From Actinomycetota bacterium (GTDB taxonomy: Bacteria > Actinomycetota > Nitriliruptoria > Nitriliruptorales > JAHWKO01), in NCBI GenBank assembly GCA_019347675.1, contig JAHWKW010000008.1:1-64000 (forward strand): a stretch of DNA of 64,000 bases, written 5' to 3'. Positions 1 through 64,000 of the stretch are shown piece after piece. The first letter of the stretch is position 1; each line of letters begins with the position of its first letter. The notes under the pieces were generated by a model. It ran no database searches, was not told where the DNA came from, and saw only the letters and a list, made by a program, of their open reading frames with translations. A program made the position numbers and the translations under genes.

Positions 1-184
1 TCAGGCAACCAGGAGCGGTAGCACGGCGACGTACTGCGGCCAGTGCACACCTCATCAGCCTCAGTCCTTGACTCCTACCACTGGAGCAATCAAGAGGCTC
101 GTGCTCGCGAACATGCCTGTGGATAACTCCACGAGCTCGTCGCACACGGCCCGTACCGTAGGAGGGCGAAGCACATCAGTGCAA

Positions 185-198
185 CTACGTCGACGTAG
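185..198. promoter_or_regulatory. CTAC-N6-GTAG operator, site H
   Basis: Perfect CTAC-N6-GTAG dyad, embedded in a fully self-complementary 18-mer at 183-200. It ends 20 bases before the ATG at 219 and is followed by a GAAAGG-type ribosome site. The same dyad recurs in promoters at 12.5-23.9 kb, so I infer the BlaI-family repressor encoded at 13444 binds here. Confidence 0.55.
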
Positions 199-218
199 TT
201 CTTGCGAAAGGCCAGGTC

Positions 219-512
219 ATGTCGACAGTCGCAACTCTCCAGCGCGTCCTCGTCCGTCTCATCTGCGGCCGGTGCCGTCATGAGTGGGAACTCTGCGTCC
301 CGGTCTCGGCGGCGGTTCCCCGTCCGATCCAGTGCAGCCCCCGCGGCGGGCCGGCCCCGGGAGCGGGTTCGCCCGCGGGCCTTCACTGTCCTGCCTGCCG
401 TTGCTCATGCGATCTCGATGAAGGCGACCTCCGTCGACGCGTCGAGGAGGAGCTGCGCCGCGGTCGCGGCCGGCATGTTCGTGACGGTGCGGTCGTCATC
501 GATTGCCGCTGA
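219..512 (+). CDS. Small cysteine-rich (zinc-ribbon-like) protein, function unknown
   Basis: Predicted 97-residue soluble protein. Its N-terminal half holds CxxC (residues 16-19), a lone Cys, then a CPAC-RCSC cluster near residues 58-64, the spacing expected of a metal-binding ribbon; the C-terminal half is a charged helix rich in Arg and Glu. A purine-rich ribosome site (GAAAGG) lies 8 bases before the ATG, which decides this start over overlapping frames. I do not recognise a named family. The perfect CTAC-N6-GTAG palindrome just upstream places it in the putative BlaI regulon. It could be a metal-sensing or metal-storing protein, but that is inference from cysteines and promoter only. Confidence 0.5.
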   Translation: MSTVATLQRVLVRLICGRCRHEWELCVPVSAAVPRPIQCSPRGGPAPGAGSPAGLHCPACRCSCDLDEGDLRRRVEEELRRGRGRHVRDGAVVIDCR

Positions 513-665
513 CACCGAATCGCCGCGCACTCGCGGCCGCGCTGCGAACCGACCGCGCTCCCGCCGTCCCGTCCTGGCGCTCAAATGGATCCGGCACGCC
601 AGCGGGTTGAGTTCACTTGACTGCACTTGCGGGGCGGCGGGGAACGCGCCATGCCGAGCAGGTAA

Positions 666-679
666 CTACATCTTTGTAG
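666..679. promoter_or_regulatory. CTAC-N6-GTAG operator, site I
   Basis: Perfect CTAC-N6-GTAG dyad, 49 bases before the ATG at 729. The terminal TAG starts a weak TAGGCT -10-like hexamer. The geometry matches the BlaI-type sites at 12.5-23.9 kb. The local XRE protein encoded at 1183 is an alternative ligand. Confidence 0.5.
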
Positions 680-702
680 GCTCGCACACCGCACGGGAAG
701 CG

Positions 703-720
703 CACAACCGTTAAGTTGTG
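703..720. promoter_or_regulatory. Inverted repeat before the nucleotidyltransferase/XRE module
   Basis: Perfect 6-6-6 inverted repeat, CACAAC and GTTGTG separated by CGTTAA, ending 8 bases before the ATG at 729 and abutting its G-rich ribosome site. Its position suits either an operator for the downstream XRE protein (autoregulation, as in toxin-antitoxin modules) or an RNA hairpin masking the ribosome site. Inference from position and symmetry only. Confidence 0.5.
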
Positions 721-728
721 GGGGTAGT

Positions 729-1190
729 ATGCCGTTACCTGAGGTGGACAGCACCACCGGGAACCTGCCTGAAGGTGACCATGTCGCCACATGGGACGAG
801 CTTGACGAGCGGTTCGGCGTCGACCCTCGGCGCCGGCGCCGCCTTCGGGATCTGCGTGTCGTTCTGGATGACCTGGTCTGGCCGAGCGGCTCCGGGCGCG
901 TCTGGATCGATGGCTCTTTCATCACCTTGATCGACTACCCCGAAGCAGGGAGGCCCAGAGACATCGACGTCTGTTACGAAGCTGTTCTCGGCCACGATCC
1001 GCTGAACTGGACAGACGCTCGACGTCAGACCCTATGGAAGCGCCGGAAAGTGGACTTGATGCCTTCGTACACGACGACCAACCGCTTCGACCGTACGCCA
1101 ATCCTGGACAGGTTCAGGGTCGACGAAGAGGGCCGCGCGCGCGGCACCGTCGTGCTTCTCAACGAGCTGGATGGGGGTCAAGATGATTAA
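729..1190 (+). CDS. Nucleotidyltransferase-like protein (DUF6932 type)
   Basis: A 153-residue protein with the polymerase-beta-type nucleotidyltransferase signature: an (I)DGSF loop near residue 62 and a DID acidic pair about 14 residues later, the classic GS-x(n)-DxD arrangement. The N-terminus (MPLPEVD... then an ATWDELDERFG segment) resembles the DUF6932 family, whose members are mostly paired with an HTH gene. The GGGGG ribosome site supports this ATG. The stop overlaps the next gene by 8 bases (ATGATTAA), so the two are translationally coupled. By analogy with MenA/AbiEii-type modules it may be a toxin that modifies RNA or nucleotides; the activity is not shown by the sequence. Confidence 0.65.
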   Translation: MPLPEVDSTTGNLPEGDHVATWDELDERFGVDPRRRRRLRDLRVVLDDLVWPSGSGRVWIDGSFITLIDYPEAGRPRDIDVCYEAVLGHDPLNWTDARRQTLWKRRKVDLMPSYTTTNRFDRTPILDRFRVDEEGRARGTVVLLNELDGGQDD

Positions 1191-1764
1191 GAACGACCAG
1201 CAGCATCAGCGGGCCGAGCGCGACGCCGATGAACTGCGCAAGCTCCTAGAGGACGACGCGCTTCATCCGCAACAGAAGCCGGCTATCCAAGGTGAGCTGA
1301 CTCGCATCGAAGCCGACATCGAGCGATACGCAGCTGTGCGTATGCGCCTGCAGCAAGAGTTCCACGTTGACGACATCGGAGATCTCGCTGACGTCCTCGT
1401 GCTGGCCAGGATCGCAAGAGGCGTGACGCAAAGCGAACTCGCTGATGAGCTCGGGGTCAGCCAGCAGCAAGTAGGCAAGGACGAGAACGGCGGCTACCAC
1501 ACAGCAAGCCTGACTCGGCTCAGCGACGTGCTGGATGCGCTCGACTACGACGTCGATCTAACCGTTCGACCAGCAGATTCGACCGACGTGGCGAAGCTCT
1601 GGCTGGCTGCGGAGGACTCGTTGGGTACGACTGCAGACGAGCGGCAGAGACTGCGGGTCCAGGTAGTGGGCGAGGTGCGGCAGCGTTCGAGTGCGACAAC
1701 CGACTCCTCCACGAGCGGGCTCCGCTTGCGGTCGCAGCGCGCCGACTTCAAGGTCGATGCATGA
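1183..1764 (+). CDS. XRE-family HTH regulator, putative antitoxin or immunity partner
   Basis: About 193 residues from the ATG at 1183; an in-frame ATG at 1171 is possible, but GGGGGTCA sits at ribosome-site distance from 1183. Residues about 5-60 form a charged coiled-coil-like helix. Residues about 65-125 form a Cro/C1-type helix-turn-helix with TQSELADELGVSQQQVGK as the recognition region. The tail is polar and probably disordered. The start overlaps the nucleotidyltransferase stop and the end overlaps the next start by 4 bases (ATGA), making a tight three-gene operon. Likely DNA-binding autorepressor and possible antitoxin; the inverted repeats at 666-679 and 703-720 are candidate sites. 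Confidence 0.7.
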   Translation: MIKNDQQHQRAERDADELRKLLEDDALHPQQKPAIQGELTRIEADIERYAAVRMRLQQEFHVDDIGDLADVLVLARIARGVTQSELADELGVSQQQVGKDENGGYHTASLTRLSDVLDALDYDVDLTVRPADSTDVAKLWLAAEDSLGTTADERQRLRVQVVGEVRQRSSATTDSSTSGLRLRSQRADFKVDA

Positions 1765-2201
1765 GAACACTCGAACGGTTCTCGGGGACTGTGTTGTTGT
1801 GCGACGCGGCGCATGGCGACCGCGGGAAACTCCACGTGCTCGGCGCGGGCTGGACCCAGACTGGGCCAGATGCCGACCGGATCAGCGCCATAGTGAACGT
1901 TCAGGTCCCGCCCGAGACCGACACCGAAGTGAGGGTCCAGCTGTTGATTTGGAGGCGTGATCCATTCAACAACGATGGGCGACCTGACGCCGAGGCCGAG
2001 ATCGTTGCGCTGATGGAACACGAGTCAACCGAGGAGGCGCCACCGTCCTGGCAGCTCTTGGCTCCCATCTCCGTACCCGTACGCTTGAGGCCGGCAACGG
2101 CTTACGTGGTCGAGCTCCGAGCGAACAAAACGTCGCTCGCCTTCGTCACATTCGCCACCCGCGACTATGAGCCCGACGTCCCAGGTGGAGAGGACCGCTA
2201 G
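1761..2201 (+). CDS. Conserved hypothetical beta-rich protein (DUF6941-like)
   Basis: A 146-residue protein beginning ATGA within the stop of the XRE gene. The motif around residues 12-30 (CDAA..GDRGKLHVLGAGW) followed by alternating hydrophobic strands and a closing VTFATRDY resembles DUF6941-type actinobacterial proteins, where an opening 'gene-product level' strand pattern recurs. No catalytic motif, signal peptide or membrane segment is visible. Operon position suggests it works with the nucleotidyltransferase/XRE pair, either as a third component or as a passenger. The family call is from memory of sequence pattern and is moderate at best. Confidence 0.5.
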   Translation: MRTLERFSGTVLLCDAAHGDRGKLHVLGAGWTQTGPDADRISAIVNVQVPPETDTEVRVQLLIWRRDPFNNDGRPDAEAEIVALMEHESTEEAPPSWQLLAPISVPVRLRPATAYVVELRANKTSLAFVTFATRDYEPDVPGGEDR

Positions 2202-2281
2202 ATGCCACTTGGCGGGACACGTTCGCGCCTCGAGCCCTCTGGCTGTCAGCGTGGCTGTCACCCAAGATCCCTACCGGCTCA

Positions 2282-2419
2282 AGCGCGTCCGGGTCGGCGC
2301 ACACGGCAGTCTTGGAGCGAGATGATGTCGTCAGCCAGCAGAACACGTTCACGGGGAAGCTGACCGAGGAGATGCTCGACGCGGTGTTCGACCGCGCGCG
2401 GCAGATCCTGGCGAGTTGA
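2282..2419 (+). pseudogene. Remnant coding segment, C-terminal end of an unidentified protein
   Basis: One frame ending TGA at 2417-2419 reads as a protein-like C-terminus (…VVSQQNTFTGKLTEEMLDAV… then a helix ending QILAS) but has no ATG or GTG start before an upstream stop at 2168-2170. It follows the three-gene module on the same strand. It may be the tail of a lost toxin-antitoxin-like gene. I do not recognise the family. Confidence 0.25.
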
Positions 2420-2441
2420 TGCCGCCGATACGTTGGACCCC

Positions 2442-2972
2442 ATGGAGACCAGCGCGATCCTGACGGACGCCTTCGAGCGCATCCGTGAGGGTGTGCGGCG
2501 GGTCACCGACGGGCTCGACGCCGACGCTCTCGCCTACCGCCCCGACGCCGACGCCAACTCGATCGCCTGGCTGATCTGGCACTCCACCCGGATCCAAGAC
2601 GATCACGTGTCGGAGATCGCCGGGCGTGACCAGGCTTGGGTCGCCGACGGCTGGGCGGATCGCTTCGACCTACCCTCCGATCCGACTGACACGGGATACG
2701 GTCACAGCTCCCAGCAAGTCGGTGCCGTCCGCCCGGACGGACCGGACCTGCTCGTCGCCTACCACGAGGGCGTGGCACAGCGCACATTCCAGTACCTGGA
2801 CACGATCGACGCTGCAGAGCTCGATCGGATCATCGACCGCCGGTGGGACCCGCCAGTGTCGGTCGGAGTGCGTCTGGTCAGCGTGATCAGCGACCAGATG
2901 CAGCACGTCGGCCAAGCTGCCTACGTCCGCGGGCTGCTGCAACGTCTGACGTCTTCGAGCGGCTCAGGTTGA
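2442..2972 (+). CDS. DinB/DUF664-family protein (mycothiol-dependent transferase-like)
   Basis: About 176 residues. The pattern IAWLIWHSTRIQDDHVSEIAG (quoted part: WLIWHSTRIQDDH, near residues 45-60) supplies the first His of the DinB four-helix bundle, and ISDQMQHVGQAAYVRG near the C-terminus supplies the second; together they form the metal site of the DinB/YfiT superfamily. In actinomycetes such proteins include mycothiol S-transferases and maleylpyruvate isomerase relatives; the exact substrate cannot be read here. I take the ATG at 2442 over the upstream TTG at 2433. It is convergent with the sigma factor gene. Confidence 0.75.
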   Translation: METSAILTDAFERIREGVRRVTDGLDADALAYRPDADANSIAWLIWHSTRIQDDHVSEIAGRDQAWVADGWADRFDLPSDPTDTGYGHSSQQVGAVRPDGPDLLVAYHEGVAQRTFQYLDTIDAAELDRIIDRRWDPPVSVGVRLVSVISDQMQHVGQAAYVRGLLQRLTSSSGSG

Positions 2973-2987
2973 CCGGGTCGCAGTGCG

Positions 2988-4157
2988 TCAGTTCGGGCCG
3001 ATGTCGGTGCCCTCGAGCAGTCCCCTCAGCCGGAACGCGCGGGCGGGGTGGCGCAGCTTGGTCAGCGTTTTCTTCTCGATCTGCCGGATCCGCTCACGGG
3101 TGAGACCGAACTGCTCACCGATCTCCTCGAGGGTGTGTTCCTCGCCGTCCATCATCCCGAAGCGCCACATCAGCACGGCGCGTTCGCGGGCGTCGAGGGC
3201 CGACAGCGCCGCCGCGACCTCCGCCTGGGTGAACACCGACGTCGCCGACTTGGACGGGTCGATCGCTTCCTCGTCGGCGACGAGCTCGCCCAAGGTTGCG
3301 TCGCCGTCCTCACCAACCGGCGTGTCGAGGGAGGTGACGTCCTGGGCGGCCTGACGGATCTCGCGTAGTCGCTCCACGCTCATGTCCAGCTCGGCCGCCA
3401 CCTCGTCCTCGTGTGGTTCACGGCCCAGCTGCTGCAGCAGATCCAGCTCCACGAAGCGGATCTTGCCCAGCGTCTCGAACACGTGGGCAGGCAGCCGCAC
3501 GGTACGGGCCTTGTCCGCCAACCCGCGCTGCAGCGCCTGTCGGATCCACCATGTGGCGTAGGTCGAGAACTTGTAGCCCTTGGTGTGGTCGAACTTCTCC
3601 ACCGCCCGGATCAGCCCGAGGTTGCCCTCCTGGATCAGCCCGAGAAGGTCCAGCCCACGGCCCCGGTACTTGCGAGCGTTGGACACGACCAGCCGCAGGT
3701 TGGCGCGGATCATGTGGTCCTTGGCGTTCGCACCGTCACGCATGATCGACAGGAGCATCGCCTTGCGTCGCGGGACGAGCTTCATCCCTCCCCTCACGAT
3801 GCGGCTGGCGTGCAGGCCGGCCTGGTACCGCTTGGCGAGGTTGACCTCGTCCTCGGCGGTGAGCAGGTCGGTGCGGCCGATCTCGTTGAGGTACTGGCGG
3901 ATGGGATCCGACGAGGCGCTCATCGGCTGCGCCTCGGGCCGTTCGGCTCCGATCTCTGATTCCGACAGGTCGTCGACGACCTGCAGGCCCCGGTCCCGGA
4001 CGCTCTGGGCCATCTCCTCCACCCAGGACTCCGGTTGGGTCAGCGGATCGTGCAGCTCGTGCAGCTCTGACAGCAGGACGTAGCCCCGACCTGCGGCCCG
4101 TTCGAGCAGTTCCGCCAGTGCAGCGACCTCGATGATGGTGGAGTCCACGGCTTCCAT
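2988..4157 (-). CDS. rpoD: RNA polymerase primary sigma factor (sigma-70, RpoD/SigA type)
   Basis: A 389-residue sigma-70 factor with a shortened region 1.1. Region 1.2 begins at DPIRQYLNEIG (about residue 85). Region 2 carries the GLDLLGLIQEGNLGLIRAVEKF core-binding segment and the aromatic KFSTYATWWIRQA motif for -10 recognition and melting. Region 3 follows, and region 4 ends with the EEIGEQFGLTRERIRQIE helix-turn-helix for -35 recognition. All primary-sigma motifs are intact, so it should direct housekeeping transcription. The ribosome site GAGGAG lies just upstream of the ATG. Group 2 sigma factors look similar, and a second rpoD elsewhere cannot be excluded. Confidence 0.93.
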   Translation of the reverse strand: MEAVDSTIIEVAALAELLERAAGRGYVLLSELHELHDPLTQPESWVEEMAQSVRDRGLQVVDDLSESEIGAERPEAQPMSASSDPIRQYLNEIGRTDLLTAEDEVNLAKRYQAGLHASRIVRGGMKLVPRRKAMLLSIMRDGANAKDHMIRANLRLVVSNARKYRGRGLDLLGLIQEGNLGLIRAVEKFDHTKGYKFSTYATWWIRQALQRGLADKARTVRLPAHVFETLGKIRFVELDLLQQLGREPHEDEVAAELDMSVERLREIRQAAQDVTSLDTPVGEDGDATLGELVADEEAIDPSKSATSVFTQAEVAAALSALDARERAVLMWRFGMMDGEEHTLEEIGEQFGLTRERIRQIEKKTLTKLRHPARAFRLRGLLEGTDIGPN

Positions 4158-4275
4158 CCTGGCTCCTCAGGAGGAGGCGCGGAGGACCGCGACGGTCACC
4201 CGCGTCTGGGATGTTCTCTCGGCTGGTGCGCTGGCCAACGTGCGTTCCCCAGTGAAGGTTCCGTCGTGGCGTCCT

Positions 4276-5070
4276 TCAGGTCAACCAGGCAGCGTCGGCG
4301 CTGGCAGGCCCCTGCCGCTCCTGCAGCAGGGGGAAGCGCTCCCGCGCCTCCTGGACGCTGGCCGGATCGACACGGGCCATGACCAACGTCTCACCACCGC
4401 TCGCGGCTGCCAGCACCTCACCCCACGGGTCGACCACCAGGGTATCGCCTACGTAGGACAGGTCGTTGCCGTCGCGGCCGACGCGGTTGACGCCCAGCAC
4501 GTACGCCTGGTTCTCGATGGCGCGTGCCCGGAGCAGCGTCGTCCAGTGTGTACGGCGGACTTCGGGCCAGTTCGCCGGGACCAGGTACAGGTCGGTCGTG
4601 AGCGCCGTCTCCCAGAAATCCCCGGCGAAGCGCAGGTCGTAGCAGACGAACAGGGTGGCGCGGAACCCACCGACCTCGACGGTGACCGGGCCGTCGCCGG
4701 CGGCGTAGTGCTCACCCTCGCCGCTGGCCGTGAACGTGTGCATCTTGCGGTAGCGGTGCAGGCGTCCGTCGGGCGCAGACAGCACGAACGTGTTGAAGGG
4801 ACGGGACGCCCCAGCGGGGCGCTCGGGCACCGACCCTCCGACCCACATCCCGTGGATCATGGCCTGTTCGCGCAGGAAGCTGGCGCTGGGCCCATCGACG
4901 GGTTCGGCGATGCGGTCGGTCGCCATGGAGAAGCCCGTGGAGAACAGCTCCGGCAGGACCAGCAGCCGGACCCCTGCTGCGGCCGCGCGGCCGATCTCCG
5001 GCCGCAACCGCTCGAAGTTCGCCCCTCGGTCCTCCCAGACCGTGTCGCACTGCAAGCCACCGATCAACAT
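4276..5070 (-). CDS. Carbon-nitrogen hydrolase (nitrilase superfamily, omega-amidase-like)
   Basis: About 264 residues. The catalytic triad of the nitrilase fold is visible: Glu in LPELFSTGF, Lys in YRKMHTF, Cys in FVCYDLRF. The ELFSTGF and KMHTF signatures match the YafV/Nit2 omega-amidase branch, which hydrolyses alpha-ketoglutaramate or related monoamides in metabolite repair. I choose the ATG at 5070, whose ATGA overlaps the stop of the HhH gene; a longer start at 5097 would lie inside that gene and adds nothing family-like. Cytosolic, no signal peptide. Confidence 0.85.
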   Translation of the reverse strand: MLIGGLQCDTVWEDRGANFERLRPEIGRAAAAGVRLLVLPELFSTGFSMATDRIAEPVDGPSASFLREQAMIHGMWVGGSVPERPAGASRPFNTFVLSAPDGRLHRYRKMHTFTASGEGEHYAAGDGPVTVEVGGFRATLFVCYDLRFAGDFWETALTTDLYLVPANWPEVRRTHWTTLLRARAIENQAYVLGVNRVGRDGNDLSYVGDTLVVDPWGEVLAAASGGETLVMARVDPASVQEARERFPLLQERQGPASADAAWLT

Positions 5071-5624
5071 CACCGCGCCTTGTGCCGCCGCTTCCACTCC
5101 CGTACGACCTGCACCGCCTCCGGCGAGTCGATGTCGGCCACCGACCGTGGCTGCTCGTCGGAGTACGGGGCGGCGGCCTCGCGCCAGCCGGGCGGGGCGG
5201 TCCCCAACCGCTTCCCGAGCACCGCGAGCAGGATCCTGGCTTTCTGGTCGCCGTACCCAGGCAGGGTGGTCAAGCGGTGCAGCACCTGGGCTCCGCTGTC
5301 CGCCGCCGACCAGATGCGTGCCGCGTCACCGCCGTAGTGCTCGACGAGGTGCGCGCACAGGTCCCGGGTACGGCGAGCCATCGACGCGGGGAAGCGGTGC
5401 AAGGCGGGCTTCTGTGCGAAGACCGCCTCGATCTCTTCGTCGCTCATGGCCGCGACCCGCTCGGCGACGAGTTCGCCGCCGAGCCGCTCACGCAGCCGGT
5501 AGGGCGCGGCGAACGCCCGCTCCATCGGGACCTGCTGGTCCAACAACATTCCAATGACGAGTGCCAGCGGGTCCTCGCCCAGCAGCCGGTCGACATCGGG
5601 ATCGCCGGTGACGTGCAGTCCCAT
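5070..5624 (-). CDS. HhH-GPD base excision DNA repair protein (TIGR03252-like)
   Basis: A 184-residue protein of the uncharacterised HhH-GPD family typical of actinomycetes. The N-terminus (DPLALVIGMLLDQQVPMERAF) matches the family's opening, where DNA glycosylases have their first helices. The helix-hairpin-helix region is near LTTLPGYGDQKARILLAVLGKRLG (residues about 118-141), with GYGDQKA as hairpin. The usual catalytic Lys/Asp pair of EndoIII is not obvious. The stop overlaps the downstream amidase start by ATGA, implying co-expression without an evident functional link. Confidence 0.8.
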   Translation of the reverse strand: MGLHVTGDPDVDRLLGEDPLALVIGMLLDQQVPMERAFAAPYRLRERLGGELVAERVAAMSDEEIEAVFAQKPALHRFPASMARRTRDLCAHLVEHYGGDAARIWSAADSGAQVLHRLTTLPGYGDQKARILLAVLGKRLGTAPPGWREAAAPYSDEQPRSVADIDSPEAVQVVREWKRRHKAR

Positions 5625-5762
5625 AGCCGCAGGCTAACGGAGAAGCAAGAGGGGGGCAGCGGCCGCGTGATGCCACGACCTGGGCGACGAACGAAGACGC
5701 TTGAGGCCGTGGCCGGTCTCAGCTCAGCGGGTGAGACGCGAACTCCCGGCGCACAGGGCTAC

Positions 5763-6416
5763 TCAGCCGTCGCGTCCCTGCCAGAGCGCTCCTCCGGTCT
5801 TGCTGCCGGGCTGCTCGCCGACGAGGACAGCGTCCAGGGTCGCGCTGAGCGTGGGGTAGTCCGTCTTGCCGAGGACCTTCGCCGCCACGACGCCGTCGGT
5901 GTCGATGAAGAAGGTCTCGGGTATGCCGAACAGGCCGAACGCGATGGCCGCGCGTGAGCCCGGGTCTTCGAGGTGGTCGTAGCCCCGCCCGAGCTCGTCG
6001 AGGAAGCCGATCGCTTGCTCGCGGCGGTCCTGGTAGACGATGCCGATGAACGTGACGCCGCGGTGTTCGTAGGCAGCGGCGGCGGCGACGAGGTCGGCGT
6101 GCTCCTCGCGGCACGGGACGCACCAGGACGCCCAGAAGTTGACGACCACGACCTGTCCACGCAGGTCCGCGAGCGCCAGTTGGCCGTCGCGTTCCAGGTA
6201 GGGCAACGTGACGTCTGGGGCGGGGCGACCGATCAGCGGGGAGTCGACGGTGGTCGGGTCGGTGCCGAACCGGGTGCCGAAGGCCGCGGCCACGGCGATG
6301 GTCACGACAACACCGCCCAGGGCCAACCACCGGGGCCAGCGCACGCCGGAGTCGACCCCCTCGACCGGAGGTTCGCCGTCGTCGGCGTGGTTTCGCTTCA
6401 GCGACCCGTCGGTCAC
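5763..6416 (-). CDS. ccmG: Thiol:disulfide oxidoreductase CcmG (TlpA/ResA-like)
   Basis: A 217-residue membrane-anchored thioredoxin: one N-terminal transmembrane helix (WLALGGVVVTIAVAAAFG) then a periplasmic thioredoxin fold with NFWASWCVPCREEH as active site and cis-Pro in FGLFGIPETFFID. CcmG reduces the apocytochrome c CxxCH motif before heme ligation. The GTG at 6416 overlaps the ccmI stop (GTGA); longer in-frame starts would run through ccmI. It is the last gene of the ccm operon. A broken relative of this gene lies at 18384-18498. Confidence 0.9.
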   Translation of the reverse strand: MTDGSLKRNHADDGEPPVEGVDSGVRWPRWLALGGVVVTIAVAAAFGTRFGTDPTTVDSPLIGRPAPDVTLPYLERDGQLALADLRGQVVVVNFWASWCVPCREEHADLVAAAAAYEHRGVTFIGIVYQDRREQAIGFLDELGRGYDHLEDPGSRAAIAFGLFGIPETFFIDTDGVVAAKVLGKTDYPTLSATLDAVLVGEQPGSKTGGALWQGRDG

Positions 6417-7186
6417 CGCCCCTTCTCCTGCCGCGCCTGGGCCAGCAGCGCTTCGACGACCGCGCGGTTGTCGGCGCCGAGGTCGTCGCGGGCGAGGAGT
6501 TCCTCGGCGATCGCGCCGGCCGCAGCGGCGTCCCCGCGTCCGTGCAGCGCCACGTACGCGCTCAGCCACAGCGTCTCGATGTCGTCGGGTTCGCGTTGCA
6601 GGCTGGCGTCGAGCAGCTGCTCGGCGAGCTCGACCTGACCGTCGAGGAACACCAGCCACCCGGTCCTGGCGAGGGCCTTGGGGTGGGGTTCGATGTCGAG
6701 CACCGCCCGGTAGTGCTCGAACGCCGCTGCCAGGTCGTCCTCGGCGAGGTAGCGGTCGGCGAGCAGCAGCCGCATCCCGACCACGCCGGGGTTGTCGGCG
6801 ACGACCTCCTCCAGCGCCTCGATCGGGATGGCCGCGACGTCGGGGCTGCCGACCTGCGTGCCGGTGACGAAACCCCCGTCGGGCCGATCAAGCGCGAAGC
6901 GTGGCACCGCCAGCGCCGTCGCGACGACTGCGCCAACCAGCACCCCGCCTGTCATCCAGCGTCGCCGGCGGCCGCCGGTGGCGACCGGACCTCGCGCAGG
7001 CGGTTTCTGCTCGGCGGCGGCCTCGAGCGCGTCGAGGACCTCGGCGACCTCCCCCGTGTACAGCTCCCGGAGGGCGGTGGCGGTGGCCGGGTCGATCTCG
7101 CCGTCGGCGACCTGACGTTCGACGTCGGCGAGGTCACGCAGCGCCTGCCGCTTGCGCTCCTCGAGGCGCCTGATGCCGGCGCTCAT
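6413..7186 (-). CDS. ccmI: CcmI-like TPR protein of cytochrome c maturation
   Basis: 257 residues. An N-terminal coiled helix (LEERKRQALRDLADVERQVADG) precedes one transmembrane segment (WMTGGVLVGAVVATALAVP, near residues 75-95). Tetratricopeptide-type repeats fill the rest (NPGVVGMRLLLADRYLAEDD, EHYRAVLDIEPHPKALARTG). CcmI binds apocytochromes and presents them to the CcmF/CcmH heme ligation complex. Its ATG is embedded in the stop of ccmH and its stop in the GTG of ccmG, so it is translationally coupled on both sides. The divergent TPR sequence leaves the exact name less certain than the context. Confidence 0.82.
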   Translation of the reverse strand: MSAGIRRLEERKRQALRDLADVERQVADGEIDPATATALRELYTGEVAEVLDALEAAAEQKPPARGPVATGGRRRRWMTGGVLVGAVVATALAVPRFALDRPDGGFVTGTQVGSPDVAAIPIEALEEVVADNPGVVGMRLLLADRYLAEDDLAAAFEHYRAVLDIEPHPKALARTGWLVFLDGQVELAEQLLDASLQREPDDIETLWLSAYVALHGRGDAAAAGAIAEELLARDDLGADNRAVVEALLAQARQEKGR

Positions 7187-7659
7187 CGCACGCCCTGTTC
7201 GCCGTCGTCGAGCTCGGCGAGTGCACGCGCCACCGCAGCGCGTCGCTCTGGGGTCAGCTCCACGTGCGGCCGACGGCGGTGCGACGTGACGCGGGCCACG
7301 ACGAGGATCCCGGCGATGAGCACCGCCCCGGGCAGGACCCACAGCAGCGCGCTGGACCGGGTGAAGGGCGGGGCGAGGAGGATCCACTGCCCGTAGCCGT
7401 CGACGAACTCCTGGAGCACCTCGGCGTCGGACCTGCCGTCGGCGACGAGCTCCGCGATGCGTGCCCGCATCTGGCGGGCGGTCTCCGACGGGGAGTCGGC
7501 CACGGACTCGCTCTGACAGACGGGGCAGCGCAGCTGCGACGCGAGCTCGTGCACCCGGTCGGGTTCACGCGCGTCGGCCGTGAGCAGGCCGACGACGATG
7601 CCAGCCGCCAGCACGAGCGCCGCACCGGTCGTCGCCAGCCGCCGGACCCTGTCAGACAC
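7183..7659 (-). CDS. ccmH: Cytochrome c maturation protein CcmH
   Basis: 158 residues: an N-terminal signal-anchor helix, then the diagnostic LRCPVCQSESVADS motif (near residues 40-53) whose CxxC handles disulfide exchange with apocytochrome c and CcmG, the FVDGYGQWILLAPP segment, and a C-terminal transmembrane helix (LLWVLPGAVLIAGILVVA). An AGGAGG ribosome site lies 8-9 bases before the GTG at 7659, preferred over a longer start. It overlaps the ccmF stop by 8 bases. Confidence 0.92.
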   Translation of the reverse strand: MSDRVRRLATTGAALVLAAGIVVGLLTADAREPDRVHELASQLRCPVCQSESVADSPSETARQMRARIAELVADGRSDAEVLQEFVDGYGQWILLAPPFTRSSALLWVLPGAVLIAGILVVARVTSHRRRPHVELTPERRAAVARALAELDDGEQGVR

Positions 7660-9640
7660 GGGTGCCCACCTCCTGGCTCGCCTCGGCGACACGGGTGGCG
7701 GTGGGCGGGGGGTCGCGCCGCCGGCGGCCGCCGGCCAGCGCCCACAACCCCCCGGCGGCGACCACCACGCCGCCGATCCACAGCATCCACTGCAGCGGGT
7801 ACCGGTAGAGGTTGAGGGTCACCTCGTCGGTGCCCATCGCGGCGACCGACGCGTACAGGTCACCGGCGAACGTGGAGCGCACCGACGGGGTCCCGATCGG
7901 CTGGGCGCGTTGCCGGTACTCGTTGATCCGCGGCTCGAGCATCCCCGTCGGGGTGCCGCCCCGCGACACGTCGACCCGAGCCGCGACCACCGACCGGTGG
8001 GGCTCCTCCCAGCGGGCGATCTCGTCGAGGTGCAACTCGAACCCGGCGAAGTCCACCGAACTCCCCTGCGTGAGCGTCACCGTCGACCGCTCCGCCAGCC
8101 CGCCGGACAGCGCGATCGCGAACGCCACCAGCGCCACCCCCACGTGGGACAGTTGACCGCCCCAGTACCCGGGGTTGCCGCGCAGCACGCGCACGACCGC
8201 GACGTGCCCGCCAGCGGGGTGGCGTGCGGCGGCTGCTGACAGCTGCCGAGCGACGGCGGCCAGGACCGCTGCGGTGAACCCGCCGACGACGACCACGGAT
8301 GCGACGCCTGCGGTGAACGCCAGCACGGCCGCCGCACCGAGCCCGGCGACGACCGGGATGCGCAGCCGTTCACGCACGAGCGAACCGGCTGCGACGCGGT
8401 ACGGCAGCAGCGGCCCCACCCCCATGGTCAGCAGCAGCGCGAACGCGATCGGGACCGTGAACCGATCGAAGAACGGTCGACCCACCGACAGCTGCGCGCC
8501 GCTGGCTGCCTCGACCAGCACCGGGTAGGTCGTGCCGATGAGGACGACGAACGTGAACACCGCCAGCAGGAGGTTGTTGACGAGGAAGGCGCCTTCGCGG
8601 CTGGCGATCGACTCAAGGCGCGGCGTCGACGCGACGAGGTGCGCGCGGGCGGCGAACAACGCCAGGGAGGCGACGAGCACGACGGCGAGGAAGGCCAGCA
8701 GCACGGGGCCCACGGCCGACTGGGTGAAGCTGTGCACCGAGCTCACCACGCCCGACCGGGTCAGGAACGTGCCCAAGATCGTGAGGGCGAACGTCGCGAC
8801 GATCAGGGAGATGTTCCAGGCCTGCAGGACGCCACGGCGCCGCTGCGCGACCGCGGAGTGGATGAAGGCGGTGGCGGTCAGCCACGGCAGCAGCGACGCG
8901 TTCTCCACCGGATCCCACGCCCAGTAACCACCCCAGCCGAGCACCTCGTAGGACCACCACGCGCCGAACACGATCCCGGCGGTCAGGAACGTCCACGCGA
9001 CCAGGCTCCACCGCCGGCTGCGTTCCACCCAGGCGCAACCGCCCTCCCCGAGCGCGAGCGCGCCGATCGCCAGACCGAACGGGACGGTCCAGCCGACGAA
9101 CCCGACGTACAGCAGCGGCGGGTGGATCAGCATGAACGCGTGGTTCTGCAGCAGCGGGTTGGGACCGGGGCCGTCGGCCGGGACAACGTCGAGGACGGTG
9201 AAGGGGTTGGCGGCGGTCGCCATCAGCCCGAAGAAGAACACCGCCACCGCCCCGGCGACCGCGAGCGCCGCCGCGCCGACGCGGTCACCGTCACGCACCG
9301 TCCTCCACAGCAAGGCCGTCATCGCAGCCAGCACCAGCCCCCACAGCACGATGCTGCCCTCCAGCGCCGCCCAGGCGGTGGCGACCTTGAACGCCACCGG
9401 CGTGGCCCGGGCGCTGTTGCGGGCGACGTACTCCAGCGAGAAGTCGTCGGTCAGGATCGCCCACTCGAGCGCGCCCATGGCGATGACGGCGCCGGCGAGG
9501 ACGCCGAACACGGCCAGGCGGAGGCGTGGATGTGCGCGGACGCCTCCACGGGCCGCCCTGATCGCCTCGAACACCAGCAGCGCAGCCGCCGTGGCGGCGA
9601 GGGCGACACCCGCCGAGCCGGCGGCGGCGGCCACGTTCAT
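7652..9640 (-). CDS. ccmF: Heme lyase CcmF
   Basis: A 662-residue polytopic membrane protein, the catalytic subunit for attaching heme to apocytochrome c. The WWD heme-handling domain is present as WGGYWAWDPVENASLLPW in the first half, together with the LIHPPLLYVGF segment carrying a conserved periplasmic His. Many transmembrane helices follow and a periplasmic domain sits near the C-terminus, as in full-length CcmF. It starts inside the ccmE stop (4-base overlap). Length matches the family. Confidence 0.95.
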   Translation of the reverse strand: MNVAAAAGSAGVALAATAAALLVFEAIRAARGGVRAHPRLRLAVFGVLAGAVIAMGALEWAILTDDFSLEYVARNSARATPVAFKVATAWAALEGSIVLWGLVLAAMTALLWRTVRDGDRVGAAALAVAGAVAVFFFGLMATAANPFTVLDVVPADGPGPNPLLQNHAFMLIHPPLLYVGFVGWTVPFGLAIGALALGEGGCAWVERSRRWSLVAWTFLTAGIVFGAWWSYEVLGWGGYWAWDPVENASLLPWLTATAFIHSAVAQRRRGVLQAWNISLIVATFALTILGTFLTRSGVVSSVHSFTQSAVGPVLLAFLAVVLVASLALFAARAHLVASTPRLESIASREGAFLVNNLLLAVFTFVVLIGTTYPVLVEAASGAQLSVGRPFFDRFTVPIAFALLLTMGVGPLLPYRVAAGSLVRERLRIPVVAGLGAAAVLAFTAGVASVVVVGGFTAAVLAAVARQLSAAAARHPAGGHVAVVRVLRGNPGYWGGQLSHVGVALVAFAIALSGGLAERSTVTLTQGSSVDFAGFELHLDEIARWEEPHRSVVAARVDVSRGGTPTGMLEPRINEYRQRAQPIGTPSVRSTFAGDLYASVAAMGTDEVTLNLYRYPLQWMLWIGGVVVAAGGLWALAGGRRRRDPPPTATRVAEASQEVGTRV

Positions 9641-10116
9641 CGGCTGGCACCGTCAGCGGGGGCTGCGTCGGCGGCAGGCGTGCGCGAGGGGCAGTGGCGC
9701 TCCTCGCGCTCGGGTGCGCAGTACTGCTCGTCGTGCTTGATCATCATCGTGTCCGACGCGAAGCGTCCCTCGTCCCACGACCCCTCGAGCACCACGTCGA
9801 TGCCGGACCGGAACAGCTGCGGCGGCGCGCCAGTGTGCACGACCTCGATCGTCGTCACACCGTCGGTCATCGAGAACGCCGCGCCGGCGGCGGTGGGACG
9901 CACGCTGTCTTCCACGACATGCCCGGCGAGACGGAACCGCCGCTGATCGCCGAACTGTCCCTGCCTGTCCACGGCCTCGCTGGTCGTGAGGTAGTAGACG
10001 AGGTTGCCCCGGAGGTCACCGAACGCCAGGACGACGAACAGCACGGCGGCGACGCCGACCGCGGGAATCAGGAACGCCCGATGGGCGACCCTGCCGCCGC
10101 GCGCGCGTTTGATCAC
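9637..10116 (-). CDS. ccmE: Heme chaperone CcmE
   Basis: 159 residues. One N-terminal transmembrane anchor (FLIPAVGVAAVLFVVLAFG) is followed by an OB-fold beta-barrel and the heme-attachment motif IKHDEQYCAPE, in which the His covalently binds heme and the Tyr four residues later ligates it (HxxxY form). It accepts heme from CcmC and delivers it to CcmF. The GTG at 10116 overlaps the ccmD stop (GTGA); a longer reading to 10230 would run antisense-free through ccmD and is rejected. A Cys follows the motif Tyr, an uncommon extra. Confidence 0.93.
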   Translation of the reverse strand: MIKRARGGRVAHRAFLIPAVGVAAVLFVVLAFGDLRGNLVYYLTTSEAVDRQGQFGDQRRFRLAGHVVEDSVRPTAAGAAFSMTDGVTTIEVVHTGAPPQLFRSGIDVVLEGSWDEGRFASDTMMIKHDEQYCAPEREERHCPSRTPAADAAPADGASR

Positions 10117-10238
10117 GGCTCGGGGCTCACAACCCGGCGAGCGGCGTTGCGCGCCCGCCGGCCGAGCGCGGCCGCGTACGCGCCGAGGCACACGTACGTC
10201 GTGGCGTATCCCACGGCGACCCACGACCAATCACCCAT
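10113..10238 (-). CDS. ccmD: CcmD, small cytochrome c maturation membrane protein
   Basis: A 41-residue gene between ccmC and ccmE. ATG at 10238, TGA at 10113. It starts MGDWSWVAVGYATTY, then one transmembrane helix, then a basic cytoplasmic tail with several Arg, exactly the CcmD layout. CcmD stabilises the CcmC-CcmE heme complex and helps release holo-CcmE to the CcmAB ATPase. It overlaps ccmC by 8 bases and ccmE by 3, so all three are coupled. Confidence 0.88.
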   Translation of the reverse strand: MGDWSWVAVGYATTYVCLGAYAAALGRRARNAARRVVSPEP

Positions 10239-10956
10239 CGACGGCGCCTTCCAGACGTGGCGCGATCACCGCATCACCCGCGAGCGGGGCGTGCCGGTCG
10301 GTGTGGGCATCCGCCTCCGCTTCAAGGCGGGCAACCGCAGCGCGACGGCGGACGAGCGCGGCGTACACCGCGGTGAACGCGGCGACGTTGACCAGCAGCG
10401 CCATCAGCATGTCGTGATCCATCGTCGGATGCTGGTCGGGTCTGAGCACGGTCGGCGGCTGGTGCAGGGTCCGCCACCACACCACGGACATGTGGACGAT
10501 CGGTACCTGCACGAACGCGACGACGCCGAGGATCGCCGAGCGTCGCGCCCGCGTCTCCGGGTCGGCCACCGCCCGTCGCAGTGCGAGGTACCCCAGGTAG
10601 ACGATGAACAGCAACGCCGTGGTCACCAGGCGTGCGTCCCACGTCCACCAAACCCCCCAGATCGGCTTTCCCCACAGCGAGCCGAGCGCGATCGCCAGAC
10701 CCGTGAACACCACCCCGACCTCCGCCGACGATGCGGCGAGCCGATCCCACCGGCGCCGGCGCGACACCAACCACCCGACGCTGCCCACCAGCGTGACCGC
10801 GAAGGCGAGGTAGGCGACCCAGGCCGCTGGGACGTGGACGTACATGAGCCGTTGGACGTCGCCCTGCAGCCGATCGGGTGGGGCGCCCATCGCGAGCACG
10901 AAGCCGATCGCGACCAGCGCGACCGCGACGATATCGAACGTGTGGCGGCGGATCAT
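10231..10956 (-). CDS. ccmC: Heme exporter/handling protein CcmC
   Basis: 241 residues, six predicted transmembrane helices. The WWD-type tryptophan-rich periplasmic motif is WGKPIWGVWWTWDARL, flanked by conserved His in YVHVPAAW and in the IVHMSVVWWRTLHQ segment that ligate heme. CcmC loads heme onto CcmE. The ATG at 10956 lies in the ccmB stop (ATGA); the much longer open frame upstream is out of family and is ignored. Confidence 0.94.
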   Translation of the reverse strand: MIRRHTFDIVAVALVAIGFVLAMGAPPDRLQGDVQRLMYVHVPAAWVAYLAFAVTLVGSVGWLVSRRRRWDRLAASSAEVGVVFTGLAIALGSLWGKPIWGVWWTWDARLVTTALLFIVYLGYLALRRAVADPETRARRSAILGVVAFVQVPIVHMSVVWWRTLHQPPTVLRPDQHPTMDHDMLMALLVNVAAFTAVYAALVRRRAAVARLEAEADAHTDRHAPLAGDAVIAPRLEGAVDG

Positions 10957-11696
10957 CGGGGTGACTCCTCGAGGGTCCGGGAGGCGGCGACGAGCGCGAC
11001 GAGCACGACCAGATCGGATGCGACGGCCAGCAGGAGCCACCCTGTCGGCGGCTGGCTGTGCGCGGCAGCCTGTTGGGCCTGGGTGGCGGCGATCAGCAGT
11101 GGGACGGCGAGTGGCACCACGAGCACCGGAACCAAGCTCGCGCGCTGATCCACCCCGTCGGCCAGTGCGCCGGCGACGGTGCCCAGGACCGCGAGGCCGA
11201 CCGCGACGAGGGGGACAAGGGCCGCCAGCCACGCCCATCCGTCGAGCGCCGGGTCGTAGAACGCCACGGCGACGGGAGCAAGCCCGACCGCGAACACCAC
11301 GAGCAGCACCGTGCTCGCCGCCGCGCGAGCCAGCAGCGGCGCGAGCGGGTCCACCCCCAGCAGGTCGAGCAGATCCTGGTGGGCCGCGCTGCGGGTGGAG
11401 GTGTGCCGGACGGCCAGAAGGGCCCCGAACAGCAGCACGATCGCCCAGTACAGGCCCGGACCCAGGCTGCGAAGCAGCGGGACGTCGGCTCCGACCGCGA
11501 GGGGCACGATCAGCAGCGCTGTCGCGCCGAACGGCACGACCATCAGCAGCGCCTCACCGGAGCGGCGTTCGGCACGCAGATCCGTGCGGGTCAGCTCGCG
11601 GACCTGGCGCCAGAAGGACACCTCCCGACGCGGTCGCGACGCTGCGACGGGATCCGCAGCGCGTTTGCCCCGAGGGCGGACACCCGCACCGGTCAT
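10953..11696 (-). CDS. ccmB: CcmB, permease subunit of the CcmAB transporter
   Basis: 247 residues with about six transmembrane helices after a basic cytoplasmic N-terminus. The segment RAERRSGEALLMVVPFGATALL is typical of CcmB, as is HQDLLDLLGVDPLAP. With CcmA it forms the ABC machine that drives release of holo-CcmE from CcmCD. It is coupled to ccmA and ccmC by 4-base overlaps. Length is close to the usual 220-230, with the surplus at the N-terminus. Confidence 0.9.
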   Translation of the reverse strand: MTGAGVRPRGKRAADPVAASRPRREVSFWRQVRELTRTDLRAERRSGEALLMVVPFGATALLIVPLAVGADVPLLRSLGPGLYWAIVLLFGALLAVRHTSTRSAAHQDLLDLLGVDPLAPLLARAAASTVLLVVFAVGLAPVAVAFYDPALDGWAWLAALVPLVAVGLAVLGTVAGALADGVDQRASLVPVLVVPLAVPLLIAATQAQQAAAHSQPPTGWLLLAVASDLVVLVALVAASRTLEESPR

Positions 11697-12421
11697 CGGC
11701 TGACGTCCCCGGGGTCGCGCAGGCGTCCGTCGACGAGCTCCACGGTCCGGTCGACCGCGCCGTCGAGGCGGCGAGGATCGTGGGACACGACCAGCGCCGC
11801 GCCGCCGTCAGCGCAGACCGTGCGGATGATCTGGGTGACGAGCTCCACGGAGGAGGAGTCCAGACCGCTGTGTGCCTCGTCCAGTAGGAGAAGTCGCGGC
11901 TCGGTGATGAGCACCCGTGCGAGTTCAGCCCTCTGCACCATGCCGTGCGAGCAGCGATCGGCCCGGCGTTCACCGGCCGCACCCAGCCCGACCGTCTCCA
12001 ACGCCGCGTCCACCGTGGCGTCGGGGCGACCGCGCAGGCGCGCCACCAGCCGCAAGTGCTCGCGGAGCGTCAGTTGCGGATGCACCGACGGGTCGTGACC
12101 GACGAGCGCGATGTCGGGTCGCACGCGCCGGCGTTCATCGCTGCGAACGTCCGCGCCGAGCACCCAGCCCGCGCCCGAGGCCGGCGCGAGCAGCGTGGCT
12201 GCGACGCGCAGCAGGGTCGTCTTCCCGGAGCCGTTGGCGCCCCTGAGCCCCACCGCCTCACCCGGGCGCAGGCTGAGGGAGACGTCGCGCAGCACGCTGG
12301 CCCTGCCCAGTGTCACGCTCACGCCACGCAGCAGCAGCGGCACGACGCGCCCGCTGGCGGTCGCTGCAGGCGGCGTCGTCCCCGTTTCGGCGGCGGGGAG
12401 GGCGACGTTGACGAAAAGCAC
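11693..12421 (-). CDS. ccmA: CcmA, ATPase subunit of the CcmAB transporter
   Basis: About 242 residues. Walker A is GANGSGKTT, the Q-loop region follows, the signature is a degenerate SHGMVQRAELARVL, and Walker B is LLLLDEAHSGLD with the switch His in VVSHDPRR. The start is one of two adjacent GTG codons (12421 or 12424), with GAGG just upstream. It is the first gene of the ccm operon; a CTAC-N6-GTAG-type half-variant site (12453-12466) lies 31 bases ahead, implying BlaI-type repression of the whole operon. Confidence 0.9.
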   Translation of the reverse strand: MLFVNVALPAAETGTTPPAATASGRVVPLLLRGVSVTLGRASVLRDVSLSLRPGEAVGLRGANGSGKTTLLRVAATLLAPASGAGWVLGADVRSDERRRVRPDIALVGHDPSVHPQLTLREHLRLVARLRGRPDATVDAALETVGLGAAGERRADRCSHGMVQRAELARVLITEPRLLLLDEAHSGLDSSSVELVTQIIRTVCADGGAALVVSHDPRRLDGAVDRTVELVDGRLRDPGDVSR

Positions 12422-12452
12422 CACAGCCTCGCGACGGGGACCACGACGTATA

Positions 12453-12466
12453 CGACGTGCTCGTAG
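12453..12466. promoter_or_regulatory. CTAC-N6-GTAG-type operator (variant), site F
   Basis: CGAC-GTGCTC-GTAG, i.e. on the minus strand CTAC-N6-GTCG, the same single-base variant as at 21011 and 23919. It lies 31 bases upstream of the ccmA GTG and overlaps a TATACG -10-like sequence at 12449-12454. Candidate operator for the ccm operon. Confidence 0.5.
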
Positions 12467-12545
12467 TGCAGGGATGGTAGAACGTGACCGAACAACACGC
12501 GACCCGGGCACCGGGCAGCGCGCTCGCGACGCCACCCGCTCACTC

Positions 12546-12559
12546 CTACCATGCCGTAG
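12546..12559. promoter_or_regulatory. CTAC-N6-GTAG operator, site J
   Basis: Perfect CTAC-CATGCC-GTAG dyad in the ccmA-ccdA divergent intergenic region, 78 bases upstream of the ccdA GTG. The terminal TAG opens TAGCAC, a TAGYAT-like -10 hexamer on the plus strand. Confidence 0.6.
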
Positions 12560-12637
12560 CACCAACCAGCCTCCGACCTTCTGGCCGTTCCCGCGCACGT
12601 CCTGCACGATCCGGACCGACCGACCATGTGAGATCCG

Positions 12638-13366
12638 GTGGAACTGTTCGCGCTGGCCTCCCTCGCGCTTGTCGCGGGCATCGTGTCGTTCACCGCGCCA
12701 TGCATGCTGCCGCTGCTGCCGGGCTACGTGTCCTACGTCACCGGTCTGACCTCGCCGGGGGACCACCCGACCGATCGCCGACGGCGACTGCTGGTGGGCA
12801 CCGCACTGTTCGCCGCCGGGTTCACCCTCGTGTTCACCGCGATGGGCGCCACCGCCTCGGCGTTGGGATGGTTCCTCGCGCGCAACTCCCTGTGGTTCGA
12901 CCGGCTGGCCGGGGCGGTCATCATCGTGATGGGGCTGGCCTTCGCCGGCGTCCTGAGGCTGCCGCTGCTGATGCGCGAGGCGCGCCTCGACCTGTCTCGC
13001 TTCGCGCGCGGACCGCGTGGCGCGGCGCCGCTCGGCGCCGCCTTCGCCCTGGGGTGGACGCCCTGCGTCGGGCCGGTGCTCGCTGGGATCCTCGCGACAG
13101 CCGCCACGGAGGCGACCCTGGGGCGCGGCGTGCTGCTGCTCGCCGCCTACTCCGCCGGGCTGACCATCCCGTTCGTATGGCTGGCGTTCGGCGTCCAGCG
13201 CGGCGCCGTGCGGCTGCGGTGGATCAAGGAGCACGGACGCCACGTCGAGATCGCGGGAGGCCTGCTGCTGGTTGCCATGGGCATCGCGATCGCAACGGGC
13301 GGCTGGGCGCAGCTGATGAGCCGGATGCTCACGTGGTACGCCCGGTTGGGGTGGCCGCCGATCTGA
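12638..13366 (+). CDS. ccdA: CcdA/DsbD-type thiol-disulfide transmembrane protein
   Basis: 242 residues, six predicted helices. The two redox cysteines sit in SFTAPCMLPLLPGYVSYVTG (helix 1) and LGWTPCVGPVLAG (helix 4), the CcdA hallmark. CcdA passes electrons from cytosolic thioredoxin across the membrane to periplasmic thioredoxin-like proteins such as CcmG, keeping apocytochrome CxxCH cysteines reduced. It is divergent from ccmA with shared operator sites between. The start is a GTG; GAG precedes it weakly. A second, more distant CcdA is encoded at 19527. Confidence 0.9.
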   Translation: MELFALASLALVAGIVSFTAPCMLPLLPGYVSYVTGLTSPGDHPTDRRRRLLVGTALFAAGFTLVFTAMGATASALGWFLARNSLWFDRLAGAVIIVMGLAFAGVLRLPLLMREARLDLSRFARGPRGAAPLGAAFALGWTPCVGPVLAGILATAATEATLGRGVLLLAAYSAGLTIPFVWLAFGVQRGAVRLRWIKEHGRHVEIAGGLLLVAMGIAIATGGWAQLMSRMLTWYARLGWPPI

Positions 13367-13397
13367 GCCGACTCACCGCCGAACACGGCGAGCGGTG

Positions 13398-13411
13398 CTA
13401 CTGGTCGGTAG
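13398..13411. promoter_or_regulatory. CTAC-N6-GTAG operator, site A (blaI autoregulation)
   Basis: Perfect CTAC-TGGTCG-GTAG dyad, 32 bases upstream of the blaI ATG. It runs into TAGTAT (13409-13414), a good -10 hexamer, so bound repressor would occlude the promoter. Self-regulation is typical of BlaI/MecI/CopY families. Confidence 0.7.
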
Positions 13412-13443
13412 TATCCGCGCCGGCGCTCACGACCGGAGCACGC

Positions 13444-13875
13444 ATGGCGCGAGGACGACCCCGCCGATCACGTCCGGCCGTGGAGGACCTTCTCGGACCG
13501 CTCGAAGCCGAATGCATGCGGGCGCTGTGGAAGCACGAGGCCGCGACCGTCTCCAGCGTGCTGGCGACCGTGAACGAGCGTCACGATCCCGAACTCGCGT
13601 ACACCACGGTCATGACCGTGCTCTCCCGGCTCCACGACAAGGGGTACGCGACCCGCGAGCGCGAGGGACGCTCCTACACCTACCAACCAGCCTTCAACGA
13701 GCGGGAGCTCGTCCAGCTGCTCAGTCGTCGGGACGTCGACGCGCTGGTTGACCGCTACGGCCAGGCCGCGCTCGCCCAGTTCGCCGACGCCTTGCGCCGC
13801 GCCGACCCCGATCTGCTCCGGCGGGCCGCAGAGGTCGCCTCCGGTGGGCACCAGGAGGGCAGCGACGGTGCCTGA
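13444..13875 (+). CDS. blaI: BlaI/MecI/CopY-family transcriptional repressor
   Basis: 143 residues. The N-terminal winged helix (residues about 15-80) has the family landmarks: GPLEAECMRALWKHEAATV, the recognition segment ELAYTTVMTVLSRLHDKGY and the wing REREGRSYTYQP. The C-terminal half is the dimerisation helix. Such repressors bind short dyads as dimers and are released by cleavage by a BlaR1-type protease or by metal (CopY). The M56 protease gene is adjacent and overlapping. No CxC metal motif of CopY is visible, so protease relief is the better guess. GGAG precedes the ATG at 13444. Confidence 0.9.
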   Translation: MARGRPRRSRPAVEDLLGPLEAECMRALWKHEAATVSSVLATVNERHDPELAYTTVMTVLSRLHDKGYATREREGRSYTYQPAFNERELVQLLSRRDVDALVDRYGQAALAQFADALRRADPDLLRRAAEVASGGHQEGSDGA

Positions 13876-14641
13876 GGCCCGCGCTCGTCGACGGGTGCTG
13901 GCTGCGCTCATCGCGCTCCTGGTCGTCGCCTGCCTGTCGGCGGTCATCGTGACGTCACCGCCGGTGGCTGCGGCGGCCGGGGCCCTCGGGGGCACAACCC
14001 TCGCCGTGTTCGTGATCCGTGCGTGGCGCCACGGGCGACTGGCCCGGGCCTTCACGGCCGCGAGCACCCCCGGCGCCGTCGATGGCGTGGCGGTGCGCTG
14101 GTTGCCCTTCGATGCGGCCGCGGCGGTGGCAGGCCTGCGGCGTCCGAACGTGTTCTGCCATCCGTCGCTTCGAGGGGCGCTCAACGCCGATGAGCTGCGC
14201 GCCGTGGTGCTGCACGAGCGTCACCATCAGCTCCAGCGCGATCCCCTCCGCCTCGTCGCTCTCGACACGGTCGCTCCCCTGGTGACCCTCGTGCCTGGCG
14301 GGCGGCGGTGGCTCGAGGATCGTCGCGCGGCGATCGAGATCGCGGCCGACGCGTACGCGCTGGGCCGCGGCACGTCGAGGCGCGACCTCATCCGTGCCCT
14401 GCTCACGGTCGGCCACGGCCCATCCCCGGACGGGGCGGCCGGCTTCGCCCCCGCCATCGACCAGCGGCTCCGCGCCCTCGTGGAGGTCGGCACCGACGAA
14501 CCGGGAGCGACCGACCGACACAGCCGTCCCGTGCGGCTCTCTTTGGGCGTGGCCGTCGTCGTGGCGGTGTGCGTGGTGGGCGTCGCCCATCATCTGGTGG
14601 CGGCGGGGACGACCATCGGCTGCGTGTGGTCCGGCTGCTGA
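13868..14641 (+). CDS. M56-family (BlaR1-like) membrane metalloprotease
   Basis: 257 residues from the GTG at 13868, preceded by AGGAGG. Two N-terminal transmembrane helices (residues about 8-50), then the zinc motif VVLHERHHQLQRDP, an HExxH, with the downstream IEIAADAYALG helix giving the third ligand Glu/Asp, and a final transmembrane helix near the C-terminus. There is no penicillin-binding sensor domain, so the stimulus is not a beta-lactam by this route; copper or a thiol/envelope signal is inferred from context. It presumably cleaves the BlaI partner, whose gene it overlaps by 8 bases. Confidence 0.85.
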   Translation: MPEARARRRVLAALIALLVVACLSAVIVTSPPVAAAAGALGGTTLAVFVIRAWRHGRLARAFTAASTPGAVDGVAVRWLPFDAAAAVAGLRRPNVFCHPSLRGALNADELRAVVLHERHHQLQRDPLRLVALDTVAPLVTLVPGGRRWLEDRRAAIEIAADAYALGRGTSRRDLIRALLTVGHGPSPDGAAGFAPAIDQRLRALVEVGTDEPGATDRHSRPVRLSLGVAVVVAVCVVGVAHHLVAAGTTIGCVWSGC

Positions 14642-14643
14642 CG

Positions 14644-15285
14644 GTGAACGCCCGCTTGTCCGAGCTCGACACATCGACTGCGCGCGTCCGAGACCTCTAC
14701 GACCGCGCCGCCAGCCGCTACGACACCATGATCGCGTTCTGGGAACGCATTCTCTTCCGCGGCGGGCGTGAGTGGGTCTGCGGTCAGGCACACGGCGACG
14801 TGCTCGAGTTCGCGGTCGGCACCGGGCGCAACCTGGCCCTGTACTCCTCGGCCTCGTCTGTCGTCGGCATCGACGTCAGCGAAGAGATGCTCGACGTCGC
14901 CAGGGCTCGGGCGGCGGACCTCGCCCTCGACGTTGAGCTGCGGGCCGGCGACGCGCAAGCGCTCGAGTTCGCCGACGGCTCGTTCGACACCGTGGTGTCG
15001 ACCCTGTCGTTGTGCAGTATCCCCGACGAGCAGCAGGCTCTGGCGGAGTCCTACCGGGTCCTCAAGCCCGGCGGTGTGCTGCTGCTCCTCGAACACGTCG
15101 GCAGCCCGGTCACCGTGATCCGCGCCGGACAGCGGCTGCTGGAGCCGTTGTTCGTCCGCCTGCTCTGCGACCACCTGACGCGCGAGCCGCTCGAGTCCGT
15201 CCCGCGGGCCGGGTTCGTGCTCGACCATGTCGAACGGCGCAGGCTGGGCATCGTCGAGCTGCTCCGCGCGCGCAGACCTGGATGA
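14644..15285 (+). CDS. Class I SAM-dependent methyltransferase
   Basis: 213 residues. Motif I is VLEFAVGTGRNLALY, acidic end of strand 2 VGIDVSEEMLDVA, motif II region GDAQALEFADGSFDTVVSTL, and the YRVLKPGGVLLLLEHV signature of UbiE/Methyltransf_11 proteins follows. The opening DLYDRAASRYDTMIAFWERILF is typical of small phospholipid- or quinone-related methyltransferases seen in copper clusters. The substrate is unknown. GTG start 3 bases after the M56 stop, inside the blaI operon. Confidence 0.8.
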   Translation: MNARLSELDTSTARVRDLYDRAASRYDTMIAFWERILFRGGREWVCGQAHGDVLEFAVGTGRNLALYSSASSVVGIDVSEEMLDVARARAADLALDVELRAGDAQALEFADGSFDTVVSTLSLCSIPDEQQALAESYRVLKPGGVLLLLEHVGSPVTVIRAGQRLLEPLFVRLLCDHLTREPLESVPRAGFVLDHVERRRLGIVELLRARRPG

Positions 15286-15503
15286 GCCCTACGCATCTCC
15301 GTCATCGCAAACACGGCGACCGCCCGTCGTGGCCGCCGGGCTTCGGGCGACGAGCAGCTGCCGTGCTCTCGGACGCGCAGCTGGCGCAGCTCGGATCGGC
15401 ATTCGGGTTCACCGTCGTTGCGTTCGACCGTCACAACGTCGTCGGTCAGCTCGGCGATGTCGTCCTCGGGCTGGCGGGCGTCTCCTTGGCCAAGAGGAAC
15501 TGA
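15282..15503 (+). CDS. Small hydrophobic protein with FDxHxVxGQ motif
   Basis: 73 residues, starting ATGA within the methyltransferase stop. The C-terminal half (FGFTVVAFDRHNVVGQLGDVV… ) is hydrophobic and aligns with the product encoded at 22008-22264 (LGIVILPFDQHHVIGQFGGIV), sharing F-D-x-H-[NH]-V-[VI]-G-Q-[FL]-G. The N-terminal half is basic and does not align, so it may be diverged or damaged. I know no named family. Recurrence in both halves of the copper region suggests a role in copper or thiol handling at the membrane; a periplasmic His-Asp metal site is a guess. Confidence 0.5.
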   Translation: MSPTHLRHRKHGDRPSWPPGFGRRAAAVLSDAQLAQLGSAFGFTVVAFDRHNVVGQLGDVVLGLAGVSLAKRN

Positions 15504-17465
15504 GTGCGCCCATGGCGCGAGCCCGGGCGGGGAGTCGCCGATGACCGAGTCGTTGGTCGCCGCGCTCGGCGAGGGATCGCGGATCGGGCCCGTGCTCGGT
15601 TGCTGCCCGTCGTCTGCACGGCCCTGGTCATCGTCGCTCTCGGCGCCATGCCCGCTGCGGCGCACTCGTTCCTCGCCGCCACGGAACCGGCCGCAGGTGC
15701 CAGACTGGCGGAGCCCCCTGGAAGCGTGTCGCTGCAGTTCAGCGAGCAGCTGGCCGGGGACGCCACACAGCTGACGGTCCGCCGCGACGGGGCGGACGAG
15801 CTCAGGCTTCCCGCACCGGCCCTCGAGTCGGCCTCCCGAGTCGTGCGCACGCAGCTTCCCGACCTCGAGCCGGGGATCTACGTCGTCTCGTGGCACGTGG
15901 CCTCCGCGGTGGACGACCACCGGACGGCCGGCGAGTTCGCCTTCGCCGTCGGCGTGGATGACGCCGTCCCAGCCGCCGTCTCCCCAGCCCCGTCCTCGAC
16001 GTCGACGTCGTCGCTGCTGTCGACCTGGCTGTTCTTCGCTGGTCTCGCCACCGCGGCCGGCGGCCTCCTCGGACCGCGCCTTGTCACCGGCACCGCGGGA
16101 AGCGACCGGCTGCTCGCGGGGCCCGGCTGGTTCCGCGCCGGTGCGGCGGCAGCGCTGGCCGCCGCGCTGCTTCGTGCCGCGGCGCCGGATGTCGCCGTGG
16201 ACCCGGTCCGGCTCGGCGTCGTGGCCACGTCGCTCGTCGCCGGGCTCGGGCTCTCAGCACGCCCACCGTGGATCGCCGGCGGTGTCCTGCTGACCGCCGC
16301 GGCCGCGTGGGCCACCGCGAGCCACGCGGCTGCGAACGACGGGCTGGCCGGCGCCGCGCTCGACCTCGCCCATCTCGGGGCGGCAGCGCTGTGGGCAGGC
16401 TGCCTCGCCTACCTCGTCGCCGTCCTGTGGCGCACGCCCGCCGGTCACCGTCGCCAGGTCCTGGCCGGAGCGTGGGCCTACTCCCGGCTCGCGGCCGCGA
16501 CCGTCGGTGTACTCACCGCCAGCGGCATCGTCGCCGCGGTCCGCCTCGTCCCGTCCCTCGACGCCCTATCGACGACCGGCTACGGGCAGGTCCTGCTCGT
16601 GAAGTCGGCGCTGCTGGCCGCGGCGCTCGCTCTCGCCCTGCTCGCCCGCCGCCGGCTCCTGCCTCGCCAACGCACATCGCGGCTGCGCCACGTCACCTCC
16701 GTCGAGGCGGTAAGCGTGATCGGCGCGCTCGCCGCGGCGGCGCTGCTGGTCAACCTTGCTCCCCCGGCACCGGTGCAGCCAGTCGACCACCTCCTGGGGC
16801 CGGCACCGATCCAGGGGCCGACCGCCCGGGCGGCCGGACTCGCCGGCACGCTCATGATCGACGCCAGAGCCGGCGACGGGCGCATCGACCTGGAGGTGCT
16901 CGGCTCGGCTGGCGGCTTCGACGGCGCCTCCCTGAGCGCCACCGCACACCTCCCCAACGGCACAAACGTCGACCTGCGTCCCCGCAGCTGCGGCGCCGGC
17001 TGCTTCACCCAGGAACTCGACCTGCCCGAAGGCGACACCGTCGTCAGCGTCGTCGCCGACGCTCCCGACCGTGACGGTGGAGGCCTCGACCTCACGTTGA
17101 CCTGGCCGCCAGCACCCGAGGAGCCCGATCGCTTCGACCGGATGGTGACCACGATGCGGCAGGTCGACACGGTTCGCATCCACGAGGACGTACGCAGCGG
17201 TCCGGATCGGCGCACGCCGACCGACGCGACCGGCGGCGGGCTGGAACTGGGCGGCGAGAAGTTCATCGACCTCATGCCCTACGCCGGTGGCGGAGTCACC
17301 GACGTCCGCCCGCGTGACGACGGTTCGTTCTCCTTCTACCTGCCCGGCTCACGGATGCTGTTCACCGTCTGGCTGGACGGCCACGGCCGCATCGCCCGCC
17401 AGGAGATCGTCAATCCCGGCCACATCATCGAGTACGTGATGCGGTACGGGGACCGCGATGCGTGA
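15504..17465 (+). CDS. copCD: CopC-CopD fusion, copper resistance/uptake protein
   Basis: 653 residues from the GTG at 15504 with AGAGGA upstream. A signal peptide ends at AAAHSFLAATEP, giving the CopC mature N-terminus where His1 ligates Cu(II). The CopC beta-barrel closes with the second ligand pair in SAVDDHRTAGEFAFAV. About eight transmembrane helices of a CopD domain follow (residues about 170-430). A C-terminal extracellular domain (residues about 440-653, with a CGAGC pair) shows YtkA-like beta pattern. CopCD delivers or imports periplasmic copper. Last gene of the blaI operon. Confidence 0.87.
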   Translation: MRPWREPGRGVADDRVVGRRARRGIADRARARLLPVVCTALVIVALGAMPAAAHSFLAATEPAAGARLAEPPGSVSLQFSEQLAGDATQLTVRRDGADELRLPAPALESASRVVRTQLPDLEPGIYVVSWHVASAVDDHRTAGEFAFAVGVDDAVPAAVSPAPSSTSTSSLLSTWLFFAGLATAAGGLLGPRLVTGTAGSDRLLAGPGWFRAGAAAALAAALLRAAAPDVAVDPVRLGVVATSLVAGLGLSARPPWIAGGVLLTAAAAWATASHAAANDGLAGAALDLAHLGAAALWAGCLAYLVAVLWRTPAGHRRQVLAGAWAYSRLAAATVGVLTASGIVAAVRLVPSLDALSTTGYGQVLLVKSALLAAALALALLARRRLLPRQRTSRLRHVTSVEAVSVIGALAAAALLVNLAPPAPVQPVDHLLGPAPIQGPTARAAGLAGTLMIDARAGDGRIDLEVLGSAGGFDGASLSATAHLPNGTNVDLRPRSCGAGCFTQELDLPEGDTVVSVVADAPDRDGGGLDLTLTWPPAPEEPDRFDRMVTTMRQVDTVRIHEDVRSGPDRRTPTDATGGGLELGGEKFIDLMPYAGGGVTDVRPRDDGSFSFYLPGSRMLFTVWLDGHGRIARQEIVNPGHIIEYVMRYGDRDA

Positions 17466-17730
17466 CGCTGCCGGACGATGTCAGGCTCTTCGGGCGGGAT
17501 GCGCGGCCCCGCGGCCGGCCGCTGCTGACGCTGGTCACGTGCGCACGCGCTTCAGCGCCGCCAAGAGGCTCCTCGTCTTGACCGAGCTTGCCACCGGCTC
17601 ATCGTGAAAATTCCGGGTGACCGAGTTCGGTCCGCGCCGGGCCGCTGTGGCGGGGACTCATGAAGGCACTCCGCTGGCTGATCAGTGCCGACCACAGCGT
17701 GCATGATGGCATCCCGGCTGGTCGGTGTGC

Positions 17731-18125
17731 ATGCACGAACACGACCCGCGGCAGTTCACCGGGACGGAGGAGTTCTCCAGGCCGCTGTACCGCGGCAGCC
17801 TGACCAGCGAATGGATCCCGGCGCTTGAAGGGGTCGAAGCGAAGCTGCGGACGGGGGCTCGAGTCGCTGATGTCGGTTGCGGCCACGGCGCCTCAACCAT
17901 CGTGCCGGCCGAGGCCACCCCAGCTCGAGCTTCGTCGGGTTCGACTACCACGACGCCTCCATCGAGACCGCCCGCAAGCGGGCGGCCGAAGCCGGCGTCC
18001 AGGCCGGGTCAGCTTCCAGGTGGCCTCGGCGAAGGACTATCGGGGTGACGGCTATGACCTCATCTGTTTCTTTGACTGCCTGCACGACATGGGCGACCCG
18101 GTCGGCGGTCCTGCTCCCACGGCTC
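17731..18125 (+). pseudogene. Broken SAM methyltransferase gene
   Basis: Three frames in succession carry one methyltransferase: GARVADVGCGHGAST (motif I) in the first, SSFVGFDYHDASIETARKRA in the second (about 17930-17995), and VASAKDYRGDGYDLICFFDC then HDMGDPVG in the third (about 18015-18100). At least two frameshifts are needed and the normal C-terminal half is missing. The order and motifs match a class I methyltransferase with an N-terminal SLTSEWIPALEGVEAKL segment. Non-functional as sequenced, unless the shifts are sequencing errors. Confidence 0.75.
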
Positions 18126-18383
18126 GGGCCGACCATCGCCACCGAGCAGGTCCATGAGGTCGCTGCGGCGGATCGGGATGAAGCTCTGGGGCACGCTGCC
18201 GGCGGCCATGTTGCAAGGACACCCGCTTGCTCCGCTCGCACAGATCCTCCGTCGACGTCCGTCGCTACCGTACCGACGGCCTCGGAGGAGGCTTTTGAGT
18301 TCATCGTGCGGGGCTGGCGCCGCGCACCCTTGACGATGAGACCTCGCACCGCGGAGCATCCACCGAGCCTCCGCGCGGGTTGT

Positions 18384-18498
18384 CGGTAGCGCTGGGCAGA
18401 CAGGATCAGGTCGTCGTGCTCCTCCTCGCACGTCACGCACCACGACGCCTAGAGGTTGATCACGAGCACTTTGGCCGCCCAGATTCGGTAGGGCCAGC
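18384..18498 (-). pseudogene. TlpA/CcmG-like thioredoxin remnant with nonsense codon
   Basis: On the minus strand one frame reads KVLVINL-stop-ASWCVTCEEEHDDLILSAQRYR, matching the active site of CcmG encoded at 5763 (VVVVNFWASWCVPCREEHADL). The conserved Trp codon TGG is TAG at 18449-18451, and no start or C-terminal half survives. It is a genuine relic of a second TlpA-like reductase in this redox cluster. The 258 bases between it and the broken methyltransferase show nothing else. Confidence 0.75.
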
Positions 18499-18581
18499 CA
18501 CCGTCCCCAGGGGAGCGCGTGCGGCCGCTGCTGCGGCGGGTCCGTTGTTCGGAGGCCGTCGGCGCCGCGGCTCATGGCTAC

Positions 18582-18842
18582 CTACCTCTGCGCGACGGTC
18601 CGGCGATCGAACTCGCGGCGCACCCTCCGTTCGGATGGCCGCCCGTAGGAGACCGGGTCACTGTCGACCACGATGCCCGGGGGGAACAGCACGCCGGCGT
18701 CTCGGGCGAGCGCCTCACCCTCGGGCGAGCCGAGGTCGACCTCGCGGACGGTAAAATCGTAGTCGGCTGTGAGCCGGTCGAGCATCCGCTTGGCGTCGTC
18801 GCAGAACGCGCAGTGCTCTTGGGTGAGCAGGACGACCTCCAC
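18582..18842 (-). CDS. Glutaredoxin-like protein
   Basis: 86 residues. It opens with a beta strand and the redox motif VVLLTQEHCAFCDDAKRML (CxxC at about residues 11-14), then REVDLGSPEGEALARDAGVLFPPGIVVD, where the Pro pair marks the cis-Pro loop of the thioredoxin fold. Cytosolic small thiol transferase, probably feeding electrons to the CcdA system upstream. The GTG at 18842 shares one base with the stop of the redoxin gene, so the two are coupled. Confidence 0.8.
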   Translation of the reverse strand: MEVVLLTQEHCAFCDDAKRMLDRLTADYDFTVREVDLGSPEGEALARDAGVLFPPGIVVDSDPVSYGRPSERRVRREFDRRTVAQR

Positions 18843-19546
18843 TACGCGCCCTCGCTGTCGCCGTTGAGCCCGGCGCGCAGGTCGTTGAGCAGCGCGTCGA
18901 CCGGCAGGTACATCCAGTAGTCGGGAGCGCCGCCGTAGTCGGCGCGCCAGACGATGTCGCCTTCCGGGCCGACCACGACGAAGCTGTGGCCGTTGTGGCT
19001 GCCGCCCATCATCCCGTACGCGAGCGTGTCGTAGGCGGGCGAGACCTGCTTGTCCACGTCGGACAGCACGGTGGAGGTGATGCCCTCCAGCTGGACCTTC
19101 TGGCCCAGCGCGCCGAGGGGGTCGGTCGTGATGGTAACGATCCGGTCGATGCCGAGCTGCTCGAACCGACCCCAGTGCGACTCGATCTCGGTGAGCTGGT
19201 TCCAGCAGGGCTGGCACATCAAGCCCTCCTGGAAGTACAGCAGTACCGTCTCGCCGCGCGCGTCGGCGAGGTCGAAGCTGCCGCCGCTGGCTGCGGGCAG
19301 CTGGATCGGCGGCGCCGGCTCGCCGGCGCCCGGTTCGCCGACCTGGTAGGTGAAGCCGCCAGGTCCGGTCTGGGCCCCGGCCGCGTCGCCGCCGCCGGGA
19401 CCGCTCCCCAGGAAGATCGCAGCGGTGACCAGGCCGACGATGCCGGCGACGACGAGCGCGGTCAGCCAGCGGCGGCCGGAGCGCTGTGGCTGCTTCGTCC
19501 CGGGCCGCCTGCGGGTCCGGGCGCGGTTACGCGTCGATGTGGGCAC
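18842..19546 (-). CDS. Membrane-anchored redoxin (AhpC/TSA/TlpA-like)
   Basis: 234 residues from the GTG at 19546. A basic N-terminus and one transmembrane helix (WLTALVVAGIVGLVTAAIFLG) precede a periplasmic thioredoxin fold with the active site FQEGLMCQPCWNQLTEIE (CxxC). DLADARGETVLLYF and HSFVVVGPEGDIVWRADYGG are redoxin-family landmarks. It likely receives electrons from the CcdA homologue encoded just upstream, whose stop it overlaps by 20 bases. It could reduce disulfides on copper proteins or peroxides. The longer open frame to 19729 runs over the CcdA gene and is rejected. Confidence 0.8.
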   Translation of the reverse strand: MPTSTRNRARTRRRPGTKQPQRSGRRWLTALVVAGIVGLVTAAIFLGSGPGGGDAAGAQTGPGGFTYQVGEPGAGEPAPPIQLPAASGGSFDLADARGETVLLYFQEGLMCQPCWNQLTEIESHWGRFEQLGIDRIVTITTDPLGALGQKVQLEGITSTVLSDVDKQVSPAYDTLAYGMMGGSHNGHSFVVVGPEGDIVWRADYGGAPDYWMYLPVDALLNDLRAGLNGDSEGA

Positions 19547-20480
19547 GGGTCGTCTCCGGGTTGTCGGTGTCGTCCGCCGCGGCGGAGCAGGTCGGTGCGT
19601 CGGTGGAGGCCAGGTCGGCGTGGGTGCGGGTCTGGCGCCACGCCAGCCGCCCGAGCGCCGCGACTGTGCCGACGAGTGCGAGCGCGGCTGCCCAAGCCGG
19701 CACCCAGCCGAGCGCGTCGGTGACGGCACGACCGGCGCGCTGCAGCGCGACGGTGAAGTTGGCTTGCCAGCCGGTGGCTGCGGGCATCGCCTCGCCGGCC
19801 ACGCCGACCCAAATCATCCCGCCACCCATCAGCGCGAGCAGCACGCCGCTGGCCAGCGCCGAGCCGCTGAGGCTGCGCCGGAGCGGGCCGATGCGCCACG
19901 TGAACGTGCGCGGCTTGAGCAGGCGTGCGGCCCGCTCGCCCCAGCGGTCCCAGGCCAGCGCCAGGACGAACAGGGGCGCGACCATCCCCAACACGTAGGC
20001 CAGACCCAGACCCGCGCCGGCGGCGAGACTGCCGCCCACGCCCGCCAGCGCCACGACTCCGGCGAGCACCGGCGCGCAGCAGGCGCTGGCCACCCCCGAG
20101 AACGTCCCGAGCGTGTACACGCCCCACGGTCCGGTCCGCCCTGCCGGGGCGCGGCCGGGCATCGGCAGGCGCAACTCACCGCCGACGAGCGTGTAGGCGG
20201 CCAGCGCCAGCACGATGACGCCGCCGCCGACGTAGACGTAGGTGTGGCCCTCGACGAGCAGGCGGCGCAGCGCGACCGCACCGAGCGCGAGCGGGAGGAT
20301 CACTGTCGCCACGCCGGCGGCGAACAGGAACGTCATGCCCACCAGCGCGCGGCGGTTCTGCACCGAGCTGGCGAAGTAGGCGGGCAACATCACCGAGAAG
20401 CAGCACGGCGCCAGCAGGGCGATGGTGCCGGCGACGACCGCGGCGATGGCGGAGCCGCCGAGGAGGACGCTGGAGTCCAT
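19527..20480 (-). CDS. CcdA-family cytochrome c biogenesis/thiol transporter, second copy
   Basis: 317 residues, about seven to eight transmembrane helices. Cysteine pairs occur in LLAPCCFSVMLPAYFAS and in GVASACCAPVLAGVVAL, positions equivalent to the redox cysteines of CcdA/DsbD, here doubled to CC. A C-terminal cytosolic tail is polar with a lone Cys. It is more like the mercury/copper-cluster CcdA branch than the one encoded at 12638. It probably partners with the redoxin downstream. Operon: DUF2933 gene, this gene, redoxin, glutaredoxin. Confidence 0.82.
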   Translation of the reverse strand: MDSSVLLGGSAIAAVVAGTIALLAPCCFSVMLPAYFASSVQNRRALVGMTFLFAAGVATVILPLALGAVALRRLLVEGHTYVYVGGGVIVLALAAYTLVGGELRLPMPGRAPAGRTGPWGVYTLGTFSGVASACCAPVLAGVVALAGVGGSLAAGAGLGLAYVLGMVAPLFVLALAWDRWGERAARLLKPRTFTWRIGPLRRSLSGSALASGVLLALMGGGMIWVGVAGEAMPAATGWQANFTVALQRAGRAVTDALGWVPAWAAALALVGTVAALGRLAWRQTRTHADLASTDAPTCSAAADDTDNPETTRAHIDA

Positions 20481-20519
20481 GGACGGACCTCGAGAAGACG
20501 GGCTGGCGCGGCCTGCGGG

Positions 20520-20939
20520 TCAGCGGGGCGGTGCGGTGTCGGCCGGGACGTCGGAGGCGGTCGGCACGGTGGAGCCCTTGGCGGTATCCGGAGCGTCCTC
20601 GATGTTGTGGGCGGGTGGGCCGTGTCGCTCCCAGGCGGGGTCGGCGGTCGCGGCTGGTGTCCCTTGGGCGTCGTCACCGGCGAGGGGCAGCGCGAGCTGA
20701 CCGGCGGGCACCGTCGGTTCGCCTGTGGATCTGGTTGCCCCGGTGGATTGCGCGTGATGCTGGCCGTTCATGCCACCCATGGCCTTCATCATGAAGACCA
20801 TGGACAGCGGGCAGATCGCGATCAGCAGCAACGGCATGGCCGCGCCGATGGCGCCGGGCGCGAGCCACCAGATGCCCAGCCCGACCGCGGCGAGGCCGGC
20901 GACGACCTTCTTGTTGATGCACATCCCCAACACCTTCAC
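20520..20939 (-). CDS. DUF2933-like small membrane protein with His-containing tail
   Basis: 139 residues. MKVLGMCINKKVVAGLAAVG begins a two-helix membrane domain (residues about 10-55) ending CPLSMVFMMKAMGGM, a DUF2933-type layout common in copper clusters. The remaining 85 residues are polar, with QHH and HGPPAH. The Met/Cys/His groups near the second helix could bind copper; that is inference. A perfect CTAC-N6-GTAG site sits 45 bases upstream with TAGCAT as -10. A frameshifted second copy lies at 22418. Confidence 0.75.
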   Translation of the reverse strand: MKVLGMCINKKVVAGLAAVGLGIWWLAPGAIGAAMPLLLIAICPLSMVFMMKAMGGMNGQHHAQSTGATRSTGEPTVPAGQLALPLAGDDAQGTPAATADPAWERHGPPAHNIEDAPDTAKGSTVPTASDVPADTAPPR

Positions 20940-20984
20940 GGCGCCCTCCGCGTGCTCGTGCCGGCCGGCTCCCCCGGGCGGATG

Positions 20985-20998
20985 CTACAGGTCAGTAG
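20985..20998. promoter_or_regulatory. CTAC-N6-GTAG operator, site B
   Basis: Perfect CTAC-AGGTCA-GTAG dyad in the divergent region between the DUF2933 gene (minus) and lgt paralogue (plus). On the minus strand it runs into TAGCAT, a -10 hexamer for the DUF2933 operon. Confidence 0.65.
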
Positions 20999-21010
20999 TA
21001 CGCCGATATG

Positions 21011-21024
21011 CTACCGACCCGTCG
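21011..21024. promoter_or_regulatory. CTAC-N6-GTCG operator variant, site B2
   Basis: CTAC-CGACCC-GTCG, one mismatch from the dyad, extended by TAG to the right (a 5-9-5 palindrome GCTAC/GTAGC also exists at 21010-21028). It overlaps TATGCT (21007-21012), a plus-strand -10-like hexamer for the lgt paralogue. Confidence 0.5.
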
Positions 21025-21067
21025 TAGCAGCGTCACCCACGCCGTCACCACCACGCCAGGAGATCCC

Positions 21068-22021
21068 GTGGTCCTCGCCGCCCTCGAGTGGCCGATCCTC
21101 GAGCGCATCCCCATCGTGGGCGACCTGGCCATCTCGCCGCACGGCATCGGCATCGCCGCCGGCTTCCTGCTCGGCGCGTGGCTGATGATCCGACGCGCCC
21201 AACTGCGCGGTCTCGGGGTCGAGGTCGAGGACGTCTCCCAGGCGGTTCAGGACGTGCTGTTCCGCGTCGCCATCGGCGTGATCGTCGGCGCGCGGCTGTT
21301 CTACGTGGTCAACCACCTCGACGTCTACGCGCGCGACCCGCTGCAGATCCTGATGATCTGGCACGGCGGGCTCACCTTGCTCGGCGGCATCGCCGGCGGG
21401 GTGATCGCGGCGCTGCCGCTGGTCCGCACCCGCGGCTACCGCACCGCGCTGCTGATGGACTCGGCGGCGGTTGGGTTCACCGCCGGCCTGGCCGTGGGCC
21501 GCCTGGGTGACCTGGCCATCGGCGACCATATCGGCGCCCCCGCAGCCGGCTTTCCGCTCGCCTGGCGCTGCACCGGCAACTGGTGGGTGGCGGCGACCAA
21601 CTCGTTCGGCTACGTCCCGCCCCAGTCCTACCCGCTCCAGGCGGCGGTCGCGCCCACCCAGGGTTGCTTCGCCGAAGCGGTGTACCAGACGGCGCTGTTC
21701 GACGTCCTGGCCGGCGCGCTGCTGTTCGCGGTCCTGCTGATGCTCGAACGGCGGCCGCGGTTCGACGGCTTCTTCGTCACCGTGTTCGTGTACGGGTACG
21801 GCCTGTCGCGGCTCGCCACAGACTTCCTGCGTGAGGACCGCCGCTACCTGGCCCTGACTGGTTCGCAGTGGGCGGTGCTCGCCACGCTCGCGGCGCTGAC
21901 CGCGTGGCTCCTGCTCCGGCGACCCTGGAAGCGAGCCGAGCGCGCGTGGCGCCCGCCCTTCACCCAGCCGCCGGTCCAGGAACCGACCGACCGAGGAGAG
22001 CCGATCGATGCCCGACCGTAG
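21068..22021 (+). CDS. lgt: Prolipoprotein diacylglyceryl transferase (Lgt) paralogue
   Basis: 317 residues, about seven transmembrane helices. Lgt landmarks: VVNHLDVYARDPLQ, the essential His in WHGGLTLLGG, VGRLGDLAIGDHIGAP replacing the FxN/GR loop, and the C-terminal YGLSRLATDFLREDRRY. Lgt transfers diacylglycerol from phosphatidylglycerol to the lipobox Cys. AGGAG lies 6 bases before the GTG at 21068; an ATG at 21008 would lie in the operator. Position in the copper region suggests a paralogue devoted to local lipoproteins such as the one encoded at 24006; a housekeeping copy is probably elsewhere. Confidence 0.8.
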   Translation: MVLAALEWPILERIPIVGDLAISPHGIGIAAGFLLGAWLMIRRAQLRGLGVEVEDVSQAVQDVLFRVAIGVIVGARLFYVVNHLDVYARDPLQILMIWHGGLTLLGGIAGGVIAALPLVRTRGYRTALLMDSAAVGFTAGLAVGRLGDLAIGDHIGAPAAGFPLAWRCTGNWWVAATNSFGYVPPQSYPLQAAVAPTQGCFAEAVYQTALFDVLAGALLFAVLLMLERRPRFDGFFVTVFVYGYGLSRLATDFLREDRRYLALTGSQWAVLATLAALTAWLLLRRPWKRAERAWRPPFTQPPVQEPTDRGEPIDARP

Positions 22022-22264
22022 AAGCCCCGTCCGCCCAAGGCCATCCGCCGCGCGAAGCGGCCCGACCCTCGCGCCCGCGCCGCCCGCACCAAGCACATCG
22101 GCTGGGCCCTGGCCGTCCTCGGCCTCGTGCTGTTCGTGTCCGGAAGTCTGGGTGCAAGCCTCGGGATCGTCATCCTTCCCTTCGACCAGCACCACGTCAT
22201 CGGCCAGTTCGGCGGAATCGTTCTGGCCGTCGTGGGCGTCAACGTGGCCACCAGGGACCGCTGA
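22008..22264 (+). pseudogene. Second FDxHxVxGQ small membrane protein, frameshifted
   Basis: GAGGAG lies 8 bases before the ATG at 22008, which overlaps the lgt end, but that frame stays aberrant. The protein-like sequence is in another frame from about 22022 (KAIRRAKRPDPRARAARTKH, then a helix IGWALAVLGLVLFVSGS, then LGIVILPFDQHHVIGQFGG) to the TGA at 22264. One base lost near 22034-22046 would restore a single 85-residue gene. It matches the protein encoded at 15282. Either a young pseudogene or a sequencing indel. Confidence 0.6.
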
Positions 22265-22417
22265 CACGTGAACGATCGACGCGCCGTTTGTGGGTCGTCG
22301 CGGTTGACGAGTAGCCCGCGCCGAGGTCGCCCGGTTCGCCCGCGGCGACGGTCGTCGTCGTCGGAGCCGCCGAGCCGACGTCGGACGTGGCGGTCACCGT
22401 CGCCGCGGTGGCCGGGG

Positions 22418-22632
22418 CTACCTACACCGGCGGTTGCTGGCCCTGCTTGGCGTTGTGATGCCGTTCATGGCCTTCATCATGACCACCATCGACAGTGGGC
22501 ACATCGCGAGCACTAGGACCAGGAGCGGCAACGCCGCTGAGATGGCCTCGGGCGTGAACACCCAGATACCGAGACCGACGGCGGCGAGCCCACCTACCAC
22601 CCACTGTCGATGCACGTCCCGAAGACCTTCAT
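22418..22632 (-). pseudogene. Second DUF2933-like gene, frameshifted
   Basis: A strong GGAGGGG ribosome site precedes ATG 22632 (MKVFGTCID…), which hits a stop after 12 codons. The neighbouring frame continues QWVVGGLAAVGLGIWVFTPE and CPLSMVVMMKAMNG, near-identical in pattern to the product encoded at 20520. One indel near 22605-22612 and probably another near 22445 separate the frames. A GTG at 22615 could still give a 65-residue product in the second frame. The promoter operator at 22673 is intact. Confidence 0.7.
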
Positions 22633-22672
22633 GGCCCCTCCGTATCGCTTGACGGCCGTTCGCCCGGGGATG

Positions 22673-22686
22673 CTACACACGCGTAG
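22673..22686. promoter_or_regulatory. CTAC-N6-GTAG operator, site C
   Basis: Perfect CTAC-ACACGC-GTAG dyad, 40 bases upstream of the frameshifted DUF2933 start. On the minus strand it runs into TAGCATCC, the same -10 context as site B, so the promoter was duplicated with its gene. Confidence 0.6.
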
Positions 22687-22737
22687 TAGGTTTCGGCTAT
22701 CCACCCGCGGTAGCGCGGTGGCCGGCAGGTCACCCGG

Positions 22738-23026
22738 TCACGTGGCGCGCCGGCCCAAGCGGCGCAGCCGGCGCCAGTTGGTGACGACGACGCTGACGGA
22801 AGAGAACGCCATGGCGGCGCCGGCGATGATCGGTTGAGCAGCCCACGGCCGCGAGCGGGATCGCGGTGGTGTTGTAGCCAGCGCCCACAAAAGGTTCTGG
22901 AGGATCGTGCGGTTGCCGCGACAGGTCGATGGCGGTCACGACGCCGTCCAGCGCGTCGCACATGAGTGTGAGATCGCTCGACTCGATGGCCGCGTCGGTG
23001 CCGGTTCCGATGGCGATCCCCTGCCC
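22738..23026 (-). pseudogene. Copper P-type ATPase (CopA) C-terminal remnant
   Basis: The frame GIAIGTGTDAAIESSDLTLM continues DGVVTAIDLSR and GYNTTAIPLAA, the exact end of a P1B copper ATPase (hinge and helices 7-8). A second frame resumes QPIIAGAAMAFSSVSVVV and ends RRLRRLGRRAT-stop. The link between them lacks the usual GLLYP..G segment. Everything upstream of the GIAIG motif (metal domain, TGE, CPC, DKTGT) is gone. A clear relic showing that the ancestral cluster carried copA. Confidence 0.85.
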
Positions 23027-23079
23027 AGCACGCCGTGGCCGCGGATCCGGTTGCCTCGTCGTCTGGCCGCCCGCGAGCG

Positions 23080-23358
23080 TCACTCGCTGAGTGCGCGACG
23101 ACGCTGCGCGAACTCCTCGTGATCGATCTCGCCTCGCGCGTAACGCTCCTCGAGGATGCCCAGCGCCCTGGAGCCTCCGCCGTCGCTGCCTCGACGGGCG
23201 GGGCCACCACCACCGCGCGGATCGCCCGCTCCGTCGCGGACGGCCCGAACGAGCAGCCACACCCCTGCGACGACGGCGGCGATGAACAGCAGGGTGACCA
23301 GCAGCATGAACAACATGAACACCCAACCCATCCCGTTCATCATCCCGTCCATCGGCAT
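23080..23358 (-). CDS. SHOCT-domain small membrane protein
   Basis: 92 residues. A Met-rich start (MPMDGMMNGMG), one transmembrane helix (WVFMLFMLLVTLLFIAAVVAG), a Gly-rich linker, and a C-terminal SHOCT domain, ALGILEERYARGEIDHEEFAQRR, a short oligomerisation helix pair. Proteins of this shape are frequent in actinobacterial copper clusters. It lies 60 bases downstream of the Met-rich exported protein on the same strand and probably shares its promoter. Confidence 0.85.
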   Translation of the reverse strand: MPMDGMMNGMGWVFMLFMLLVTLLFIAAVVAGVWLLVRAVRDGAGDPRGGGGPARRGSDGGGSRALGILEERYARGEIDHEEFAQRRRALSE

Positions 23359-23418
23359 GTCACGCCCCTGTCGTCGTGCCCGGTGGGCGGCGGGCTGGAA
23401 GCATCCGGGCCGCGCCGC

Positions 23419-23799
23419 TCACCGTCCCATCATGCCGCCCATGCCCGAGCCACGGTCGTTCATCATCCCGCCCATCATCCCGCCGTTCGACATGCCCCGC
23501 ATCATGTTCGACATGCCACCCATGGCGTCCATCATCCCGGCGCACTGATCCATCATCTCGTCGACGCCCTCGAGCTCGTGCATGCGCTCGGCCGTTCCCT
23601 CGCCGTGCATGGCGTCCATCATCCGGTGCATCACGCTGTGGGAATCACCGTCCGAGGCGCCTGCCTGCCCCGCCCAGGCATGCGCCGTCGCGGGGATGGC
23701 CGCCAAGAGCCCGAGTCCTCCGACGGCGACCAGAGCGATCCCAGCGACCGCCAGTTTCAGGCGGCGGAGCCCCGAGAGAGCGTGGCGTGAACGTCGCAT
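23419..23799 (-). CDS. Met/His-rich exported protein, probable copper binder
   Basis: About 126 residues from the ATG at 23799, chosen because GGAAGG lies 7 bases before it; longer starts run into the operator. A signal peptide (LKLAVAGIALVAVGGLGLLA, cleaved after ATAHA) is followed by a tail crowded with Met pairs: HSVMHRMMDAMHGEG, DEMMDQCAGMMDAMG, SNMMRGMSNGGMMGG. Such Met motifs bind Cu(I) in periplasmic proteins. Controlled by the perfect operator at 23839. Divergent from the beta-propeller lipoprotein gene. Confidence 0.75.
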   Translation of the reverse strand: MRRSRHALSGLRRLKLAVAGIALVAVGGLGLLAAIPATAHAWAGQAGASDGDSHSVMHRMMDAMHGEGTAERMHELEGVDEMMDQCAGMMDAMGGMSNMMRGMSNGGMMGGMMNDRGSGMGGMMGR

Positions 23800-23838
23800 C
23801 CGTTGACCTTCCATCGGTTCGCCGGGCCGCACCATATA

Positions 23839-23852
23839 CTACCGTCGAGTAG
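23839..23852. promoter_or_regulatory. CTAC-N6-GTAG operator, site D
   Basis: Perfect CTAC-CGTCGA-GTAG dyad, extended to ACTAC-N6-GTAGT (23838-23853). On the minus strand it adjoins TAGTAT, the -10 of the Met-rich gene, 39 bases upstream of its start. Confidence 0.65.
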
Positions 23853-23918
23853 TGGTCAGACTGTCGTGGACAGACTCGTGGCGTCGCGAGCTCGTGGCGT
23901 CGCGAGCGCGCCCATATC

Positions 23919-23932
23919 CTACTGCCGCGTCG
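23919..23932. promoter_or_regulatory. CTAC-N6-GTCG operator variant, site E
   Basis: CTAC-TGCCGC-GTCG followed by TAA, one mismatch from the dyad. It overlaps TATCCT (23915-23920), a plus-strand -10-like hexamer, 73 bases upstream of the lipoprotein gene at 24006. Confidence 0.5.
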
Positions 23933-24005
23933 TAATCGAGAGCTTGGAGCCAGCGGGCCGCGCGGCGGTCCGACACAGGCTCCCACATCCAGGTGAGGAA
24001 CTGCC

Positions 24006-24911
24006 GTGAGCGTCATCCGAGGGACAAGGCCTTCCACCGCTCGACGGCGCCCGGTGACGCTGGCACTGGTCGCGTTGTCGACGATGTTGCTCGCGGCGTG
24101 TGGCTCACGGGTCGAAGAGGGGGAGGTTCTGCCCGCAGCGCCGCTCGAGGGCGAGGATCCCGGTCTGGCTCACGTCCACGGGCTCGGCGTGAACCCGGCC
24201 GACGGCCTGGTCTACGTCGCGACCCACTTCGGCCTGTGGCGCCTGTCGGGATCCGGAGAGCCAGAGCGCGTCGGGGAGTACTTCCACGACCTCATGGGCT
24301 TCACGGTCGTGGGCGAGGACCATTTCCTCGCGAGCGGACACCCGTCCGGCGGCGACCTGCCGCCACAGCTCGGCCTGATCGAGACCACCGACGCCGGCAC
24401 GACCTGGCGCAGCGTGTCGTTACTCGGGGGCGCCGATTTCCACGCGCTGTCGGCCGCGCACGGGAAGGTCTACGGGTGGAACACCGCGGACAGCGCCTTC
24501 ATGGTCAGCGACGACGGCCGCGACTGGGAGGAGCGCAGCACCGTGCGGATCCTCGACTTCGCGGTCGCGCCAGACGACCCCGACGAGGTACTCGCCACGA
24601 TCGCCGAGAGCCGCGGTGACACGTCGGTCGCACGCAGCCGCGACGGCGGGCGCACCTGGGAGGAGATCGACGCCCCGTCACTGGGACGGCCCGCATGGCC
24701 GGATGGTGACGTCGTCTGGGCGGTGGGCGTCGATGGCGTGTTGTGGCGCAGCGAGGACCGTGGCGCCATCTGGGAGGAAGGCGCCTCGCTGGGTGGGTTC
24801 CCGGAAGCCTTCTTCGCGCACGAGGACCGGCTCTACGTCGCGGCGGGCGGGGTCATCGCACTTTCCGAGGACGAAGGCGAGTCATGGGACGCCCTCGTTC
24901 GTTACGGGTGA
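24006..24911 (+). CDS. Beta-propeller lipoprotein (F510_1955-type glycosylhydrolase-like)
   Basis: 301 residues from the GTG at 24006 with GAGGAA upstream. A lipobox ends the signal peptide at MLLAACGS. HVHGLGVNPADGLVYVATHF and repeated 'Asp-box-like' turns (TTDAGTTW, SDDGRDW, SRDGGRTW, EDEGESW) mark a sialidase/BNR-type propeller. Proteins with this HVHGLGVNP start are commonly encoded in copper or redox clusters; no catalytic residues for glycoside cleavage are evident. The lgt paralogue could lipidate it. Expressed from the variant operator promoter at 23919. Confidence 0.75.
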   Translation: MSVIRGTRPSTARRRPVTLALVALSTMLLAACGSRVEEGEVLPAAPLEGEDPGLAHVHGLGVNPADGLVYVATHFGLWRLSGSGEPERVGEYFHDLMGFTVVGEDHFLASGHPSGGDLPPQLGLIETTDAGTTWRSVSLLGGADFHALSAAHGKVYGWNTADSAFMVSDDGRDWEERSTVRILDFAVAPDDPDEVLATIAESRGDTSVARSRDGGRTWEEIDAPSLGRPAWPDGDVVWAVGVDGVLWRSEDRGAIWEEGASLGGFPEAFFAHEDRLYVAAGGVIALSEDEGESWDALVRYG

Positions 24912-24959
24912 GCTGGCGACACGGTGGGACGGATCCGGGTCGACGGCCCTAGAACCGAA

Positions 24960-24988
24960 CGACCCCGCGACACCGGGTCGCGGGGTCG
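24960..24988. terminator. Perfect 12-bp hairpin, probable bidirectional terminator
   Basis: Stem CGACCCCGCGAC (24960-24971), five-base loop, and its exact complement (24977-24988). It lies between the end of the lipoprotein gene and the 3' end of ssrA, convergent genes. No T-run follows on either side, as is common in GC-rich genomes. Confidence 0.65.
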
Positions 24989-25142
24989 CAGGCTCGACCT
25001 TCACCGATCGCGGGGCAGAGCGGCCCTTGAAGCGATGACGCGTGGACAACGCCGCGTTGAGGGCCCTTGCGGCCTTCATGCAGGCGGTGCCCTGCCCGGT
25101 CAGGCCCTTGGTGGCCCGTCGCGGGTGCGTTCTGGCGGCGTC

Positions 25143-25500
25143 TGGTGGAGCTGCCGGGAGTCGAACCCGGGTCCCGCAATCCCGACGCTGAGGCTCTACG
25201 AGCGTAGGTTCCGGATCAGGTTCGGGATCCGGTGCTCCGGAGCCAGGCAGCTCTCGGATCCCTAGCCACCTGCGGTTTCCCGGCTGACCCGGTGGCCAGG
25301 TCAGCCGGTCGAGCCCTGTTTCTGATGCCGGGATCTCCCTACAGGGCGTCAGGAGTCCGACAGGCGGACCTTCTTAGGCCGCCACCGCCAGGTTTTGGTC
25401 GGCAGTTGTTGGTTTCCGGCGCGGATTAACGAGGCAGCGTCGGCTCCTCGGCTCGCTCCCCGGGCGCCGGCTAAGACTACGGTCGAAGCCGTTCAGCCCC
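25143..25500 (-). ncRNA. ssrA: Transfer-messenger RNA (tmRNA)
   Basis: 358 nt on the minus strand. The 5' end GGGGCTGAACGGCTTCGAC pairs with the 3' GCAGCTCCACCA, and the T-arm GGGTTCGACTCCC near 25155 gives the tRNA-like half with encoded CCA. The tag reading frame is at 25403-25374: Ala-Asp-Gln-Asn-Leu-Ala-Val-Ala-Ala then TAA, ending in the hydrophobic AVAA recognised by ClpXP-type proteases. It rescues stalled ribosomes together with SmpB, encoded 150 bases upstream. Confidence 0.93.
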
Positions 25501-25531
25501 AGGTCTCTTACGTTGTGGGCCGCTCTGCAGT

Positions 25532-25537
25532 TGTCAA
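25532..25537 (-). promoter_or_regulatory. -35 box of ssrA promoter
   Basis: Consensus TTGACA on the minus strand, centred about 34-35 bases before the predicted tmRNA 5' end at 25500. The -10 is weak (around 25508-25514). Fits transcription by the primary sigma factor. Confidence 0.5.
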
Positions 25538-25649
25538 CGATCGGCGCAACGGCCAGATCGGCCGGCACGCACCAAGCGTAACGCCACATGGCCCGGCGGT
25601 GTTCCGCCCCACATCGCCGTTCGGTCAGCCGAACGTCCGGTCGCGACAC

Positions 25650-26138
25650 CTACCGCCGGCCATGCTGCTTCAGGGCCCGCTCGACCTCCCGCTGGGCGTC
25701 GCGGCGGGCCACGTCCCGCCGCTTGTCGTGCTTGGCCTTGCCGCGTCCGACGGCGAACGCCAACTTGGCGTACCCGTCGCGGAAGTACAGTTCGGTCGGC
25801 ACCAGGGCGCTCCCCGTCTTGTGGAACTCGCCGACCAACCGGTCCAGCTCCCGGCGTGTGAGCAGCAGCTTGCGCGGCCGGGTGGGGTCGTGGTTGCGTC
25901 GGTGGCCGTACTCGTACTCGGGGATGTGTGCCTGCATCAGCCAGGCTTCGCCCGACTCGTCGATCTTGACCCACGCCTGGGCCAGGGAGGCCTTGCCCTG
26001 CCGCAGGGACTTGACCTCGGTGCCCTCGAGGACCAGGCCGGCTTCGTACCGGTCGCCGAGGTCGTAGTCGTAGCGAGCCCGACGGTTCACGGCGACCGTG
26101 CGGTCGCCGTGACTGCGTTCGCTGCTGGACCCTGACAC
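25650..26138 (-). CDS. smpB: SsrA-binding protein SmpB
   Basis: 162 residues. Family landmarks in order: RARYDYDLGDRYEAGLVLEG, TEVKSLRQGKASL, EAWLMQAHIPEYEYG, RKLLLTRRELDRL, YFRDGYAKLAFAVGRGK, and the C-terminal basic tail KHDKRRD that enters the mRNA channel. It binds the tRNA-like domain of tmRNA and brings it to stalled ribosomes. GTG start. Encoded next to ssrA on the same strand. Confidence 0.96.
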   Translation of the reverse strand: MSGSSSERSHGDRTVAVNRRARYDYDLGDRYEAGLVLEGTEVKSLRQGKASLAQAWVKIDESGEAWLMQAHIPEYEYGHRRNHDPTRPRKLLLTRRELDRLVGEFHKTGSALVPTELYFRDGYAKLAFAVGRGKAKHDKRRDVARRDAQREVERALKQHGRR

Positions 26139-26173
26139 GACCCGAGGCTACCGGCGAGCCCCTACCGCGCCCG

Positions 26174-27406
26174 TCAGTACCAGCGCATCGGGTCCTGGGG
26201 CTCACCGCCCACGCGGACCTCGTAGTGCAGGTGCGGCCCGGTCGAGAACCCGGTGGAGCCGATCTCGCCGATCTTCTCGGCTCTCTTGACCAGCTGCCCC
26301 GGGGACACCGCCAGCCGGGACTGGTGGGCGTACAGGGTGGCCAGCCCGCCCCCGTGATCGATCACGACGGTGAGGCCGTACCCGCCGCGGTACCCGGCCC
26401 CGACCACCAGGCCGTCCGCCGCCGCGACGATGGGTTGGCCGATGGGCCCGGCGATGTCGACGCCGGCGTGGAAGCGCTGGGTCCCGAAGATCGGGTGGGT
26501 ACGCCATCCGTACCCCGAACCCGGGCGCCCGTCGGTGGGCCAGGCCAGCGTACCCGCACCCGGTGCAGCCCCAGCGCGCCACTGCGAGCGGCGCAGCTCC
26601 GCCGCGAGCCGGTCGGATTCGGCTTGCAGTGTGCTGACGAGCTGCTCGTGGCTCTCTCTGCTCGCCTCCAGCTCGGACAGCGTCTTGGCGCGCTCAGCCC
26701 GGTCCGCGGCGACGCGCTCGGTCAGCGCGCGCTGTTCCTGGGTCAGCCGCCTGACCTCCGCCTCCGCCTCCGCAGCGGTCTGGCGCTGCTCCACCGCGTC
26801 CTGCCGCATGCTGTGGACCTCAGCGCGTTGCTGGCGGACCTCCTGCGTCAGCGCGGAAACCTCGTCGATCAGCGCTTCCTCGAAGTCGAGCGCCGAACGC
26901 ACGTAGTGGTAGCTGGTGACGAAGTCGCTGAAGTCCTGGGCCTGCACGAAGGCGTCGGCGTATGAGACCGTGCCGTACTTGTAGGTCGCAGCGACGCGGC
27001 GGCCGAACCGACGCTCACGCTCCTGCAGCTCGGCGACCACACGCTCGAGCCGTTGGGTCTCGGACTCCAGGCGGACGGTGAGCTCCGCGGTGCGGGCGGC
27101 GGCCGCCAAGTGCGCGTCGCGGGCGGTGCCCAGCTGCGTGTGGAGGGCGGCGAGCTCTCGGGAGGCGGCAGCCAGTTGCGTGTCGATGACCTGCAGTTGC
27201 GCGGCCACGGAACCGACCTGCGCCTCCACGCTTTCCAAGCCGGACCGGGCGCGGTCGAGCTCCTCGCGTGTCTCACGCAGGTGCTCGGCGGTGGGGGACG
27301 ACGGCTGGCCCATCGCGGCGGTCTGCGCCGTGACGATCACGGCGGCCGCGAGCGCCAGGCGCCACGCTCCGAACCGCGTCAGCCGACCGGCACGGCGCGT
27401 CACCAC
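26174..27406 (-). CDS. M23-family murein hydrolase with coiled coil (EnvC-like, FtsEX-linked)
   Basis: About 410 residues; GTG at 27406 preceded by AGGAGG. A signal peptide (LALAAAVIVTAQTAAMG) leads into a coiled coil of about 240 residues, broken by a YKYGTVSYADAFVQAQDFSD loop, then the LytM domain: GSGYGWRTHPIFGTQRFHAGVDIAGP supplies the first zinc His/Asp, and PHLHYEV the later ligands. All zinc ligands appear intact, unlike degenerate EnvC. Placement directly after ftsX implies activation by the FtsEX complex during division, the role RipC plays in mycobacteria with another hydrolase fold. Confidence 0.87.
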   Translation of the reverse strand: MVTRRAGRLTRFGAWRLALAAAVIVTAQTAAMGQPSSPTAEHLRETREELDRARSGLESVEAQVGSVAAQLQVIDTQLAAASRELAALHTQLGTARDAHLAAAARTAELTVRLESETQRLERVVAELQERERRFGRRVAATYKYGTVSYADAFVQAQDFSDFVTSYHYVRSALDFEEALIDEVSALTQEVRQQRAEVHSMRQDAVEQRQTAAEAEAEVRRLTQEQRALTERVAADRAERAKTLSELEASRESHEQLVSTLQAESDRLAAELRRSQWRAGAAPGAGTLAWPTDGRPGSGYGWRTHPIFGTQRFHAGVDIAGPIGQPIVAAADGLVVGAGYRGGYGLTVVIDHGGGLATLYAHQSRLAVSPGQLVKRAEKIGEIGSTGFSTGPHLHYEVRVGGEPQDPMRWY

Positions 27407-27615
27407 ACGAACCTCCTCCCCACGCCACCCGAGCCACACGGCCACACACGAGGTCATGCGAGCCACACGGTAACACACGAATAACAGGCTCTATCGCCGA
27501 TCCACAGGCGGGCTGCGGGCGCGGGTAGGTATCGACCGCGTGGGGGGGTTCCTTGACGCCGTGGACGGGGTGACCCCGGCGCAGCCTCAACTGCGGGACT
27601 GCAGCGTTCGAGACG

Positions 27616-28509
27616 TCAGACGTCGAGGAAGCGCCGCAGCGCGACCATCGACGACATCCCCGCGATGACCACACCTGCAGCCAGCAGCACGGGACCGACC
27701 CGCACGGCCTCGTCCAACCCGATGAACGGCATGAACCTGACGGTGGCGCGCAGCGAGGAAGCGATCGCCGGGACCGTCAGGAGGAGCACGACCCAGGCCA
27801 GGAGCGCCCCGACCAACCCCGCGAACACGCCCTCGAGGACGAACGGCAGCCGGATGTACCAGTTGGACGCGCCGACCAGCTTCATGATCCCGGTCTGTTC
27901 GCGGCGGGCGAAGGCCGCCACGCGGATCGTGTTCACGATCAGCACGCACGCCGCGCCGAGCTGGACGATCGCCACGACCAGCGCCCCCATACGGACCTTG
28001 TCGATGAACGCGAAGATGGGGTTGAGCGTCTCACGCTGGTCAACGACCTCTTCCACGCCCGGACGCGCCTTGAACTTCTCGTAGATCGCGCTGAACTGCT
28101 GGGGGTCGACCAGCTTCACCCGGAACGACGCCGGCAGGGCGTCCTGCGTGACCGACTCGACGAAGTCGGGCTGGTCCTTGAACATCCGCTTGAACGACTC
28201 GTAGGCCTCGGCCTTGGATTCGTAGAAGACCTGAGCGACCAGCGGATCCTGACCGAGATCCGCGCGCAGCTGCTCCTGCTGGTCGGGGGTGATCGGGTCG
28301 CAGTTACGACCGTCGCACAGGAAGATCGACAGCTCGATCTTGCCGTACCACTCGTCGGTGGCGACCTCGACCTGGTCCTGGAACAGCATCGACGACCCCA
28401 GCAACGTCAGGGAGACGAACACCGACAGGATCACCGCGATCGTCATGAGCAGGTTGCGTCCGAGGCCGTTGATGGCCTCCCGCAACAGGTAGGTCAGGCG
28501 TGGACTCAC
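27616..28509 (-). CDS. ftsX: Cell division ABC transporter permease FtsX
   Basis: 297 residues, GTG start. Four transmembrane helices: one near the N-terminus (NLLMTIAVILSVFVSLTLLG), then a large extracellular domain (residues about 45-170) carrying CDGRNCDP, a Cys pair, then three more at the C-terminus. With FtsE it couples cytosolic ATP hydrolysis to a periplasmic peptidoglycan hydrolase, probably the M23 protein encoded next. It lies 28 bases after ftsE. Confidence 0.94.
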   Translation of the reverse strand: MSPRLTYLLREAINGLGRNLLMTIAVILSVFVSLTLLGSSMLFQDQVEVATDEWYGKIELSIFLCDGRNCDPITPDQQEQLRADLGQDPLVAQVFYESKAEAYESFKRMFKDQPDFVESVTQDALPASFRVKLVDPQQFSAIYEKFKARPGVEEVVDQRETLNPIFAFIDKVRMGALVVAIVQLGAACVLIVNTIRVAAFARREQTGIMKLVGASNWYIRLPFVLEGVFAGLVGALLAWVVLLLTVPAIASSLRATVRFMPFIGLDEAVRVGPVLLAAGVVIAGMSSMVALRRFLDV

Positions 28510-28537
28510 CGCGCTCGCTCCCTGGCTGGGTCCCTGC

Positions 28538-29224
28538 TCATCCGCCGTAGCCGTACACGCCCCGCGACTGGTCGCGGACGACGATCCCGCCCTCGAGTTC
28601 GACCACGCGGCGGCGCATGGAATCGACGATCTGCTGATCGTGGGTCGCCATCACCACGTTGGCACCGGTGCGGTTGATGCGGTCCAGCAGCTTCATGATC
28701 CCGACCGACGTGTGCGGGTCGAGGTTGCCGGTGGGTTCGTCGCACAGCAGGATCCGGGGGGCGTTCACGAACGCTCGCGCGATCGAGACCCGCTGCTGCT
28801 GCCCACCGGACAGTTCGTGAGGCAACGCGTCGCTCTTGTCAGACAGCCCGACCAGCTCCAGCACCTCAGGGACCCGCTTGTTGATGATCTGGCGTGGTTT
28901 GCCGATCACCTCCAGGGCGAACGAGACGTTCTCCACGACGGTTTTGTTCGGAAGCAGCTTGAAGTCCTGGAACACGAAGCCGATCTCTCGGCGGAGCAGC
29001 GGGACCTTCCACCGCTTGAGCGTGTTCAGGTTCTTTCCGGCGACGTAGATGTCGCCTTCATCGGGAAGCTCTTCGCGGGTCAGCAGACGCATCAGCGTGG
29101 ACTTGCCCGACCCGGACGGGCCGACGACGAAGACGAACTCGCCCTTACCGATCTCGAGCGTCACGTCCTTGAGGGCGACGATGCCGCCCTTGTACGACTT
29201 GGTGACGTTGCGCAGCGTGATCAC
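28538..29224 (-). CDS. ftsE: Cell division ATP-binding protein FtsE
   Basis: 228 residues, GTG start at 29224. Walker [11 protein letters not shown]-loop [14 protein letters not shown], signature [16 protein letters not shown], Walker [14 protein letters not shown], switch [27 protein letters not shown] is the usual FtsE opening. It partners with FtsX. Expressed downstream of prfB with a 149-base gap that may hold its own promoter. Confidence 0.95.
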
Positions 29225-29373
29225 AGGTCAACCGTCTGGAGAGGGACACGACGTGGGGGCCGCGGCGGCGCAGGGTAGCACCGTCGCCTCACGTCGACCG
29301 CAGAGGCCACGGTCACCGACGATTGATCCGCACCCGCAGTCGATCCTGTCGCACAGGTGCGGTGACCCGCTGG

Positions 29374-30490
29374 TCAACCCGTCGCACGTTCCGCGGCGCG
29401 ACGCCGCAGCTCCGCTTCGATCAGCTCGTCGAGCGCCCCGTCGAGCACCGCGTTGATGTTGCCGGTCTCGTACCCGCTGCGCAGATCCTTGACCAGCTGG
29501 TAGGGGTGCAGGACGTAGCTGCGGATCTGCGAGCCGAAGCCGACGTTCTGCGTCGCGCCGCGGAGCTCGTCGAGGGCGTCCTGGCGTTTCTGGCGCTCCA
29601 GCTCGGCGAGCCGGGCTTTGAGCACCCGCAGGGCGACCGCCTTGTTCTGGTGCTGCGACTTCTCGTTCTGGCACGACACGACCAGGCCGGTGGGAACGTG
29701 GGTGAGGCGGACCGCCGAGTCGGTGGTGTTCACGCTCTGCCCGCCGGGCCCCGACGACCGGTACACGTCGACGCGGATGTCCTCCTCGGGGATGTCGACC
29801 TCGGCGTCGACCTCCGGGATCTCCGGGACCACGTCGACCAGCGCGAAGGAGGTCTGACGCCGGGCGTTGGCGTCGAAAGGCGAGATCCGCACCAACCGGT
29901 GCACCCCGTGCTCGGCCTTGATCAACCCGTAGGCGTCGCGACCGCGCACGGTGAACGTCGTCGACTTCAGACCGGCTTCCTCCCCGAACTGCTCGTCGAG
30001 GACCTCCACGTCGAAGTTGCGCCCAACCGCCCAGCGCAGGTACATGCGCTGCAGCATCTGTGCCCAGTCCATCGCGTCCAGACCGCCCTCGCCGGCGTGG
30101 ACCGACACGATCGCGTCCGAGGCGTCGTGCTCGCCGGACAGCAGCGTGGCGATCTCGAGGCGGTCGAGCTCGGCGACCAACGCCTCCACGCCCTTGGCGA
30201 CCTCCGCAGAGGCCCCCGCGTCGTCCTCCTCCTGCGCGAGTTCCTCGAGGACCTCGAGATCGTCGACGGTGGCGGTCAGGCGGTCGACCTGGGCGAGTTC
30301 ATCCTCGAGGCGCGACAGCGCCGTGGTGACCTGGCGGGCCCTGTCGGGGTCGTCCCACAGGTCGGGCGCGACGGCCCGGTCCTGCAGGTCGCCGGCCCGC
30401 GCCCGCTTGCCCGGCAGGTCAAAGGTACTCCTTGACGTGCTCGAGGCGGCGCCGCAGCTCGGCGATCCGGTCTGCGTGGGATTCGGGCAT
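29374..30490 (-). CDS. prfB: Peptide chain release factor 2 (programmed +1 frameshift)
   Basis: 371 residues when decoded with a +1 shift. The first 23 codons (ATG 30490, MPESHADRIAELRRRLEHVK…) end CTT TGA; after slipping one base translation continues DLPGKRARAGDLQ. The SPF tripeptide (RISPFDANARRQ) recognises UGA/UAA and the GGQ motif (SSGPGGQSVN) catalyses peptidyl-tRNA hydrolysis. GGAG precedes the ATG. Because RF2 reads the in-frame UGA, its level autoregulates. First gene of the prfB-ftsE-ftsX group. Confidence 0.95.
30419..30433 (-). promoter_or_regulatory. prfB programmed +1 frameshift site
   Basis: On the minus strand AAGGAG-TAC-CTT-TGA-C: an internal Shine-Dalgarno-like AGGAG three bases before the CTT slippery codon and the UGA. 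All elements of the E. coli-type site are present. Confidence 0.93.
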
Positions 30491-30823
30491 GGTCGACTCC
30501 TGGTCCTGCGTGGGGTCGCCGCGGCGGCGGGGCCACCACCCAGGGTACCGGGGGCGAAGATGGAGCCGGAGACGCGGCAGAGATGATGCCCTCCCCTCAA
30601 AGAGCACCCGCTCGGCAGCCTCTCCGGCTCTCGGTCCAGGTTCGACGCGGGCACGTCGGCCTCCTGCCCCTGCCGGGCCAGGGTGCGCCAAGCGCACATG
30701 CTGTCATCGAGGGCGCGCGAAGACGGGCGACCGGTGGCGCCCCCAGGGAGGCACGGCGGGACCACCGACGCGGGGCTGCGCGACCGTGGCGCCGCTGGCA
30801 GGATGGGTGGGGGAGGTCACGCT
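30491..30823. other. Divergent intergenic region prfB / hydrolase
   Basis: 333 bases between the prfB start and the hydrolase start. It must hold both promoters. I see no convincing -35/-10 pair, repeat or small gene in it. Confidence 0.5.
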
Positions 30824-31606
30824 GTGCCGTACATCGACATCGAAGGGACCCGGTTGCACTACCGCAGTGCCGGGCAGGGGCCGCTGGCGCTGCTGATCCA
30901 CGGCTTCCCGATGGACTCGACGTTGTGGCTCGATCAGCTGGAGGCACTGGCGTCGCTCCGCCGCTGCGTCGCCCCGGACCTGCGCGGCTTCGGCGCTTCC
31001 GACCCGACCTCGGCTGCGGTGCTGACCATGGAGCGCCACGCCGACGACGTCTCCGCGCTCGTGGCCGAACTGGGCGACGGCGACGGCCGTGCTGACCTGG
31101 TGGTGCTGAGCATGGGCGGCTACGTGACCTTCGCACTGTGCGAACGCCACCCGGAGGTCGTCCGGTCGTTGGCATTGATCTCCACACGCACCGAAGCCGA
31201 TGACGAGCAGGGCCGTGCCCGCCGCGACGACGCGATCGAGTCGGTCGTCGCCGAGGGGCGGGGCGCCTTCGCGGACGGGATGCTCGGGACGCTGCTGGCC
31301 GCGGACGCCGACGCCACACCCCGCGCACGGCTACGCACCATGATCGAGGGCACGCGCGTGGAGACGATCGTGGCGGCCCAGCGCGGGATGCGTGAGCGCC
31401 CCGACCGCACCCACGTCGTGGAGGGGCTCGAGCGGCCGATCGTCGCCATCTCCGGACGCGAGGACAGCCTCACTGGCCCCGACACGATGGGGCCGCTGGC
31501 GCAGCGGGTCGGCGCACGTCTGGAGGTCGTCGACGGGGCCGCGCACCTGCCCCCGATCGAGCGACCGGAGGCGGTGAACGACGTCCTCGCCGCCTTCTGG
31601 TCCTAA
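30824..31606 (+). CDS. Alpha/beta hydrolase
   Basis: 260 residues from the GTG at 30824 with GGAGG 8 bases upstream. Oxyanion region HGFPMDSTLW, a nucleophile elbow VLSMGGYVTF (Ser present; the first Gly of GxSxG is replaced by a larger residue), acid in ISGREDSLTGPD, and catalytic His in VDGAAHLPPIERPE. Cytosolic esterase/lipase or C-C hydrolase-like enzyme (3-oxoadipate enol-lactonase pattern); the substrate cannot be fixed. Confidence 0.82.
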   Translation: MPYIDIEGTRLHYRSAGQGPLALLIHGFPMDSTLWLDQLEALASLRRCVAPDLRGFGASDPTSAAVLTMERHADDVSALVAELGDGDGRADLVVLSMGGYVTFALCERHPEVVRSLALISTRTEADDEQGRARRDDAIESVVAEGRGAFADGMLGTLLAADADATPRARLRTMIEGTRVETIVAAQRGMRERPDRTHVVEGLERPIVAISGREDSLTGPDTMGPLAQRVGARLEVVDGAAHLPPIERPEAVNDVLAAFWS

Positions 31607-31626
31607 CACCGGGTTGAGCGCACGCG

Positions 31627-32631
31627 CTATGCGGCTTCGCCGGCGGCCAGGACGGTCGCGGCGAAGTGCCAGCTCTCGCGGATGTCGGCGACGACTTGGC
31701 GCAGCTGCCGGAGCGTCGGCGCGAAGTCGACGTGGGTGAACAACCGCACCTGGTGGGTACGGGCGTCGGGGAACGCGCGCTGCAGGCGGGCCAGCTCGGC
31801 GGGCGGGATCGTGGGATCATCGACCGCGTGCGCCAGGATGATCGGTGCGCGGACGTGTCCGGCGACGCGCACGGGCGACAGCCGCTCGACCAGAGCGGGG
31901 AACGGGGCGGGCAGGCGCGCGATCAGGTCCGCCACCGCAGCCGGGTCGTCGTTGTCCACGAGCGCCCGGACAGCGGCCTGGTGGTCGGGGCACGCTCCGC
32001 CGAGGTAGGCGCTGATCGTCTGATCGAGGCGCGCCTTCAGGATGCGGGCGACGCGCTGGTGGCCCGACCACAGGTGGGTGCGGCCGTCGACGATGCTCGC
32101 CCCGGTGGTGACCGCCTGGATGAGTCCGGTGAGGTCGCCGTACGCCCCGAAGGTCGCGACCAGGTTCACGCGGTCGCTCAGACGGGGATCGGCTGCGGCC
32201 AGCAGCGCGAACGACCCGCCGAACGAGAAGCCCAGCAGCGTGACACCGCGACGCACCGCCGGGCTGGCGTGGAGGGCCAGCACCGCGCGCACGAGTCGTT
32301 CGACGTCGGCCTCGGTGATGCGCTGGCGCGGCAATTCCATCGCGGGCACGAACACGACCCGACCGCAGCGGGTCAGCGCGTCGGCCAGGCGGACCACCCG
32401 CGGATCGTCGGGGCCGCGGGGGGTCACGCCCGCGGCCAGGACGATCGCGGGGGCCGGGCCGCCGGGCGGGATCCACAGCTGACCGGTGACCTCGGGGGGG
32501 CCGGGAGCCAACACGAGGTCGTGGCGGGTCACCGCCGTCCCCACCGGCCGGCGCGGCCCCAGCGCCCACAGGAGCACCATCGCCGCACGGATCCACGTGC
32601 CGACGCGAGGGCGGGGATGGTGACCGCTCAT
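31627..32631 (-). CDS. Alpha/beta hydrolase (dienelactone hydrolase-like)
   Basis: 334 residues. A short N-terminal hydrophobic segment (AAMVLLWALG) may act as membrane anchor. PAIVLAAGVTPRGPDDPRV gives the first strand and oxyanion region, GVTLLGFSFGGSFALLAA holds the nucleophile Ser (GxSxG), Asp lies in LAHAVDDPTIPP and His near LFTHVDFAP. This order is that of the alpha/beta hydrolase fold. Convergent with the previous hydrolase gene. Substrate unknown. Confidence 0.78.
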   Translation of the reverse strand: MSGHHPRPRVGTWIRAAMVLLWALGPRRPVGTAVTRHDLVLAPGPPEVTGQLWIPPGGPAPAIVLAAGVTPRGPDDPRVVRLADALTRCGRVVFVPAMELPRQRITEADVERLVRAVLALHASPAVRRGVTLLGFSFGGSFALLAAADPRLSDRVNLVATFGAYGDLTGLIQAVTTGASIVDGRTHLWSGHQRVARILKARLDQTISAYLGGACPDHQAAVRALVDNDDPAAVADLIARLPAPFPALVERLSPVRVAGHVRAPIILAHAVDDPTIPPAELARLQRAFPDARTHQVRLFTHVDFAPTLRQLRQVVADIRESWHFAATVLAAGEAA

Positions 32632-32653
32632 CCGCCCGCCGGTCTCGCGCCTG

Positions 32654-34867
32654 TCAGGGCCGCAGCGCCGGCCAGCTCGAGATCTCGATCATCGCGACGC
32701 CGAAGGCCAACAGGCACAACGCGATCACCAGCGCCTCGCGGGGATGGTCACGGGCCCCGGTTGCCGGGAGCTGCCCGGGCGGCGGGGCGCCGGATGCGGT
32801 GATCGGGATCGTCACCGCGGTGCTGGCCGGCTGGTCGACGTCCGCGGTGGTGATCGTGGCGAGGTTGATGATGGCCGCGCCGGGCGCGGCTGAGGCGACC
32901 CGCAGCGACTGCTGCACGACCACGACCTGGCCGGGGGCGAGGTCGCCCAGGGCGAGCCCGTCCGCCAGGGGGTTGCGACCGTCGGCGACGTCGGCCACCG
33001 CCGACCCGTCGCGCGACGTGCTGGCCGGGACGTAGTCCAGACCTGCCGGCGTGGGGTCGGTCAGAGCCACCTGCCGGGCGGTGGCCGCCCCCAGGTTGGC
33101 GACGGTGATCGTGAACGTGACCGTGTCGCCGGGCGCGGCGGCGGCGACGCTCGCGGTCTTGGCCAGGGTCAGCTGCGGGGCGCCGCCGGCCACGACCGCG
33201 ATGGGGTGCGACACCGTCCCGGTCACCGGGACGACACCGGTCGCGGTCGCGGTGGCGACGTTGCGCAGCGTCCCCGCCGCGGCCGGGTCGAGGCGGACCC
33301 GCGCGGTGACGGTCCGCGCCGTCCCCGGCGTCAGATCCCCGAGCGGCAGCCCGGCGGCCAGCGCAGCGGCGCCGTCGCCGACCTCCACGCCGTCCAGCGT
33401 CACAGCCAGCGCGGTGGTCCCAGCCGGGAACGGGTCGGTCAGGACCACGTCGTGGGCGGTGGCCTGCCCAGCGCTGGTCACCACGATCGTGTAGGTCAGC
33501 TCCGCGCCGGGAGCGACCGGCTGTCCGCCCGGTGGCTCGGCCCGTTTCTCGACGGTCAGGCCGGGCAGGAGCTGGCGGACGGTGGTGGGGTCGCTGGCGC
33601 GGTCGTTGTCAGGATCGAGATCTCCGGGCGTCGCCACGGTCACCGTGTTGGTGACGCCCGGCACGGCCGCAGCTTCGGGGCGGACGGTGACGGTGATGGC
33701 ACTGCTGGCCCCGGCGGCCAGCGGGCCGGGCGTCGTGCAGGTGATGTCCTGGCCGGCGACGTCGCAGGTCCATCCGGCGCCGGCCGCAGCGACGGGGACG
33801 AGCCCTGACGGCAGCGGGTCGCTGACGGTGAGCGCGCCGAGGGTGGGACCGGACCCGGCGTTGCTCACCGTGATCGTGTAGTCGGCGGGGACCCCGACCG
33901 TGAAGTCACCGGTGTGGGTCTTGGCCACGGCCAGGTCCGGGGGCGCCACCGCGGTGACGGTGATCTGCTCGACCCCTGGCGTGGCGGTGTTGAAGTCGGC
34001 GTTGTAGTGGTAGCTGCCGCCGGAGATGTCCAGGATGGTCTGCATCATGGTCGCGGTCCCTGTGCCCACGATCTGCACGGTGTAGACGGTGGTGACCGTC
34101 CCTCCGACCCGCCCGCCCGCGTAGTTGGGCGGCCCGACGCACGACAGGTAGTCGGACGACGTCGGGTCGCTCTCCCAGCCGCACGCGTCGGCGTAGATCC
34201 GATCGTTGGTGGCCCCGGACGGGGCGCCGTAGGTGACGTCGACGTCGAGGATGCGGAAGATGGTGTTCGGGAAGTCGAGGAAGACCTCCAGCTGTGGGAA
34301 GCCCTGCGGGGAGGTCGCAGCGACCGTCTCGTACTGGTACGTCTGGCCGACCACGACCTCGGTCGGCCCGGTGACGGCCGTCGCGTCGTTGCGGTTCTGC
34401 GACAGGATCGGCTGCACGAACAGCTCACGGGGCCTGGGCGTGCTGACCGTCCCGAGCCCATTGCCGGTCGCCTCGATGTGGTAGCCACGGGCGGTTCCCC
34501 TGGCCGCCGGGTTGCGCGCCACGGCCACGTCGTAGTAGGCGTCGGCGCACTGGCCCGGGGCCAGGTCGCCGAGCGCGAGGGTCGGCGTGCCGCGCAGCGT
34601 GACCAGAGGGTTGTCCGAGTCCCACACGAAAGCGGTCGACACGCCGGTCGCCGCGGCGTCGCCGGTGTTGCACACCCGCGCCCCGACCAGGAACACGTTG
34701 GGGCCCTGCGACACGTCGTTGTGGTCCAAGCCGATCACGTTCCACGTCAGCGGCTCGATGCGCAGCGCCGGCGCCGCACTGGCGGCCGGAGCCGCCGCCA
34801 CCGCCGCGACCACCATGGCCAACAGCACCGCTGCGCGCAGTGCCCCACAACCGACCTCACGCCCCAC
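32654..34867 (-). CDS. Cell-wall-anchored DUF11-repeat surface protein
   Basis: About 737 residues from the GTG at 34867, chosen for its AGGGGG ribosome site. A signal peptide ends at AASAAPA. Residues about 30-290 form a unique beta-rich region with paired Cys. Three DUF11-type Ig-like repeats follow, each with the pattern LTxxKT/KR, TYTIVV/TFTITV and LTDPxPAG (quoted parts: DYTITVSNAGSG, LTYTIVVTSAGQ, VTFTITVANLGA). The C-terminus has LPATG at about residue 700, then a hydrophobic helix, a sortase signal; the tail after the helix has few positive charges, which is atypical. Confidence 0.85.
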   Translation of the reverse strand: MGREVGCGALRAAVLLAMVVAAVAAAPAASAAPALRIEPLTWNVIGLDHNDVSQGPNVFLVGARVCNTGDAAATGVSTAFVWDSDNPLVTLRGTPTLALGDLAPGQCADAYYDVAVARNPAARGTARGYHIEATGNGLGTVSTPRPRELFVQPILSQNRNDATAVTGPTEVVVGQTYQYETVAATSPQGFPQLEVFLDFPNTIFRILDVDVTYGAPSGATNDRIYADACGWESDPTSSDYLSCVGPPNYAGGRVGGTVTTVYTVQIVGTGTATMMQTILDISGGSYHYNADFNTATPGVEQITVTAVAPPDLAVAKTHTGDFTVGVPADYTITVSNAGSGPTLGALTVSDPLPSGLVPVAAAGAGWTCDVAGQDITCTTPGPLAAGASSAITVTVRPEAAAVPGVTNTVTVATPGDLDPDNDRASDPTTVRQLLPGLTVEKRAEPPGGQPVAPGAELTYTIVVTSAGQATAHDVVLTDPFPAGTTALAVTLDGVEVGDGAAALAAGLPLGDLTPGTARTVTARVRLDPAAAGTLRNVATATATGVVPVTGTVSHPIAVVAGGAPQLTLAKTASVAAAAPGDTVTFTITVANLGAATARQVALTDPTPAGLDYVPASTSRDGSAVADVADGRNPLADGLALGDLAPGQVVVVQQSLRVASAAPGAAIINLATITTADVDQPASTAVTIPITASGAPPPGQLPATGARDHPREALVIALCLLAFGVAMIEISSWPALRP

Positions 34868-34936
34868 GTCGTCCCCCTGCCCGCAGGCCACGGATCGTAA
34901 CCGGCGGATCGTCCGGCTGGGCGGCGGCATGACGTC

Positions 34937-35257
34937 TCAGCGGTCGTCGGGACGCCCGACCTCCACGACGACCTCGAAGCTCAACAGCTCCGAGCCGGTG
35001 GCGGCGGGTCCGTGGCGGGCACTCTGCGCGTGGCCCTTCCGGAAGGCGTCGCTGTCGACCCACGCCAGGAACGCGTCCTCGCTCTCCCACCGGGTGACGA
35101 CGAAGTAGCGGCCACCTTCGTCGGTGGGTCGCAGCAGGGAGAAGCCCTCGAACCCGGGGAGCTTGTCGACCTCCCCGGCCCGGGCCGCGAAGCGTTCTTC
35201 GAGCGTCTCCGCCATGTGCGGCGGGACGTCCAGGGCGTTGATCTTCACGACGCTCAC
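34937..35257 (-). CDS. Antibiotic biosynthesis monooxygenase (HmoA-like ABM domain)
   Basis: 106 residues from the GTG at 35257 with GAGGAG 6 bases upstream. A single dimeric ferredoxin-like ABM domain: VVKINALDVPPHMAETLEER, then KLPGFEGFSLLRP, YFVVTRWESEDAFLAW and FRKGHAQSARHG. This ordering matches HmoA/HmoB/MhuD-type small heme-degrading monooxygenases, in which the His after 'FRKGH' region may lie near heme. Heme degradation or quinol oxidation cannot be decided. Confidence 0.78.
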   Translation of the reverse strand: MSVVKINALDVPPHMAETLEERFAARAGEVDKLPGFEGFSLLRPTDEGGRYFVVTRWESEDAFLAWVDSDAFRKGHAQSARHGPAATGSELLSFEVVVEVGRPDDR

Positions 35258-35341
35258 GGCGGCTCCTCGCTTCCAGGATCGCCCATCGTAGGCCGCAGCG
35301 GCGCGTCGGCGTCGTGTGGTGGGCGGCGATAGGTTGCTGCC

Positions 35342-35755
35342 GTGCCTGCAGCGCGGTCCCGCCCCGATCCCGACGCCCACCGCCAGCCGTGGTCGGAGCT
35401 GGACTTCGCGACACGCCGTCGCATCGTCCGGGCGGTGAACCGCGGACGGGCGCTGGACGACCCGCACGAGGCAGCGCTGGCGGTCGGCGTCGCACGCAAC
35501 CAGCAGCGCTTCTGGCGGTGGGCGTGGCTGATCGGCCCGGTCGCCGCGATGCTGCTGCAGCTACGCAGCGGGTGGGTCGCGATGGCATGGAACGCTGCGG
35601 TCGCCGGCGTGCTGTTCGCGGTGATGGCGTGGCTGTTCCACCGACGGGCTCGACGCGCCGAGGCCGCCAACCGAGCCGTGACCGACCGGACTCGAAGAGC
35701 CCGCCGGCACCTGCCGCGTCGCAAGCACCGCCGCCGGTCGAAGCGACGCCGGTGA
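35342..35755 (+). CDS. Hypothetical two-helix membrane protein
   Basis: 137 residues, GTG start. A polar N-terminus (residues 1-55) with an Asp-His-containing helix, two transmembrane helices (WAWLIGPVAAMLLQL and AWNAAVAGVLFAVMAWLF), and a very basic C-terminal tail of Arg, Lys and His. The tail could bind nucleic acid or phospholipid heads. No family recognised. It precedes the GH15 gene on the same strand by 19 bases. Confidence 0.6.
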   Translation: MPAARSRPDPDAHRQPWSELDFATRRRIVRAVNRGRALDDPHEAALAVGVARNQQRFWRWAWLIGPVAAMLLQLRSGWVAMAWNAAVAGVLFAVMAWLFHRRARRAEAANRAVTDRTRRARRHLPRRKHRRRSKRRR

Positions 35756-35774
35756 CCGGGGCTGGGACGCGCCG

Positions 35775-37670
35775 ATGAGCCGCCCGCTGGAGGACTACGC
35801 GCTGATCGGCGACACCGAGACGACCGCGTTGGTGTGCCGCGACGGCTCGATCGACTGGCTGTGCCTGCCGCGCTTCGACGCGCCGGCTTCGTTCGCCGCG
35901 CTCCTTGGTGATCACCGGCACGGGCGGTGGCTGCTGGCGCCAGCCAGCAACGCCCGTGCCGTCCGGCGCCGCTACCGGCCGGGCACGCTGATCCTCGAGA
36001 CCGAGTTCGACGTCGACGGCGGGACTGCGCGGGTGGTGGACCTCATGCCGCCTCGGTGGGCCCCGAGCACCCATGCGGGCAACCCCGACGTCGTCCGTGT
36101 GGTGCAGGGCGTGCGCGGCCGGGTCGAGATGCGGATGCAGCTGGTGATCCGCTTCGACTACGGCGCCATCGTGCCGTGGATCGTGCCGTTCGATGGGGGG
36201 ATGCGAGCGATCGGAGGACCCGACGCCTTGACGTTGCACACCCCGGTGGAGCTCGAGCACGACGGCGGGTCGACGCTGGCGCGTTTCTCCGTGGCGGCGG
36301 GCGACGTCGCCCCGTTCGTTCTCACCTGGCACCCCTCGCACCGCCCCAGCCCCGAACCGGTCGACGCCCACGAAACCCTGGATACGACCACCCACTGGTG
36401 GCAGCAGTGGGGACAGAGCAGCCGCTACACCGCCGAGTGGGCGGACGCGGTGCACCGTTCGCTGATCACGCTGAAGGCGTTGACGTACGCCCCCACCGGA
36501 GGGATCGTCGCCGCCGCGACCACCTCGATCCCCGAACAGATCGGCGGCGTGCGCAACTGGGACTACCGCTACGTCTGGGTCCGCGACGCCACGCTCACGC
36601 TCTACGCCCTGCTGCTCGGTGGCTTCCGGGAGGAGGCGGTGGCGTGGCGCGACTGGCTGCTGCGCGCGGTGGCCGGCGATACCAGCAACCTCAACATCCT
36701 CTACGGCATCGCGGGGGAACGCCGCCTGCCCGAGCTGACGCTCGACTGGCTGCCCGGCTACGAACGCTCGTTCCCGGTCCGCCAGGGCAACGCAGCCTCG
36801 CGGCAGATCCAGCTCGACGTGTACGGCCAACTGATGGACTCGATGGAGTTCGCCCGCCGTGCCGGGATCGAACCGGCCAGGGCGGCCTGGGACCTGCAGA
36901 AGGCCCTGATGGACGCGTTGGAGGGGCTGTGGGACCAACCGGACCACGGATTGTGGGAGACCCGCGGAGCGATGCAGCACTTCACGCACTCCAAGGTGCT
37001 GGCGTGGGTGGCCTTCGACCGTGCGGCCAGGGCGGTGGAGCAGTTCGGCCTGGACGGCCCCGCGGACCGGTGGCGGGCCCTGGCCGGCACCGTCCACGAC
37101 GAGGTCTGCCAGCGGGCGTTCGACGCGGACCGTCACTGCTTCACGCGCAGCTACGAGTCGGAGGCACTCGACGCCAGCCTGCTGATGATCAACCAGGTCG
37201 GGTTCATCCACGCGCGCGATCAGCGCTTCCGCGGGACGGTGGAGGCGATCGAGCGCGAGCTCAGCGACGGCTGCTTCGTCTACCGCTACGACACCACCAC
37301 GGCCGGCGATGGCCTGCCCGCGGGGGAGGGAGCCTTCCTGCTGTGCTCGTTCTGGATGGTCGATGCCCTGGCCGCGATCGGCCGGGGCCGCGATGCCCGG
37401 GAGCGTTTCGAGCAGCTGCTGCAGGTCCGAAACGACGTGGGACTGCTGGCCGAGATGTACGACCCGGTCCGACGGCGGCAGGTGGGCAACTTCCCGCAAG
37501 CCTTCTCGCACGTCGGGCTGGTCAACAGCGCCTGCAACCTCGCGACCACGGAGGGCCCGGCGCACGACGCGCCACCGCGGGATGACGGCCGTGGACGCGC
37601 CGGGTCCCGACCGGACGGGCGCGGCGCGACCGCGACGACCCTCGCCGACCAACGCGGAGACGGCGGATGA
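35775..37670 (+). CDS. Glycoside hydrolase family 15 protein (glucoamylase/trehalase-like)
   Basis: 631 residues. An N-terminal beta-sandwich opens with PLEDYALIGDTETTALVCRD and SIDWLCLPRFDAPASFAALLG. The (alpha/alpha)6 barrel follows: NWDYRYVWVRDATLTLYAL, a general acid Glu in DHGLWETRG, and the second catalytic Glu in GEGAFLLCSFWMVDAL. Known relatives hydrolyse alpha-1,4-glucans, or trehalose in mycobacteria (trehalase). The C-terminal 25 residues are disordered and end in a 4-base overlap with the malic enzyme gene. No signal peptide, so cytosolic. Confidence 0.88.
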   Translation: MSRPLEDYALIGDTETTALVCRDGSIDWLCLPRFDAPASFAALLGDHRHGRWLLAPASNARAVRRRYRPGTLILETEFDVDGGTARVVDLMPPRWAPSTHAGNPDVVRVVQGVRGRVEMRMQLVIRFDYGAIVPWIVPFDGGMRAIGGPDALTLHTPVELEHDGGSTLARFSVAAGDVAPFVLTWHPSHRPSPEPVDAHETLDTTTHWWQQWGQSSRYTAEWADAVHRSLITLKALTYAPTGGIVAAATTSIPEQIGGVRNWDYRYVWVRDATLTLYALLLGGFREEAVAWRDWLLRAVAGDTSNLNILYGIAGERRLPELTLDWLPGYERSFPVRQGNAASRQIQLDVYGQLMDSMEFARRAGIEPARAAWDLQKALMDALEGLWDQPDHGLWETRGAMQHFTHSKVLAWVAFDRAARAVEQFGLDGPADRWRALAGTVHDEVCQRAFDADRHCFTRSYESEALDASLLMINQVGFIHARDQRFRGTVEAIERELSDGCFVYRYDTTTAGDGLPAGEGAFLLCSFWMVDALAAIGRGRDARERFEQLLQVRNDVGLLAEMYDPVRRRQVGNFPQAFSHVGLVNSACNLATTEGPAHDAPPRDDGRGRAGSRPDGRGATATTLADQRGDGG

Positions 37671-39157
37671 CCACGTACCACGTGACGATGCGCGTGGCCC
37701 TCGAGAACGTCCCGGGGATGCTGGGCCGAGTCACCGGGACGATCGAGGACCACGGCGGGGACATCGCCTCGATCGATCCCGTCCGCGCCCACCGCCACAT
37801 GGTCGTCCGGGACCTGACGGTGGAGGTCCGCGACGAGGCCCACGGGGAGGAGATCGCGGTCGCGCTGGACAGCATCGAGGGCATCGAGGTGCTGGCGCTC
37901 ACCGACGAGGTGGTCCGCGCCCACCTCGGCGGGAAGATCACCGTGGAGAACCGGCGTGCGGTCCGCGACCGCGAGGACCTGTCGCTGGTGTACACGCCGG
38001 GGGTGGGGCGGATCTGCCAGATGATCGCCGAGGACCCCACCGAGGCGTACCGCCTGACGATCAGATCCAACAGCGTCGCGGTGGTGACCGACGGCACCGC
38101 CGTCCTCGGCCTGGGACACATCGGCACGTTGGCCGCCCTCCCGGTGATGGAGGGCAAAGTGATGCTGTTCAAGGAGTTCGGGGGCGTCGACGCGTACCCG
38201 ATCCTGGTGGACGAGACCGACCCGGACACGTTCGTGGAGACGGTCGCCCGGATCGCCGACGGGTTCGGTGGCATCAACCTCGAGGACATCTCCGCCCCGC
38301 GGTGCTTCGAGATCGAAGGGAAGCTCCGCCAGCAGTTGGACATCCCCGTCTTCCACGACGACCAGCACGGCACGGCGGTCGTCGTCCTCGCCGCACTGGT
38401 CAACGCCGCCAAGGTGGTCGGCAAGCAACTCGCGCAGCTGCAGGTCGTGCTTCAAGGTGCCGGGGCGGCCGGCGTCGCGGTGGCCAACCTGTTGATGGCC
38501 GCCGGTGTGCAGGACCTGGTGGCGGTCGACCGCCAGGGGATCCTCACGATGCGACGGAAGGGCAACGACCCGATCAAGCGACGTCTGGCCAAGCAGACCA
38601 ACCCCCGCGAGGTGGAAGGCGACCTCGCCGACGCGATCGGTGGGGCGGACGTGTTCATCGGCGTGTCGGGGCCGCAGAGTTTCCCGGTCGGGCTGGTCAA
38701 GACCATGGCCGACGACCCGATCATCTTCGCGCTGGCCAATCCGACCCCGGAGATCATGCCCGAGGAGGTCAGTCCCTACGCCCGTATCGTCGCGACCGGC
38801 CGCTCGGACTACCCCAACCAGATCAACAACGTGCTGGCGTTCCCCGGGATCTTCCGCGGGTTGTTGGACGCCGCAGCGGTTGCGGTGTCCGACGAGATGA
38901 AGATCGCCGCCGCCCGGGCCATCGCGACGATCGTCGGTGATGAGGTCTCGGAGGACTACATCATCCCCTCACCGTTCGACCGGTCGGTCGCCCCGGCCGT
39001 GGCCGAAGCCGTGGCTCGCACCGCTCGCGAACAGGGCCTGGTCCGCCCGGGCTCGTTCGGATCGCTGCAGGAGGAGTTGGATGCCCGCGCGCATGAGGCC
39101 GCCAAGCGGGCGATCGCACGGGCCTACGACCGGCTCGGTCAGCAGCCTGACGGGTGA
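37667..39157 (+). CDS. NAD-dependent malic enzyme with N-terminal ACT domain
   Basis: 496 residues. Residues 1-80 form an ACT regulatory domain (VPGMLGRVTGTIEDHGGDIA). The malic enzyme catalytic part has SLVYTPGVGRIC, GLGHIGTLAALPVMEGK, the metal ligands in NLEDISAPRCFEIE and FHDDQHGTAVVVLA, and the NAD loop LQGAGAAGVAVANLL. It oxidatively decarboxylates malate to pyruvate. The ACT domain suggests amino-acid or other small-molecule control. Start overlaps the GH15 stop (ATGA). Confidence 0.93.
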   Translation: MTTYHVTMRVALENVPGMLGRVTGTIEDHGGDIASIDPVRAHRHMVVRDLTVEVRDEAHGEEIAVALDSIEGIEVLALTDEVVRAHLGGKITVENRRAVRDREDLSLVYTPGVGRICQMIAEDPTEAYRLTIRSNSVAVVTDGTAVLGLGHIGTLAALPVMEGKVMLFKEFGGVDAYPILVDETDPDTFVETVARIADGFGGINLEDISAPRCFEIEGKLRQQLDIPVFHDDQHGTAVVVLAALVNAAKVVGKQLAQLQVVLQGAGAAGVAVANLLMAAGVQDLVAVDRQGILTMRRKGNDPIKRRLAKQTNPREVEGDLADAIGGADVFIGVSGPQSFPVGLVKTMADDPIIFALANPTPEIMPEEVSPYARIVATGRSDYPNQINNVLAFPGIFRGLLDAAAVAVSDEMKIAAARAIATIVGDEVSEDYIIPSPFDRSVAPAVAEAVARTAREQGLVRPGSFGSLQEELDARAHEAAKRAIARAYDRLGQQPDG

Positions 39158-39223
39158 TGCAGGGGGGCACCTGCACACTCGCCTACGCTGGGGGCGGGTT
39201 GGATCTGTTGTGGGGAGGACACA

Positions 39224-39382
39224 GTGAGCCTGCTACTCACCATCCTGCTGGTGCTGCTCGTCCTGGGACTGATCGGGTCGCTGCCGCGGTGGGGCTACAG
39301 CCGCGGCTGGGGGTACGGGCCCAGCGGCGGCGTCGTGGCGCTGATCGTGATCGTCGTTGTGATCCTGCTCCTGGCAGGGTAG
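39224..39382 (+). CDS. Small DUF3309-like membrane protein
   Basis: 52 residues, GTG at 39224 with GGAGG 6 bases upstream. Two hydrophobic segments (LLTILLVLLVLGLIG and VVALIVIVVVILLLAG) joined by a loop rich in Trp, Tyr and Gly (PRWGYSRGWGYGPSGG). This matches DUF3309-type minimal membrane proteins, function unknown, often stress-linked. No neighbours share its transcription unit clearly. Confidence 0.75.
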   Translation: MSLLLTILLVLLVLGLIGSLPRWGYSRGWGYGPSGGVVALIVIVVVILLLAG

Positions 39383-39421
39383 GGACCGCGGCGAACCCGG
39401 CCGGAGCACCGCACGTGATGC

Positions 39422-41089
39422 TCACCGTGCGCGGTCGGTGCGCTGGTCAACGTCCGACTCGGCCGTCAGGTCGGCCGCCAGGTGGCTGGCTGCGGCCCGG
39501 TCGACCTTGCCATGCGGACCGCGCGGGAGGGCATCGATGACGTACGCCGCCCGTGGACGCCGGTAGCCGGCCACCTCGGTCGCGGCCCAGTCCAGGAACG
39601 CTCGCGCGTCGAAGCTGTCGCTGCCCGGGACGACCAGGGCGACGGGACGGTCGCCGCGACGTTGATCGGGAAGGCCCACCACCGCGACGTCGGCGACGTC
39701 AGGATGGCGACGCAACTGCGACTCCACCTCGGCGGGGAACACCGAGAAACCGCTGACCTTCAAGCGGTCCCGCGTCCTGCCGACGAACGTTAGAACGCCT
39801 CCCGGCCAGACACGGCCGAGGTCGCCGGTGGACAGCCATCCGTGGCTGTCGCAAGCTCCGGGATCGTCCGCGTACGACGCCAGGACGCCGGGGCCGCGGA
39901 ACTGCAACTGGCCGACCCGACCCCAGGCAACGGGCGCACCGTCGTCGTCGACCGCACGGACCTCCACGCCGGGCAGGGTGACGCTCAGCGGAGGAGCCGG
40001 AAGTGGCCGGATCAGTGACGGCGGGAACAGGCGGACGGCGGCCGGGCCCGACATCTCGACCATGCCGTACACGTCCGCGAAGGCGGCCGTGCCCAGACGC
40101 CAACCGCCGACCTCCGCGGCGGCGCCGTACTGCTGGAAACGCCGGGCGCGTGACGCCGGCATGATGTCGGCTGCGCTGGCCCACAGCTGGACGCTCGCCA
40201 GGTCGCGGTTGTTCGCACCGGCCGATTCGAGGTCGGCGTACATGGTCGGAACACCCACGAACACGTTCGGGCGGCGTTCCTCGATCACGTCGAGGACCTC
40301 GGCGGCGTCGAAGCGGGCACGGTGCAGCAGTGGCACACCTGCGCACAGGGCGCTCAACGCCACCGAGAACCCCATCACGTGGGTGAGGGGCAACGCCGCG
40401 AGCGCCAGGTCGCGGCGCGCTCGCGGTCCGACCCGCCACCCGACCGGGGCCATGGCCAGCCGACCGACCCCGCCCAGCAGCCCGTGACTCGTGAGCCGGG
40501 CCGCCTTGGGGGTGCCGGTCGTTCCGGACGTCGCCAGGATCAGCGCTGTGGCGTCGGGGTCCCGGTCGGTCGGTCCCATCCGCTGGTCTGGATGTGCGGC
40601 CAGCCACGCCGCCACGTCGACCGCGTCGCCGCCGTCGGTCGTCAGGCGCCAGGCGAGGTCACGTGGAGCGGCGACGCCGCCGATGTCGCGGGCGATGTCC
40701 GGATCCGCAACCGCTGCCACGGCCCCGGCCGCAGCGGCGATCGCAGAGATCTCCGCCGGCGCGAGGCGCGAGTTGACCGGTGCGGCGACCGCACCGACCC
40801 GGGCGAGCGCCATGGCGTGGAAGACGATGTCGATCCGGTTGCGGCACACCACCAGGACCACGTCACCGGCCGAGGTCCCCATGGCCCGGTGCGCCGCCGC
40901 CAGCCGAGCCACCGCCTCCTCGACGTCGCGGTAGGTCCGCCGCGAGTCTTTGGCCACCCCCGGGGTCGGTGCTCCGTCCTCGAGCGCCAGCCGCTCGCCG
41001 TAGCGGCGGGCCAGGACGTCGGTGAGGTCGCCCAGGGGTATGCCGTACCCGCGCAGCAGCTGCGCGACGTCGACCAGGTGACCCAGCAC
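39422..41089 (-). CDS. AMP-binding acyl-CoA synthetase/ligase
   Basis: 555 residues, GTG start. Adenylate-forming motifs: A3 loop ILATSGTTGTPKAARLT, A5-like DVYGMVEMSGP, A7 WLSTGDLGRVW, A8 hinge DRLKVSGFSVFPAEVE, and the A10 Lys in LPRGPHGKVDR. All are intact, so it should activate a carboxylic acid to acyl-AMP then acyl-CoA. Substrate unclear; family resemblance is to medium- or long-chain acyl-CoA ligases. Downstream of the FHA-LuxR gene on the same strand but after a 110-base gap. Confidence 0.88.
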   Translation of the reverse strand: MLGHLVDVAQLLRGYGIPLGDLTDVLARRYGERLALEDGAPTPGVAKDSRRTYRDVEEAVARLAAAHRAMGTSAGDVVLVVCRNRIDIVFHAMALARVGAVAAPVNSRLAPAEISAIAAAAGAVAAVADPDIARDIGGVAAPRDLAWRLTTDGGDAVDVAAWLAAHPDQRMGPTDRDPDATALILATSGTTGTPKAARLTSHGLLGGVGRLAMAPVGWRVGPRARRDLALAALPLTHVMGFSVALSALCAGVPLLHRARFDAAEVLDVIEERRPNVFVGVPTMYADLESAGANNRDLASVQLWASAADIMPASRARRFQQYGAAAEVGGWRLGTAAFADVYGMVEMSGPAAVRLFPPSLIRPLPAPPLSVTLPGVEVRAVDDDGAPVAWGRVGQLQFRGPGVLASYADDPGACDSHGWLSTGDLGRVWPGGVLTFVGRTRDRLKVSGFSVFPAEVESQLRRHPDVADVAVVGLPDQRRGDRPVALVVPGSDSFDARAFLDWAATEVAGYRRPRAAYVIDALPRGPHGKVDRAAASHLAADLTAESDVDQRTDRAR

Positions 41090-41185
41090 GGACCCTCCTC
41101 CGCAGTGGAGGCTACGTCACTGGTCGCCGTCGGGGCGCAGCGCGTGGGCGGCTTCGAGGCGCCGGTCAGCCGCCGCGGGGGCCGG

Positions 41186-41215
41186 CTACAGAAGACCTTG
41201 CTACAGAAGACCTTG
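41186..41215. repeat. 15-bp tandem duplication spanning a stop codon
   Basis: The unit CTACAGAAGACCTTG occurs twice head to tail (41186-41200, 41201-41215). On the minus strand each unit ends in TAG, so the FHA-LuxR gene stops in the first copy read and the second copy repeats its last four codons plus the stop. Confidence 0.95.
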
Positions 41216-41782
41216 CTTGGCGGCTTGGGCGACCGCGCCCGCCCGGTTGCGGGCCCCGAGCTTGTCGTACAGCTCCTGGGCGTAGGCCTTGATGGTCCGC
41301 TCGGTGACGCCGAGCTGAGCGCCGATCTGGCTGTTGGTCATGCCCTGTGCCATCAGCTCGAGCACCTGCTGCTGGCGTGGCGACAGCTTGGGCCCCATCG
41401 GTGTCTCGGGGAGCTCTATCACCATCGTGAGCTCGTCGTCGGATGCCATGGTTCCGGGATCCTCGAAGACGAAGGCGACCGGCCCGAACGCCACCACGTC
41501 ACCGTGGTGCAGGACGCTGGGACCGGTGAGCTCCTCACCGTTGACCGTCGTGCCCGCGCTGCTACCCAGGTCGGTCAGGACGTAGGCGCCCGCCTCTTTG
41601 CGGATCGAGGCGTGGACCCGCGACACCCGCGGGTCGGCGATGACGTAGGTGTTGTCCTCGCGCCGGCCGATCGTGCCGTCGCCCTCGTGCAGCCGCAGAA
41701 CCGTGCCGGCCAGCTCGCCAGAGCGAGCCGTCAGCGTCGGCGCGGGGACGACCTTGCGTGCCTTCTGCGGGATGACGTCCAT
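41201..41782 (-). CDS. FHA-domain LuxR-type transcriptional regulator
   Basis: About 193 residues. The FHA domain (residues about 15-100) has GTIGRREDNTYVI, the phosphothreonine-binding SRVHASIRKE and TDLGSSAGTTVNGEEL. The C-terminal LuxR HTH is LSPRQQQVLELMAQGMTNSQ then GVTERTIKAYAQELYDKLGA. It probably reads phosphothreonine from a Ser/Thr kinase and binds DNA. I choose the ATG at 41782 for its upstream GGG; an ATG at 41791 is possible. The 3' end is marked by the tandem duplication. Confidence 0.87.
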   Translation of the reverse strand: MDVIPQKARKVVPAPTLTARSGELAGTVLRLHEGDGTIGRREDNTYVIADPRVSRVHASIRKEAGAYVLTDLGSSAGTTVNGEELTGPSVLHHGDVVAFGPVAFVFEDPGTMASDDELTMVIELPETPMGPKLSPRQQQVLELMAQGMTNSQIGAQLGVTERTIKAYAQELYDKLGARNRAGAVAQAAKQGLL

Positions 41783-41930
41783 GTGTCCCATCCTCGCTCG
41801 ACCTCGGCTCGCACCCGGTGAGCCGGAGGGAGCACTATGGGGGTCGGCGCATCCGGCCGCCGTCGCCGGCATGGTCGTTCGGACACCGACGTGCTGAGGT
41901 GTGAGGAGCGGCCGATGGGCGCCTTAAGCC

Positions 41931-42398
41931 TCAGCTGGTCGGATCCTGCGGGACCTCACCGCGCCACGCGCCGGTCTCCTCACCCCGCGTCTCGATGAAC
42001 TCCTTGAAGCGCTGCAGATCTCCTTTGGCTCGCTGGTCGGTGAGGTTGAGCGCGTCGGCCGCCTTCTCGGCGAAGTCGTCCGGCTCGATCTGCAGCTGCA
42101 GCATCACCCGGGTGGTGTTGTCGTCGATCTTGTGGAACGTCACCGCCCCGGCGTTGGTGGTTTCGCCGATGGCTTCCCAGGCGATGCGCTGATCAGGTGT
42201 CTGCTCGGTGATCTTCGCGCTCCACTCACGCTCCACACCCGCGATCTGCGCCTTCCATTGCAGGGTCGTGTCATCGATCTGACGGACCTCCTCGACACCC
42301 CGCATGAAGCGGGGGAACTCCTCGAACTGCGTCCACTGGTTGTACGCCGTGCGGACCGGGACGTTGACCTCGATGCTCTGTTCGATCGTCTTGGTCAT
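41931..42398 (-). CDS. SRPBCC-family (cyclase/dehydrase-like) protein
   Basis: 155 residues. The START/SRPBCC pattern runs throughout: SIEVNVPVRTAYNQWTQFEE opening strand and helix, FPRFMRGVEEV, and a C-terminal long helix (LQRFKEFIETRGEE). Actinobacterial relatives are annotated polyketide cyclase/dehydrase or CoQ10-binding-like proteins and often respond to stress; ligand unknown. Cytosolic, ATG start. Confidence 0.8.
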   Translation of the reverse strand: MTKTIEQSIEVNVPVRTAYNQWTQFEEFPRFMRGVEEVRQIDDTTLQWKAQIAGVEREWSAKITEQTPDQRIAWEAIGETTNAGAVTFHKIDDNTTRVMLQLQIEPDDFAEKAADALNLTDQRAKGDLQRFKEFIETRGEETGAWRGEVPQDPTS

Positions 42399-42544
42399 GG
42401 CGGTCTCCTCATCATGGGTTGGGTGGGGGCGGGTGCGTCACCGCCGCGCAGGTCGTTGCCACCGTGGCCGGCGTCGGACGTCCGCGCAGGGCAACGTCCC
42501 CGACCATCGTCGCGACGAACGGGCACTGGACCGGCGGCCGCGGG

Positions 42545-43309
42545 TCAGCCGTGGACGTCGAGGATCGCCCGGACGCCGAAGTGGTCGGACACGATGGGCG
42601 CGTCGTCCCCGCGCAGCACGACCGCGGCGTCGACCACTTTCAGGCCGCGGACCAGGATGTGGTCCACGCGGCGGCGCAGGAGACTCGGCTGCCAGACGTA
42701 GGGGTTGTCGGGGTGGAAGGTCCACTCCTCCTCGCCGTCGCCGCCGTGACGTCGGGCGTAGCAGTCGACCAGCGGCTCGAACGCCTCGTGCGGTTCGGTG
42801 AGGACGCGGAGCGTCGGTGAGCCGGGGACGTCGTTGAGGTCGCCCAAGAGGATGGCCGGTCCTGTCCACGACGCGAACTCCTCACGGATCCGCTTGGCCT
42901 GCTGCACGCGGACGTCGGTGGCGTCCAGGGGCCAGGTCAGGTGGGTGTTGCCAACCAGGATGTTCCCACCGTCGCCGAGAACGATCTCGATCAGCTGCAG
43001 CGCCCTGGGGTCATCCGAAACCCCCGGCAGCGTGACGGCGGCGCGCTCTTGGCCGGGAAGGTCCGTCAGCAACGACAGAGCCTCGCCCAGCTCGCCGTCG
43101 CGTCCGACGACACGATGGTGGGCGACGGTGGCGTACCCGACCTCCTCGGCGATGCGGTGGGCCTGGGACCGGCCGTCGAGGTCGTCGACCTCCTGAAGGC
43201 CGACCACGTCCGGGCGGTGGGACCGCAGGTACCGGACGAGGCCGGCCATCCGTTCGTCACGGGGCGGGTTGGTCCCCCACACGTTGATCGTCAGCACCGT
43301 CAGTTGCAC
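42545..43309 (-). CDS. Endonuclease/exonuclease/phosphatase (EEP) family hydrolase
   Basis: About 254 residues. Metal and catalytic residues of the DNase I fold are visible: Asn in LTINVWG, Glu in GLQEVDDLDG, Asp-x-Asn in LLGDLNDVPGS, Asp in VDHILV, and His in VSDHFGVRA. It cleaves a phosphodiester or phosphomonoester; nucleic acid, sphingomyelin and inositol phosphate are all possible. GTG at 43309 matches the family start; a GTG at 43321 is possible. Divergent from the next gene. Confidence 0.83.
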   Translation of the reverse strand: MQLTVLTINVWGTNPPRDERMAGLVRYLRSHRPDVVGLQEVDDLDGRSQAHRIAEEVGYATVAHHRVVGRDGELGEALSLLTDLPGQERAAVTLPGVSDDPRALQLIEIVLGDGGNILVGNTHLTWPLDATDVRVQQAKRIREEFASWTGPAILLGDLNDVPGSPTLRVLTEPHEAFEPLVDCYARRHGGDGEEEWTFHPDNPYVWQPSLLRRRVDHILVRGLKVVDAAVVLRGDDAPIVSDHFGVRAILDVHG

Positions 43310-43423
43310 GCTCGGCCCCACGCTGAAGTCGGTTCATCATGCCGTTGGTCGGGCCGACCGCCGTGGCGGCGGCGGCCAGGGAGCGAGCAGCGGGGTCGGA
43401 ACGCTGGGCTAGGTTCGGTCGCG

Positions 43424-44416
43424 ATGGCTGACACGCCGCTGGCCGCGGGGAAGGTTCCCGTCGATCTTCTCGCGTCGCTCCTCGACGGCTTCGGCCCGAC
43501 ACCGCCCGAGGTCCGGGTCGGGCCGGGGATCGGGGAGGACGCCGCCGCCATCGACGTCCCCGCCGGGATCCTGGTCGTGGCCACCGACCCGGTGACCCTC
43601 ACGGGCAGCGACGTGGGCGCGTTCGCGGTCGTGGTCAACGCCAACGACGTCGCGGTCATGGGCGCCAGGCCACGGTGGTTCCTCGCCTCGGTCCTGCTCC
43701 CGCAGGGGACGACGGAATCGGAGCTGCGTGAGCTCTTCGCCGACCTTCGCATGGCGCTCGACGACGTCGGCGCCGCTCTCGTCGGGGGCCACACGGAGGT
43801 CACCGCGGCGGTCACCCAGCCTGTCGTGGTCGGCCAGATGATCGGCCTGGTGGACGACCGGCGGGTCGTCGCAACCTGCGGTGCGCGACCCGGTGACGTC
43901 CTCGTGCAGAGCGGAGCGGTCCCGGTCGAAGGCGCCGCCGTCCTAGCGGCCGAGGCGGCCGACCGGCTCGGCGAGGTCGATCCCGCCACGCTCGACGCCG
44001 CACGGAACGCCATCCGCGACCCTGGGATCTCCGTGGTCGACGGCGCGATCCTCGCTGCGCAGCTAGGAGCAACGGCGTTGCACGACCCGACCGAGGGGGG
44101 CTTGGCGTCCGGCCTGCACGAGCTCGCACGGGCATCGGGGGTGGGGCTACGGGTGGACGCCGACGCGATCGCGTGGTTCGAACCTGGCCTGTCGGTGTGT
44201 CGGGCTCTGGGTGCGGACCCCTGGGCGACCCTGGCGTCGGGCTGCCTGCTCGCGACCTTCCCGCCCGACATGGCCCGCGAGGCCGTCGACGCGCTGCGCC
44301 GCCATGGCGTGACCGCCGCGACGGTCGGCGAGGTGATCGAGGGCGAGGCAGTCACGAAGGCATCAGGGGAGCCGGTTGCGTGGCCCGAGCGCGATGAGGT
44401 CGCGCGTCTGACCTGA
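43424..44416 (+). CDS. AIR synthase-related protein (HypE/ThiL-like)
   Basis: 330 residues. The PurM-like fold shows the ATP-binding opening GPGIGEDAAAIDVP, TDPVTLTGSDVGAFAVVVNAND, the VGGHTEVTAAV motif, and the second-domain HDPTEGGLASGLHELA. These match the HypE/AIR synthase-related family rather than PurM itself. HypE dehydrates a carbamoyl on its C-terminal Cys, but no PRIC-type C-terminus is present here, so hydrogenase maturation is not supported. ATP-dependent, substrate unknown. Confidence 0.8.
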   Translation: MADTPLAAGKVPVDLLASLLDGFGPTPPEVRVGPGIGEDAAAIDVPAGILVVATDPVTLTGSDVGAFAVVVNANDVAVMGARPRWFLASVLLPQGTTESELRELFADLRMALDDVGAALVGGHTEVTAAVTQPVVVGQMIGLVDDRRVVATCGARPGDVLVQSGAVPVEGAAVLAAEAADRLGEVDPATLDAARNAIRDPGISVVDGAILAAQLGATALHDPTEGGLASGLHELARASGVGLRVDADAIAWFEPGLSVCRALGADPWATLASGCLLATFPPDMAREAVDALRRHGVTAATVGEVIEGEAVTKASGEPVAWPERDEVARLT

Positions 44417-44454
44417 CTGTGGCGCGCTCCGCTCGTCAGGCGGCGCGGGGGCGG

Positions 44455-45072
44455 TCACGGGGTCGCGCGCGGCGCCGGCGTCCCGACGAACTGCAGACTG
44501 GCCACCATCTCGTCGAGGACCTGCCTCTTCGTCTCGAAGTCGAGTTCGCCGGCGTCGTAGGTCACCGCGATGAGCGTCGCCCCATCGAGGTCGACGGCGT
44601 AGCGGTAGACACGCATGCCGTCGGGGACGAGCGCCTGACCGGTGCCCTCACCTTCGACGCGGACAGCCTGACGCCCAGCGACGGTCGTCTCCTCCCGGCT
44701 CGTCTCGTCCACGGCCATGTCTTCCTCCGCGACCCGCTCGAAGGACACGTTCTCCGCACGGATGGCGATCGCGACGTCGAACCCGATCTGGGTTCCCGGC
44801 TCGATATCGATGGGTTCCGGGTCGAACAAGCTGCACTCGGCAAGGACGTCGCCCGTGTTCGTCTCCCAGTCCGCGGGGTAGTCGATCCGGTAGGCCGCGT
44901 CGGCGTTCTCGCAGCTCGCGGTCCGGGCCATGGGACCGGTCGCCACCGGGCTGGCGGGAGTCGTCACCGTCTCGGCGGGGCTGGTCGGGCTGACCGGCTC
45001 CTCTTCCGGTGCGCGCTGGCAGGCGGTCACGGCCAGCATGATGACGGCCAGGACAAGGACGAACCGCGACAT
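44455..45072 (-). CDS. Putative lipoprotein
   Basis: 205 residues. Signal peptide with lipobox AVTACQ at residue about 18, a Pro/Thr/Ser/Glu-rich spacer (residues 20-48), then a globular domain with ENADAAYRIDYPADWETN, the PsbP/'YPxxW' pattern of surface lipoproteins, and a paired Cys (CEN…AECS). It ends in a helix before SLQFVGTP. Function unknown; ligand binding outside the membrane is plausible. Confidence 0.78.
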   Translation of the reverse strand: MSRFVLVLAVIMLAVTACQRAPEEEPVSPTSPAETVTTPASPVATGPMARTASCENADAAYRIDYPADWETNTGDVLAECSLFDPEPIDIEPGTQIGFDVAIAIRAENVSFERVAEEDMAVDETSREETTVAGRQAVRVEGEGTGQALVPDGMRVYRYAVDLDGATLIAVTYDAGELDFETKRQVLDEMVASLQFVGTPAPRATP

Positions 45073-45171
45073 CAGGGTCCCTCTCGTCGTGCGGATTCTT
45101 GGTCGGCCATGTGGGAAGAGCCGCCCCGCTATGGCAACGTCGGCGCGTTGGCACCGTAGGGGCCGACCCGG

Positions 45172-45396
45172 TCAGCGCAGCGGACGGACCCCGCCGGACG
45201 GGTACGCCTTCTGGTTGCTGGAATACCCAGGGTCATCGAGGCTGAGGTCGACGTGGCCGGGACCGCGACGGTCCGCGACGACCAGGACCGGATCAGCGAG
45301 GAGCAGCTGAGCGCGGGTGCGCGCTGCCGGCTTCGGCGTTGCGTCGTGAACCGCCTCGGACGCCGCGGCGAGCAGTTGATCGGGGAGGGTCCACAT
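45172..45396 (-). CDS. Hypothetical small protein, doubtful
   Basis: 74 codons, ATG at 45396, whose start overlaps the merR ATG on the opposite strand. The sequence (helix DQLLAAASEAVHDATPKP, then strands LLADPVLVVADRRG) looks protein-like but there is no ribosome site and no known family. It could be chance frame in a GC-rich divergent region. Confidence 0.3.
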   Translation of the reverse strand: MWTLPDQLLAAASEAVHDATPKPAARTRAQLLLADPVLVVADRRGPGHVDLSLDDPGYSSNQKAYPSGGVRPLR

Positions 45397-45796
45397 GCGG
45401 ATCGGTGAGCTCGCCGACGAGGTCGGCGTCGACCCCAAGACCATCCGCTACTACGAGTCGATCGCGCTGCTCCCCGAACCGCCCCGCACGGCCGCGGGCT
45501 ACCGCCACTACGGCCCCGAAGACGTCGAGCGGTTGGCGTTCGTCCGCCGCGCCACCGAACTGGACCTGCGCCTCGATGAGATCCGTGAGATCCTGGCGCT
45601 GCGCGACCGGGGCGTGCGTCCCTGCGACTACGTCCTGGAGGTCGCGAGACAGCGGATCACCGAGTTGGACCAGCGCATCGTCCAGATGCGCCAAGCCCGC
45701 AACGAGCTGGAACGCCTCCTCGCACGCACCCCATCAGCCGAGCAGGCAGGCCGCTACTGCGAGCTGATCGAACACCGCACCTCGAACGGGGCGTGA
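45395..45796 (+). CDS. MerR-family transcriptional regulator (metal-type)
   Basis: 133 residues, GGAGGG ribosome site. The HTH and wing are MRIGELADEVGVDPKTIRYYE and PPRTAAGYRHYGPEDVERL. The dimer helix spans residues about 75-115. Cys at about 76 (RPCDYV) and Cys near the C-terminus (GRYCELIEH) resemble the ligand set of ZntR/CueR/PbrR-type metal sensors, though the exact CxxxxxxxxC loop of CueR is not obvious. Likely responds to a soft metal. No operon partner is visible; the following 355 bases hold no gene. Confidence 0.85.
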   Translation: MRIGELADEVGVDPKTIRYYESIALLPEPPRTAAGYRHYGPEDVERLAFVRRATELDLRLDEIREILALRDRGVRPCDYVLEVARQRITELDQRIVQMRQARNELERLLARTPSAEQAGRYCELIEHRTSNGA

Positions 45797-46151
45797 CCCC
45801 CATGGGATGGGCCAGCCGTGCGGCATGACAGGCGCTGTCCGCATCAGGTCATCCGGGTCAAGGCGGTCGCGTCCAGCGCCGTGTTGCCCTGGGGCATCGG
45901 TGTTGCCTGTCGCCGGTGCCGCCCGGGTCGACTCCGAACGTCGCAGACCATCGGTGTCGGCTACCCCGAGGGGCGTGGAAGGCGGTCACCCACGGCGGGC
46001 GCACCACCAGCGAAAGAGACGCACCGCAAGCCAACAGCGAGCAATACCGAAGCTGCGACGCAGCAGCGCCGAAGCACGCGTGTCGCTGTGTTCCTCACGA
46101 CGCGACTCCACGAGCCGCAGGATGCGCCGACGTGGCGGGGGGACACAGGGT
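45797..46151. other. Intergenic region with no recognised gene
   Basis: 355 bases between the merR stop and the serine hydrolase stop (convergent). Open frames cross it but lack ribosome sites, family features or normal composition. No clear terminator hairpin was found. Confidence 0.5.
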
Positions 46152-47300
46152 CTACAGCGCCACTGCTCCCCGCAGGGCGTCCAGGGTCAGCCGCCATAGC
46201 TCCATGTGATCCGGGGGCGGATCGCGCTCGGTGTGCAGCCGGTTGGTGAGGAGGACGACGACCGCCTCCGCCCGGGGCACCACAGCGATCTCACAGCCGG
46301 TGAAGCCTCCGTGACCGAAGCCGACCCTCTCGCGTCCCCAGTCGCAGCGACGTGTCCACCACCCTCGGCCCTGCCCGCGGTCGTAGGGCTCACGGAGGAA
46401 CCGTTCCAGGGTCGAACGATCCCAGATGCTCGCCCCGCCGTTCAGCGTGTCGGACAGCGCGCCGCCGAACGCAGCGAGGTCCGATGCGGTGGAGAAAGCA
46501 CCTGCCGATCCCGCCACGCCTCCGAAAGAGTGAGCGGCGTTGCCGTCCTGTGCCTCACCGACGAGGGTGTGGGTTCGCCAGTGGCGGAAGTCGCCCGGGG
46601 ATCCGTCCACGGCCTCGGGGTCGTTCGTCTCGATCATCCGCTGCTCCGTGCGGTTGCCCGTCGAGGTGGCGGCGATCAACCCACGGGTCTGTTCCAGCGG
46701 CTGGAAGCACGTGGCCGTCATGCCGTGCGGCGTGAAGATCTCCCGTTCGCAGAACCGGTCGAGCCGCTCACCGGTCACCTGTTCGACGATCCCACCGAGG
46801 AGGATGAAGCCGAGATCCGAGTAGCGCCGGCGACGGTCCGCGCGATGCCTGACGCCGTGGTGGCAGACCCACTCGAGCGCCTCGTCGCGCTGCTTGGCGT
46901 AGAGGTAGACGGGCTGCCACGCGGCGAGGCCGCCTCGGTGGGTGAGCAACTGATCGACGGTGAGGGGAGCCGGGCCCGATCCGAGCGCGGGGAGGAAGGT
47001 CTTCGCCGGCGTGTCGAGGGCGATCTCACCGTCCGCCTCGAGCCGCATGATCGCCGACGTGGTGAACACCTTCGTGATCGACGCGATGTCGAAGATCGTG
47101 TCCTTGGTCATCGGTCGCGGGTGCTCGATCGGACCTTCGTGGTCGTGGGTCTGCGCCCACCCGTAGGCACGGTGGAAGACGGCGACTCCACCGCGCGAGA
47201 TCAGGGCGACGGCCCCTGGAGTGACCGGGCCGGGGACGAGGTCACCGAGACTTCGGTGGAGCAACTCCAGCGGGTCCACATCCGAACGGGAGCCGGTCAC
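46152..47300 (-). CDS. Serine hydrolase (beta-lactamase/penicillin-binding protein family)
   Basis: 382 residues, no signal peptide, so probably cytosolic. Class C/esterase EstB-like motifs: the SITK nucleophile box in FDIASITKVFTTSAIMRLEA, Tyr in RRYSDLGFILLGG, and a late FGHGGFTGCEI giving the HGG (KTG-equivalent) box. In several genomes such hydrolases accompany amino-sugar recycling genes, where they remove peptide or amide groups. It lies 55 bases after nagA and is probably the operon's last gene. Role in muropeptide trimming is inference. Confidence 0.8.
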   Translation of the reverse strand: MTGSRSDVDPLELLHRSLGDLVPGPVTPGAVALISRGGVAVFHRAYGWAQTHDHEGPIEHPRPMTKDTIFDIASITKVFTTSAIMRLEADGEIALDTPAKTFLPALGSGPAPLTVDQLLTHRGGLAAWQPVYLYAKQRDEALEWVCHHGVRHRADRRRRYSDLGFILLGGIVEQVTGERLDRFCEREIFTPHGMTATCFQPLEQTRGLIAATSTGNRTEQRMIETNDPEAVDGSPGDFRHWRTHTLVGEAQDGNAAHSFGGVAGSAGAFSTASDLAAFGGALSDTLNGGASIWDRSTLERFLREPYDRGQGRGWWTRRCDWGRERVGFGHGGFTGCEIAVVPRAEAVVVLLTNRLHTERDPPPDHMELWRLTLDALRGAVAL

Positions 47301-47355
47301 GGGGTACGGGTCTCCTGCGTCAGGCCGGCGGGAGCCGGGGGGTCGCGCCGGATGG

Positions 47356-48465
47356 TCAGGTTTGGGCTCCGCTCACGAGCACCCGGCGAAGTTCCAGGCG
47401 ATCGTCGAGGACGACCAGATCGGCGCGTGCGCCCGGCCGGAGCACGCCGAGATCGCCACGCTGCAGTAGGCGAGCGGGGACGGCCGCGGCCGCGTCGAGG
47501 GCGTCTGCGAGTGGGACGCCGAGTTGGTGCAGGTTGCGGACGGCATCGATCATGGTCAGGGCGCTCCCGGCGAGGGTGCCGTCCTCGCGGCGGGCCTCCC
47601 CGTCGACGACCTCGACGGTGACGTCGCCGAGCCGGTAGCTGCCGTCACCGACGCCAGCGGCGGCGATGGCGTCGGTGACGAGCGCGAGCCGCCCCGCTGC
47701 GGCGCGCCACGCGAGCTTCACGGTCTCTGCCGCGAGGTGGTGGCCGTCGACGATCAACGTGACCACGACGTCGTCTCGGGTGAGGGCGACGCCGACGATC
47801 CCCGGCCTGCGAGGGATCATCCGCGTCATCGCGTTGAACAGATGGGTGACGGCTCGCACCCCTCGGTCGAACGCCGCATGGGCGGTCTCCGCGTCGGCGT
47901 CGGTGTGTCCGGCGGAGACCAGGATGCCCCGGCCACGGAGGAGATCGACGAGCTCGAGGGCCCCCGGCAGTTCCGGCGCGAGGGTGACCGTCGTGACGTG
48001 CCCGGCCGACACGATGCGCTCCAGCAGGCCACGTTCGGGATCTCGACGCGGCCCGGCCGGGTGCGTGCCAAGCCGCTGGCGCGACAGGAACGGGCCTTCG
48101 AGGTGGGCACCGACGATCCGGGGCAGGACCTCACCCCCGCCGCCTCCATGGCGGCGGGCCGTCTCCATCACCCGCACCGCGGCGACGAGGCGCTCCTCGG
48201 GGGCGGTGATGAAGGTCGGCTGGTATGCCGTGACACCGGTGCGCACCAGCGCCTCGCCCGCCGTCCGGTACCCGTCCGGATCCGCGCCCAGCAGGTCGAC
48301 GCCGCCGAACCCGTTCACCTGGAGATCGACGAAGCCGGGGGCGGCGAGGCCTCCTCGCCCCGCGGGGCTCACCCCCACCAGGGCGACCCGGCCCTCGTCG
48401 ATCTCGACGTCGCCGGGCACGATCTCCCCGTCGACGAGTGCGGCGGCCGCCCCGAGACGCGTCAT
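47356..48465 (-). CDS. nagA: N-acetylglucosamine-6-phosphate deacetylase
   Basis: 369 residues. Metal and catalytic residues: GFVDLQVNGFGGVD replaces the usual HxH region of amidohydrolases as in NagA, Glu in GAHLEGPFLS, His in LVSAGHTDADAETA and THLFNAMTRM, catalytic Asp in LALVTDAIAAAG. It converts GlcNAc-6-phosphate (product of MurQ) to glucosamine-6-phosphate. The start overlaps the anmK stop by ATGA. Product would feed glycolysis via NagB, not present in this window. Confidence 0.93.
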   Translation of the reverse strand: MTRLGAAAALVDGEIVPGDVEIDEGRVALVGVSPAGRGGLAAPGFVDLQVNGFGGVDLLGADPDGYRTAGEALVRTGVTAYQPTFITAPEERLVAAVRVMETARRHGGGGGEVLPRIVGAHLEGPFLSRQRLGTHPAGPRRDPERGLLERIVSAGHVTTVTLAPELPGALELVDLLRGRGILVSAGHTDADAETAHAAFDRGVRAVTHLFNAMTRMIPRRPGIVGVALTRDDVVVTLIVDGHHLAAETVKLAWRAAAGRLALVTDAIAAAGVGDGSYRLGDVTVEVVDGEARREDGTLAGSALTMIDAVRNLHQLGVPLADALDAAAAVPARLLQRGDLGVLRPGARADLVVLDDRLELRRVLVSGAQT

Positions 48466-49634
48466 CCCGGCCCTTCGATCACGAGCCGTCGCGGACGGCG
48501 CTCCGCCGGAGCAGGGACGGTGAGGGGGCCGCGGCCCGGCGTGAGCGAGCCCAGGATCCGGCTGCCGCGCGCGCCGGTGCAGCTCGGGAGGGTACCGGCG
48601 ATGCCGTTCCAGCTGAGGAAGCCGAGGACGGCGAAGGCGTACGCCTCCTTGCTGTCGGGGGGCAGCCCCCAGACGTCAGAGGTGACGACGTCGGCCGGGG
48701 CGAGCTCGGCTGCGAGCATCCGCATGAGCGTCGCGTTGCGGACCCCGCCGCCGCTTGCGGTGACGCGCCCGACCGCGAACGGGCGGAGCGCGTCGGCGAT
48801 CACCCGCGCGACGGCGGCGGTGAGCGTGGCGAGGACGTCCTCGAGCTCGCCGACGGGCGCCCGCGCGAGCGTCTCGTCGAGGTATGGGCGGTTGAAGCGC
48901 TCCTTCCCGGTCGTCTTCGGAGGTGACCGCCGGTAGTAGGGATCGTCGAGGAGCACGTCGAGCAGCACGTCGTTCACCCGCCCGCGGGCCGCGAGCGCTC
49001 CGCCCTCGTCCCAGCCTGCGCCGTCGCCGTGCCGGCGGACCGCGGCGTCGAGGAGCGCGTTCGCTGGTCCGACGTCGAAGGCGACCGGATCGGTGTCGGG
49101 CGTGACGACGGTGAGGTTCGCGATCCCACCGAGGTTGAGAGCCGCCTCCGGCTGCTCCGAGCCGCCGAGGAGGAGCGCGTCCACGAGGCTGACCAGCGGC
49201 GCGCCCTGACCTCCCGCGGCGACGTCGCGGACGCGGAGATCGGAGACCACCGGCAGACCGGTGCGTTCGGCGATCCATGCGGGGTTGCCGAGCTGCAGGG
49301 TGCCGCGCACCGCTCCGTCCTCCACCCAGTGGTGGACGGTCTGTCCATGCGAGACGACGAGGTCGGCGCGGTCGGTGCTGAGCGCATCGATGCCAGCGGC
49401 GCCCGCGTTCGCGAACGTCTGGCCGAGTTCGCTGTCGAGCCTGCACAGCTGCGCCGCGGTCAGGCTGTGGCCGGCCAGCACGCTGTCGAGGAGGTCGCGC
49501 ACGGCGTCTGGGAAGGGATGCGTCGTGGCCCCCAGCGTCCGGACGCGGATGCTGTCGTCGTGGAGGCGCACGTCGGCGGCGGCGACGTCGACGGCATCCG
49601 CGGACGTGCCCGACATGAGCCCGATCACGATCAT
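48462..49634 (-). CDS. anmK: Anhydro-N-acetylmuramic acid kinase
   Basis: 390 residues. Family signatures: IGLMSGTSADAVDVAAAD, VSHGQTVHHW, LGNPAWIAERTGLPVVSDLR, GGQGAPLV, ALNLGGIANLTV, FDVGPANALLD and WDEGG. It opens the 1,6-anhydro ring of anhMurNAc and phosphorylates it to MurNAc-6-phosphate. The usual SLDGVD appears as SADAVD, keeping the second Asp. The ATG at 49634 overlaps the murQ stop (ATGA); longer open sequence upstream is antisense-like and rejected. Confidence 0.94.
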   Translation of the reverse strand: MIVIGLMSGTSADAVDVAAADVRLHDDSIRVRTLGATTHPFPDAVRDLLDSVLAGHSLTAAQLCRLDSELGQTFANAGAAGIDALSTDRADLVVSHGQTVHHWVEDGAVRGTLQLGNPAWIAERTGLPVVSDLRVRDVAAGGQGAPLVSLVDALLLGGSEQPEAALNLGGIANLTVVTPDTDPVAFDVGPANALLDAAVRRHGDGAGWDEGGALAARGRVNDVLLDVLLDDPYYRRSPPKTTGKERFNRPYLDETLARAPVGELEDVLATLTAAVARVIADALRPFAVGRVTASGGGVRNATLMRMLAAELAPADVVTSDVWGLPPDSKEAYAFAVLGFLSWNGIAGTLPSCTGARGSRILGSLTPGRGPLTVPAPAERRPRRLVIEGPG

Positions 49635-50542
49635 CGCGGCGGGACGCCGACAGCGGCCCGGACCGCGCCCCCGGCTTCGTCGAGCCGCCGTCGTGCCGTC
49701 TCCGCATCGACCCCGGCGGCGATGCTGACGATCGCGGTCTTCACGTCGCCGTCCGCCGCGTCCAGCGCCTCGTCGACCGCGGCCGGACCCGCACCGGTGG
49801 CTTCGGCGACGATCCGGCGGGCCCGCTCCCGGAGCTTGTCGTTCGTCGCCTGCACATCCACCATCAGGTTGCCGAAGGTCCTGCCGAGCCGGACCATCGC
49901 GACGGTCGAGATCGTGTTGAGCACGAGTTTCTGCGCCGTCCCGGCCTTCAGGCGTGTCGAGCCGGCGATGACCTCTGCACCGACCGGGATCTCGATCGGA
50001 TGGTCGACCCGGGCGCTGAGCGGCGTGCCGGGGTTGCAACTCACGCCGACGGTGAGGGCTCCGGCCGCGCGCGCCGCATCGACCGCTGCCAGGACGTAGG
50101 GGGTGCGGCCGGACGCGGCGATCCCGACGACCGCGTCCCCGTGGTCCACCCCCGACTCGATGATGTCCCGCTCCGCGGCGTCGGTGTCGTCCTCGGCCCC
50201 CTCGACCGCGGTTTTCCCGGCGTCGGGGCCACCGGCGAGGAGGGCGACGACACGACCGGGAGCGACACCGAACGTCGGGCCGCACTCTGCGGCGTCGAGC
50301 TGCGCCAGCCGCCCCGACGTTCCCGCACCGACGTAGACCAGCCTCCCACCGACCCGCAACCGCTCGACGATCGCGTCGATCGCCGCGGTCAACGGGTCCG
50401 TGGCCGTCGCGACCGCGGCGGGGACGGTGGCGTCCTCGCGGTTCATGAGGCGGACGAGCTCGCCGGTCGGGCGCAGGTCCAGGTCGGCGAGGTCGGGGCG
50501 GACCTGCTCGGTGAGGAGGTCGCCGACGTCGCGGTCAGCCAT
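49631..50542 (-). CDS. murQ: N-acetylmuramic acid 6-phosphate etherase
   Basis: 303 residues. A SIS sugar-phosphate isomerase domain with RLVYVGAGTSGRLAQLDAAE, GPTFGV, the catalytic Glu in AAECGPTF, VEGAEDD, and TRLKAGTAQKLVLNTIST. It cleaves the D-lactyl ether of MurNAc-6-phosphate to GlcNAc-6-phosphate plus D-lactate. The start overlaps the preceding gene by 8 bases. This enzyme links the two kinases upstream to NagA and explains the D-lactate oxidase encoded at the head of the operon. Confidence 0.95.
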   Translation of the reverse strand: MADRDVGDLLTEQVRPDLADLDLRPTGELVRLMNREDATVPAAVATATDPLTAAIDAIVERLRVGGRLVYVGAGTSGRLAQLDAAECGPTFGVAPGRVVALLAGGPDAGKTAVEGAEDDTDAAERDIIESGVDHGDAVVGIAASGRTPYVLAAVDAARAAGALTVGVSCNPGTPLSARVDHPIEIPVGAEVIAGSTRLKAGTAQKLVLNTISTVAMVRLGRTFGNLMVDVQATNDKLRERARRIVAEATGAGPAAVDEALDAADGDVKTAIVSIAAGVDAETARRRLDEAGGAVRAAVGVPPR

Positions 50543-51533
50543 CTCGTTCCTCTCCGGTCAGAGCCGCGGTGAGCGCGTCCCACACCGCCTCGGGATCGCG
50601 GGTGGCGAGGTAGTCCATGTGCCCGCAGGCCTCGTAGCCCCAGGTCCAGATGTCGTCGACCCCCTCGGCGCGTGCGGCGCGCACGGCGGCGTGGATGTCG
50701 TCGCGGTCCTCGGGACCGAGCCCGAACCCTTGGATCCAGATCTGCGGGGTGAGATGGTGGGCGTCGGCGAGGTCACGGACCTTGCGGGCGAAGCGAGCGA
50801 CGAACGCGGACGCGGGCTGCCCGAAGACCTTCCAGTACGGGTCGGTGGCGATGGTGTCGAGCCCGTCGGCGGTCGCGACCCCAGCCCAGTCGCGCAGGCC
50901 GAGACTGCCCTCGACGAGGGGCAGTAGGCAGACGGTGCTGCGTCCACCGCGCGACGACACGTGGGCAACGAGCTCACGCACGAACTCGACCAGGCAGCGC
51001 TCGCGGAACGCGACGACCTCGCCGGTCAGCTCGCGCGGCATGTCGCCACCGTGCTCCTCGCGGAACCGCGCCCGGCAGGCGCCACACCGGCAGGCCCAAC
51101 GGTCCTCGTCGAGGCCGAACCGCTCCGGATGCGCCCAGTGCGGCTCGTCCCAGAAGATCCGGTCCGCTCCCGTCTCGACCGCGGTGTCCGCCCACCGCTT
51201 CACGAGCTCGCGGAACGCGTTGCGGTTCAGACAGGCGGCGCCGACGCGGCGGTCGTTGTCGAAGACCTGACCCAGCTCGGGATGGGTGGCGGTGAACAGG
51301 CTCTCCGCCTCCCCTCCGAACGCGTGGCCCACCCCCCACGGGCCGATCTGGACCTCGAGCCCGACGTCGTGGGCGGCCGCGACGAGCCGGCCCATCTGCA
51401 GGGGGTAGTAGTTGAGGTCGTTCTCGCTCATCGTGTGCAGCACAGCGGTGAAGCCACGCGACGCGAGGTCGTCCATGTCGGCTTCCACATGGCGCAGGAT
51501 CCGGTTGCCGAAGTACGAGGCGCCGATCGCCAC
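50535..51533 (-). CDS. Uncharacterised barrel-type protein with CxCxxC motif
   Basis: 332 residues, no signal peptide. The N-terminus GASYFGNRILRHVEADMDDL and the strand-helix repeats (GFTAVLHTMSEND, GLEVQIGPWGVG, ADRIFWDEPHW, WIQGFGLGPEDRDDI, DDIWTWGYEACGHMDYL) suggest a TIM-barrel glycosidase-like fold. DEPHW could supply a catalytic acid pair. WACRCGACRARFREE is a Zn-finger-like insert seen in other putative bacterial glycosidases. It sits between the ABC permeases and murQ, so a role on muropeptides or MurNAc glycosides is likely. No named family recognised. Confidence 0.6.
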   Translation of the reverse strand: MAIGASYFGNRILRHVEADMDDLASRGFTAVLHTMSENDLNYYPLQMGRLVAAAHDVGLEVQIGPWGVGHAFGGEAESLFTATHPELGQVFDNDRRVGAACLNRNAFRELVKRWADTAVETGADRIFWDEPHWAHPERFGLDEDRWACRCGACRARFREEHGGDMPRELTGEVVAFRERCLVEFVRELVAHVSSRGGRSTVCLLPLVEGSLGLRDWAGVATADGLDTIATDPYWKVFGQPASAFVARFARKVRDLADAHHLTPQIWIQGFGLGPEDRDDIHAAVRAARAEGVDDIWTWGYEACGHMDYLATRDPEAVWDALTAALTGEERDG

Positions 51534-51548
51534 ACCGTGCTCCTTGGC

Positions 51549-52376
51549 TCAGCCTTTGACGGACCCGGCGATCATGCCCTGGGTGAGCCGCCGGTGGACG
51601 AAGAGGAAGAACACGACGACCGGCAAGGTGAAGAGCACGCTCGCGGCCATGATCCCTCCCCAATCGATGTGTGCAAGGCCCTCGAACCGCGCGAGCGCGA
51701 CGGGGAGGGTGTAGGTCTGCTCGTCGGTGATGAACGTGAGCGCGACGAAGAACTCCCGCCACGCAGCGATGAACGCGAAGACGCCGACGGCGGCGAGGCC
51801 GGGTCCGGCGAGCGGCAGGACCACCCGGAGCATCGCCCCGACGCGCGTCGCCCCGTCGACCATCGCCGCCTCCTCCAGCTCCTGCGGGATACCGAGGAAG
51901 AAGCCGCGGAGGATCCAGATCGACAGCGGCGTCGTGAACGCCATGTAGGTGACGACGAGCCCGAGGAGCGAGTCGAGCAAGCCGAGGTTCCGCATGACGA
52001 TGAACAGCGGGATGATGAGCGCCGCGATCGGGAACATCTGCGTGCTGAGCACGACGAGGACGAGGTAGCGGCGCAGCGGCAGCTTGAAGCGGGCCAGCGA
52101 GTAGCCGGCGAGCGCCGCGACGCTGACGCCCGCGACCGTGGTGGTCACCGCGACGATCAGCGAGTTCCGCAGGTACGTCGCGAAGCCGCGGCGGAGCACG
52201 TCGACGTAGCGTTCGAGCACCAGTTCGCTGGGGATGAAGATCGGGGTCGCGGTGAGGATCTCCGGGCGGGGCTTCACCGAGGTGAGGATCATCCACAAGA
52301 ACGGGAAGACGGCGAACAGGCCGACCGCCACTGCGGAGACGGCGATGCCGACGCGTCCGACCGTCGGGCGGATCAC
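51549..52376 (-). CDS. Sugar ABC transporter permease (MalG-type)
   Basis: 275 residues from the GTG at 52376, which overlaps the first permease's stop. Six transmembrane helices. The EAA loop, EEAAMVDGATRVGAMLRVVLPL, contacts the ATPase. The FPFLWMILTSVKP opening and the C-terminal VFFLFVHRRLTQGMIAGSVKG are MalG/CUT1 hallmarks. It pairs with the next permease. A longer reading to 53273 is rejected because it runs over the first permease. Confidence 0.92.
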   Translation of the reverse strand: MIRPTVGRVGIAVSAVAVGLFAVFPFLWMILTSVKPRPEILTATPIFIPSELVLERYVDVLRRGFATYLRNSLIVAVTTTVAGVSVAALAGYSLARFKLPLRRYLVLVVLSTQMFPIAALIIPLFIVMRNLGLLDSLLGLVVTYMAFTTPLSIWILRGFFLGIPQELEEAAMVDGATRVGAMLRVVLPLAGPGLAAVGVFAFIAAWREFFVALTFITDEQTYTLPVALARFEGLAHIDWGGIMAASVLFTLPVVVFFLFVHRRLTQGMIAGSVKG

Positions 52377-53350
52377 AGCTGCTCGTCCTCGTCTCTGGCG
52401 ACGCGGATGTACACCAGCGTGAAGACGACGAGGACCACGAACAGCGTGACCGCCAGCGCCGAGCCCATCCCGAAGTTCAGGCGGGTGAACGCCTCCCGGT
52501 AGACGGTGACGACGATCACCTCCGTGCGGCGTGCCGGTCCTCCACCGGTCATCACCATGACCTGGTCGAAGATCTTGAAGTCCCAGATCGTCGATATCAC
52601 GAGCAGGACGAGGATCAGCGGCTTCAGCATCGGAAGCGTGACGTAGCGCAGACGCTTCCACGCGGTGGCGCCGTCGATCTGGGCCGCCTCGTGGACCTCC
52701 TTCGGGATCGACTGCAACCCTGCCAGCAGCGAGATCGCGACGAACGGGAACGACTGCCACACGACGACGAGCCAGACGACGAAGAGGGCCGGCACGCGGG
52801 CGTTGAACCACGGGTAGCCCGCGAACGTCTCCAGTCCGACCCCGGCGAGCGCCCAGTTCACGATCCCGTACTGGTCGTTGAACATCCACTTCCAGACGAT
52901 CGTCGCCGCGACCGCGGGCACCGCCCACGGCAGCAGCACCAGGACTCCCAGCAGCACCCGGCCGCGGAACCTCTGGTTCAGCAGCAGCGCAACCGCCAGT
53001 CCCAACAGCATGGTCCCGGCGACGGCCGAGAGCCCGAGAAGCGCCGTCTGGACGAAGACCATGCGCAGGTGGCTGTTGCGGAGCAGCTCGATGTAGTTCC
53101 CGAGCCCCACGAAGTCCATGTCGCCGGTGACCAGCGACTGCAGCCCGGCGTCGTGGACCGACAGCCAGAAGGTGCGCCCGAGCGGGTAGAGGATAACGCC
53201 GAAGATGACGATCACGGCGGGCACGACGAGCACGATCGGCAGAGCCCGGGATTCGAACCACGTCCGGTCCCACCTCGCCTGCGGCGGCGCCGGCCCGCCG
53301 GGCCGCCGCAGACGTGGGTCTTGCGTCGGGGTCTGTGCCGGTGCCGACAC
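52373..53350 (-). CDS. Sugar ABC transporter permease (MalF-type)
   Basis: 325 residues, six transmembrane helices after a Pro-rich N-terminus. EAA loop: KEVHEAAQIDGATAWKRLRY. LLPWAVPAVAATIVWKWMFN and NYIELLRN are typical of CUT1 first permeases. With the second permease it forms the membrane channel for the sugar bound by the lipoprotein encoded upstream. No ABC ATPase gene is in the operon, so a shared MsiK-like ATPase is presumed. Confidence 0.92.
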   Translation of the reverse strand: MSAPAQTPTQDPRLRRPGGPAPPQARWDRTWFESRALPIVLVVPAVIVIFGVILYPLGRTFWLSVHDAGLQSLVTGDMDFVGLGNYIELLRNSHLRMVFVQTALLGLSAVAGTMLLGLAVALLLNQRFRGRVLLGVLVLLPWAVPAVAATIVWKWMFNDQYGIVNWALAGVGLETFAGYPWFNARVPALFVVWLVVVWQSFPFVAISLLAGLQSIPKEVHEAAQIDGATAWKRLRYVTLPMLKPLILVLLVISTIWDFKIFDQVMVMTGGGPARRTEVIVVTVYREAFTRLNFGMGSALAVTLFVVLVVFTLVYIRVARDEDEQL

Positions 53351-53359
53351 GGACGTTCC

Positions 53360-54646
53360 TCAGCCGGCGAAGGCCTCGTTCATGCGGTCCGCGACCTCGT
53401 TGAGGGCCTCCTCGACGGTGCGCTCACCTCCAAGGATCTGCTCCATCGCGGTGACGAAGACGCCTTCACCCTCGAGCGTGCCCCACGCGCCCGACGCCGG
53501 GTAGGTGCGGGAGTGGTCGCGCAGCTGCTCGGCGAAGGGACTGTACAACGGGTCGTCGAGCAGCCCGGAAGCCTCGATCCCGCTCTCGGTCCCCGGAAGG
53601 AAACCGAGTTCCGTCGCGAACTCCGCGACCCGTTCCTCCTCCAGCATGTGGCTGATGAACTGCTGGGCGAGGTCGGGGTTGTCGCTGCCCTCGAAGACGA
53701 CGAAGTGGCTGCCTCCGGCGAACGCGGCGCGGTTGCCGGCCGGCCCTTCGGGGGTCAGGACCGCCTCGACCTTGCCCTCGAGGTCCGGGGCGCTGGCGAG
53801 GATGGCGGACAGATCCCACCCCCCGCCGATCATCATCGCGAAGTCGCCGGCCGCGAAGGCCTCGCGCAGGTCGGCGGAGTTCCACCCCAGCGCGCCTTCC
53901 GGAGCCCAGCCACGCTCGAACAGGTCCGCGTAGGTGGTCCAGGCCTCGACCGCCTCGGGCGAGTTGATCCTCGACTCCCATGTGCCGTCTGTCTCGACGG
54001 CGATCTCACCGCCCCACTGCCAGATCATCGGCAGGTACAGGTGCGTGTACCCGCCGATCACCCCGAACGGGAAGAGGTCGGTCTGTTCGTCGATCACCTC
54101 GCCGGCCCGGACGAGTTCGTCCCAGGTCTGTGGCGGCTCCAACCCGAGATCCTCGAAGACGTCGGATCGGTAGATCAGCGCACGCGCACCTGCGTACCAC
54201 GGGGCGCCCAGCGTCTCACCCTCGATCGTCCCGCTCTCGACGAGGCTCTCGACGAAGTCCTGCTCGCCGGTCTGTACGGCAGCCAGTGCGCCCATCTCGC
54301 CGAACTCCGGCGTCCAGGTGGTACCCATCTCGGCGACGTCCGGCGTGCGGTCACCGGCGATCGACGTGACGAACTGGTCGTGCGCTGCCGGCCAGGGGAC
54401 GAACTGCAGGTCCACGGTGGCGCCGGTGTCTTGCTGGAAGGCTTCGACCTGGTCGCGGACGATGTTCTCGACCGCCTCCGTGCCCGGCTGCATGATCCAG
54501 ACCTCGATGCTCCCAGCAGCGGCGTCGCCCTCTCGACCGTCAGGCAGCTGATCGGTGTCCGTCCCCGGCTCGGTGCCGCCACAGGCGGCGAACACCAGCA
54601 ACAGAGCGGCGATCGCCGCCAGCTTGGGTCGTGTTCGTTCCATCAT
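53360..54646 (-). CDS. Sugar-binding lipoprotein of ABC transporter
   Basis: 428 residues. Signal peptide with lipobox VFAACGGT, then a periplasmic-binding-protein fold of the CUT1 class: SIEVWIMQPGTEAVENIVRD, AGDRTPDVAEMGTTWTPEFG, FAAGDFAMMIGGGWDLS, GSHFVVFEGSDNPDLAQQFI. By operon context the ligand is MurNAc, anhMurNAc, a GlcNAc-MurNAc disaccharide or a related cell-wall sugar. Its ATG overlaps the kinase stop. Confidence 0.9.
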   Translation of the reverse strand: MMERTRPKLAAIAALLLVFAACGGTEPGTDTDQLPDGREGDAAAGSIEVWIMQPGTEAVENIVRDQVEAFQQDTGATVDLQFVPWPAAHDQFVTSIAGDRTPDVAEMGTTWTPEFGEMGALAAVQTGEQDFVESLVESGTIEGETLGAPWYAGARALIYRSDVFEDLGLEPPQTWDELVRAGEVIDEQTDLFPFGVIGGYTHLYLPMIWQWGGEIAVETDGTWESRINSPEAVEAWTTYADLFERGWAPEGALGWNSADLREAFAAGDFAMMIGGGWDLSAILASAPDLEGKVEAVLTPEGPAGNRAAFAGGSHFVVFEGSDNPDLAQQFISHMLEEERVAEFATELGFLPGTESGIEASGLLDDPLYSPFAEQLRDHSRTYPASGAWGTLEGEGVFVTAMEQILGGERTVEEALNEVADRMNEAFAG

Positions 54647-55662
54647 TCCTCTCCCGTCTGGGACACTGCATGCGTCCCGGTTGGTTCGTTCGTCGGTCGT
54701 CTCCCCACTCCGTGACGGTGGAGGAGGAGACGTTCGTGGCAGGTGCGGTCATCGCGCGCGAGCAGAGCCGCGCCGTCGAGCGGATCTCCCTGTGGCGGGG
54801 TGACAGCGGCTGTGGGTGCGAGCCGTGCGAGCTGTTCCCGGAAGGGATCGACGAGCAGATCGCGGTTGGAGAAAAGGCCGCCGGCCCACGACACCGCTAC
54901 AGACCAGGAGGCGGCATCCGATCGCGGTGTGCGCGCCCCGAGCCGTTCGACGGCCGCAGCCGCGCTCCGGGCGAGATCTTCGGCGGCGTGCGTCCAGATC
55001 CTCTGTGCGATCTCGTCGCCGGCACGGGCCGCAACCGCCACCGCGTCGCTGAAGCTGGCGACGAGGCGTGCAGGGTTGGTCTCCCCGTGGATACGGGCAG
55101 GCAGGTTCTGCAGCGGCCCGAACCGATCCTCGGCGAGCTCGACGAGCACGGTGGGCGCGCCGCGACCATCGCGGCGGGCGAGCGCAGCAGCGAGCCCGGA
55201 GCGCCCGATACGGAAGCCGCTGCCGGCGTCCCCCAGCAGGTAGCCCCAACCGTCGACGTGCACCGGCTCGCCGGCGGGGGAGACACCGAGCGTGGCCGCG
55301 CCCGTCCCTGCGAGCACGACGACGCCGGGGCGCCCGCCGAGCGCCCCCGCGTGAGCGATCGTCACGTCACTGGCAACGACCGATCTCGCCTGCCCGTGCA
55401 GCTCGCCGAGGACCTCGCCGACCCTGTCACGCGTCCTCGACGCCTGGCGCACGCCGGTCAGGCCGAGCGCCGCGCCCTGAACCGGCGGAGGACCCAGACG
55501 CTCGGTGAGCCGCCGGAGCGTGTCGACGACCGCCTGCTCACCGTCCAGATCGATGACCGTCACCTCCGTCGCCTCCGTCACGACCTCCCCTGGCGTGCCG
55601 TCGACCACGACCACACCGCGGCAGCTCGTCCTGCCGAAGTCGTACGCGACCACAGCGGTCAT
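54643..55662 (-). CDS. BadF/BadG/BcrA-family sugar kinase, probable MurNAc/GlcNAc kinase
   Basis: 339 residues from the ATG at 55662. The ASKHA phosphate-1 motif is VVAYDFGRTSCRGVVV, phosphate-2 is VVVLAGTGAATLGVS, and the adenosine region SWAGGLFSNRDLL is near the end. GWGYLLGDAGSGFRIG is the signature shared with N-acetylglucosamine and muramic acid kinases (MurK of Clostridium acetobutylicum is of this family). Probably phosphorylates incoming MurNAc and/or GlcNAc at O6. The GTGTGA context and 4-base overlap with the binding-protein gene show coupling. Confidence 0.8.
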   Translation of the reverse strand: MTAVVAYDFGRTSCRGVVVVDGTPGEVVTEATEVTVIDLDGEQAVVDTLRRLTERLGPPPVQGAALGLTGVRQASRTRDRVGEVLGELHGQARSVVASDVTIAHAGALGGRPGVVVLAGTGAATLGVSPAGEPVHVDGWGYLLGDAGSGFRIGRSGLAAALARRDGRGAPTVLVELAEDRFGPLQNLPARIHGETNPARLVASFSDAVAVAARAGDEIAQRIWTHAAEDLARSAAAAVERLGARTPRSDAASWSVAVSWAGGLFSNRDLLVDPFREQLARLAPTAAVTPPQGDPLDGAALLARDDRTCHERLLLHRHGVGRRPTNEPTGTHAVSQTGEE

Positions 55663-55729
55663 CGCGAACTCGGCGGCCAGCTGCCGCCCCGACGGCAAGT
55701 CGTCACCGACCCCCAGGCTGGCGATGCGA

Positions 55730-57148
55730 TCATGCGTCGCCGCCCTGGTGGAGTCGTACGGGCGGCCGCGGACCTCGCCTCTCGACGGTCACCTTCCCCG
55801 GGTTCAGGATGCTCCCCGGGTCGAAGGCATCCTTGACCCAACCGTGCACGTCAACGCCGGTCTGGCCCAACTCGCGCGCCAGGTGAGCGCGCTTGAGGAC
55901 ACCCACACCGTGCTCGCCGGTCACCGTGCCTCCGAGGCGCAGCGCGAGCTCGACGATGTCGTCGAACGCCGCACGAGCCGCTGCCACCCCGGAGACATCG
56001 TCGCGGTCGAACACGATCGTCGGATGCATGTTGCCGTCCCCCGCATGCCCGAACGTGCCGATGACCACCCCGCGCGCGGCGGAGATCTGCTCGATGCCGG
56101 CCAAGAGGTCCGGGACGCGTGCCGGCGGGACCGCGACGTCGTCGAGGAGCGTCGCACCCTGCCGTTCGAGCGCCTCGTACGCGAACCTGCGGGCTGCCAT
56201 CAGTTCGTCGGCCTCGTCCCGGTCCGACGACCTGGCGACGAACACGGCCCCAGCACCGCGACAGCACCGTTCGATCGTCTCCAACTCTTCTCCCGCCTCC
56301 GCGCCTGCGACGTCGGATTGGGCAACCAGCAGGGCGCCCGTATCCGGGCCGAACCCCATCCGCTTCCACTCGTCGATCGCCTGGATGGTCGTGCGGTCGA
56401 GCACCTCGAGCAGTGCGGGCACCGTCCTGCGCATGATCCGGGCGATGGCGTCGCCACATGACGCGAGGGCTCCGAACGTCGCCACGAGCGTGGCGGGAGG
56501 GGGACGGCGCGGGCGGAGACGGAGCGTCGCCTGCGTGATGATGCCGAGGGTCCCCTCCGAACCGACGAAGAGCGCGACGACGTCGTAGCCGGCGACGCCT
56601 TTGACCGTCCTCCGTCCGAAGCGGGCGACGCGGGCGTCGGCGAGGACGACCTCCAGGCCGAGAACGAAGTCGCCGGTCACGCCGTACTTCACGCAGCAGA
56701 GTCCGCCGGCGTTCGTCGCGAGGTTCCCGCCGATCGTGGAGAACTCCCGGCTCGCCGGATCTGGCGGGTACCACAGCCCGTGAGCGGCCACCGCCGCCGC
56801 CAGCGCGGAGTTCAGCACTCCCGGTTCGACGACGGCCAAGAGGTTGTCGGGGTCGATCTCGACGATGCGGTCCATCCGCATCAGCGACACGATGATGCAT
56901 CCGTCTATCGCGTTCGCCGCCCCGGACAGGCCCGAGCCGGCGCCCCGTGGCACCACCGGCGTACCCGACTCGGCGGCGATCCGCACGACCGTCGCCACCT
57001 CCTCAGCGTCGCGTGGCAGGACGACACAGGCGGGATCGCCGGCCTCGGTGAGCCCCGCCCGATCGCGCCGATAAGAGCCGAGGACGTCCCGGTCGGAGAT
57101 GACCGCGTCTGCGGGCAGGACGACGCGGAGATCGTCCACGACGGTCAC
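55730..57148 (-). CDS. FAD-linked oxidase (GlcD/D-lactate dehydrogenase type)
   Basis: 472 residues from the GTG at 57148 with GGGAGG 6 bases upstream. PCMH FAD domain: VVPRGAGSGLSGAANAIDGC, REFSTIGGNLATNAGGLCCV, KYGVTGDFVLGLEVV, GSEGTLGIITQATLRL; C-terminal cap FGHAGDGNMHPTI and GTVTGEHGVGVLK supply substrate ligands. Family members oxidise glycolate, D-lactate or D-2-hydroxyglutarate. In an operon with MurQ, which frees D-lactate, D-lactate is the natural substrate. First gene of the operon. Confidence 0.87.
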   Translation of the reverse strand: MTVVDDLRVVLPADAVISDRDVLGSYRRDRAGLTEAGDPACVVLPRDAEEVATVVRIAAESGTPVVPRGAGSGLSGAANAIDGCIIVSLMRMDRIVEIDPDNLLAVVEPGVLNSALAAAVAAHGLWYPPDPASREFSTIGGNLATNAGGLCCVKYGVTGDFVLGLEVVLADARVARFGRRTVKGVAGYDVVALFVGSEGTLGIITQATLRLRPRRPPPATLVATFGALASCGDAIARIMRRTVPALLEVLDRTTIQAIDEWKRMGFGPDTGALLVAQSDVAGAEAGEELETIERCCRGAGAVFVARSSDRDEADELMAARRFAYEALERQGATLLDDVAVPPARVPDLLAGIEQISAARGVVIGTFGHAGDGNMHPTIVFDRDDVSGVAAARAAFDDIVELALRLGGTVTGEHGVGVLKRAHLARELGQTGVDVHGWVKDAFDPGSILNPGKVTVERRGPRPPVRLHQGGDA

Positions 57149-57228
57149 TGCAACCTCCCGGGCTCCACGCGACCGTAGCTGCTGTGAGTTCCTGACCCCC
57201 ATCCGAGGTGTGCCAGACCGGGGTCACG

Positions 57229-57450
57229 TCACAGGAAGAACCGGCCGAAGATCGTGAAGAGCAGGCTCAGCACCACCGAGATCAGCAGCATCGACACGAT
57301 CGGGATGTAGACCCGTGTGTGTTCCCCTTCGATGCGGATGTCTCCCGGGAGGCGACCGAACCAGGACAAGGCGCCGGACCAGATCAGCACGCCAACGATG
57401 ACCGCCCCCACCCCCAGGGCGATCACCAGGATTCCGACCGGCCGGTTCAC
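57229..57450 (-). CDS. DUF2905-like small membrane protein
   Basis: 73 residues, GTG at 57450. Two transmembrane helices (GILVIALGVGAVIVGVLIW and IPIVSMLLISVVLSLLFTIF) joined by the conserved loop WFGRLPGDIRIEGEHTRVY, the DUF2905 signature. Function unknown. It lies 80 bases upstream of the MurNAc operon on the same strand and may or may not be co-transcribed. Confidence 0.85.
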   Translation of the reverse strand: MNRPVGILVIALGVGAVIVGVLIWSGALSWFGRLPGDIRIEGEHTRVYIPIVSMLLISVVLSLLFTIFGRFFL

Positions 57451-57511
57451 CTGACCGATGCTACGGGCGGGCCGCTGTCGGGCGTGCCGTCGTCGGACGC
57501 GCCCGCTCCGG

Positions 57512-58405
57512 TCACAGCTGCTCAGGTCGTTCGCCGGGTGGCGCCTCGAGCGGGTCGCCGGGGATCGGCCGACCGGAACGCAGCAGACCCAGCGCCTCAT
57601 CCGGTGGCATGCCGGGCGGTAGCCGGGATCGCACCACCCGCACCGGAACCCCCACCGCCAGCGAGAACGGCGGGACGTCGTGGTTGACCAGGCAGTGGCT
57701 GGCGATCACCGAGCCGTCACCGACGTCGACGCCGCGAAGGACCGAAGCCTTCTCCCCGATCCACACGTCACGACCGATGCGGACGGGGGCCTTGACGATG
57801 CCTTGGTCCTTGATCGGGACGTCGAGGCGATCGAAGCGGTGGTCGAAGTCAACGACGTACACCCAGTCGGCGATGATGCTGGCGCCGCCGATCTCGATAT
57901 CGAGGTACGCGTTGACGACGTTGTCACGGCCCATGACCACCTTCTCGCCGAGCGTGAGCTGCCCTTCGTGGGCGCGGAGCTTGTTGTCGTTCCCGATCCA
58001 GCACCACGGACCGATCACGAGCCGGCCGTGTCCGGGGCGGGCGTACAGCTCCACCCGCCGACCGGTGAACACCAGACCCTGGAACTCCACGCCGGGGCTG
58101 CGGAGTCGGTGCCACAGGTAACGACGGAACAGCTGGCGGTACTGGGCGGTGTACATGCGTCGATGCACCGCGAACCGGATGGCCTGGCGCCATCCCCAAC
58201 GGGGATAGCGCAGCCGCGGTGGTGGCCGCAACCGCAGGGCGTCAGGCAGGTCCAGCTCGGCTGCGAGGTCGGAGGCCAGCAACGCGACGCGGCGAGTGCT
58301 CTCCCGCGCGACCGCTGCGGCGACCGCCAGGTCGACGTGGTGACGTAGCGCCTCGTCGACGACGTCCTGGTCGACGTGCGCTGCGACAGCGTGCGGCTCG
58401 CTCAT
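57512..58405 (-). CDS. Left-handed beta-helix acyltransferase
   Basis: 297 residues. An N-terminal helical part (residues 1-95) precedes hexapeptide repeats in the I-G-x-x-x pattern (GRLVIGPWCWIG, GQLTLGEKVVMGRDN, IEIGGASIIADW, VRIGRDVWIGEKASVLRG, DVGDGSVIASHCLVNHDVP) of maltose/virginiamycin-type O-acetyltransferases. DFDHRFD contains the likely catalytic His. It acetylates or acylates a sugar or lipid-linked precursor; target unknown. Followed by a methyltransferase gene on the same strand. Confidence 0.82.
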   Translation of the reverse strand: MSEPHAVAAHVDQDVVDEALRHHVDLAVAAAVARESTRRVALLASDLAAELDLPDALRLRPPPRLRYPRWGWRQAIRFAVHRRMYTAQYRQLFRRYLWHRLRSPGVEFQGLVFTGRRVELYARPGHGRLVIGPWCWIGNDNKLRAHEGQLTLGEKVVMGRDNVVNAYLDIEIGGASIIADWVYVVDFDHRFDRLDVPIKDQGIVKAPVRIGRDVWIGEKASVLRGVDVGDGSVIASHCLVNHDVPPFSLAVGVPVRVVRSRLPPGMPPDEALGLLRSGRPIPGDPLEAPPGERPEQL

Positions 58406-58426
58406 GGTGAAGTCGCCCTGGAGCCC

Positions 58427-59383
58427 TCAGGCTTTCCGTGCGTGGAGGATGACGTTGTAGAACAGGTCACGCGGCACGACCCGCGACAGCAGCCGTTCGT
58501 CGAACGTTTGCAGGCGGAGGAACGTGCGGTAGGCCCAGTGGGCCCAGCGCGACCCGAGCTTGCCGGGGGCCGTGGACCCCTCGATCGTGCGCACCGCCCA
58601 ACCGAACCAGTTGGCGGTGAGATCCTCGGTGACCGTCCGGACGTCGACGAAGCCGGCGTCGTGGGCGATCTGCTCCACGTCACCGGGCGCGAAGGTGTGC
58701 AGGTCGACCTCCCACTCCAACGCGGACACGTCCGAGTCGCCGTCGAACTCACCGTGGTCCTCGCCGGTGTGACCGGACGGGCGGCGCCACGACCGCAGTG
58801 GCGGCAGGGCCGTGACCGTCCGGAACCCCAGGTAGGTTCCCCGCTTCACACGCCGAAGGATCCTGTCCCCCCACAGGCTGGGTTCGCCGGCGACCACCAG
58901 CGACCCTCCGGGCTTGAGGATCCGGTACGCCTCGCGGATGGCCGCCGCGGGATCGGGCAGGTGGTGCAGGAACGCGTGGCCGATCACCAGGTCGAAGCGC
59001 TCGTCGGCGTAGGGCAGTGCTTCGGCGTCCCCGTGCGCCGCCACGACCTGCAGGCCGTGCTCTGCGGCGTTGCGGACGCACTCGGCCAGCATCCCCTGCG
59101 AGATGTCGGTGACGTGCACGTCGCGCCCGACGATCCCGGCCTGCCACAGGTTGATCACGAAGAACCCTGTCCCCGCGCCGACCTCCAGGACGTGGTCGAA
59201 CCGCCCGCCGTCGGGGATGGCCTTGCGGAATCGCTCACGGGAGTAGGAGATGCAGCGCTCGTCGTAGGAGATGGAGAACTTCGCGTCGTAGTTCCGCGCC
59301 TCCCAGTCGTGGTAGAGGGACTGCTTGTCCTTGATGCTCATCTGGGAGACGTCCCGGCGGGTGCCGGTCCGGTTGACGGCCAT
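58427..59383 (-). CDS. Class I SAM-dependent methyltransferase
   Basis: 318 residues from the ATG at 59383 with GGAGGG upstream. Motif I VLEVGAGTGFFVINLWQ, strand-2 acidic VHVTDISQGMLAE, motif II DAEALPYADERFDLVIGHAF, HHLPDPAAAIREAYRILKPG. The N-terminus KQSLYHDWEARNYDAKFSIS and the large C-terminal part (residues 190-318) with ANWFGWAVRTIEG are shared by uncharacterised actinobacterial methyltransferases. Substrate unknown. Same strand, 21 bases before the acyltransferase. Confidence 0.82.
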   Translation of the reverse strand: MAVNRTGTRRDVSQMSIKDKQSLYHDWEARNYDAKFSISYDERCISYSRERFRKAIPDGGRFDHVLEVGAGTGFFVINLWQAGIVGRDVHVTDISQGMLAECVRNAAEHGLQVVAAHGDAEALPYADERFDLVIGHAFLHHLPDPAAAIREAYRILKPGGSLVVAGEPSLWGDRILRRVKRGTYLGFRTVTALPPLRSWRRPSGHTGEDHGEFDGDSDVSALEWEVDLHTFAPGDVEQIAHDAGFVDVRTVTEDLTANWFGWAVRTIEGSTAPGKLGSRWAHWAYRTFLRLQTFDERLLSRVVPRDLFYNVILHARKA

Positions 59384-59414
59384 GGTCCCTCCACGTTGCC
59401 TGTTGCCTGTCGCA

Positions 59415-60200
59415 CTACCGTCCGGTGAACTCGCCCTTCCCCGGCCCCTGCTCGATGAAGCTGCGCACGCCGATCCGCGCATCTTCGCTGGCGAAGCACT
59501 GCGCGAACAGTGACGACTCGAGCCGCAGGCCCTCCTCGAGCGGCATCTCGACGCCGTCGCTGATCGCCTGTTTGGCCAGCCGCAACGCGTAGGGGCCGGC
59601 GGCGAACCCGGCCGCCGCCGCCACCGCCGCGTCGTAGAGCTCGCCGGCGGGGTACACCCGGTCGACCAGCCCCCAACGCTCCGCCTGCTGCGCGGACAGA
59701 CTGCGTCCGGAGTAGATCAGGTCCTTGGCCCGCGACAGGCCGATCAGACGCGGTAGACGCTGGGTCGCGCCGGCGCCGGGGATCAACCCGAGCATGATCT
59801 CCGGTTGGCCCAGCGTGGCGTCGTCGGCGGCGTACCGGAAGTCGCATGCCATCGCCAGCTCGCACCCGCCACCCAGGGCGTAGCCGTGCACCGCGGCGAT
59901 CGTCACCTTCGGCAGCTGCTCCACCGCGGCGAGGCTGTCGCGCAGCAGCGGCCCCAGCTCGTCTCGGGCGGTGCGGACGTCCAGGCCGGGGAACTCCTTG
60001 ACGTCGGCCCCGGCCGCGAAGACGTTCGGGCCACCCCACACCACCACCGCTGCGACGTCGTCGCGGTCACGGGCTTCCCCGGCTGCCTCGGCGAGCTCCC
60101 GCCAGACCTGCCGGCTCAGCGCGTTCATCTTGGGGCGGTCCAGGCGGATGATCCCCACCCGACGCGCTGCGTCGACCTCGAGCGTCACGTAGTCACCCAC
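59415..60200 (-). CDS. Enoyl-CoA hydratase/isomerase family protein
   Basis: About 261 residues; GTG at 60200 (VGDYVTLEVDAARRVG) chosen for family fit, another GTG at 60188. Crotonase fold: GADVKEF oxyanion-hole strand, ALGGGCELAMACDFRYAADD, and the two catalytic Glu in GGGCELA and LGQPEIMLGLIPGAG (GQPEI), then GLVDRVYPAG. Both Glu are present, consistent with hydratase activity in beta-oxidation. Divergent from the TauE-GNAT gene. Confidence 0.9.
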   Translation of the reverse strand: MGDYVTLEVDAARRVGIIRLDRPKMNALSRQVWRELAEAAGEARDRDDVAAVVVWGGPNVFAAGADVKEFPGLDVRTARDELGPLLRDSLAAVEQLPKVTIAAVHGYALGGGCELAMACDFRYAADDATLGQPEIMLGLIPGAGATQRLPRLIGLSRAKDLIYSGRSLSAQQAERWGLVDRVYPAGELYDAAVAAAAGFAAGPYALRLAKQAISDGVEMPLEEGLRLESSLFAQCFASEDARIGVRSFIEQGPGKGEFTGR

Positions 60201-60374
60201 GACGAACCGATCGTCTCCGGCGGCGAGCGAGGCGTCGCGCGCCGGTCCGCGGTGCGTGCTGCCCCGACCGGTCGCGCTGTTGCAGCACGAGTTGAATCGA
60301 GCGTCGATCCGCCTGGCGTAGCCTCTCGTGCAAACGTGCCGAGGAGTGTAGAGGAGCGGTCGGGTGCACGAGCC

Positions 60375-61766
60375 GTGAACCGCGAGACCCTCCTGGCCCT
60401 CGCGGGCGGGTTCGGCGCCGGGTTCCTCGCCGGTTTGTTCGGCATCGGCGGCGGTGTGCTGCTGGTCCCGGTGCTGGTGCTGCTGCTGCACCGCCCGCAA
60501 CACGTCGCGCATGCCACGTCGCTGCTTGCGATCGTGATCCCCGCCGCGGTCGGTGCCACCCGGTTCGCGTTCGACGGGGCAGTGGCCTGGTTGGGGGCCG
60601 CGACCGTGGCGGTCGGGGCGGTGGCTGGGGTCCAGGGCGGGGCGTGGCTGATGCCACGCGTCCGGGAGCGACGGCTGCGGTGGCTGTTCGCGGGGTTGCT
60701 CGCGGTGATGGCGGTCCGGCTGCTGGTGTTCGGCTCGTCCGAACCGGCCGGCGGGGGCGCTGTGGTGGACGTCGCTTGGTCGTCGCTCGCCGCGCACCTC
60801 GTCCTGGGCTTGGTCACCGGCGTTGTGTCGGCCCTGCTGGGCATCGGCGGCGGTGCGATCATCGTGCCGGCGCTGGTGATCCTGTTCGGGTACGGCCAGC
60901 ACCTGGCCGAGGGCACGTCGTTGGCGATCATCCTGCCGACCGCGGCACTCGGTGCGGTCACCCACGCCCGTCGCGGCTACACCGATTGGCGCGCGGGACT
61001 CCAGCTGGGCATCGGCGGGATGATCGGCGCGCTGCTCGGCGCGGAGCTCGCCCTGGCGCTCCCGGCACCGGTGCTGTCGCGAGCGTTCGCCGTGCTGCTG
61101 GCAGTGGTCACGGTCCTGCTCGTCCGTGAGGCTCGGTCGGAGTCGGAGGACGACGAGCAGCGCCCAGACGCGGAGGGCGACGCGGCCGACCGGGTGTCTG
61201 TCCGCCCGCTCAGCCCGGAGCTGACGGATGCGTGGCTGGGCTTCCTCGACCGTGAGGCGTTCCCGGATGGACACCCGTGGGCGGGTTCCTACTGCGCCTA
61301 CGACACCTTCCCGGGGCCGGCCGACGAGTTCGATCCGAGCGACGCCGCCCGCAACCGCGCCCGCATGCAGCGACTGGCCGAGGTCGGCCTGGTCCGGGGA
61401 TGGGTGGCGTTCGACCGCGGCCGCGCGGTCGGGTGGTGCCACGCCACGTCGCGCGTCGAGCTGCCACACCTCAAGGTCCCGGCGCCGCTGCCCGCGCGCA
61501 CGCAACGAACCGCGGTCGTCGCGTGCCTCGTGGTGGCGCGCGACGGACCCGGGCGGGGCGTCGCGCACCGGCTCCTCGACGCTGCCGTCGACGCGTTCGA
61601 GCGTCAGGGGTTCAACACGGTGGAGGCGTACCCGCCGCGATCCGACGACTCACCCGAGCGGCTGTACCGGGGCGATCTGGTGTTCTACGAAGACGCCGGC
61701 TTCGACGTGGTCGTGGAGCTCGACGACCACTACGTCGTGCACAGGCCTCTCGGCGACAGCGACTAG
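60375..61766 (+). CDS. TauE/SafE permease fused to a GNAT acetyltransferase domain
   Basis: 463 residues from the GTG at 60375. Residues 1-255: eight-helix TauE/SafE anion (sulfite/sulfonate-type) permease with the twin repeats GFGAGFLAGLFGIGGGVLLV and GLVTGVVSALLGIGGGAIIV. Residues about 255-275 are an acidic linker. Residues 280-463: GNAT domain starting VRPLSPELTDAWLGFLD, with acetyl-CoA loop VVARDGPGRGVAHRLLDAAV and a closing FYEDAGFDVVVELDDHY. No stop or start separates them, so one fused protein is predicted. Cytosolic acetyltransferase tethered to a transporter. Confidence 0.85.
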   Translation: MNRETLLALAGGFGAGFLAGLFGIGGGVLLVPVLVLLLHRPQHVAHATSLLAIVIPAAVGATRFAFDGAVAWLGAATVAVGAVAGVQGGAWLMPRVRERRLRWLFAGLLAVMAVRLLVFGSSEPAGGGAVVDVAWSSLAAHLVLGLVTGVVSALLGIGGGAIIVPALVILFGYGQHLAEGTSLAIILPTAALGAVTHARRGYTDWRAGLQLGIGGMIGALLGAELALALPAPVLSRAFAVLLAVVTVLLVREARSESEDDEQRPDAEGDAADRVSVRPLSPELTDAWLGFLDREAFPDGHPWAGSYCAYDTFPGPADEFDPSDAARNRARMQRLAEVGLVRGWVAFDRGRAVGWCHATSRVELPHLKVPAPLPARTQRTAVVACLVVARDGPGRGVAHRLLDAAVDAFERQGFNTVEAYPPRSDDSPERLYRGDLVFYEDAGFDVVVELDDHYVVHRPLGDSD

Positions 61767-62581
61767 GGCGGAGGCGAGGTCGTCGCCAGCGGGGAGCGCG
61801 GTGTGATGCCGGCGAGCGCCCACGCGTCGCTGACGTCAGGCGCGGAGGTCCACGGCCCGCCGAGCGCCTCCTGGAGCGTCTCGTTCCCGCCGGAACGCAG
61901 CCGCGTCGCCGTGCGGGCCGCCAACGACAGCGGGGTTATGCCGACCCGACGCAGGTAGTCGCCCAGCGGGACCACCTCCGGCCCGTCGGCGGCCACGACG
62001 ATGTGGCGGTCGCCGACCAGGTCGCGACGTTCGTCCAGCGCGGCCAGCAGGTCCACCAGGTCCTCGACCGCCACCGGTGCGACGGCGTTGTCCAGGGCGG
62101 AACGGCCCAGCGGCGTCCGGACCAACGTCGCGCGCAGCTCCCCGGTGTCGACCAGCGACGGCCGCACGATGACGCTCGGGAAGTCCACTGCCTCGACGAC
62201 CGCCTCGGCCTCGCCGGCCACCGTGCGGACCCGGTCCGGCGCGTTGGGATCGGGCCCCGGCAGCGACACGGCGATGAGCCGTCGGACGCCGGCCCCGACC
62301 GCGGCAGCGACCACCGTGGCGGTCTCCTCCAACAGCTGCTCGGGGATGTCGACGTCGAGGCGGACAGCGAAGTGGACCACGGTGTGGACCTGCTCCATGG
62401 CGGTCTCGAGGTGGCCCTCGTCGAGCAGGGATCCGGAGGCGCAGACGGCGCCGGCCTGGCGCAGCAGCGCCAGCGGGGCGTCGGGGCCACAGTACGCACG
62501 CACTTCCCCGCCGGTCGCGGCGATGCGGTGCACGAGCGCCTGCCCGACGGCGGTTTCCGCGGCCGTGATCAGGACCGGCAC
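61763..62581 (-). CDS. NAD(P)-binding atypical SDR (NmrA-like)
   Basis: 272 residues from the GTG at 62581, AGGAGG 7 bases upstream. The Rossmann opening is VLITAAETAVGQALVHRIAA, whose GxxGxxG is degenerate (TAAETAVGQA), suggesting altered cofactor binding as in NmrA. HTVVHFAVRLDV, GVRRLIAVSLPGPDP and FPSVIVRPSLV complete the pattern. Possibly a redox sensor or reductase of unknown substrate. Its stop shares CTAG with that of the convergent TauE-GNAT gene. Confidence 0.72.
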   Translation of the reverse strand: MPVLITAAETAVGQALVHRIAATGGEVRAYCGPDAPLALLRQAGAVCASGSLLDEGHLETAMEQVHTVVHFAVRLDVDIPEQLLEETATVVAAAVGAGVRRLIAVSLPGPDPNAPDRVRTVAGEAEAVVEAVDFPSVIVRPSLVDTGELRATLVRTPLGRSALDNAVAPVAVEDLVDLLAALDERRDLVGDRHIVVAADGPEVVPLGDYLRRVGITPLSLAARTATRLRSGGNETLQEALGGPWTSAPDVSDAWALAGITPRSPLATTSPPP

Positions 62582-62583
62582 GG

Positions 62584-63453
62584 TCAGCCTCCTTGACGCG
62601 CGAGGATGGAGAACGTCTGTGGGACGCGGCACTGGAGCTGGTCGGGCACGTTGGGGAATGCGTCCCAGTAAGCCTGGGGGTGCTCTCCGAGGTGGACGAT
62701 GCGCATTCCCGCGGCGGTGATGGCCGCGAACAGGTCCGCGAAGGTCCACAGCCGATCGTGGGCCACCAGCGCCTCGTCAGCGGGGATTCCCAGGTGGTCG
62801 ACGAAGCTCTGCGAGAAGCCGTACCCGGCAGACGAGCCGTGGAAGTAGTCGACGCCGCTGTAGGCCAGGTGGTCGGCGTCGGCGTCGAACAGGTGGCTCG
62901 CCGGGTGGTCGTCGAACAGGCTCAGCCACCCGCCGGGGGCCAGCAGCCGGGCCACCACCCGCGCCCATCCGTCCAGGTCGTGCAGCCAACCGATGGCGCC
63001 CCGTCCGGTGTAGACCAGGTCCGCGCTGCCATCCAGCTCCCGCGGGGCGTCGAGCACGTCACAGCAGTGGAACCTCGCGGCGGCGGCGAGCGCCGCGGCC
63101 TTGCGGCGTGCGTTGCGGACGTGCGCCTCGGCGATGTCGATGCCGACGACCCGCCGGACCCCTTCGTTGAGCAGCGAGAGGGTGTCGCGCCCGGATGCGC
63201 ACTGCAGGTGGACGGCGAACTTGCACCACTCGGTGAGCGGACCGGCGTGTTGGGTCAGAAGGTCCCGCTCGATGCGATGCACGGTGCTGGCGCCGCTTGC
63301 AAGCAACGCGATGTCGTCGTCGACCTGGTCGGTGTCGTGCGCTGCGGCTCGCTCCCAGCTGGCCTTGTTGGCGACGTGGCGACGGTGGATCTCCGCCGGG
63401 CTGGAGGCGGCGTCCTCCTCCCACCACTCCACGGGCACGGCGTCTGGATCCAC
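62584..63453 (-). CDS. Class I SAM-dependent methyltransferase
   Basis: 289 residues, GTG start. HLQCASGRDTLSLLNEG is motif I (GxDTLSL variant), GVRRVVGIDIAEAHVRNAR strand 2, FHCCDVLDAP motif II, LLAPGGWLSLFDDHPASH motif III. The long C-terminal region (AYSGVDYFHGSSAGYGFSQS) is family-specific and shared with proteins annotated only as methyltransferases. Two bases after the mutase stop and 2 bases before the NmrA-like gene start. Substrate unknown. Confidence 0.8.
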   Translation of the reverse strand: MDPDAVPVEWWEEDAASSPAEIHRRHVANKASWERAAAHDTDQVDDDIALLASGASTVHRIERDLLTQHAGPLTEWCKFAVHLQCASGRDTLSLLNEGVRRVVGIDIAEAHVRNARRKAAALAAAARFHCCDVLDAPRELDGSADLVYTGRGAIGWLHDLDGWARVVARLLAPGGWLSLFDDHPASHLFDADADHLAYSGVDYFHGSSAGYGFSQSFVDHLGIPADEALVAHDRLWTFADLFAAITAAGMRIVHLGEHPQAYWDAFPNVPDQLQCRVPQTFSILARQGG

Positions 63454-63455
63454 GC

Positions 63456-64000
63456 CTACAGACGCGCAGGCTCGGTATAGGTGCCCCAGACGTCCTGCAG
63501 CGCCTTGGAGATCTCCCCCACCGTGCAGTCGACCCGGACAGCGTCCATGATCACCGGCACGAGGTTGTCGTCGGCCTGCGCTGCCGCCCGCAGCCGGTCC
63601 AGCGCGCCCGCGACCGACCCGTGGTCGCGGGCTGTGCGGACCTCGGCGACCCGCTGGCGCTGGGCCCGTTCGACCTCGTGAGAGATGCGCAGGATCTCCG
63701 ACTCGTCGAGGTCGGTGGGGTCGGTGTAGGCGTTGACGCCGACCATCACGAAGTCACCCTTCTCCATCCGCTGCTGGAACACGAAGGCGGCGTCGGCGAT
63801 CTCCGACATGAACCAGCCGTCGTCGATCCCGCGCAGGATGCCCTCCACCATCGACCCGTCCGGGCTGCTCTCCTCGATGCGGCGGAAGTACTCCTCGGCG
63901 CGGCGCTCGAGCTCATCGGTGAGCGCCTCGACGTACCATGAACCGCCCAGCGGATCGATGACGTTGGTCACGCCGGTCTCCTCGGCGAGGATCTGCTGGG
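63456..64000 (-). CDS. Methylmalonyl-CoA mutase large subunit (C-terminal part, gene continues past the window)
   Basis: About 181 residues of the catalytic alpha subunit, read from the window end to the TAG at 63456-63458. DPLGGSWYVEALTDELERRA, GILRGIDDGWFMSEIADAAF, FVMVGVNAYTD and the C-terminal IMDAVRVDCTVGEISKALQDVWG are diagnostic of the acyl-CoA mutase large subunit (MCM/HCM/ECM). The B12-binding domain is not on this fragment, so this is the two-subunit arrangement or a stand-alone large subunit. Isomerises acyl-CoA carbon skeletons. Confidence 0.92.
   Translation of the reverse strand, partial: QQILAEETGVTNVIDPLGGSWYVEALTDELERRAEEYFRRIEESSPDGSMVEGILRGIDDGWFMSEIADAAFVFQQRMEKGDFVMVGVNAYTDPTDLDESEILRISHEVERAQRQRVAEVRTARDHGSVAGALDRLRAAAQADDNLVPVIMDAVRVDCTVGEISKALQDVWGTYTEPARL

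Follow-up and report, generated by a model that had tools for sequence, protein, structure and literature searches.

In GH42 beta-galactosidases, cysteines 113/153/155/158 hold a structural zinc, while Asn147-Glu148 provides the catalytic acid/base and Met304-Glu305 the nucleophile (PMC8573354). In GH20, the enzyme itself supplies no nucleophile; it is the substrate acetamido group that attacks, aided in the Vibrio representative by Asp437-Glu438, where loop 4 starts, and by an acid pair at loop 2 (PMC4752478). The locus described here lies in a window of 64,000 nucleotides, the whole stretch of DNA that was analysed, belonging to an actinomycetotal genome (G000). It encodes a protein, P0001, that we hold with moderate confidence to be an undescribed cytosolic glycosidase, built as a GH42-like, zinc-stabilised TIM barrel and most likely cleaving an imported disaccharide or short saccharide of N-acetylated amino sugars that derives from peptidoglycan. 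The genes of the operon are, in the order of transcription:

54643 to 55698, minus strand: BadF/BcrAD-type amino-sugar kinase, MurK/NagK-like (PF01869, E 2.6e-24)
53360 to 54646, minus strand: ABC sugar substrate-binding protein (PF01547, E 1.3e-43, and context)
52373 to 53350, minus strand: ABC sugar permease 1 (Pfam match and context)
51549 to 52379, minus strand: ABC sugar permease 2 (Pfam and NCBIfam matches and context)
50535 to 51533, minus strand: P0001, GH42-like TIM-barrel protein of 332 aa, founding sequence of its family (open reading frame, homologues, model and profile comparison)
49631 to 50542, minus strand: murQ, MurNAc-6-phosphate etherase (TIGR00274, 339 bits, above cut-off)
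48462 to 49634, minus strand: anmK, 1,6-anhydro-MurNAc kinase (PF03702, E 1e-112; NF007146 above cut-off; start deduced from the profile match)
47356 to 48465, minus strand: nagA, GlcNAc-6-phosphate deacetylase (TIGR00221, above cut-off)
46152 to 47300, minus strand: PF00144 serine hydrolase, PBP4B/beta-lactamase-like (Pfam and NCBIfam matches)

From the kinase to nagA, neighbouring genes are separated by gaps or overlaps of only a few bases, and co-transcription is therefore very likely; the PF00144 hydrolase is the probable final gene of the cluster. P0001 starts with GTG, with AAGGAG 6 nt upstream. Its 3′ end shares with the murQ start the eight bases ATGGCTGA, exactly the overlap given in the original prediction, and anmK shares four bases with the end of murQ. 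The BadF/BcrAD-type kinase belongs to the same Pfam family, PF01869, as Tannerella MurK (PMC5790795). P0001 is the sole gene of the operon without a match in Pfam or NCBIfam and, at the level of these two collections, its earlier description as the only operon gene without a known step holds. Two further observations concern its neighbours. No ATPase gene was identified adjoining the substrate-binding protein and the two permeases (51549-54646, minus strand), which probably form an undescribed importer for MurNAc-type saccharides. Moreover, 31 bases before the BadF kinase and on the same strand lies the end of a gene for a FAD-linked oxidase of GlcD/D-lactate dehydrogenase type (55730-57202, minus strand); this enzyme could oxidise the D-lactate released by MurQ.

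Of the 66 genomes of the class, 11 have a P0001 homologue; in a sample of 396 genomes from the phylum, 14 do, one of these homologues being a doubtful fragment. Further relatives were found in two Thermotogota MAGs (Mesoaciditogaceae), in two Eisenbacteria MAGs and in haloarchaea, where 11 plasmid records carry copies that are all labelled 'hypothetical protein'. Identity within the family ranges from 32 to 69% across four phyla, and P0001 is therefore not a chance open reading frame. A search of PDB sequences, with either P0001 or the family profile as query, returned no relatives. Judged against Pfam, NCBIfam and the PDB sequences, P0001 founds a small, conserved and undescribed family. Thirty residues are invariant across 32 family sequences, among them D129-E130-P131, C101, C148, C150, C153, C202, P232-Y233-W234, W266 and W298. 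Two stretches are of particular relevance to function:

51135 to 51149, minus strand: DEPHW motif, D129 to W133, at the end of strand 4 (conservation in 32 sequences; strand 4 comprises residues 125-129 of the model)
51075 to 51092, minus strand: CRCGAC, containing C148/C150/C153 (invariant in 32 sequences; aligned with the GH42 zinc cysteines)

The acid-rich DEPHW motif was thus correctly recognised from the outset; D129, E130, P131 and W133 are invariant and H132 nearly so, and D129 and E130 are predicted to form the catalytic pair. The only other invariant acids are E37 and D39, placed after strand 2, and E75. The four-Cys insert of the original prediction needs revision: CRCGAC is real, but it holds three cysteines (C148-x-C150-x-x-C153), and the likely fourth zinc ligand, the invariant C101, is found 47 residues upstream of C148. 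A fifth invariant cysteine, C202, is located at the end of strand 5.

The structural model of P0001 is a TIM barrel (pLDDT 88.4, pTM 0.89), which bears out the fold that had been proposed; a single-sequence AlphaFold model (pLDDT 57) was set aside and no inference was drawn from it. No signal peptide was seen and strand 1 starts at residue 3, in agreement with the cytosolic location suggested earlier. According to residue numbers compared with the listed model strands, most invariant residues fall at the C-terminal ends of the barrel strands, that is, on the active-site side of TIM-barrel enzymes. Fold matches in the PDB are mainly glycosidases, namely beta-amylase (GH14), GH20 (structures 8bal, 5a6b and 6yhh), GH5 and GH164. 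D-psicose/tagatose 3-epimerases are also among the best matches and score nearly as high, with TM-scores to solved structures of at most 0.67 among the matches listed. A BFVD search yielded generic phage and viral TIM barrels only.

The clearest relationship emerges from profile comparison. When aligned with hhalign, the P0001 family matches GH42 (PF02449) at 85-90% probability, with E-values of about 1e-6 to 6e-6 over 199-264 columns, figures that are approximate because the Neff of the alignments is low (about 2.5-2.9); six control comparisons stayed at or below 37%. The aligned region covers the 'HPE...V..D.R...C.N...FRE' motif; C101, CxCxxC and, in strand 6, the DPY all align with GH42. 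In other words, the two families have in common the TIM barrel and the C...CxCxxC cysteine pattern of the zinc site, with one cysteine upstream. C101, C148, C150 and C153, all invariant in the 32 sequences, line up with the GH42 zinc cysteines, and P0001 would bind zinc through these four residues. The glutamate at the end of strand 4 is kept as E130, whereas the preceding Asn of GH42 is replaced by the invariant Asp129, a correspondence drawn from motif and secondary structure, since the profile alignment is gapped there.

At the end of strand 7, where GH42 carries its nucleophile (Met-Glu), none of the 32 family members has an acid: residues 266-268 of P0001 read W-I-Q, and other members have W-Q-Q, W-V-P or W-F-Q, with Pro at the Gln position in one member. 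The C-terminal trimerisation and beta domains of GH42 are also absent, the 332 residues of P0001 making up one barrel. A PF02449 profile search gave no match for P0001 and weak ones for two family members (best E 0.0016), one of which scored 16 bits against a cut-off of 21. The absence of a strand-7 nucleophile and of the C-terminal domains, together with the sub-cut-off score, therefore places P0001 outside GH42. As judged from sequence, its family shares the GH42 scaffold and zinc pattern without being GH42.

Other families were also considered, and the profile comparison did not favour GHL10, GH18, NagZ or NamZ as the parent. GHL10 (PF02638) is the second-best profile match, at 37%, and P0001 has no PF02638 match; in G003 a GHL10 gene lies directly 3′ of the homologue, and in G037 and G012 one separates murQ from anmK. 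GH18 reaches at most 5%. For NagZ (GH3, PF00933) there is no Pfam match, the hhalign value is below 1% and KHFPGHG...DSH does not occur in P0001. Likewise, NamZ (GH171, PF07075) scores below 1% and its NamZ_N and NamZ_C domains were not found in P0001. What NagZ and NamZ have in common with P0001 is the pathway context and, often, the cluster. MupG (GH170), a 6-phospho-N-acetylmuramidase, is a cytosolic enzyme of MurNAc operons; its MupG_N domain (PF19200) was not seen in P0001, giving only weak, sub-cut-off N-terminal matches of about 60 residues in two Thermotogota members (E 0.007 and 0.03), and no PTS genes were found in the P0001 operon. GH20 (PF00728) shows no profile relation (hhalign 2.6%, no Pfam match), and we know of no Cys4 zinc pattern in this family. 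Nevertheless, it resembles P0001 in the Asp-Glu at the end of strand 4, in the acids after strand 2 and in a strand 7 without nucleophile.

In actinobacterial loci with enough flanking sequence, the second ABC permease lies directly 5′ of P0001, with the exception of G002 and G014, and this adjacency is also seen in bacterial loci in which murQ sits elsewhere. In most of the actinobacterial loci murQ follows directly 3′; adjacency of the two genes is seen in G000, G037, G039, G042, G053, G064, G012, G356 and four further contigs. Among genomes of the class that are at least 90% complete, P0001 is present in all 6 that have a full anmK and in 1 of the 27 that do not (Fisher p 6e-6, uncorrected for relatedness). 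In Mesoaciditogaceae, NamZ is encoded two genes from the homologue. A GNAT acetyltransferase of about 300-340 aa adjoins the homologue in Thermotogota and Eisenbacteria and also occurs within haloarchaeal clusters (L025:9097-10116, L027:1272-2300, L026:7036-7995, L028:7114-8004, L023:14830-15816); as a guess, it might re-acetylate amino sugars.

Haloarchaea have no peptidoglycan. Four of their clusters (type I) combine on plasmids a P0001 homologue with NagZ, NamZ and AnmK, and the Haladaptatus/Halorussus plasmid clusters add a serine hydrolase, a muconate-cycloisomerase-type protein and an oligopeptide-type ABC transporter (L037, L038, L039 and L040, with L031, L033, L034 and L035). This suggests that these clusters import and break down bacterial cell-wall fragments, and a literature search found no earlier reports of haloarchaeal peptidoglycan catabolism. 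A second unassigned protein of these clusters, HypX (about 400 aa; L037:4932-6170, L038:10053-11246), has an upstream Cys and CxCxxC and no Pfam match; profile comparison gave no support for HypX as a P0001 paralogue (hhalign 4.9%). In the type II haloarchaeal loci, the homologue is accompanied by a sulfatase, a GH97 protein, a four-carbon acid sugar kinase and an aldolase. Since, in addition, the homologues of G002 and G014 lack murQ and anmK neighbours, the family may hold more than one specificity.

On these grounds, glycosidase activity of P0001 is likely. The ABC importer encoded just upstream would bring in the substrate, probably GlcNAc-MurNAc or GlcNAc-anhydroMurNAc, and the sugars set free would pass to the BadF kinase, AnmK, MurQ and NagA. 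E130 would act as the general acid/base, while D129 would orient the 2-acetamido group of the substrate as an internal nucleophile, like the Asp-Glu pair of GH20; by this analogy, we propose that the cleavage of a 2-acetamido sugar is substrate-assisted; the exact bond is likewise an inference. NagZ or NamZ is present in several of the same clusters, so that cleavage of GlcNAc-MurNAc by P0001 would often be redundant. Furthermore, substrates may differ, given the homologues without murQ/anmK and the loci with a four-carbon acid sugar kinase and aldolase. A more far-reaching proposal, which we put forward tentatively, is that a GH42/clan-A-type barrel lost its strand-7 nucleophile, exchanged Asn-Glu for Asp-Glu and became a new glycoside hydrolase family that cleaves N-acetylated cell-wall sugars with the help of the substrate acetamido group, serving cytosolic peptidoglycan catabolism in bacteria and in peptidoglycan-free haloarchaea.

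The original prediction had cast P0001 as a replacement for NagZ. Family searches of the window genome revealed one GH3 protein (G000:C23:42858-43982, 375 aa). It contains KHFPGHG...DSH, shows no evident signal peptide and scores 167 bits against the NCBI NagZ model, below the cut-off of 207. A NagZ-type GH3 lies about 5 kb from the homologue in G037 and G003, and NagZ is close by in the haloarchaeal clusters as well. With NagZ in its own genome and in the same clusters, strict replacement is therefore not the general role of P0001. It is possible in G039 (one contig, 97% complete) and G042 (98% complete), which carry P0001, murQ, anmK and nagA and in which family searches found no NagZ-type GH3, GH20 or NamZ. 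Taken together, it is unlikely that P0001 functionally substitutes for NagZ by acting, in organisms that lack it, as the cytosolic beta-N-acetylglucosaminidase for GlcNAc-(anh)MurNAc. The accompanying claim of a new glycoside hydrolase family fares better: a GH-like TIM barrel without known family is well supported by the fold matches, by the outlying GH42 profile score and by the importer/murQ/anmK/nagA context, and only the NagZ role fails as a general statement. We regard it as improbable, too, that P0001 acts on other sugars, N-acetylated or uronic (for instance chitobiose or other amino-sugar glycosides), as a glycosidase recruited into MurNAc operons. The loci of G091 and G077, which consist of importer, P0001 and nagA with no murQ on the available contig, would fit it, as would the type II haloarchaeal loci and one Thermotogota locus with a GlmD-like SIS protein, a BadF kinase and GH4; the close linkage to murQ/anmK in most Actinomycetota and in the type I haloarchaeal clusters speaks against it.

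The fold similarity to epimerases raises the question of whether P0001 is rather a non-glycosidase sugar enzyme of TIM-barrel type (epimerase, isomerase or lyase) acting on MurNAc or a lactyl intermediate. A weak AP_endonuc_2 match (E 0.0011, in the A1 scan) and the invariance of E37, D39 and E75 besides D129/E130 point in the same direction. Epimerases, however, bind their metal through Glu, Asp, His and Glu at strand ends, and such a site is not evident in P0001, no His being invariant across the 32 sequences; moreover, the clear profile match is to GH42. Evidence against a hydrolase, as named beforehand, would have been a strong match with some known non-glycosidase family; none turned up. 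We consider the non-glycosidase explanation quite unlikely. Finally, the strong co-occurrence with anmK, whose product has anhydroMurNAc as its known substrate, could reflect a cytosolic anhydro-forming enzyme, in which the DE pair and the acetamido group cut MurNAc-GlcNAc by attack of the C6 hydroxyl and deliver anhydroMurNAc to AnmK. One acid with substrate assistance would be chemically enough, and G046, which has murQ, NamZ and NagZ and no full-length anmK match, is also without P0001. Imported GlcNAc-anhMurNAc explains the association with anmK equally well, however, and at L020 and L054 P0001 and murQ are found with no anmK adjacent; to our knowledge, no TIM-barrel enzyme has anhydro-forming chemistry of this kind, and this role appears highly improbable.

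The reading of P0001 as a GH42-like glycosidase for imported peptidoglycan saccharides is the one that we retain. As its relatives lie in similar clusters, even in haloarchaea that have no such wall, the family probably serves a previously unassigned step of cell-wall recycling. Neither Pfam nor NCBIfam has a model for the family, although its genes are linked with MurNAc catabolism in Actinomycetota and, on archaeal plasmids, with peptidoglycan-degradation clusters. If active as proposed, P0001 would be a further enzyme of cell-wall recycling. It would also illustrate how a double-displacement barrel can turn into a substrate-assisted one, and point to a way in which wall-less archaea may live off bacterial cell walls.
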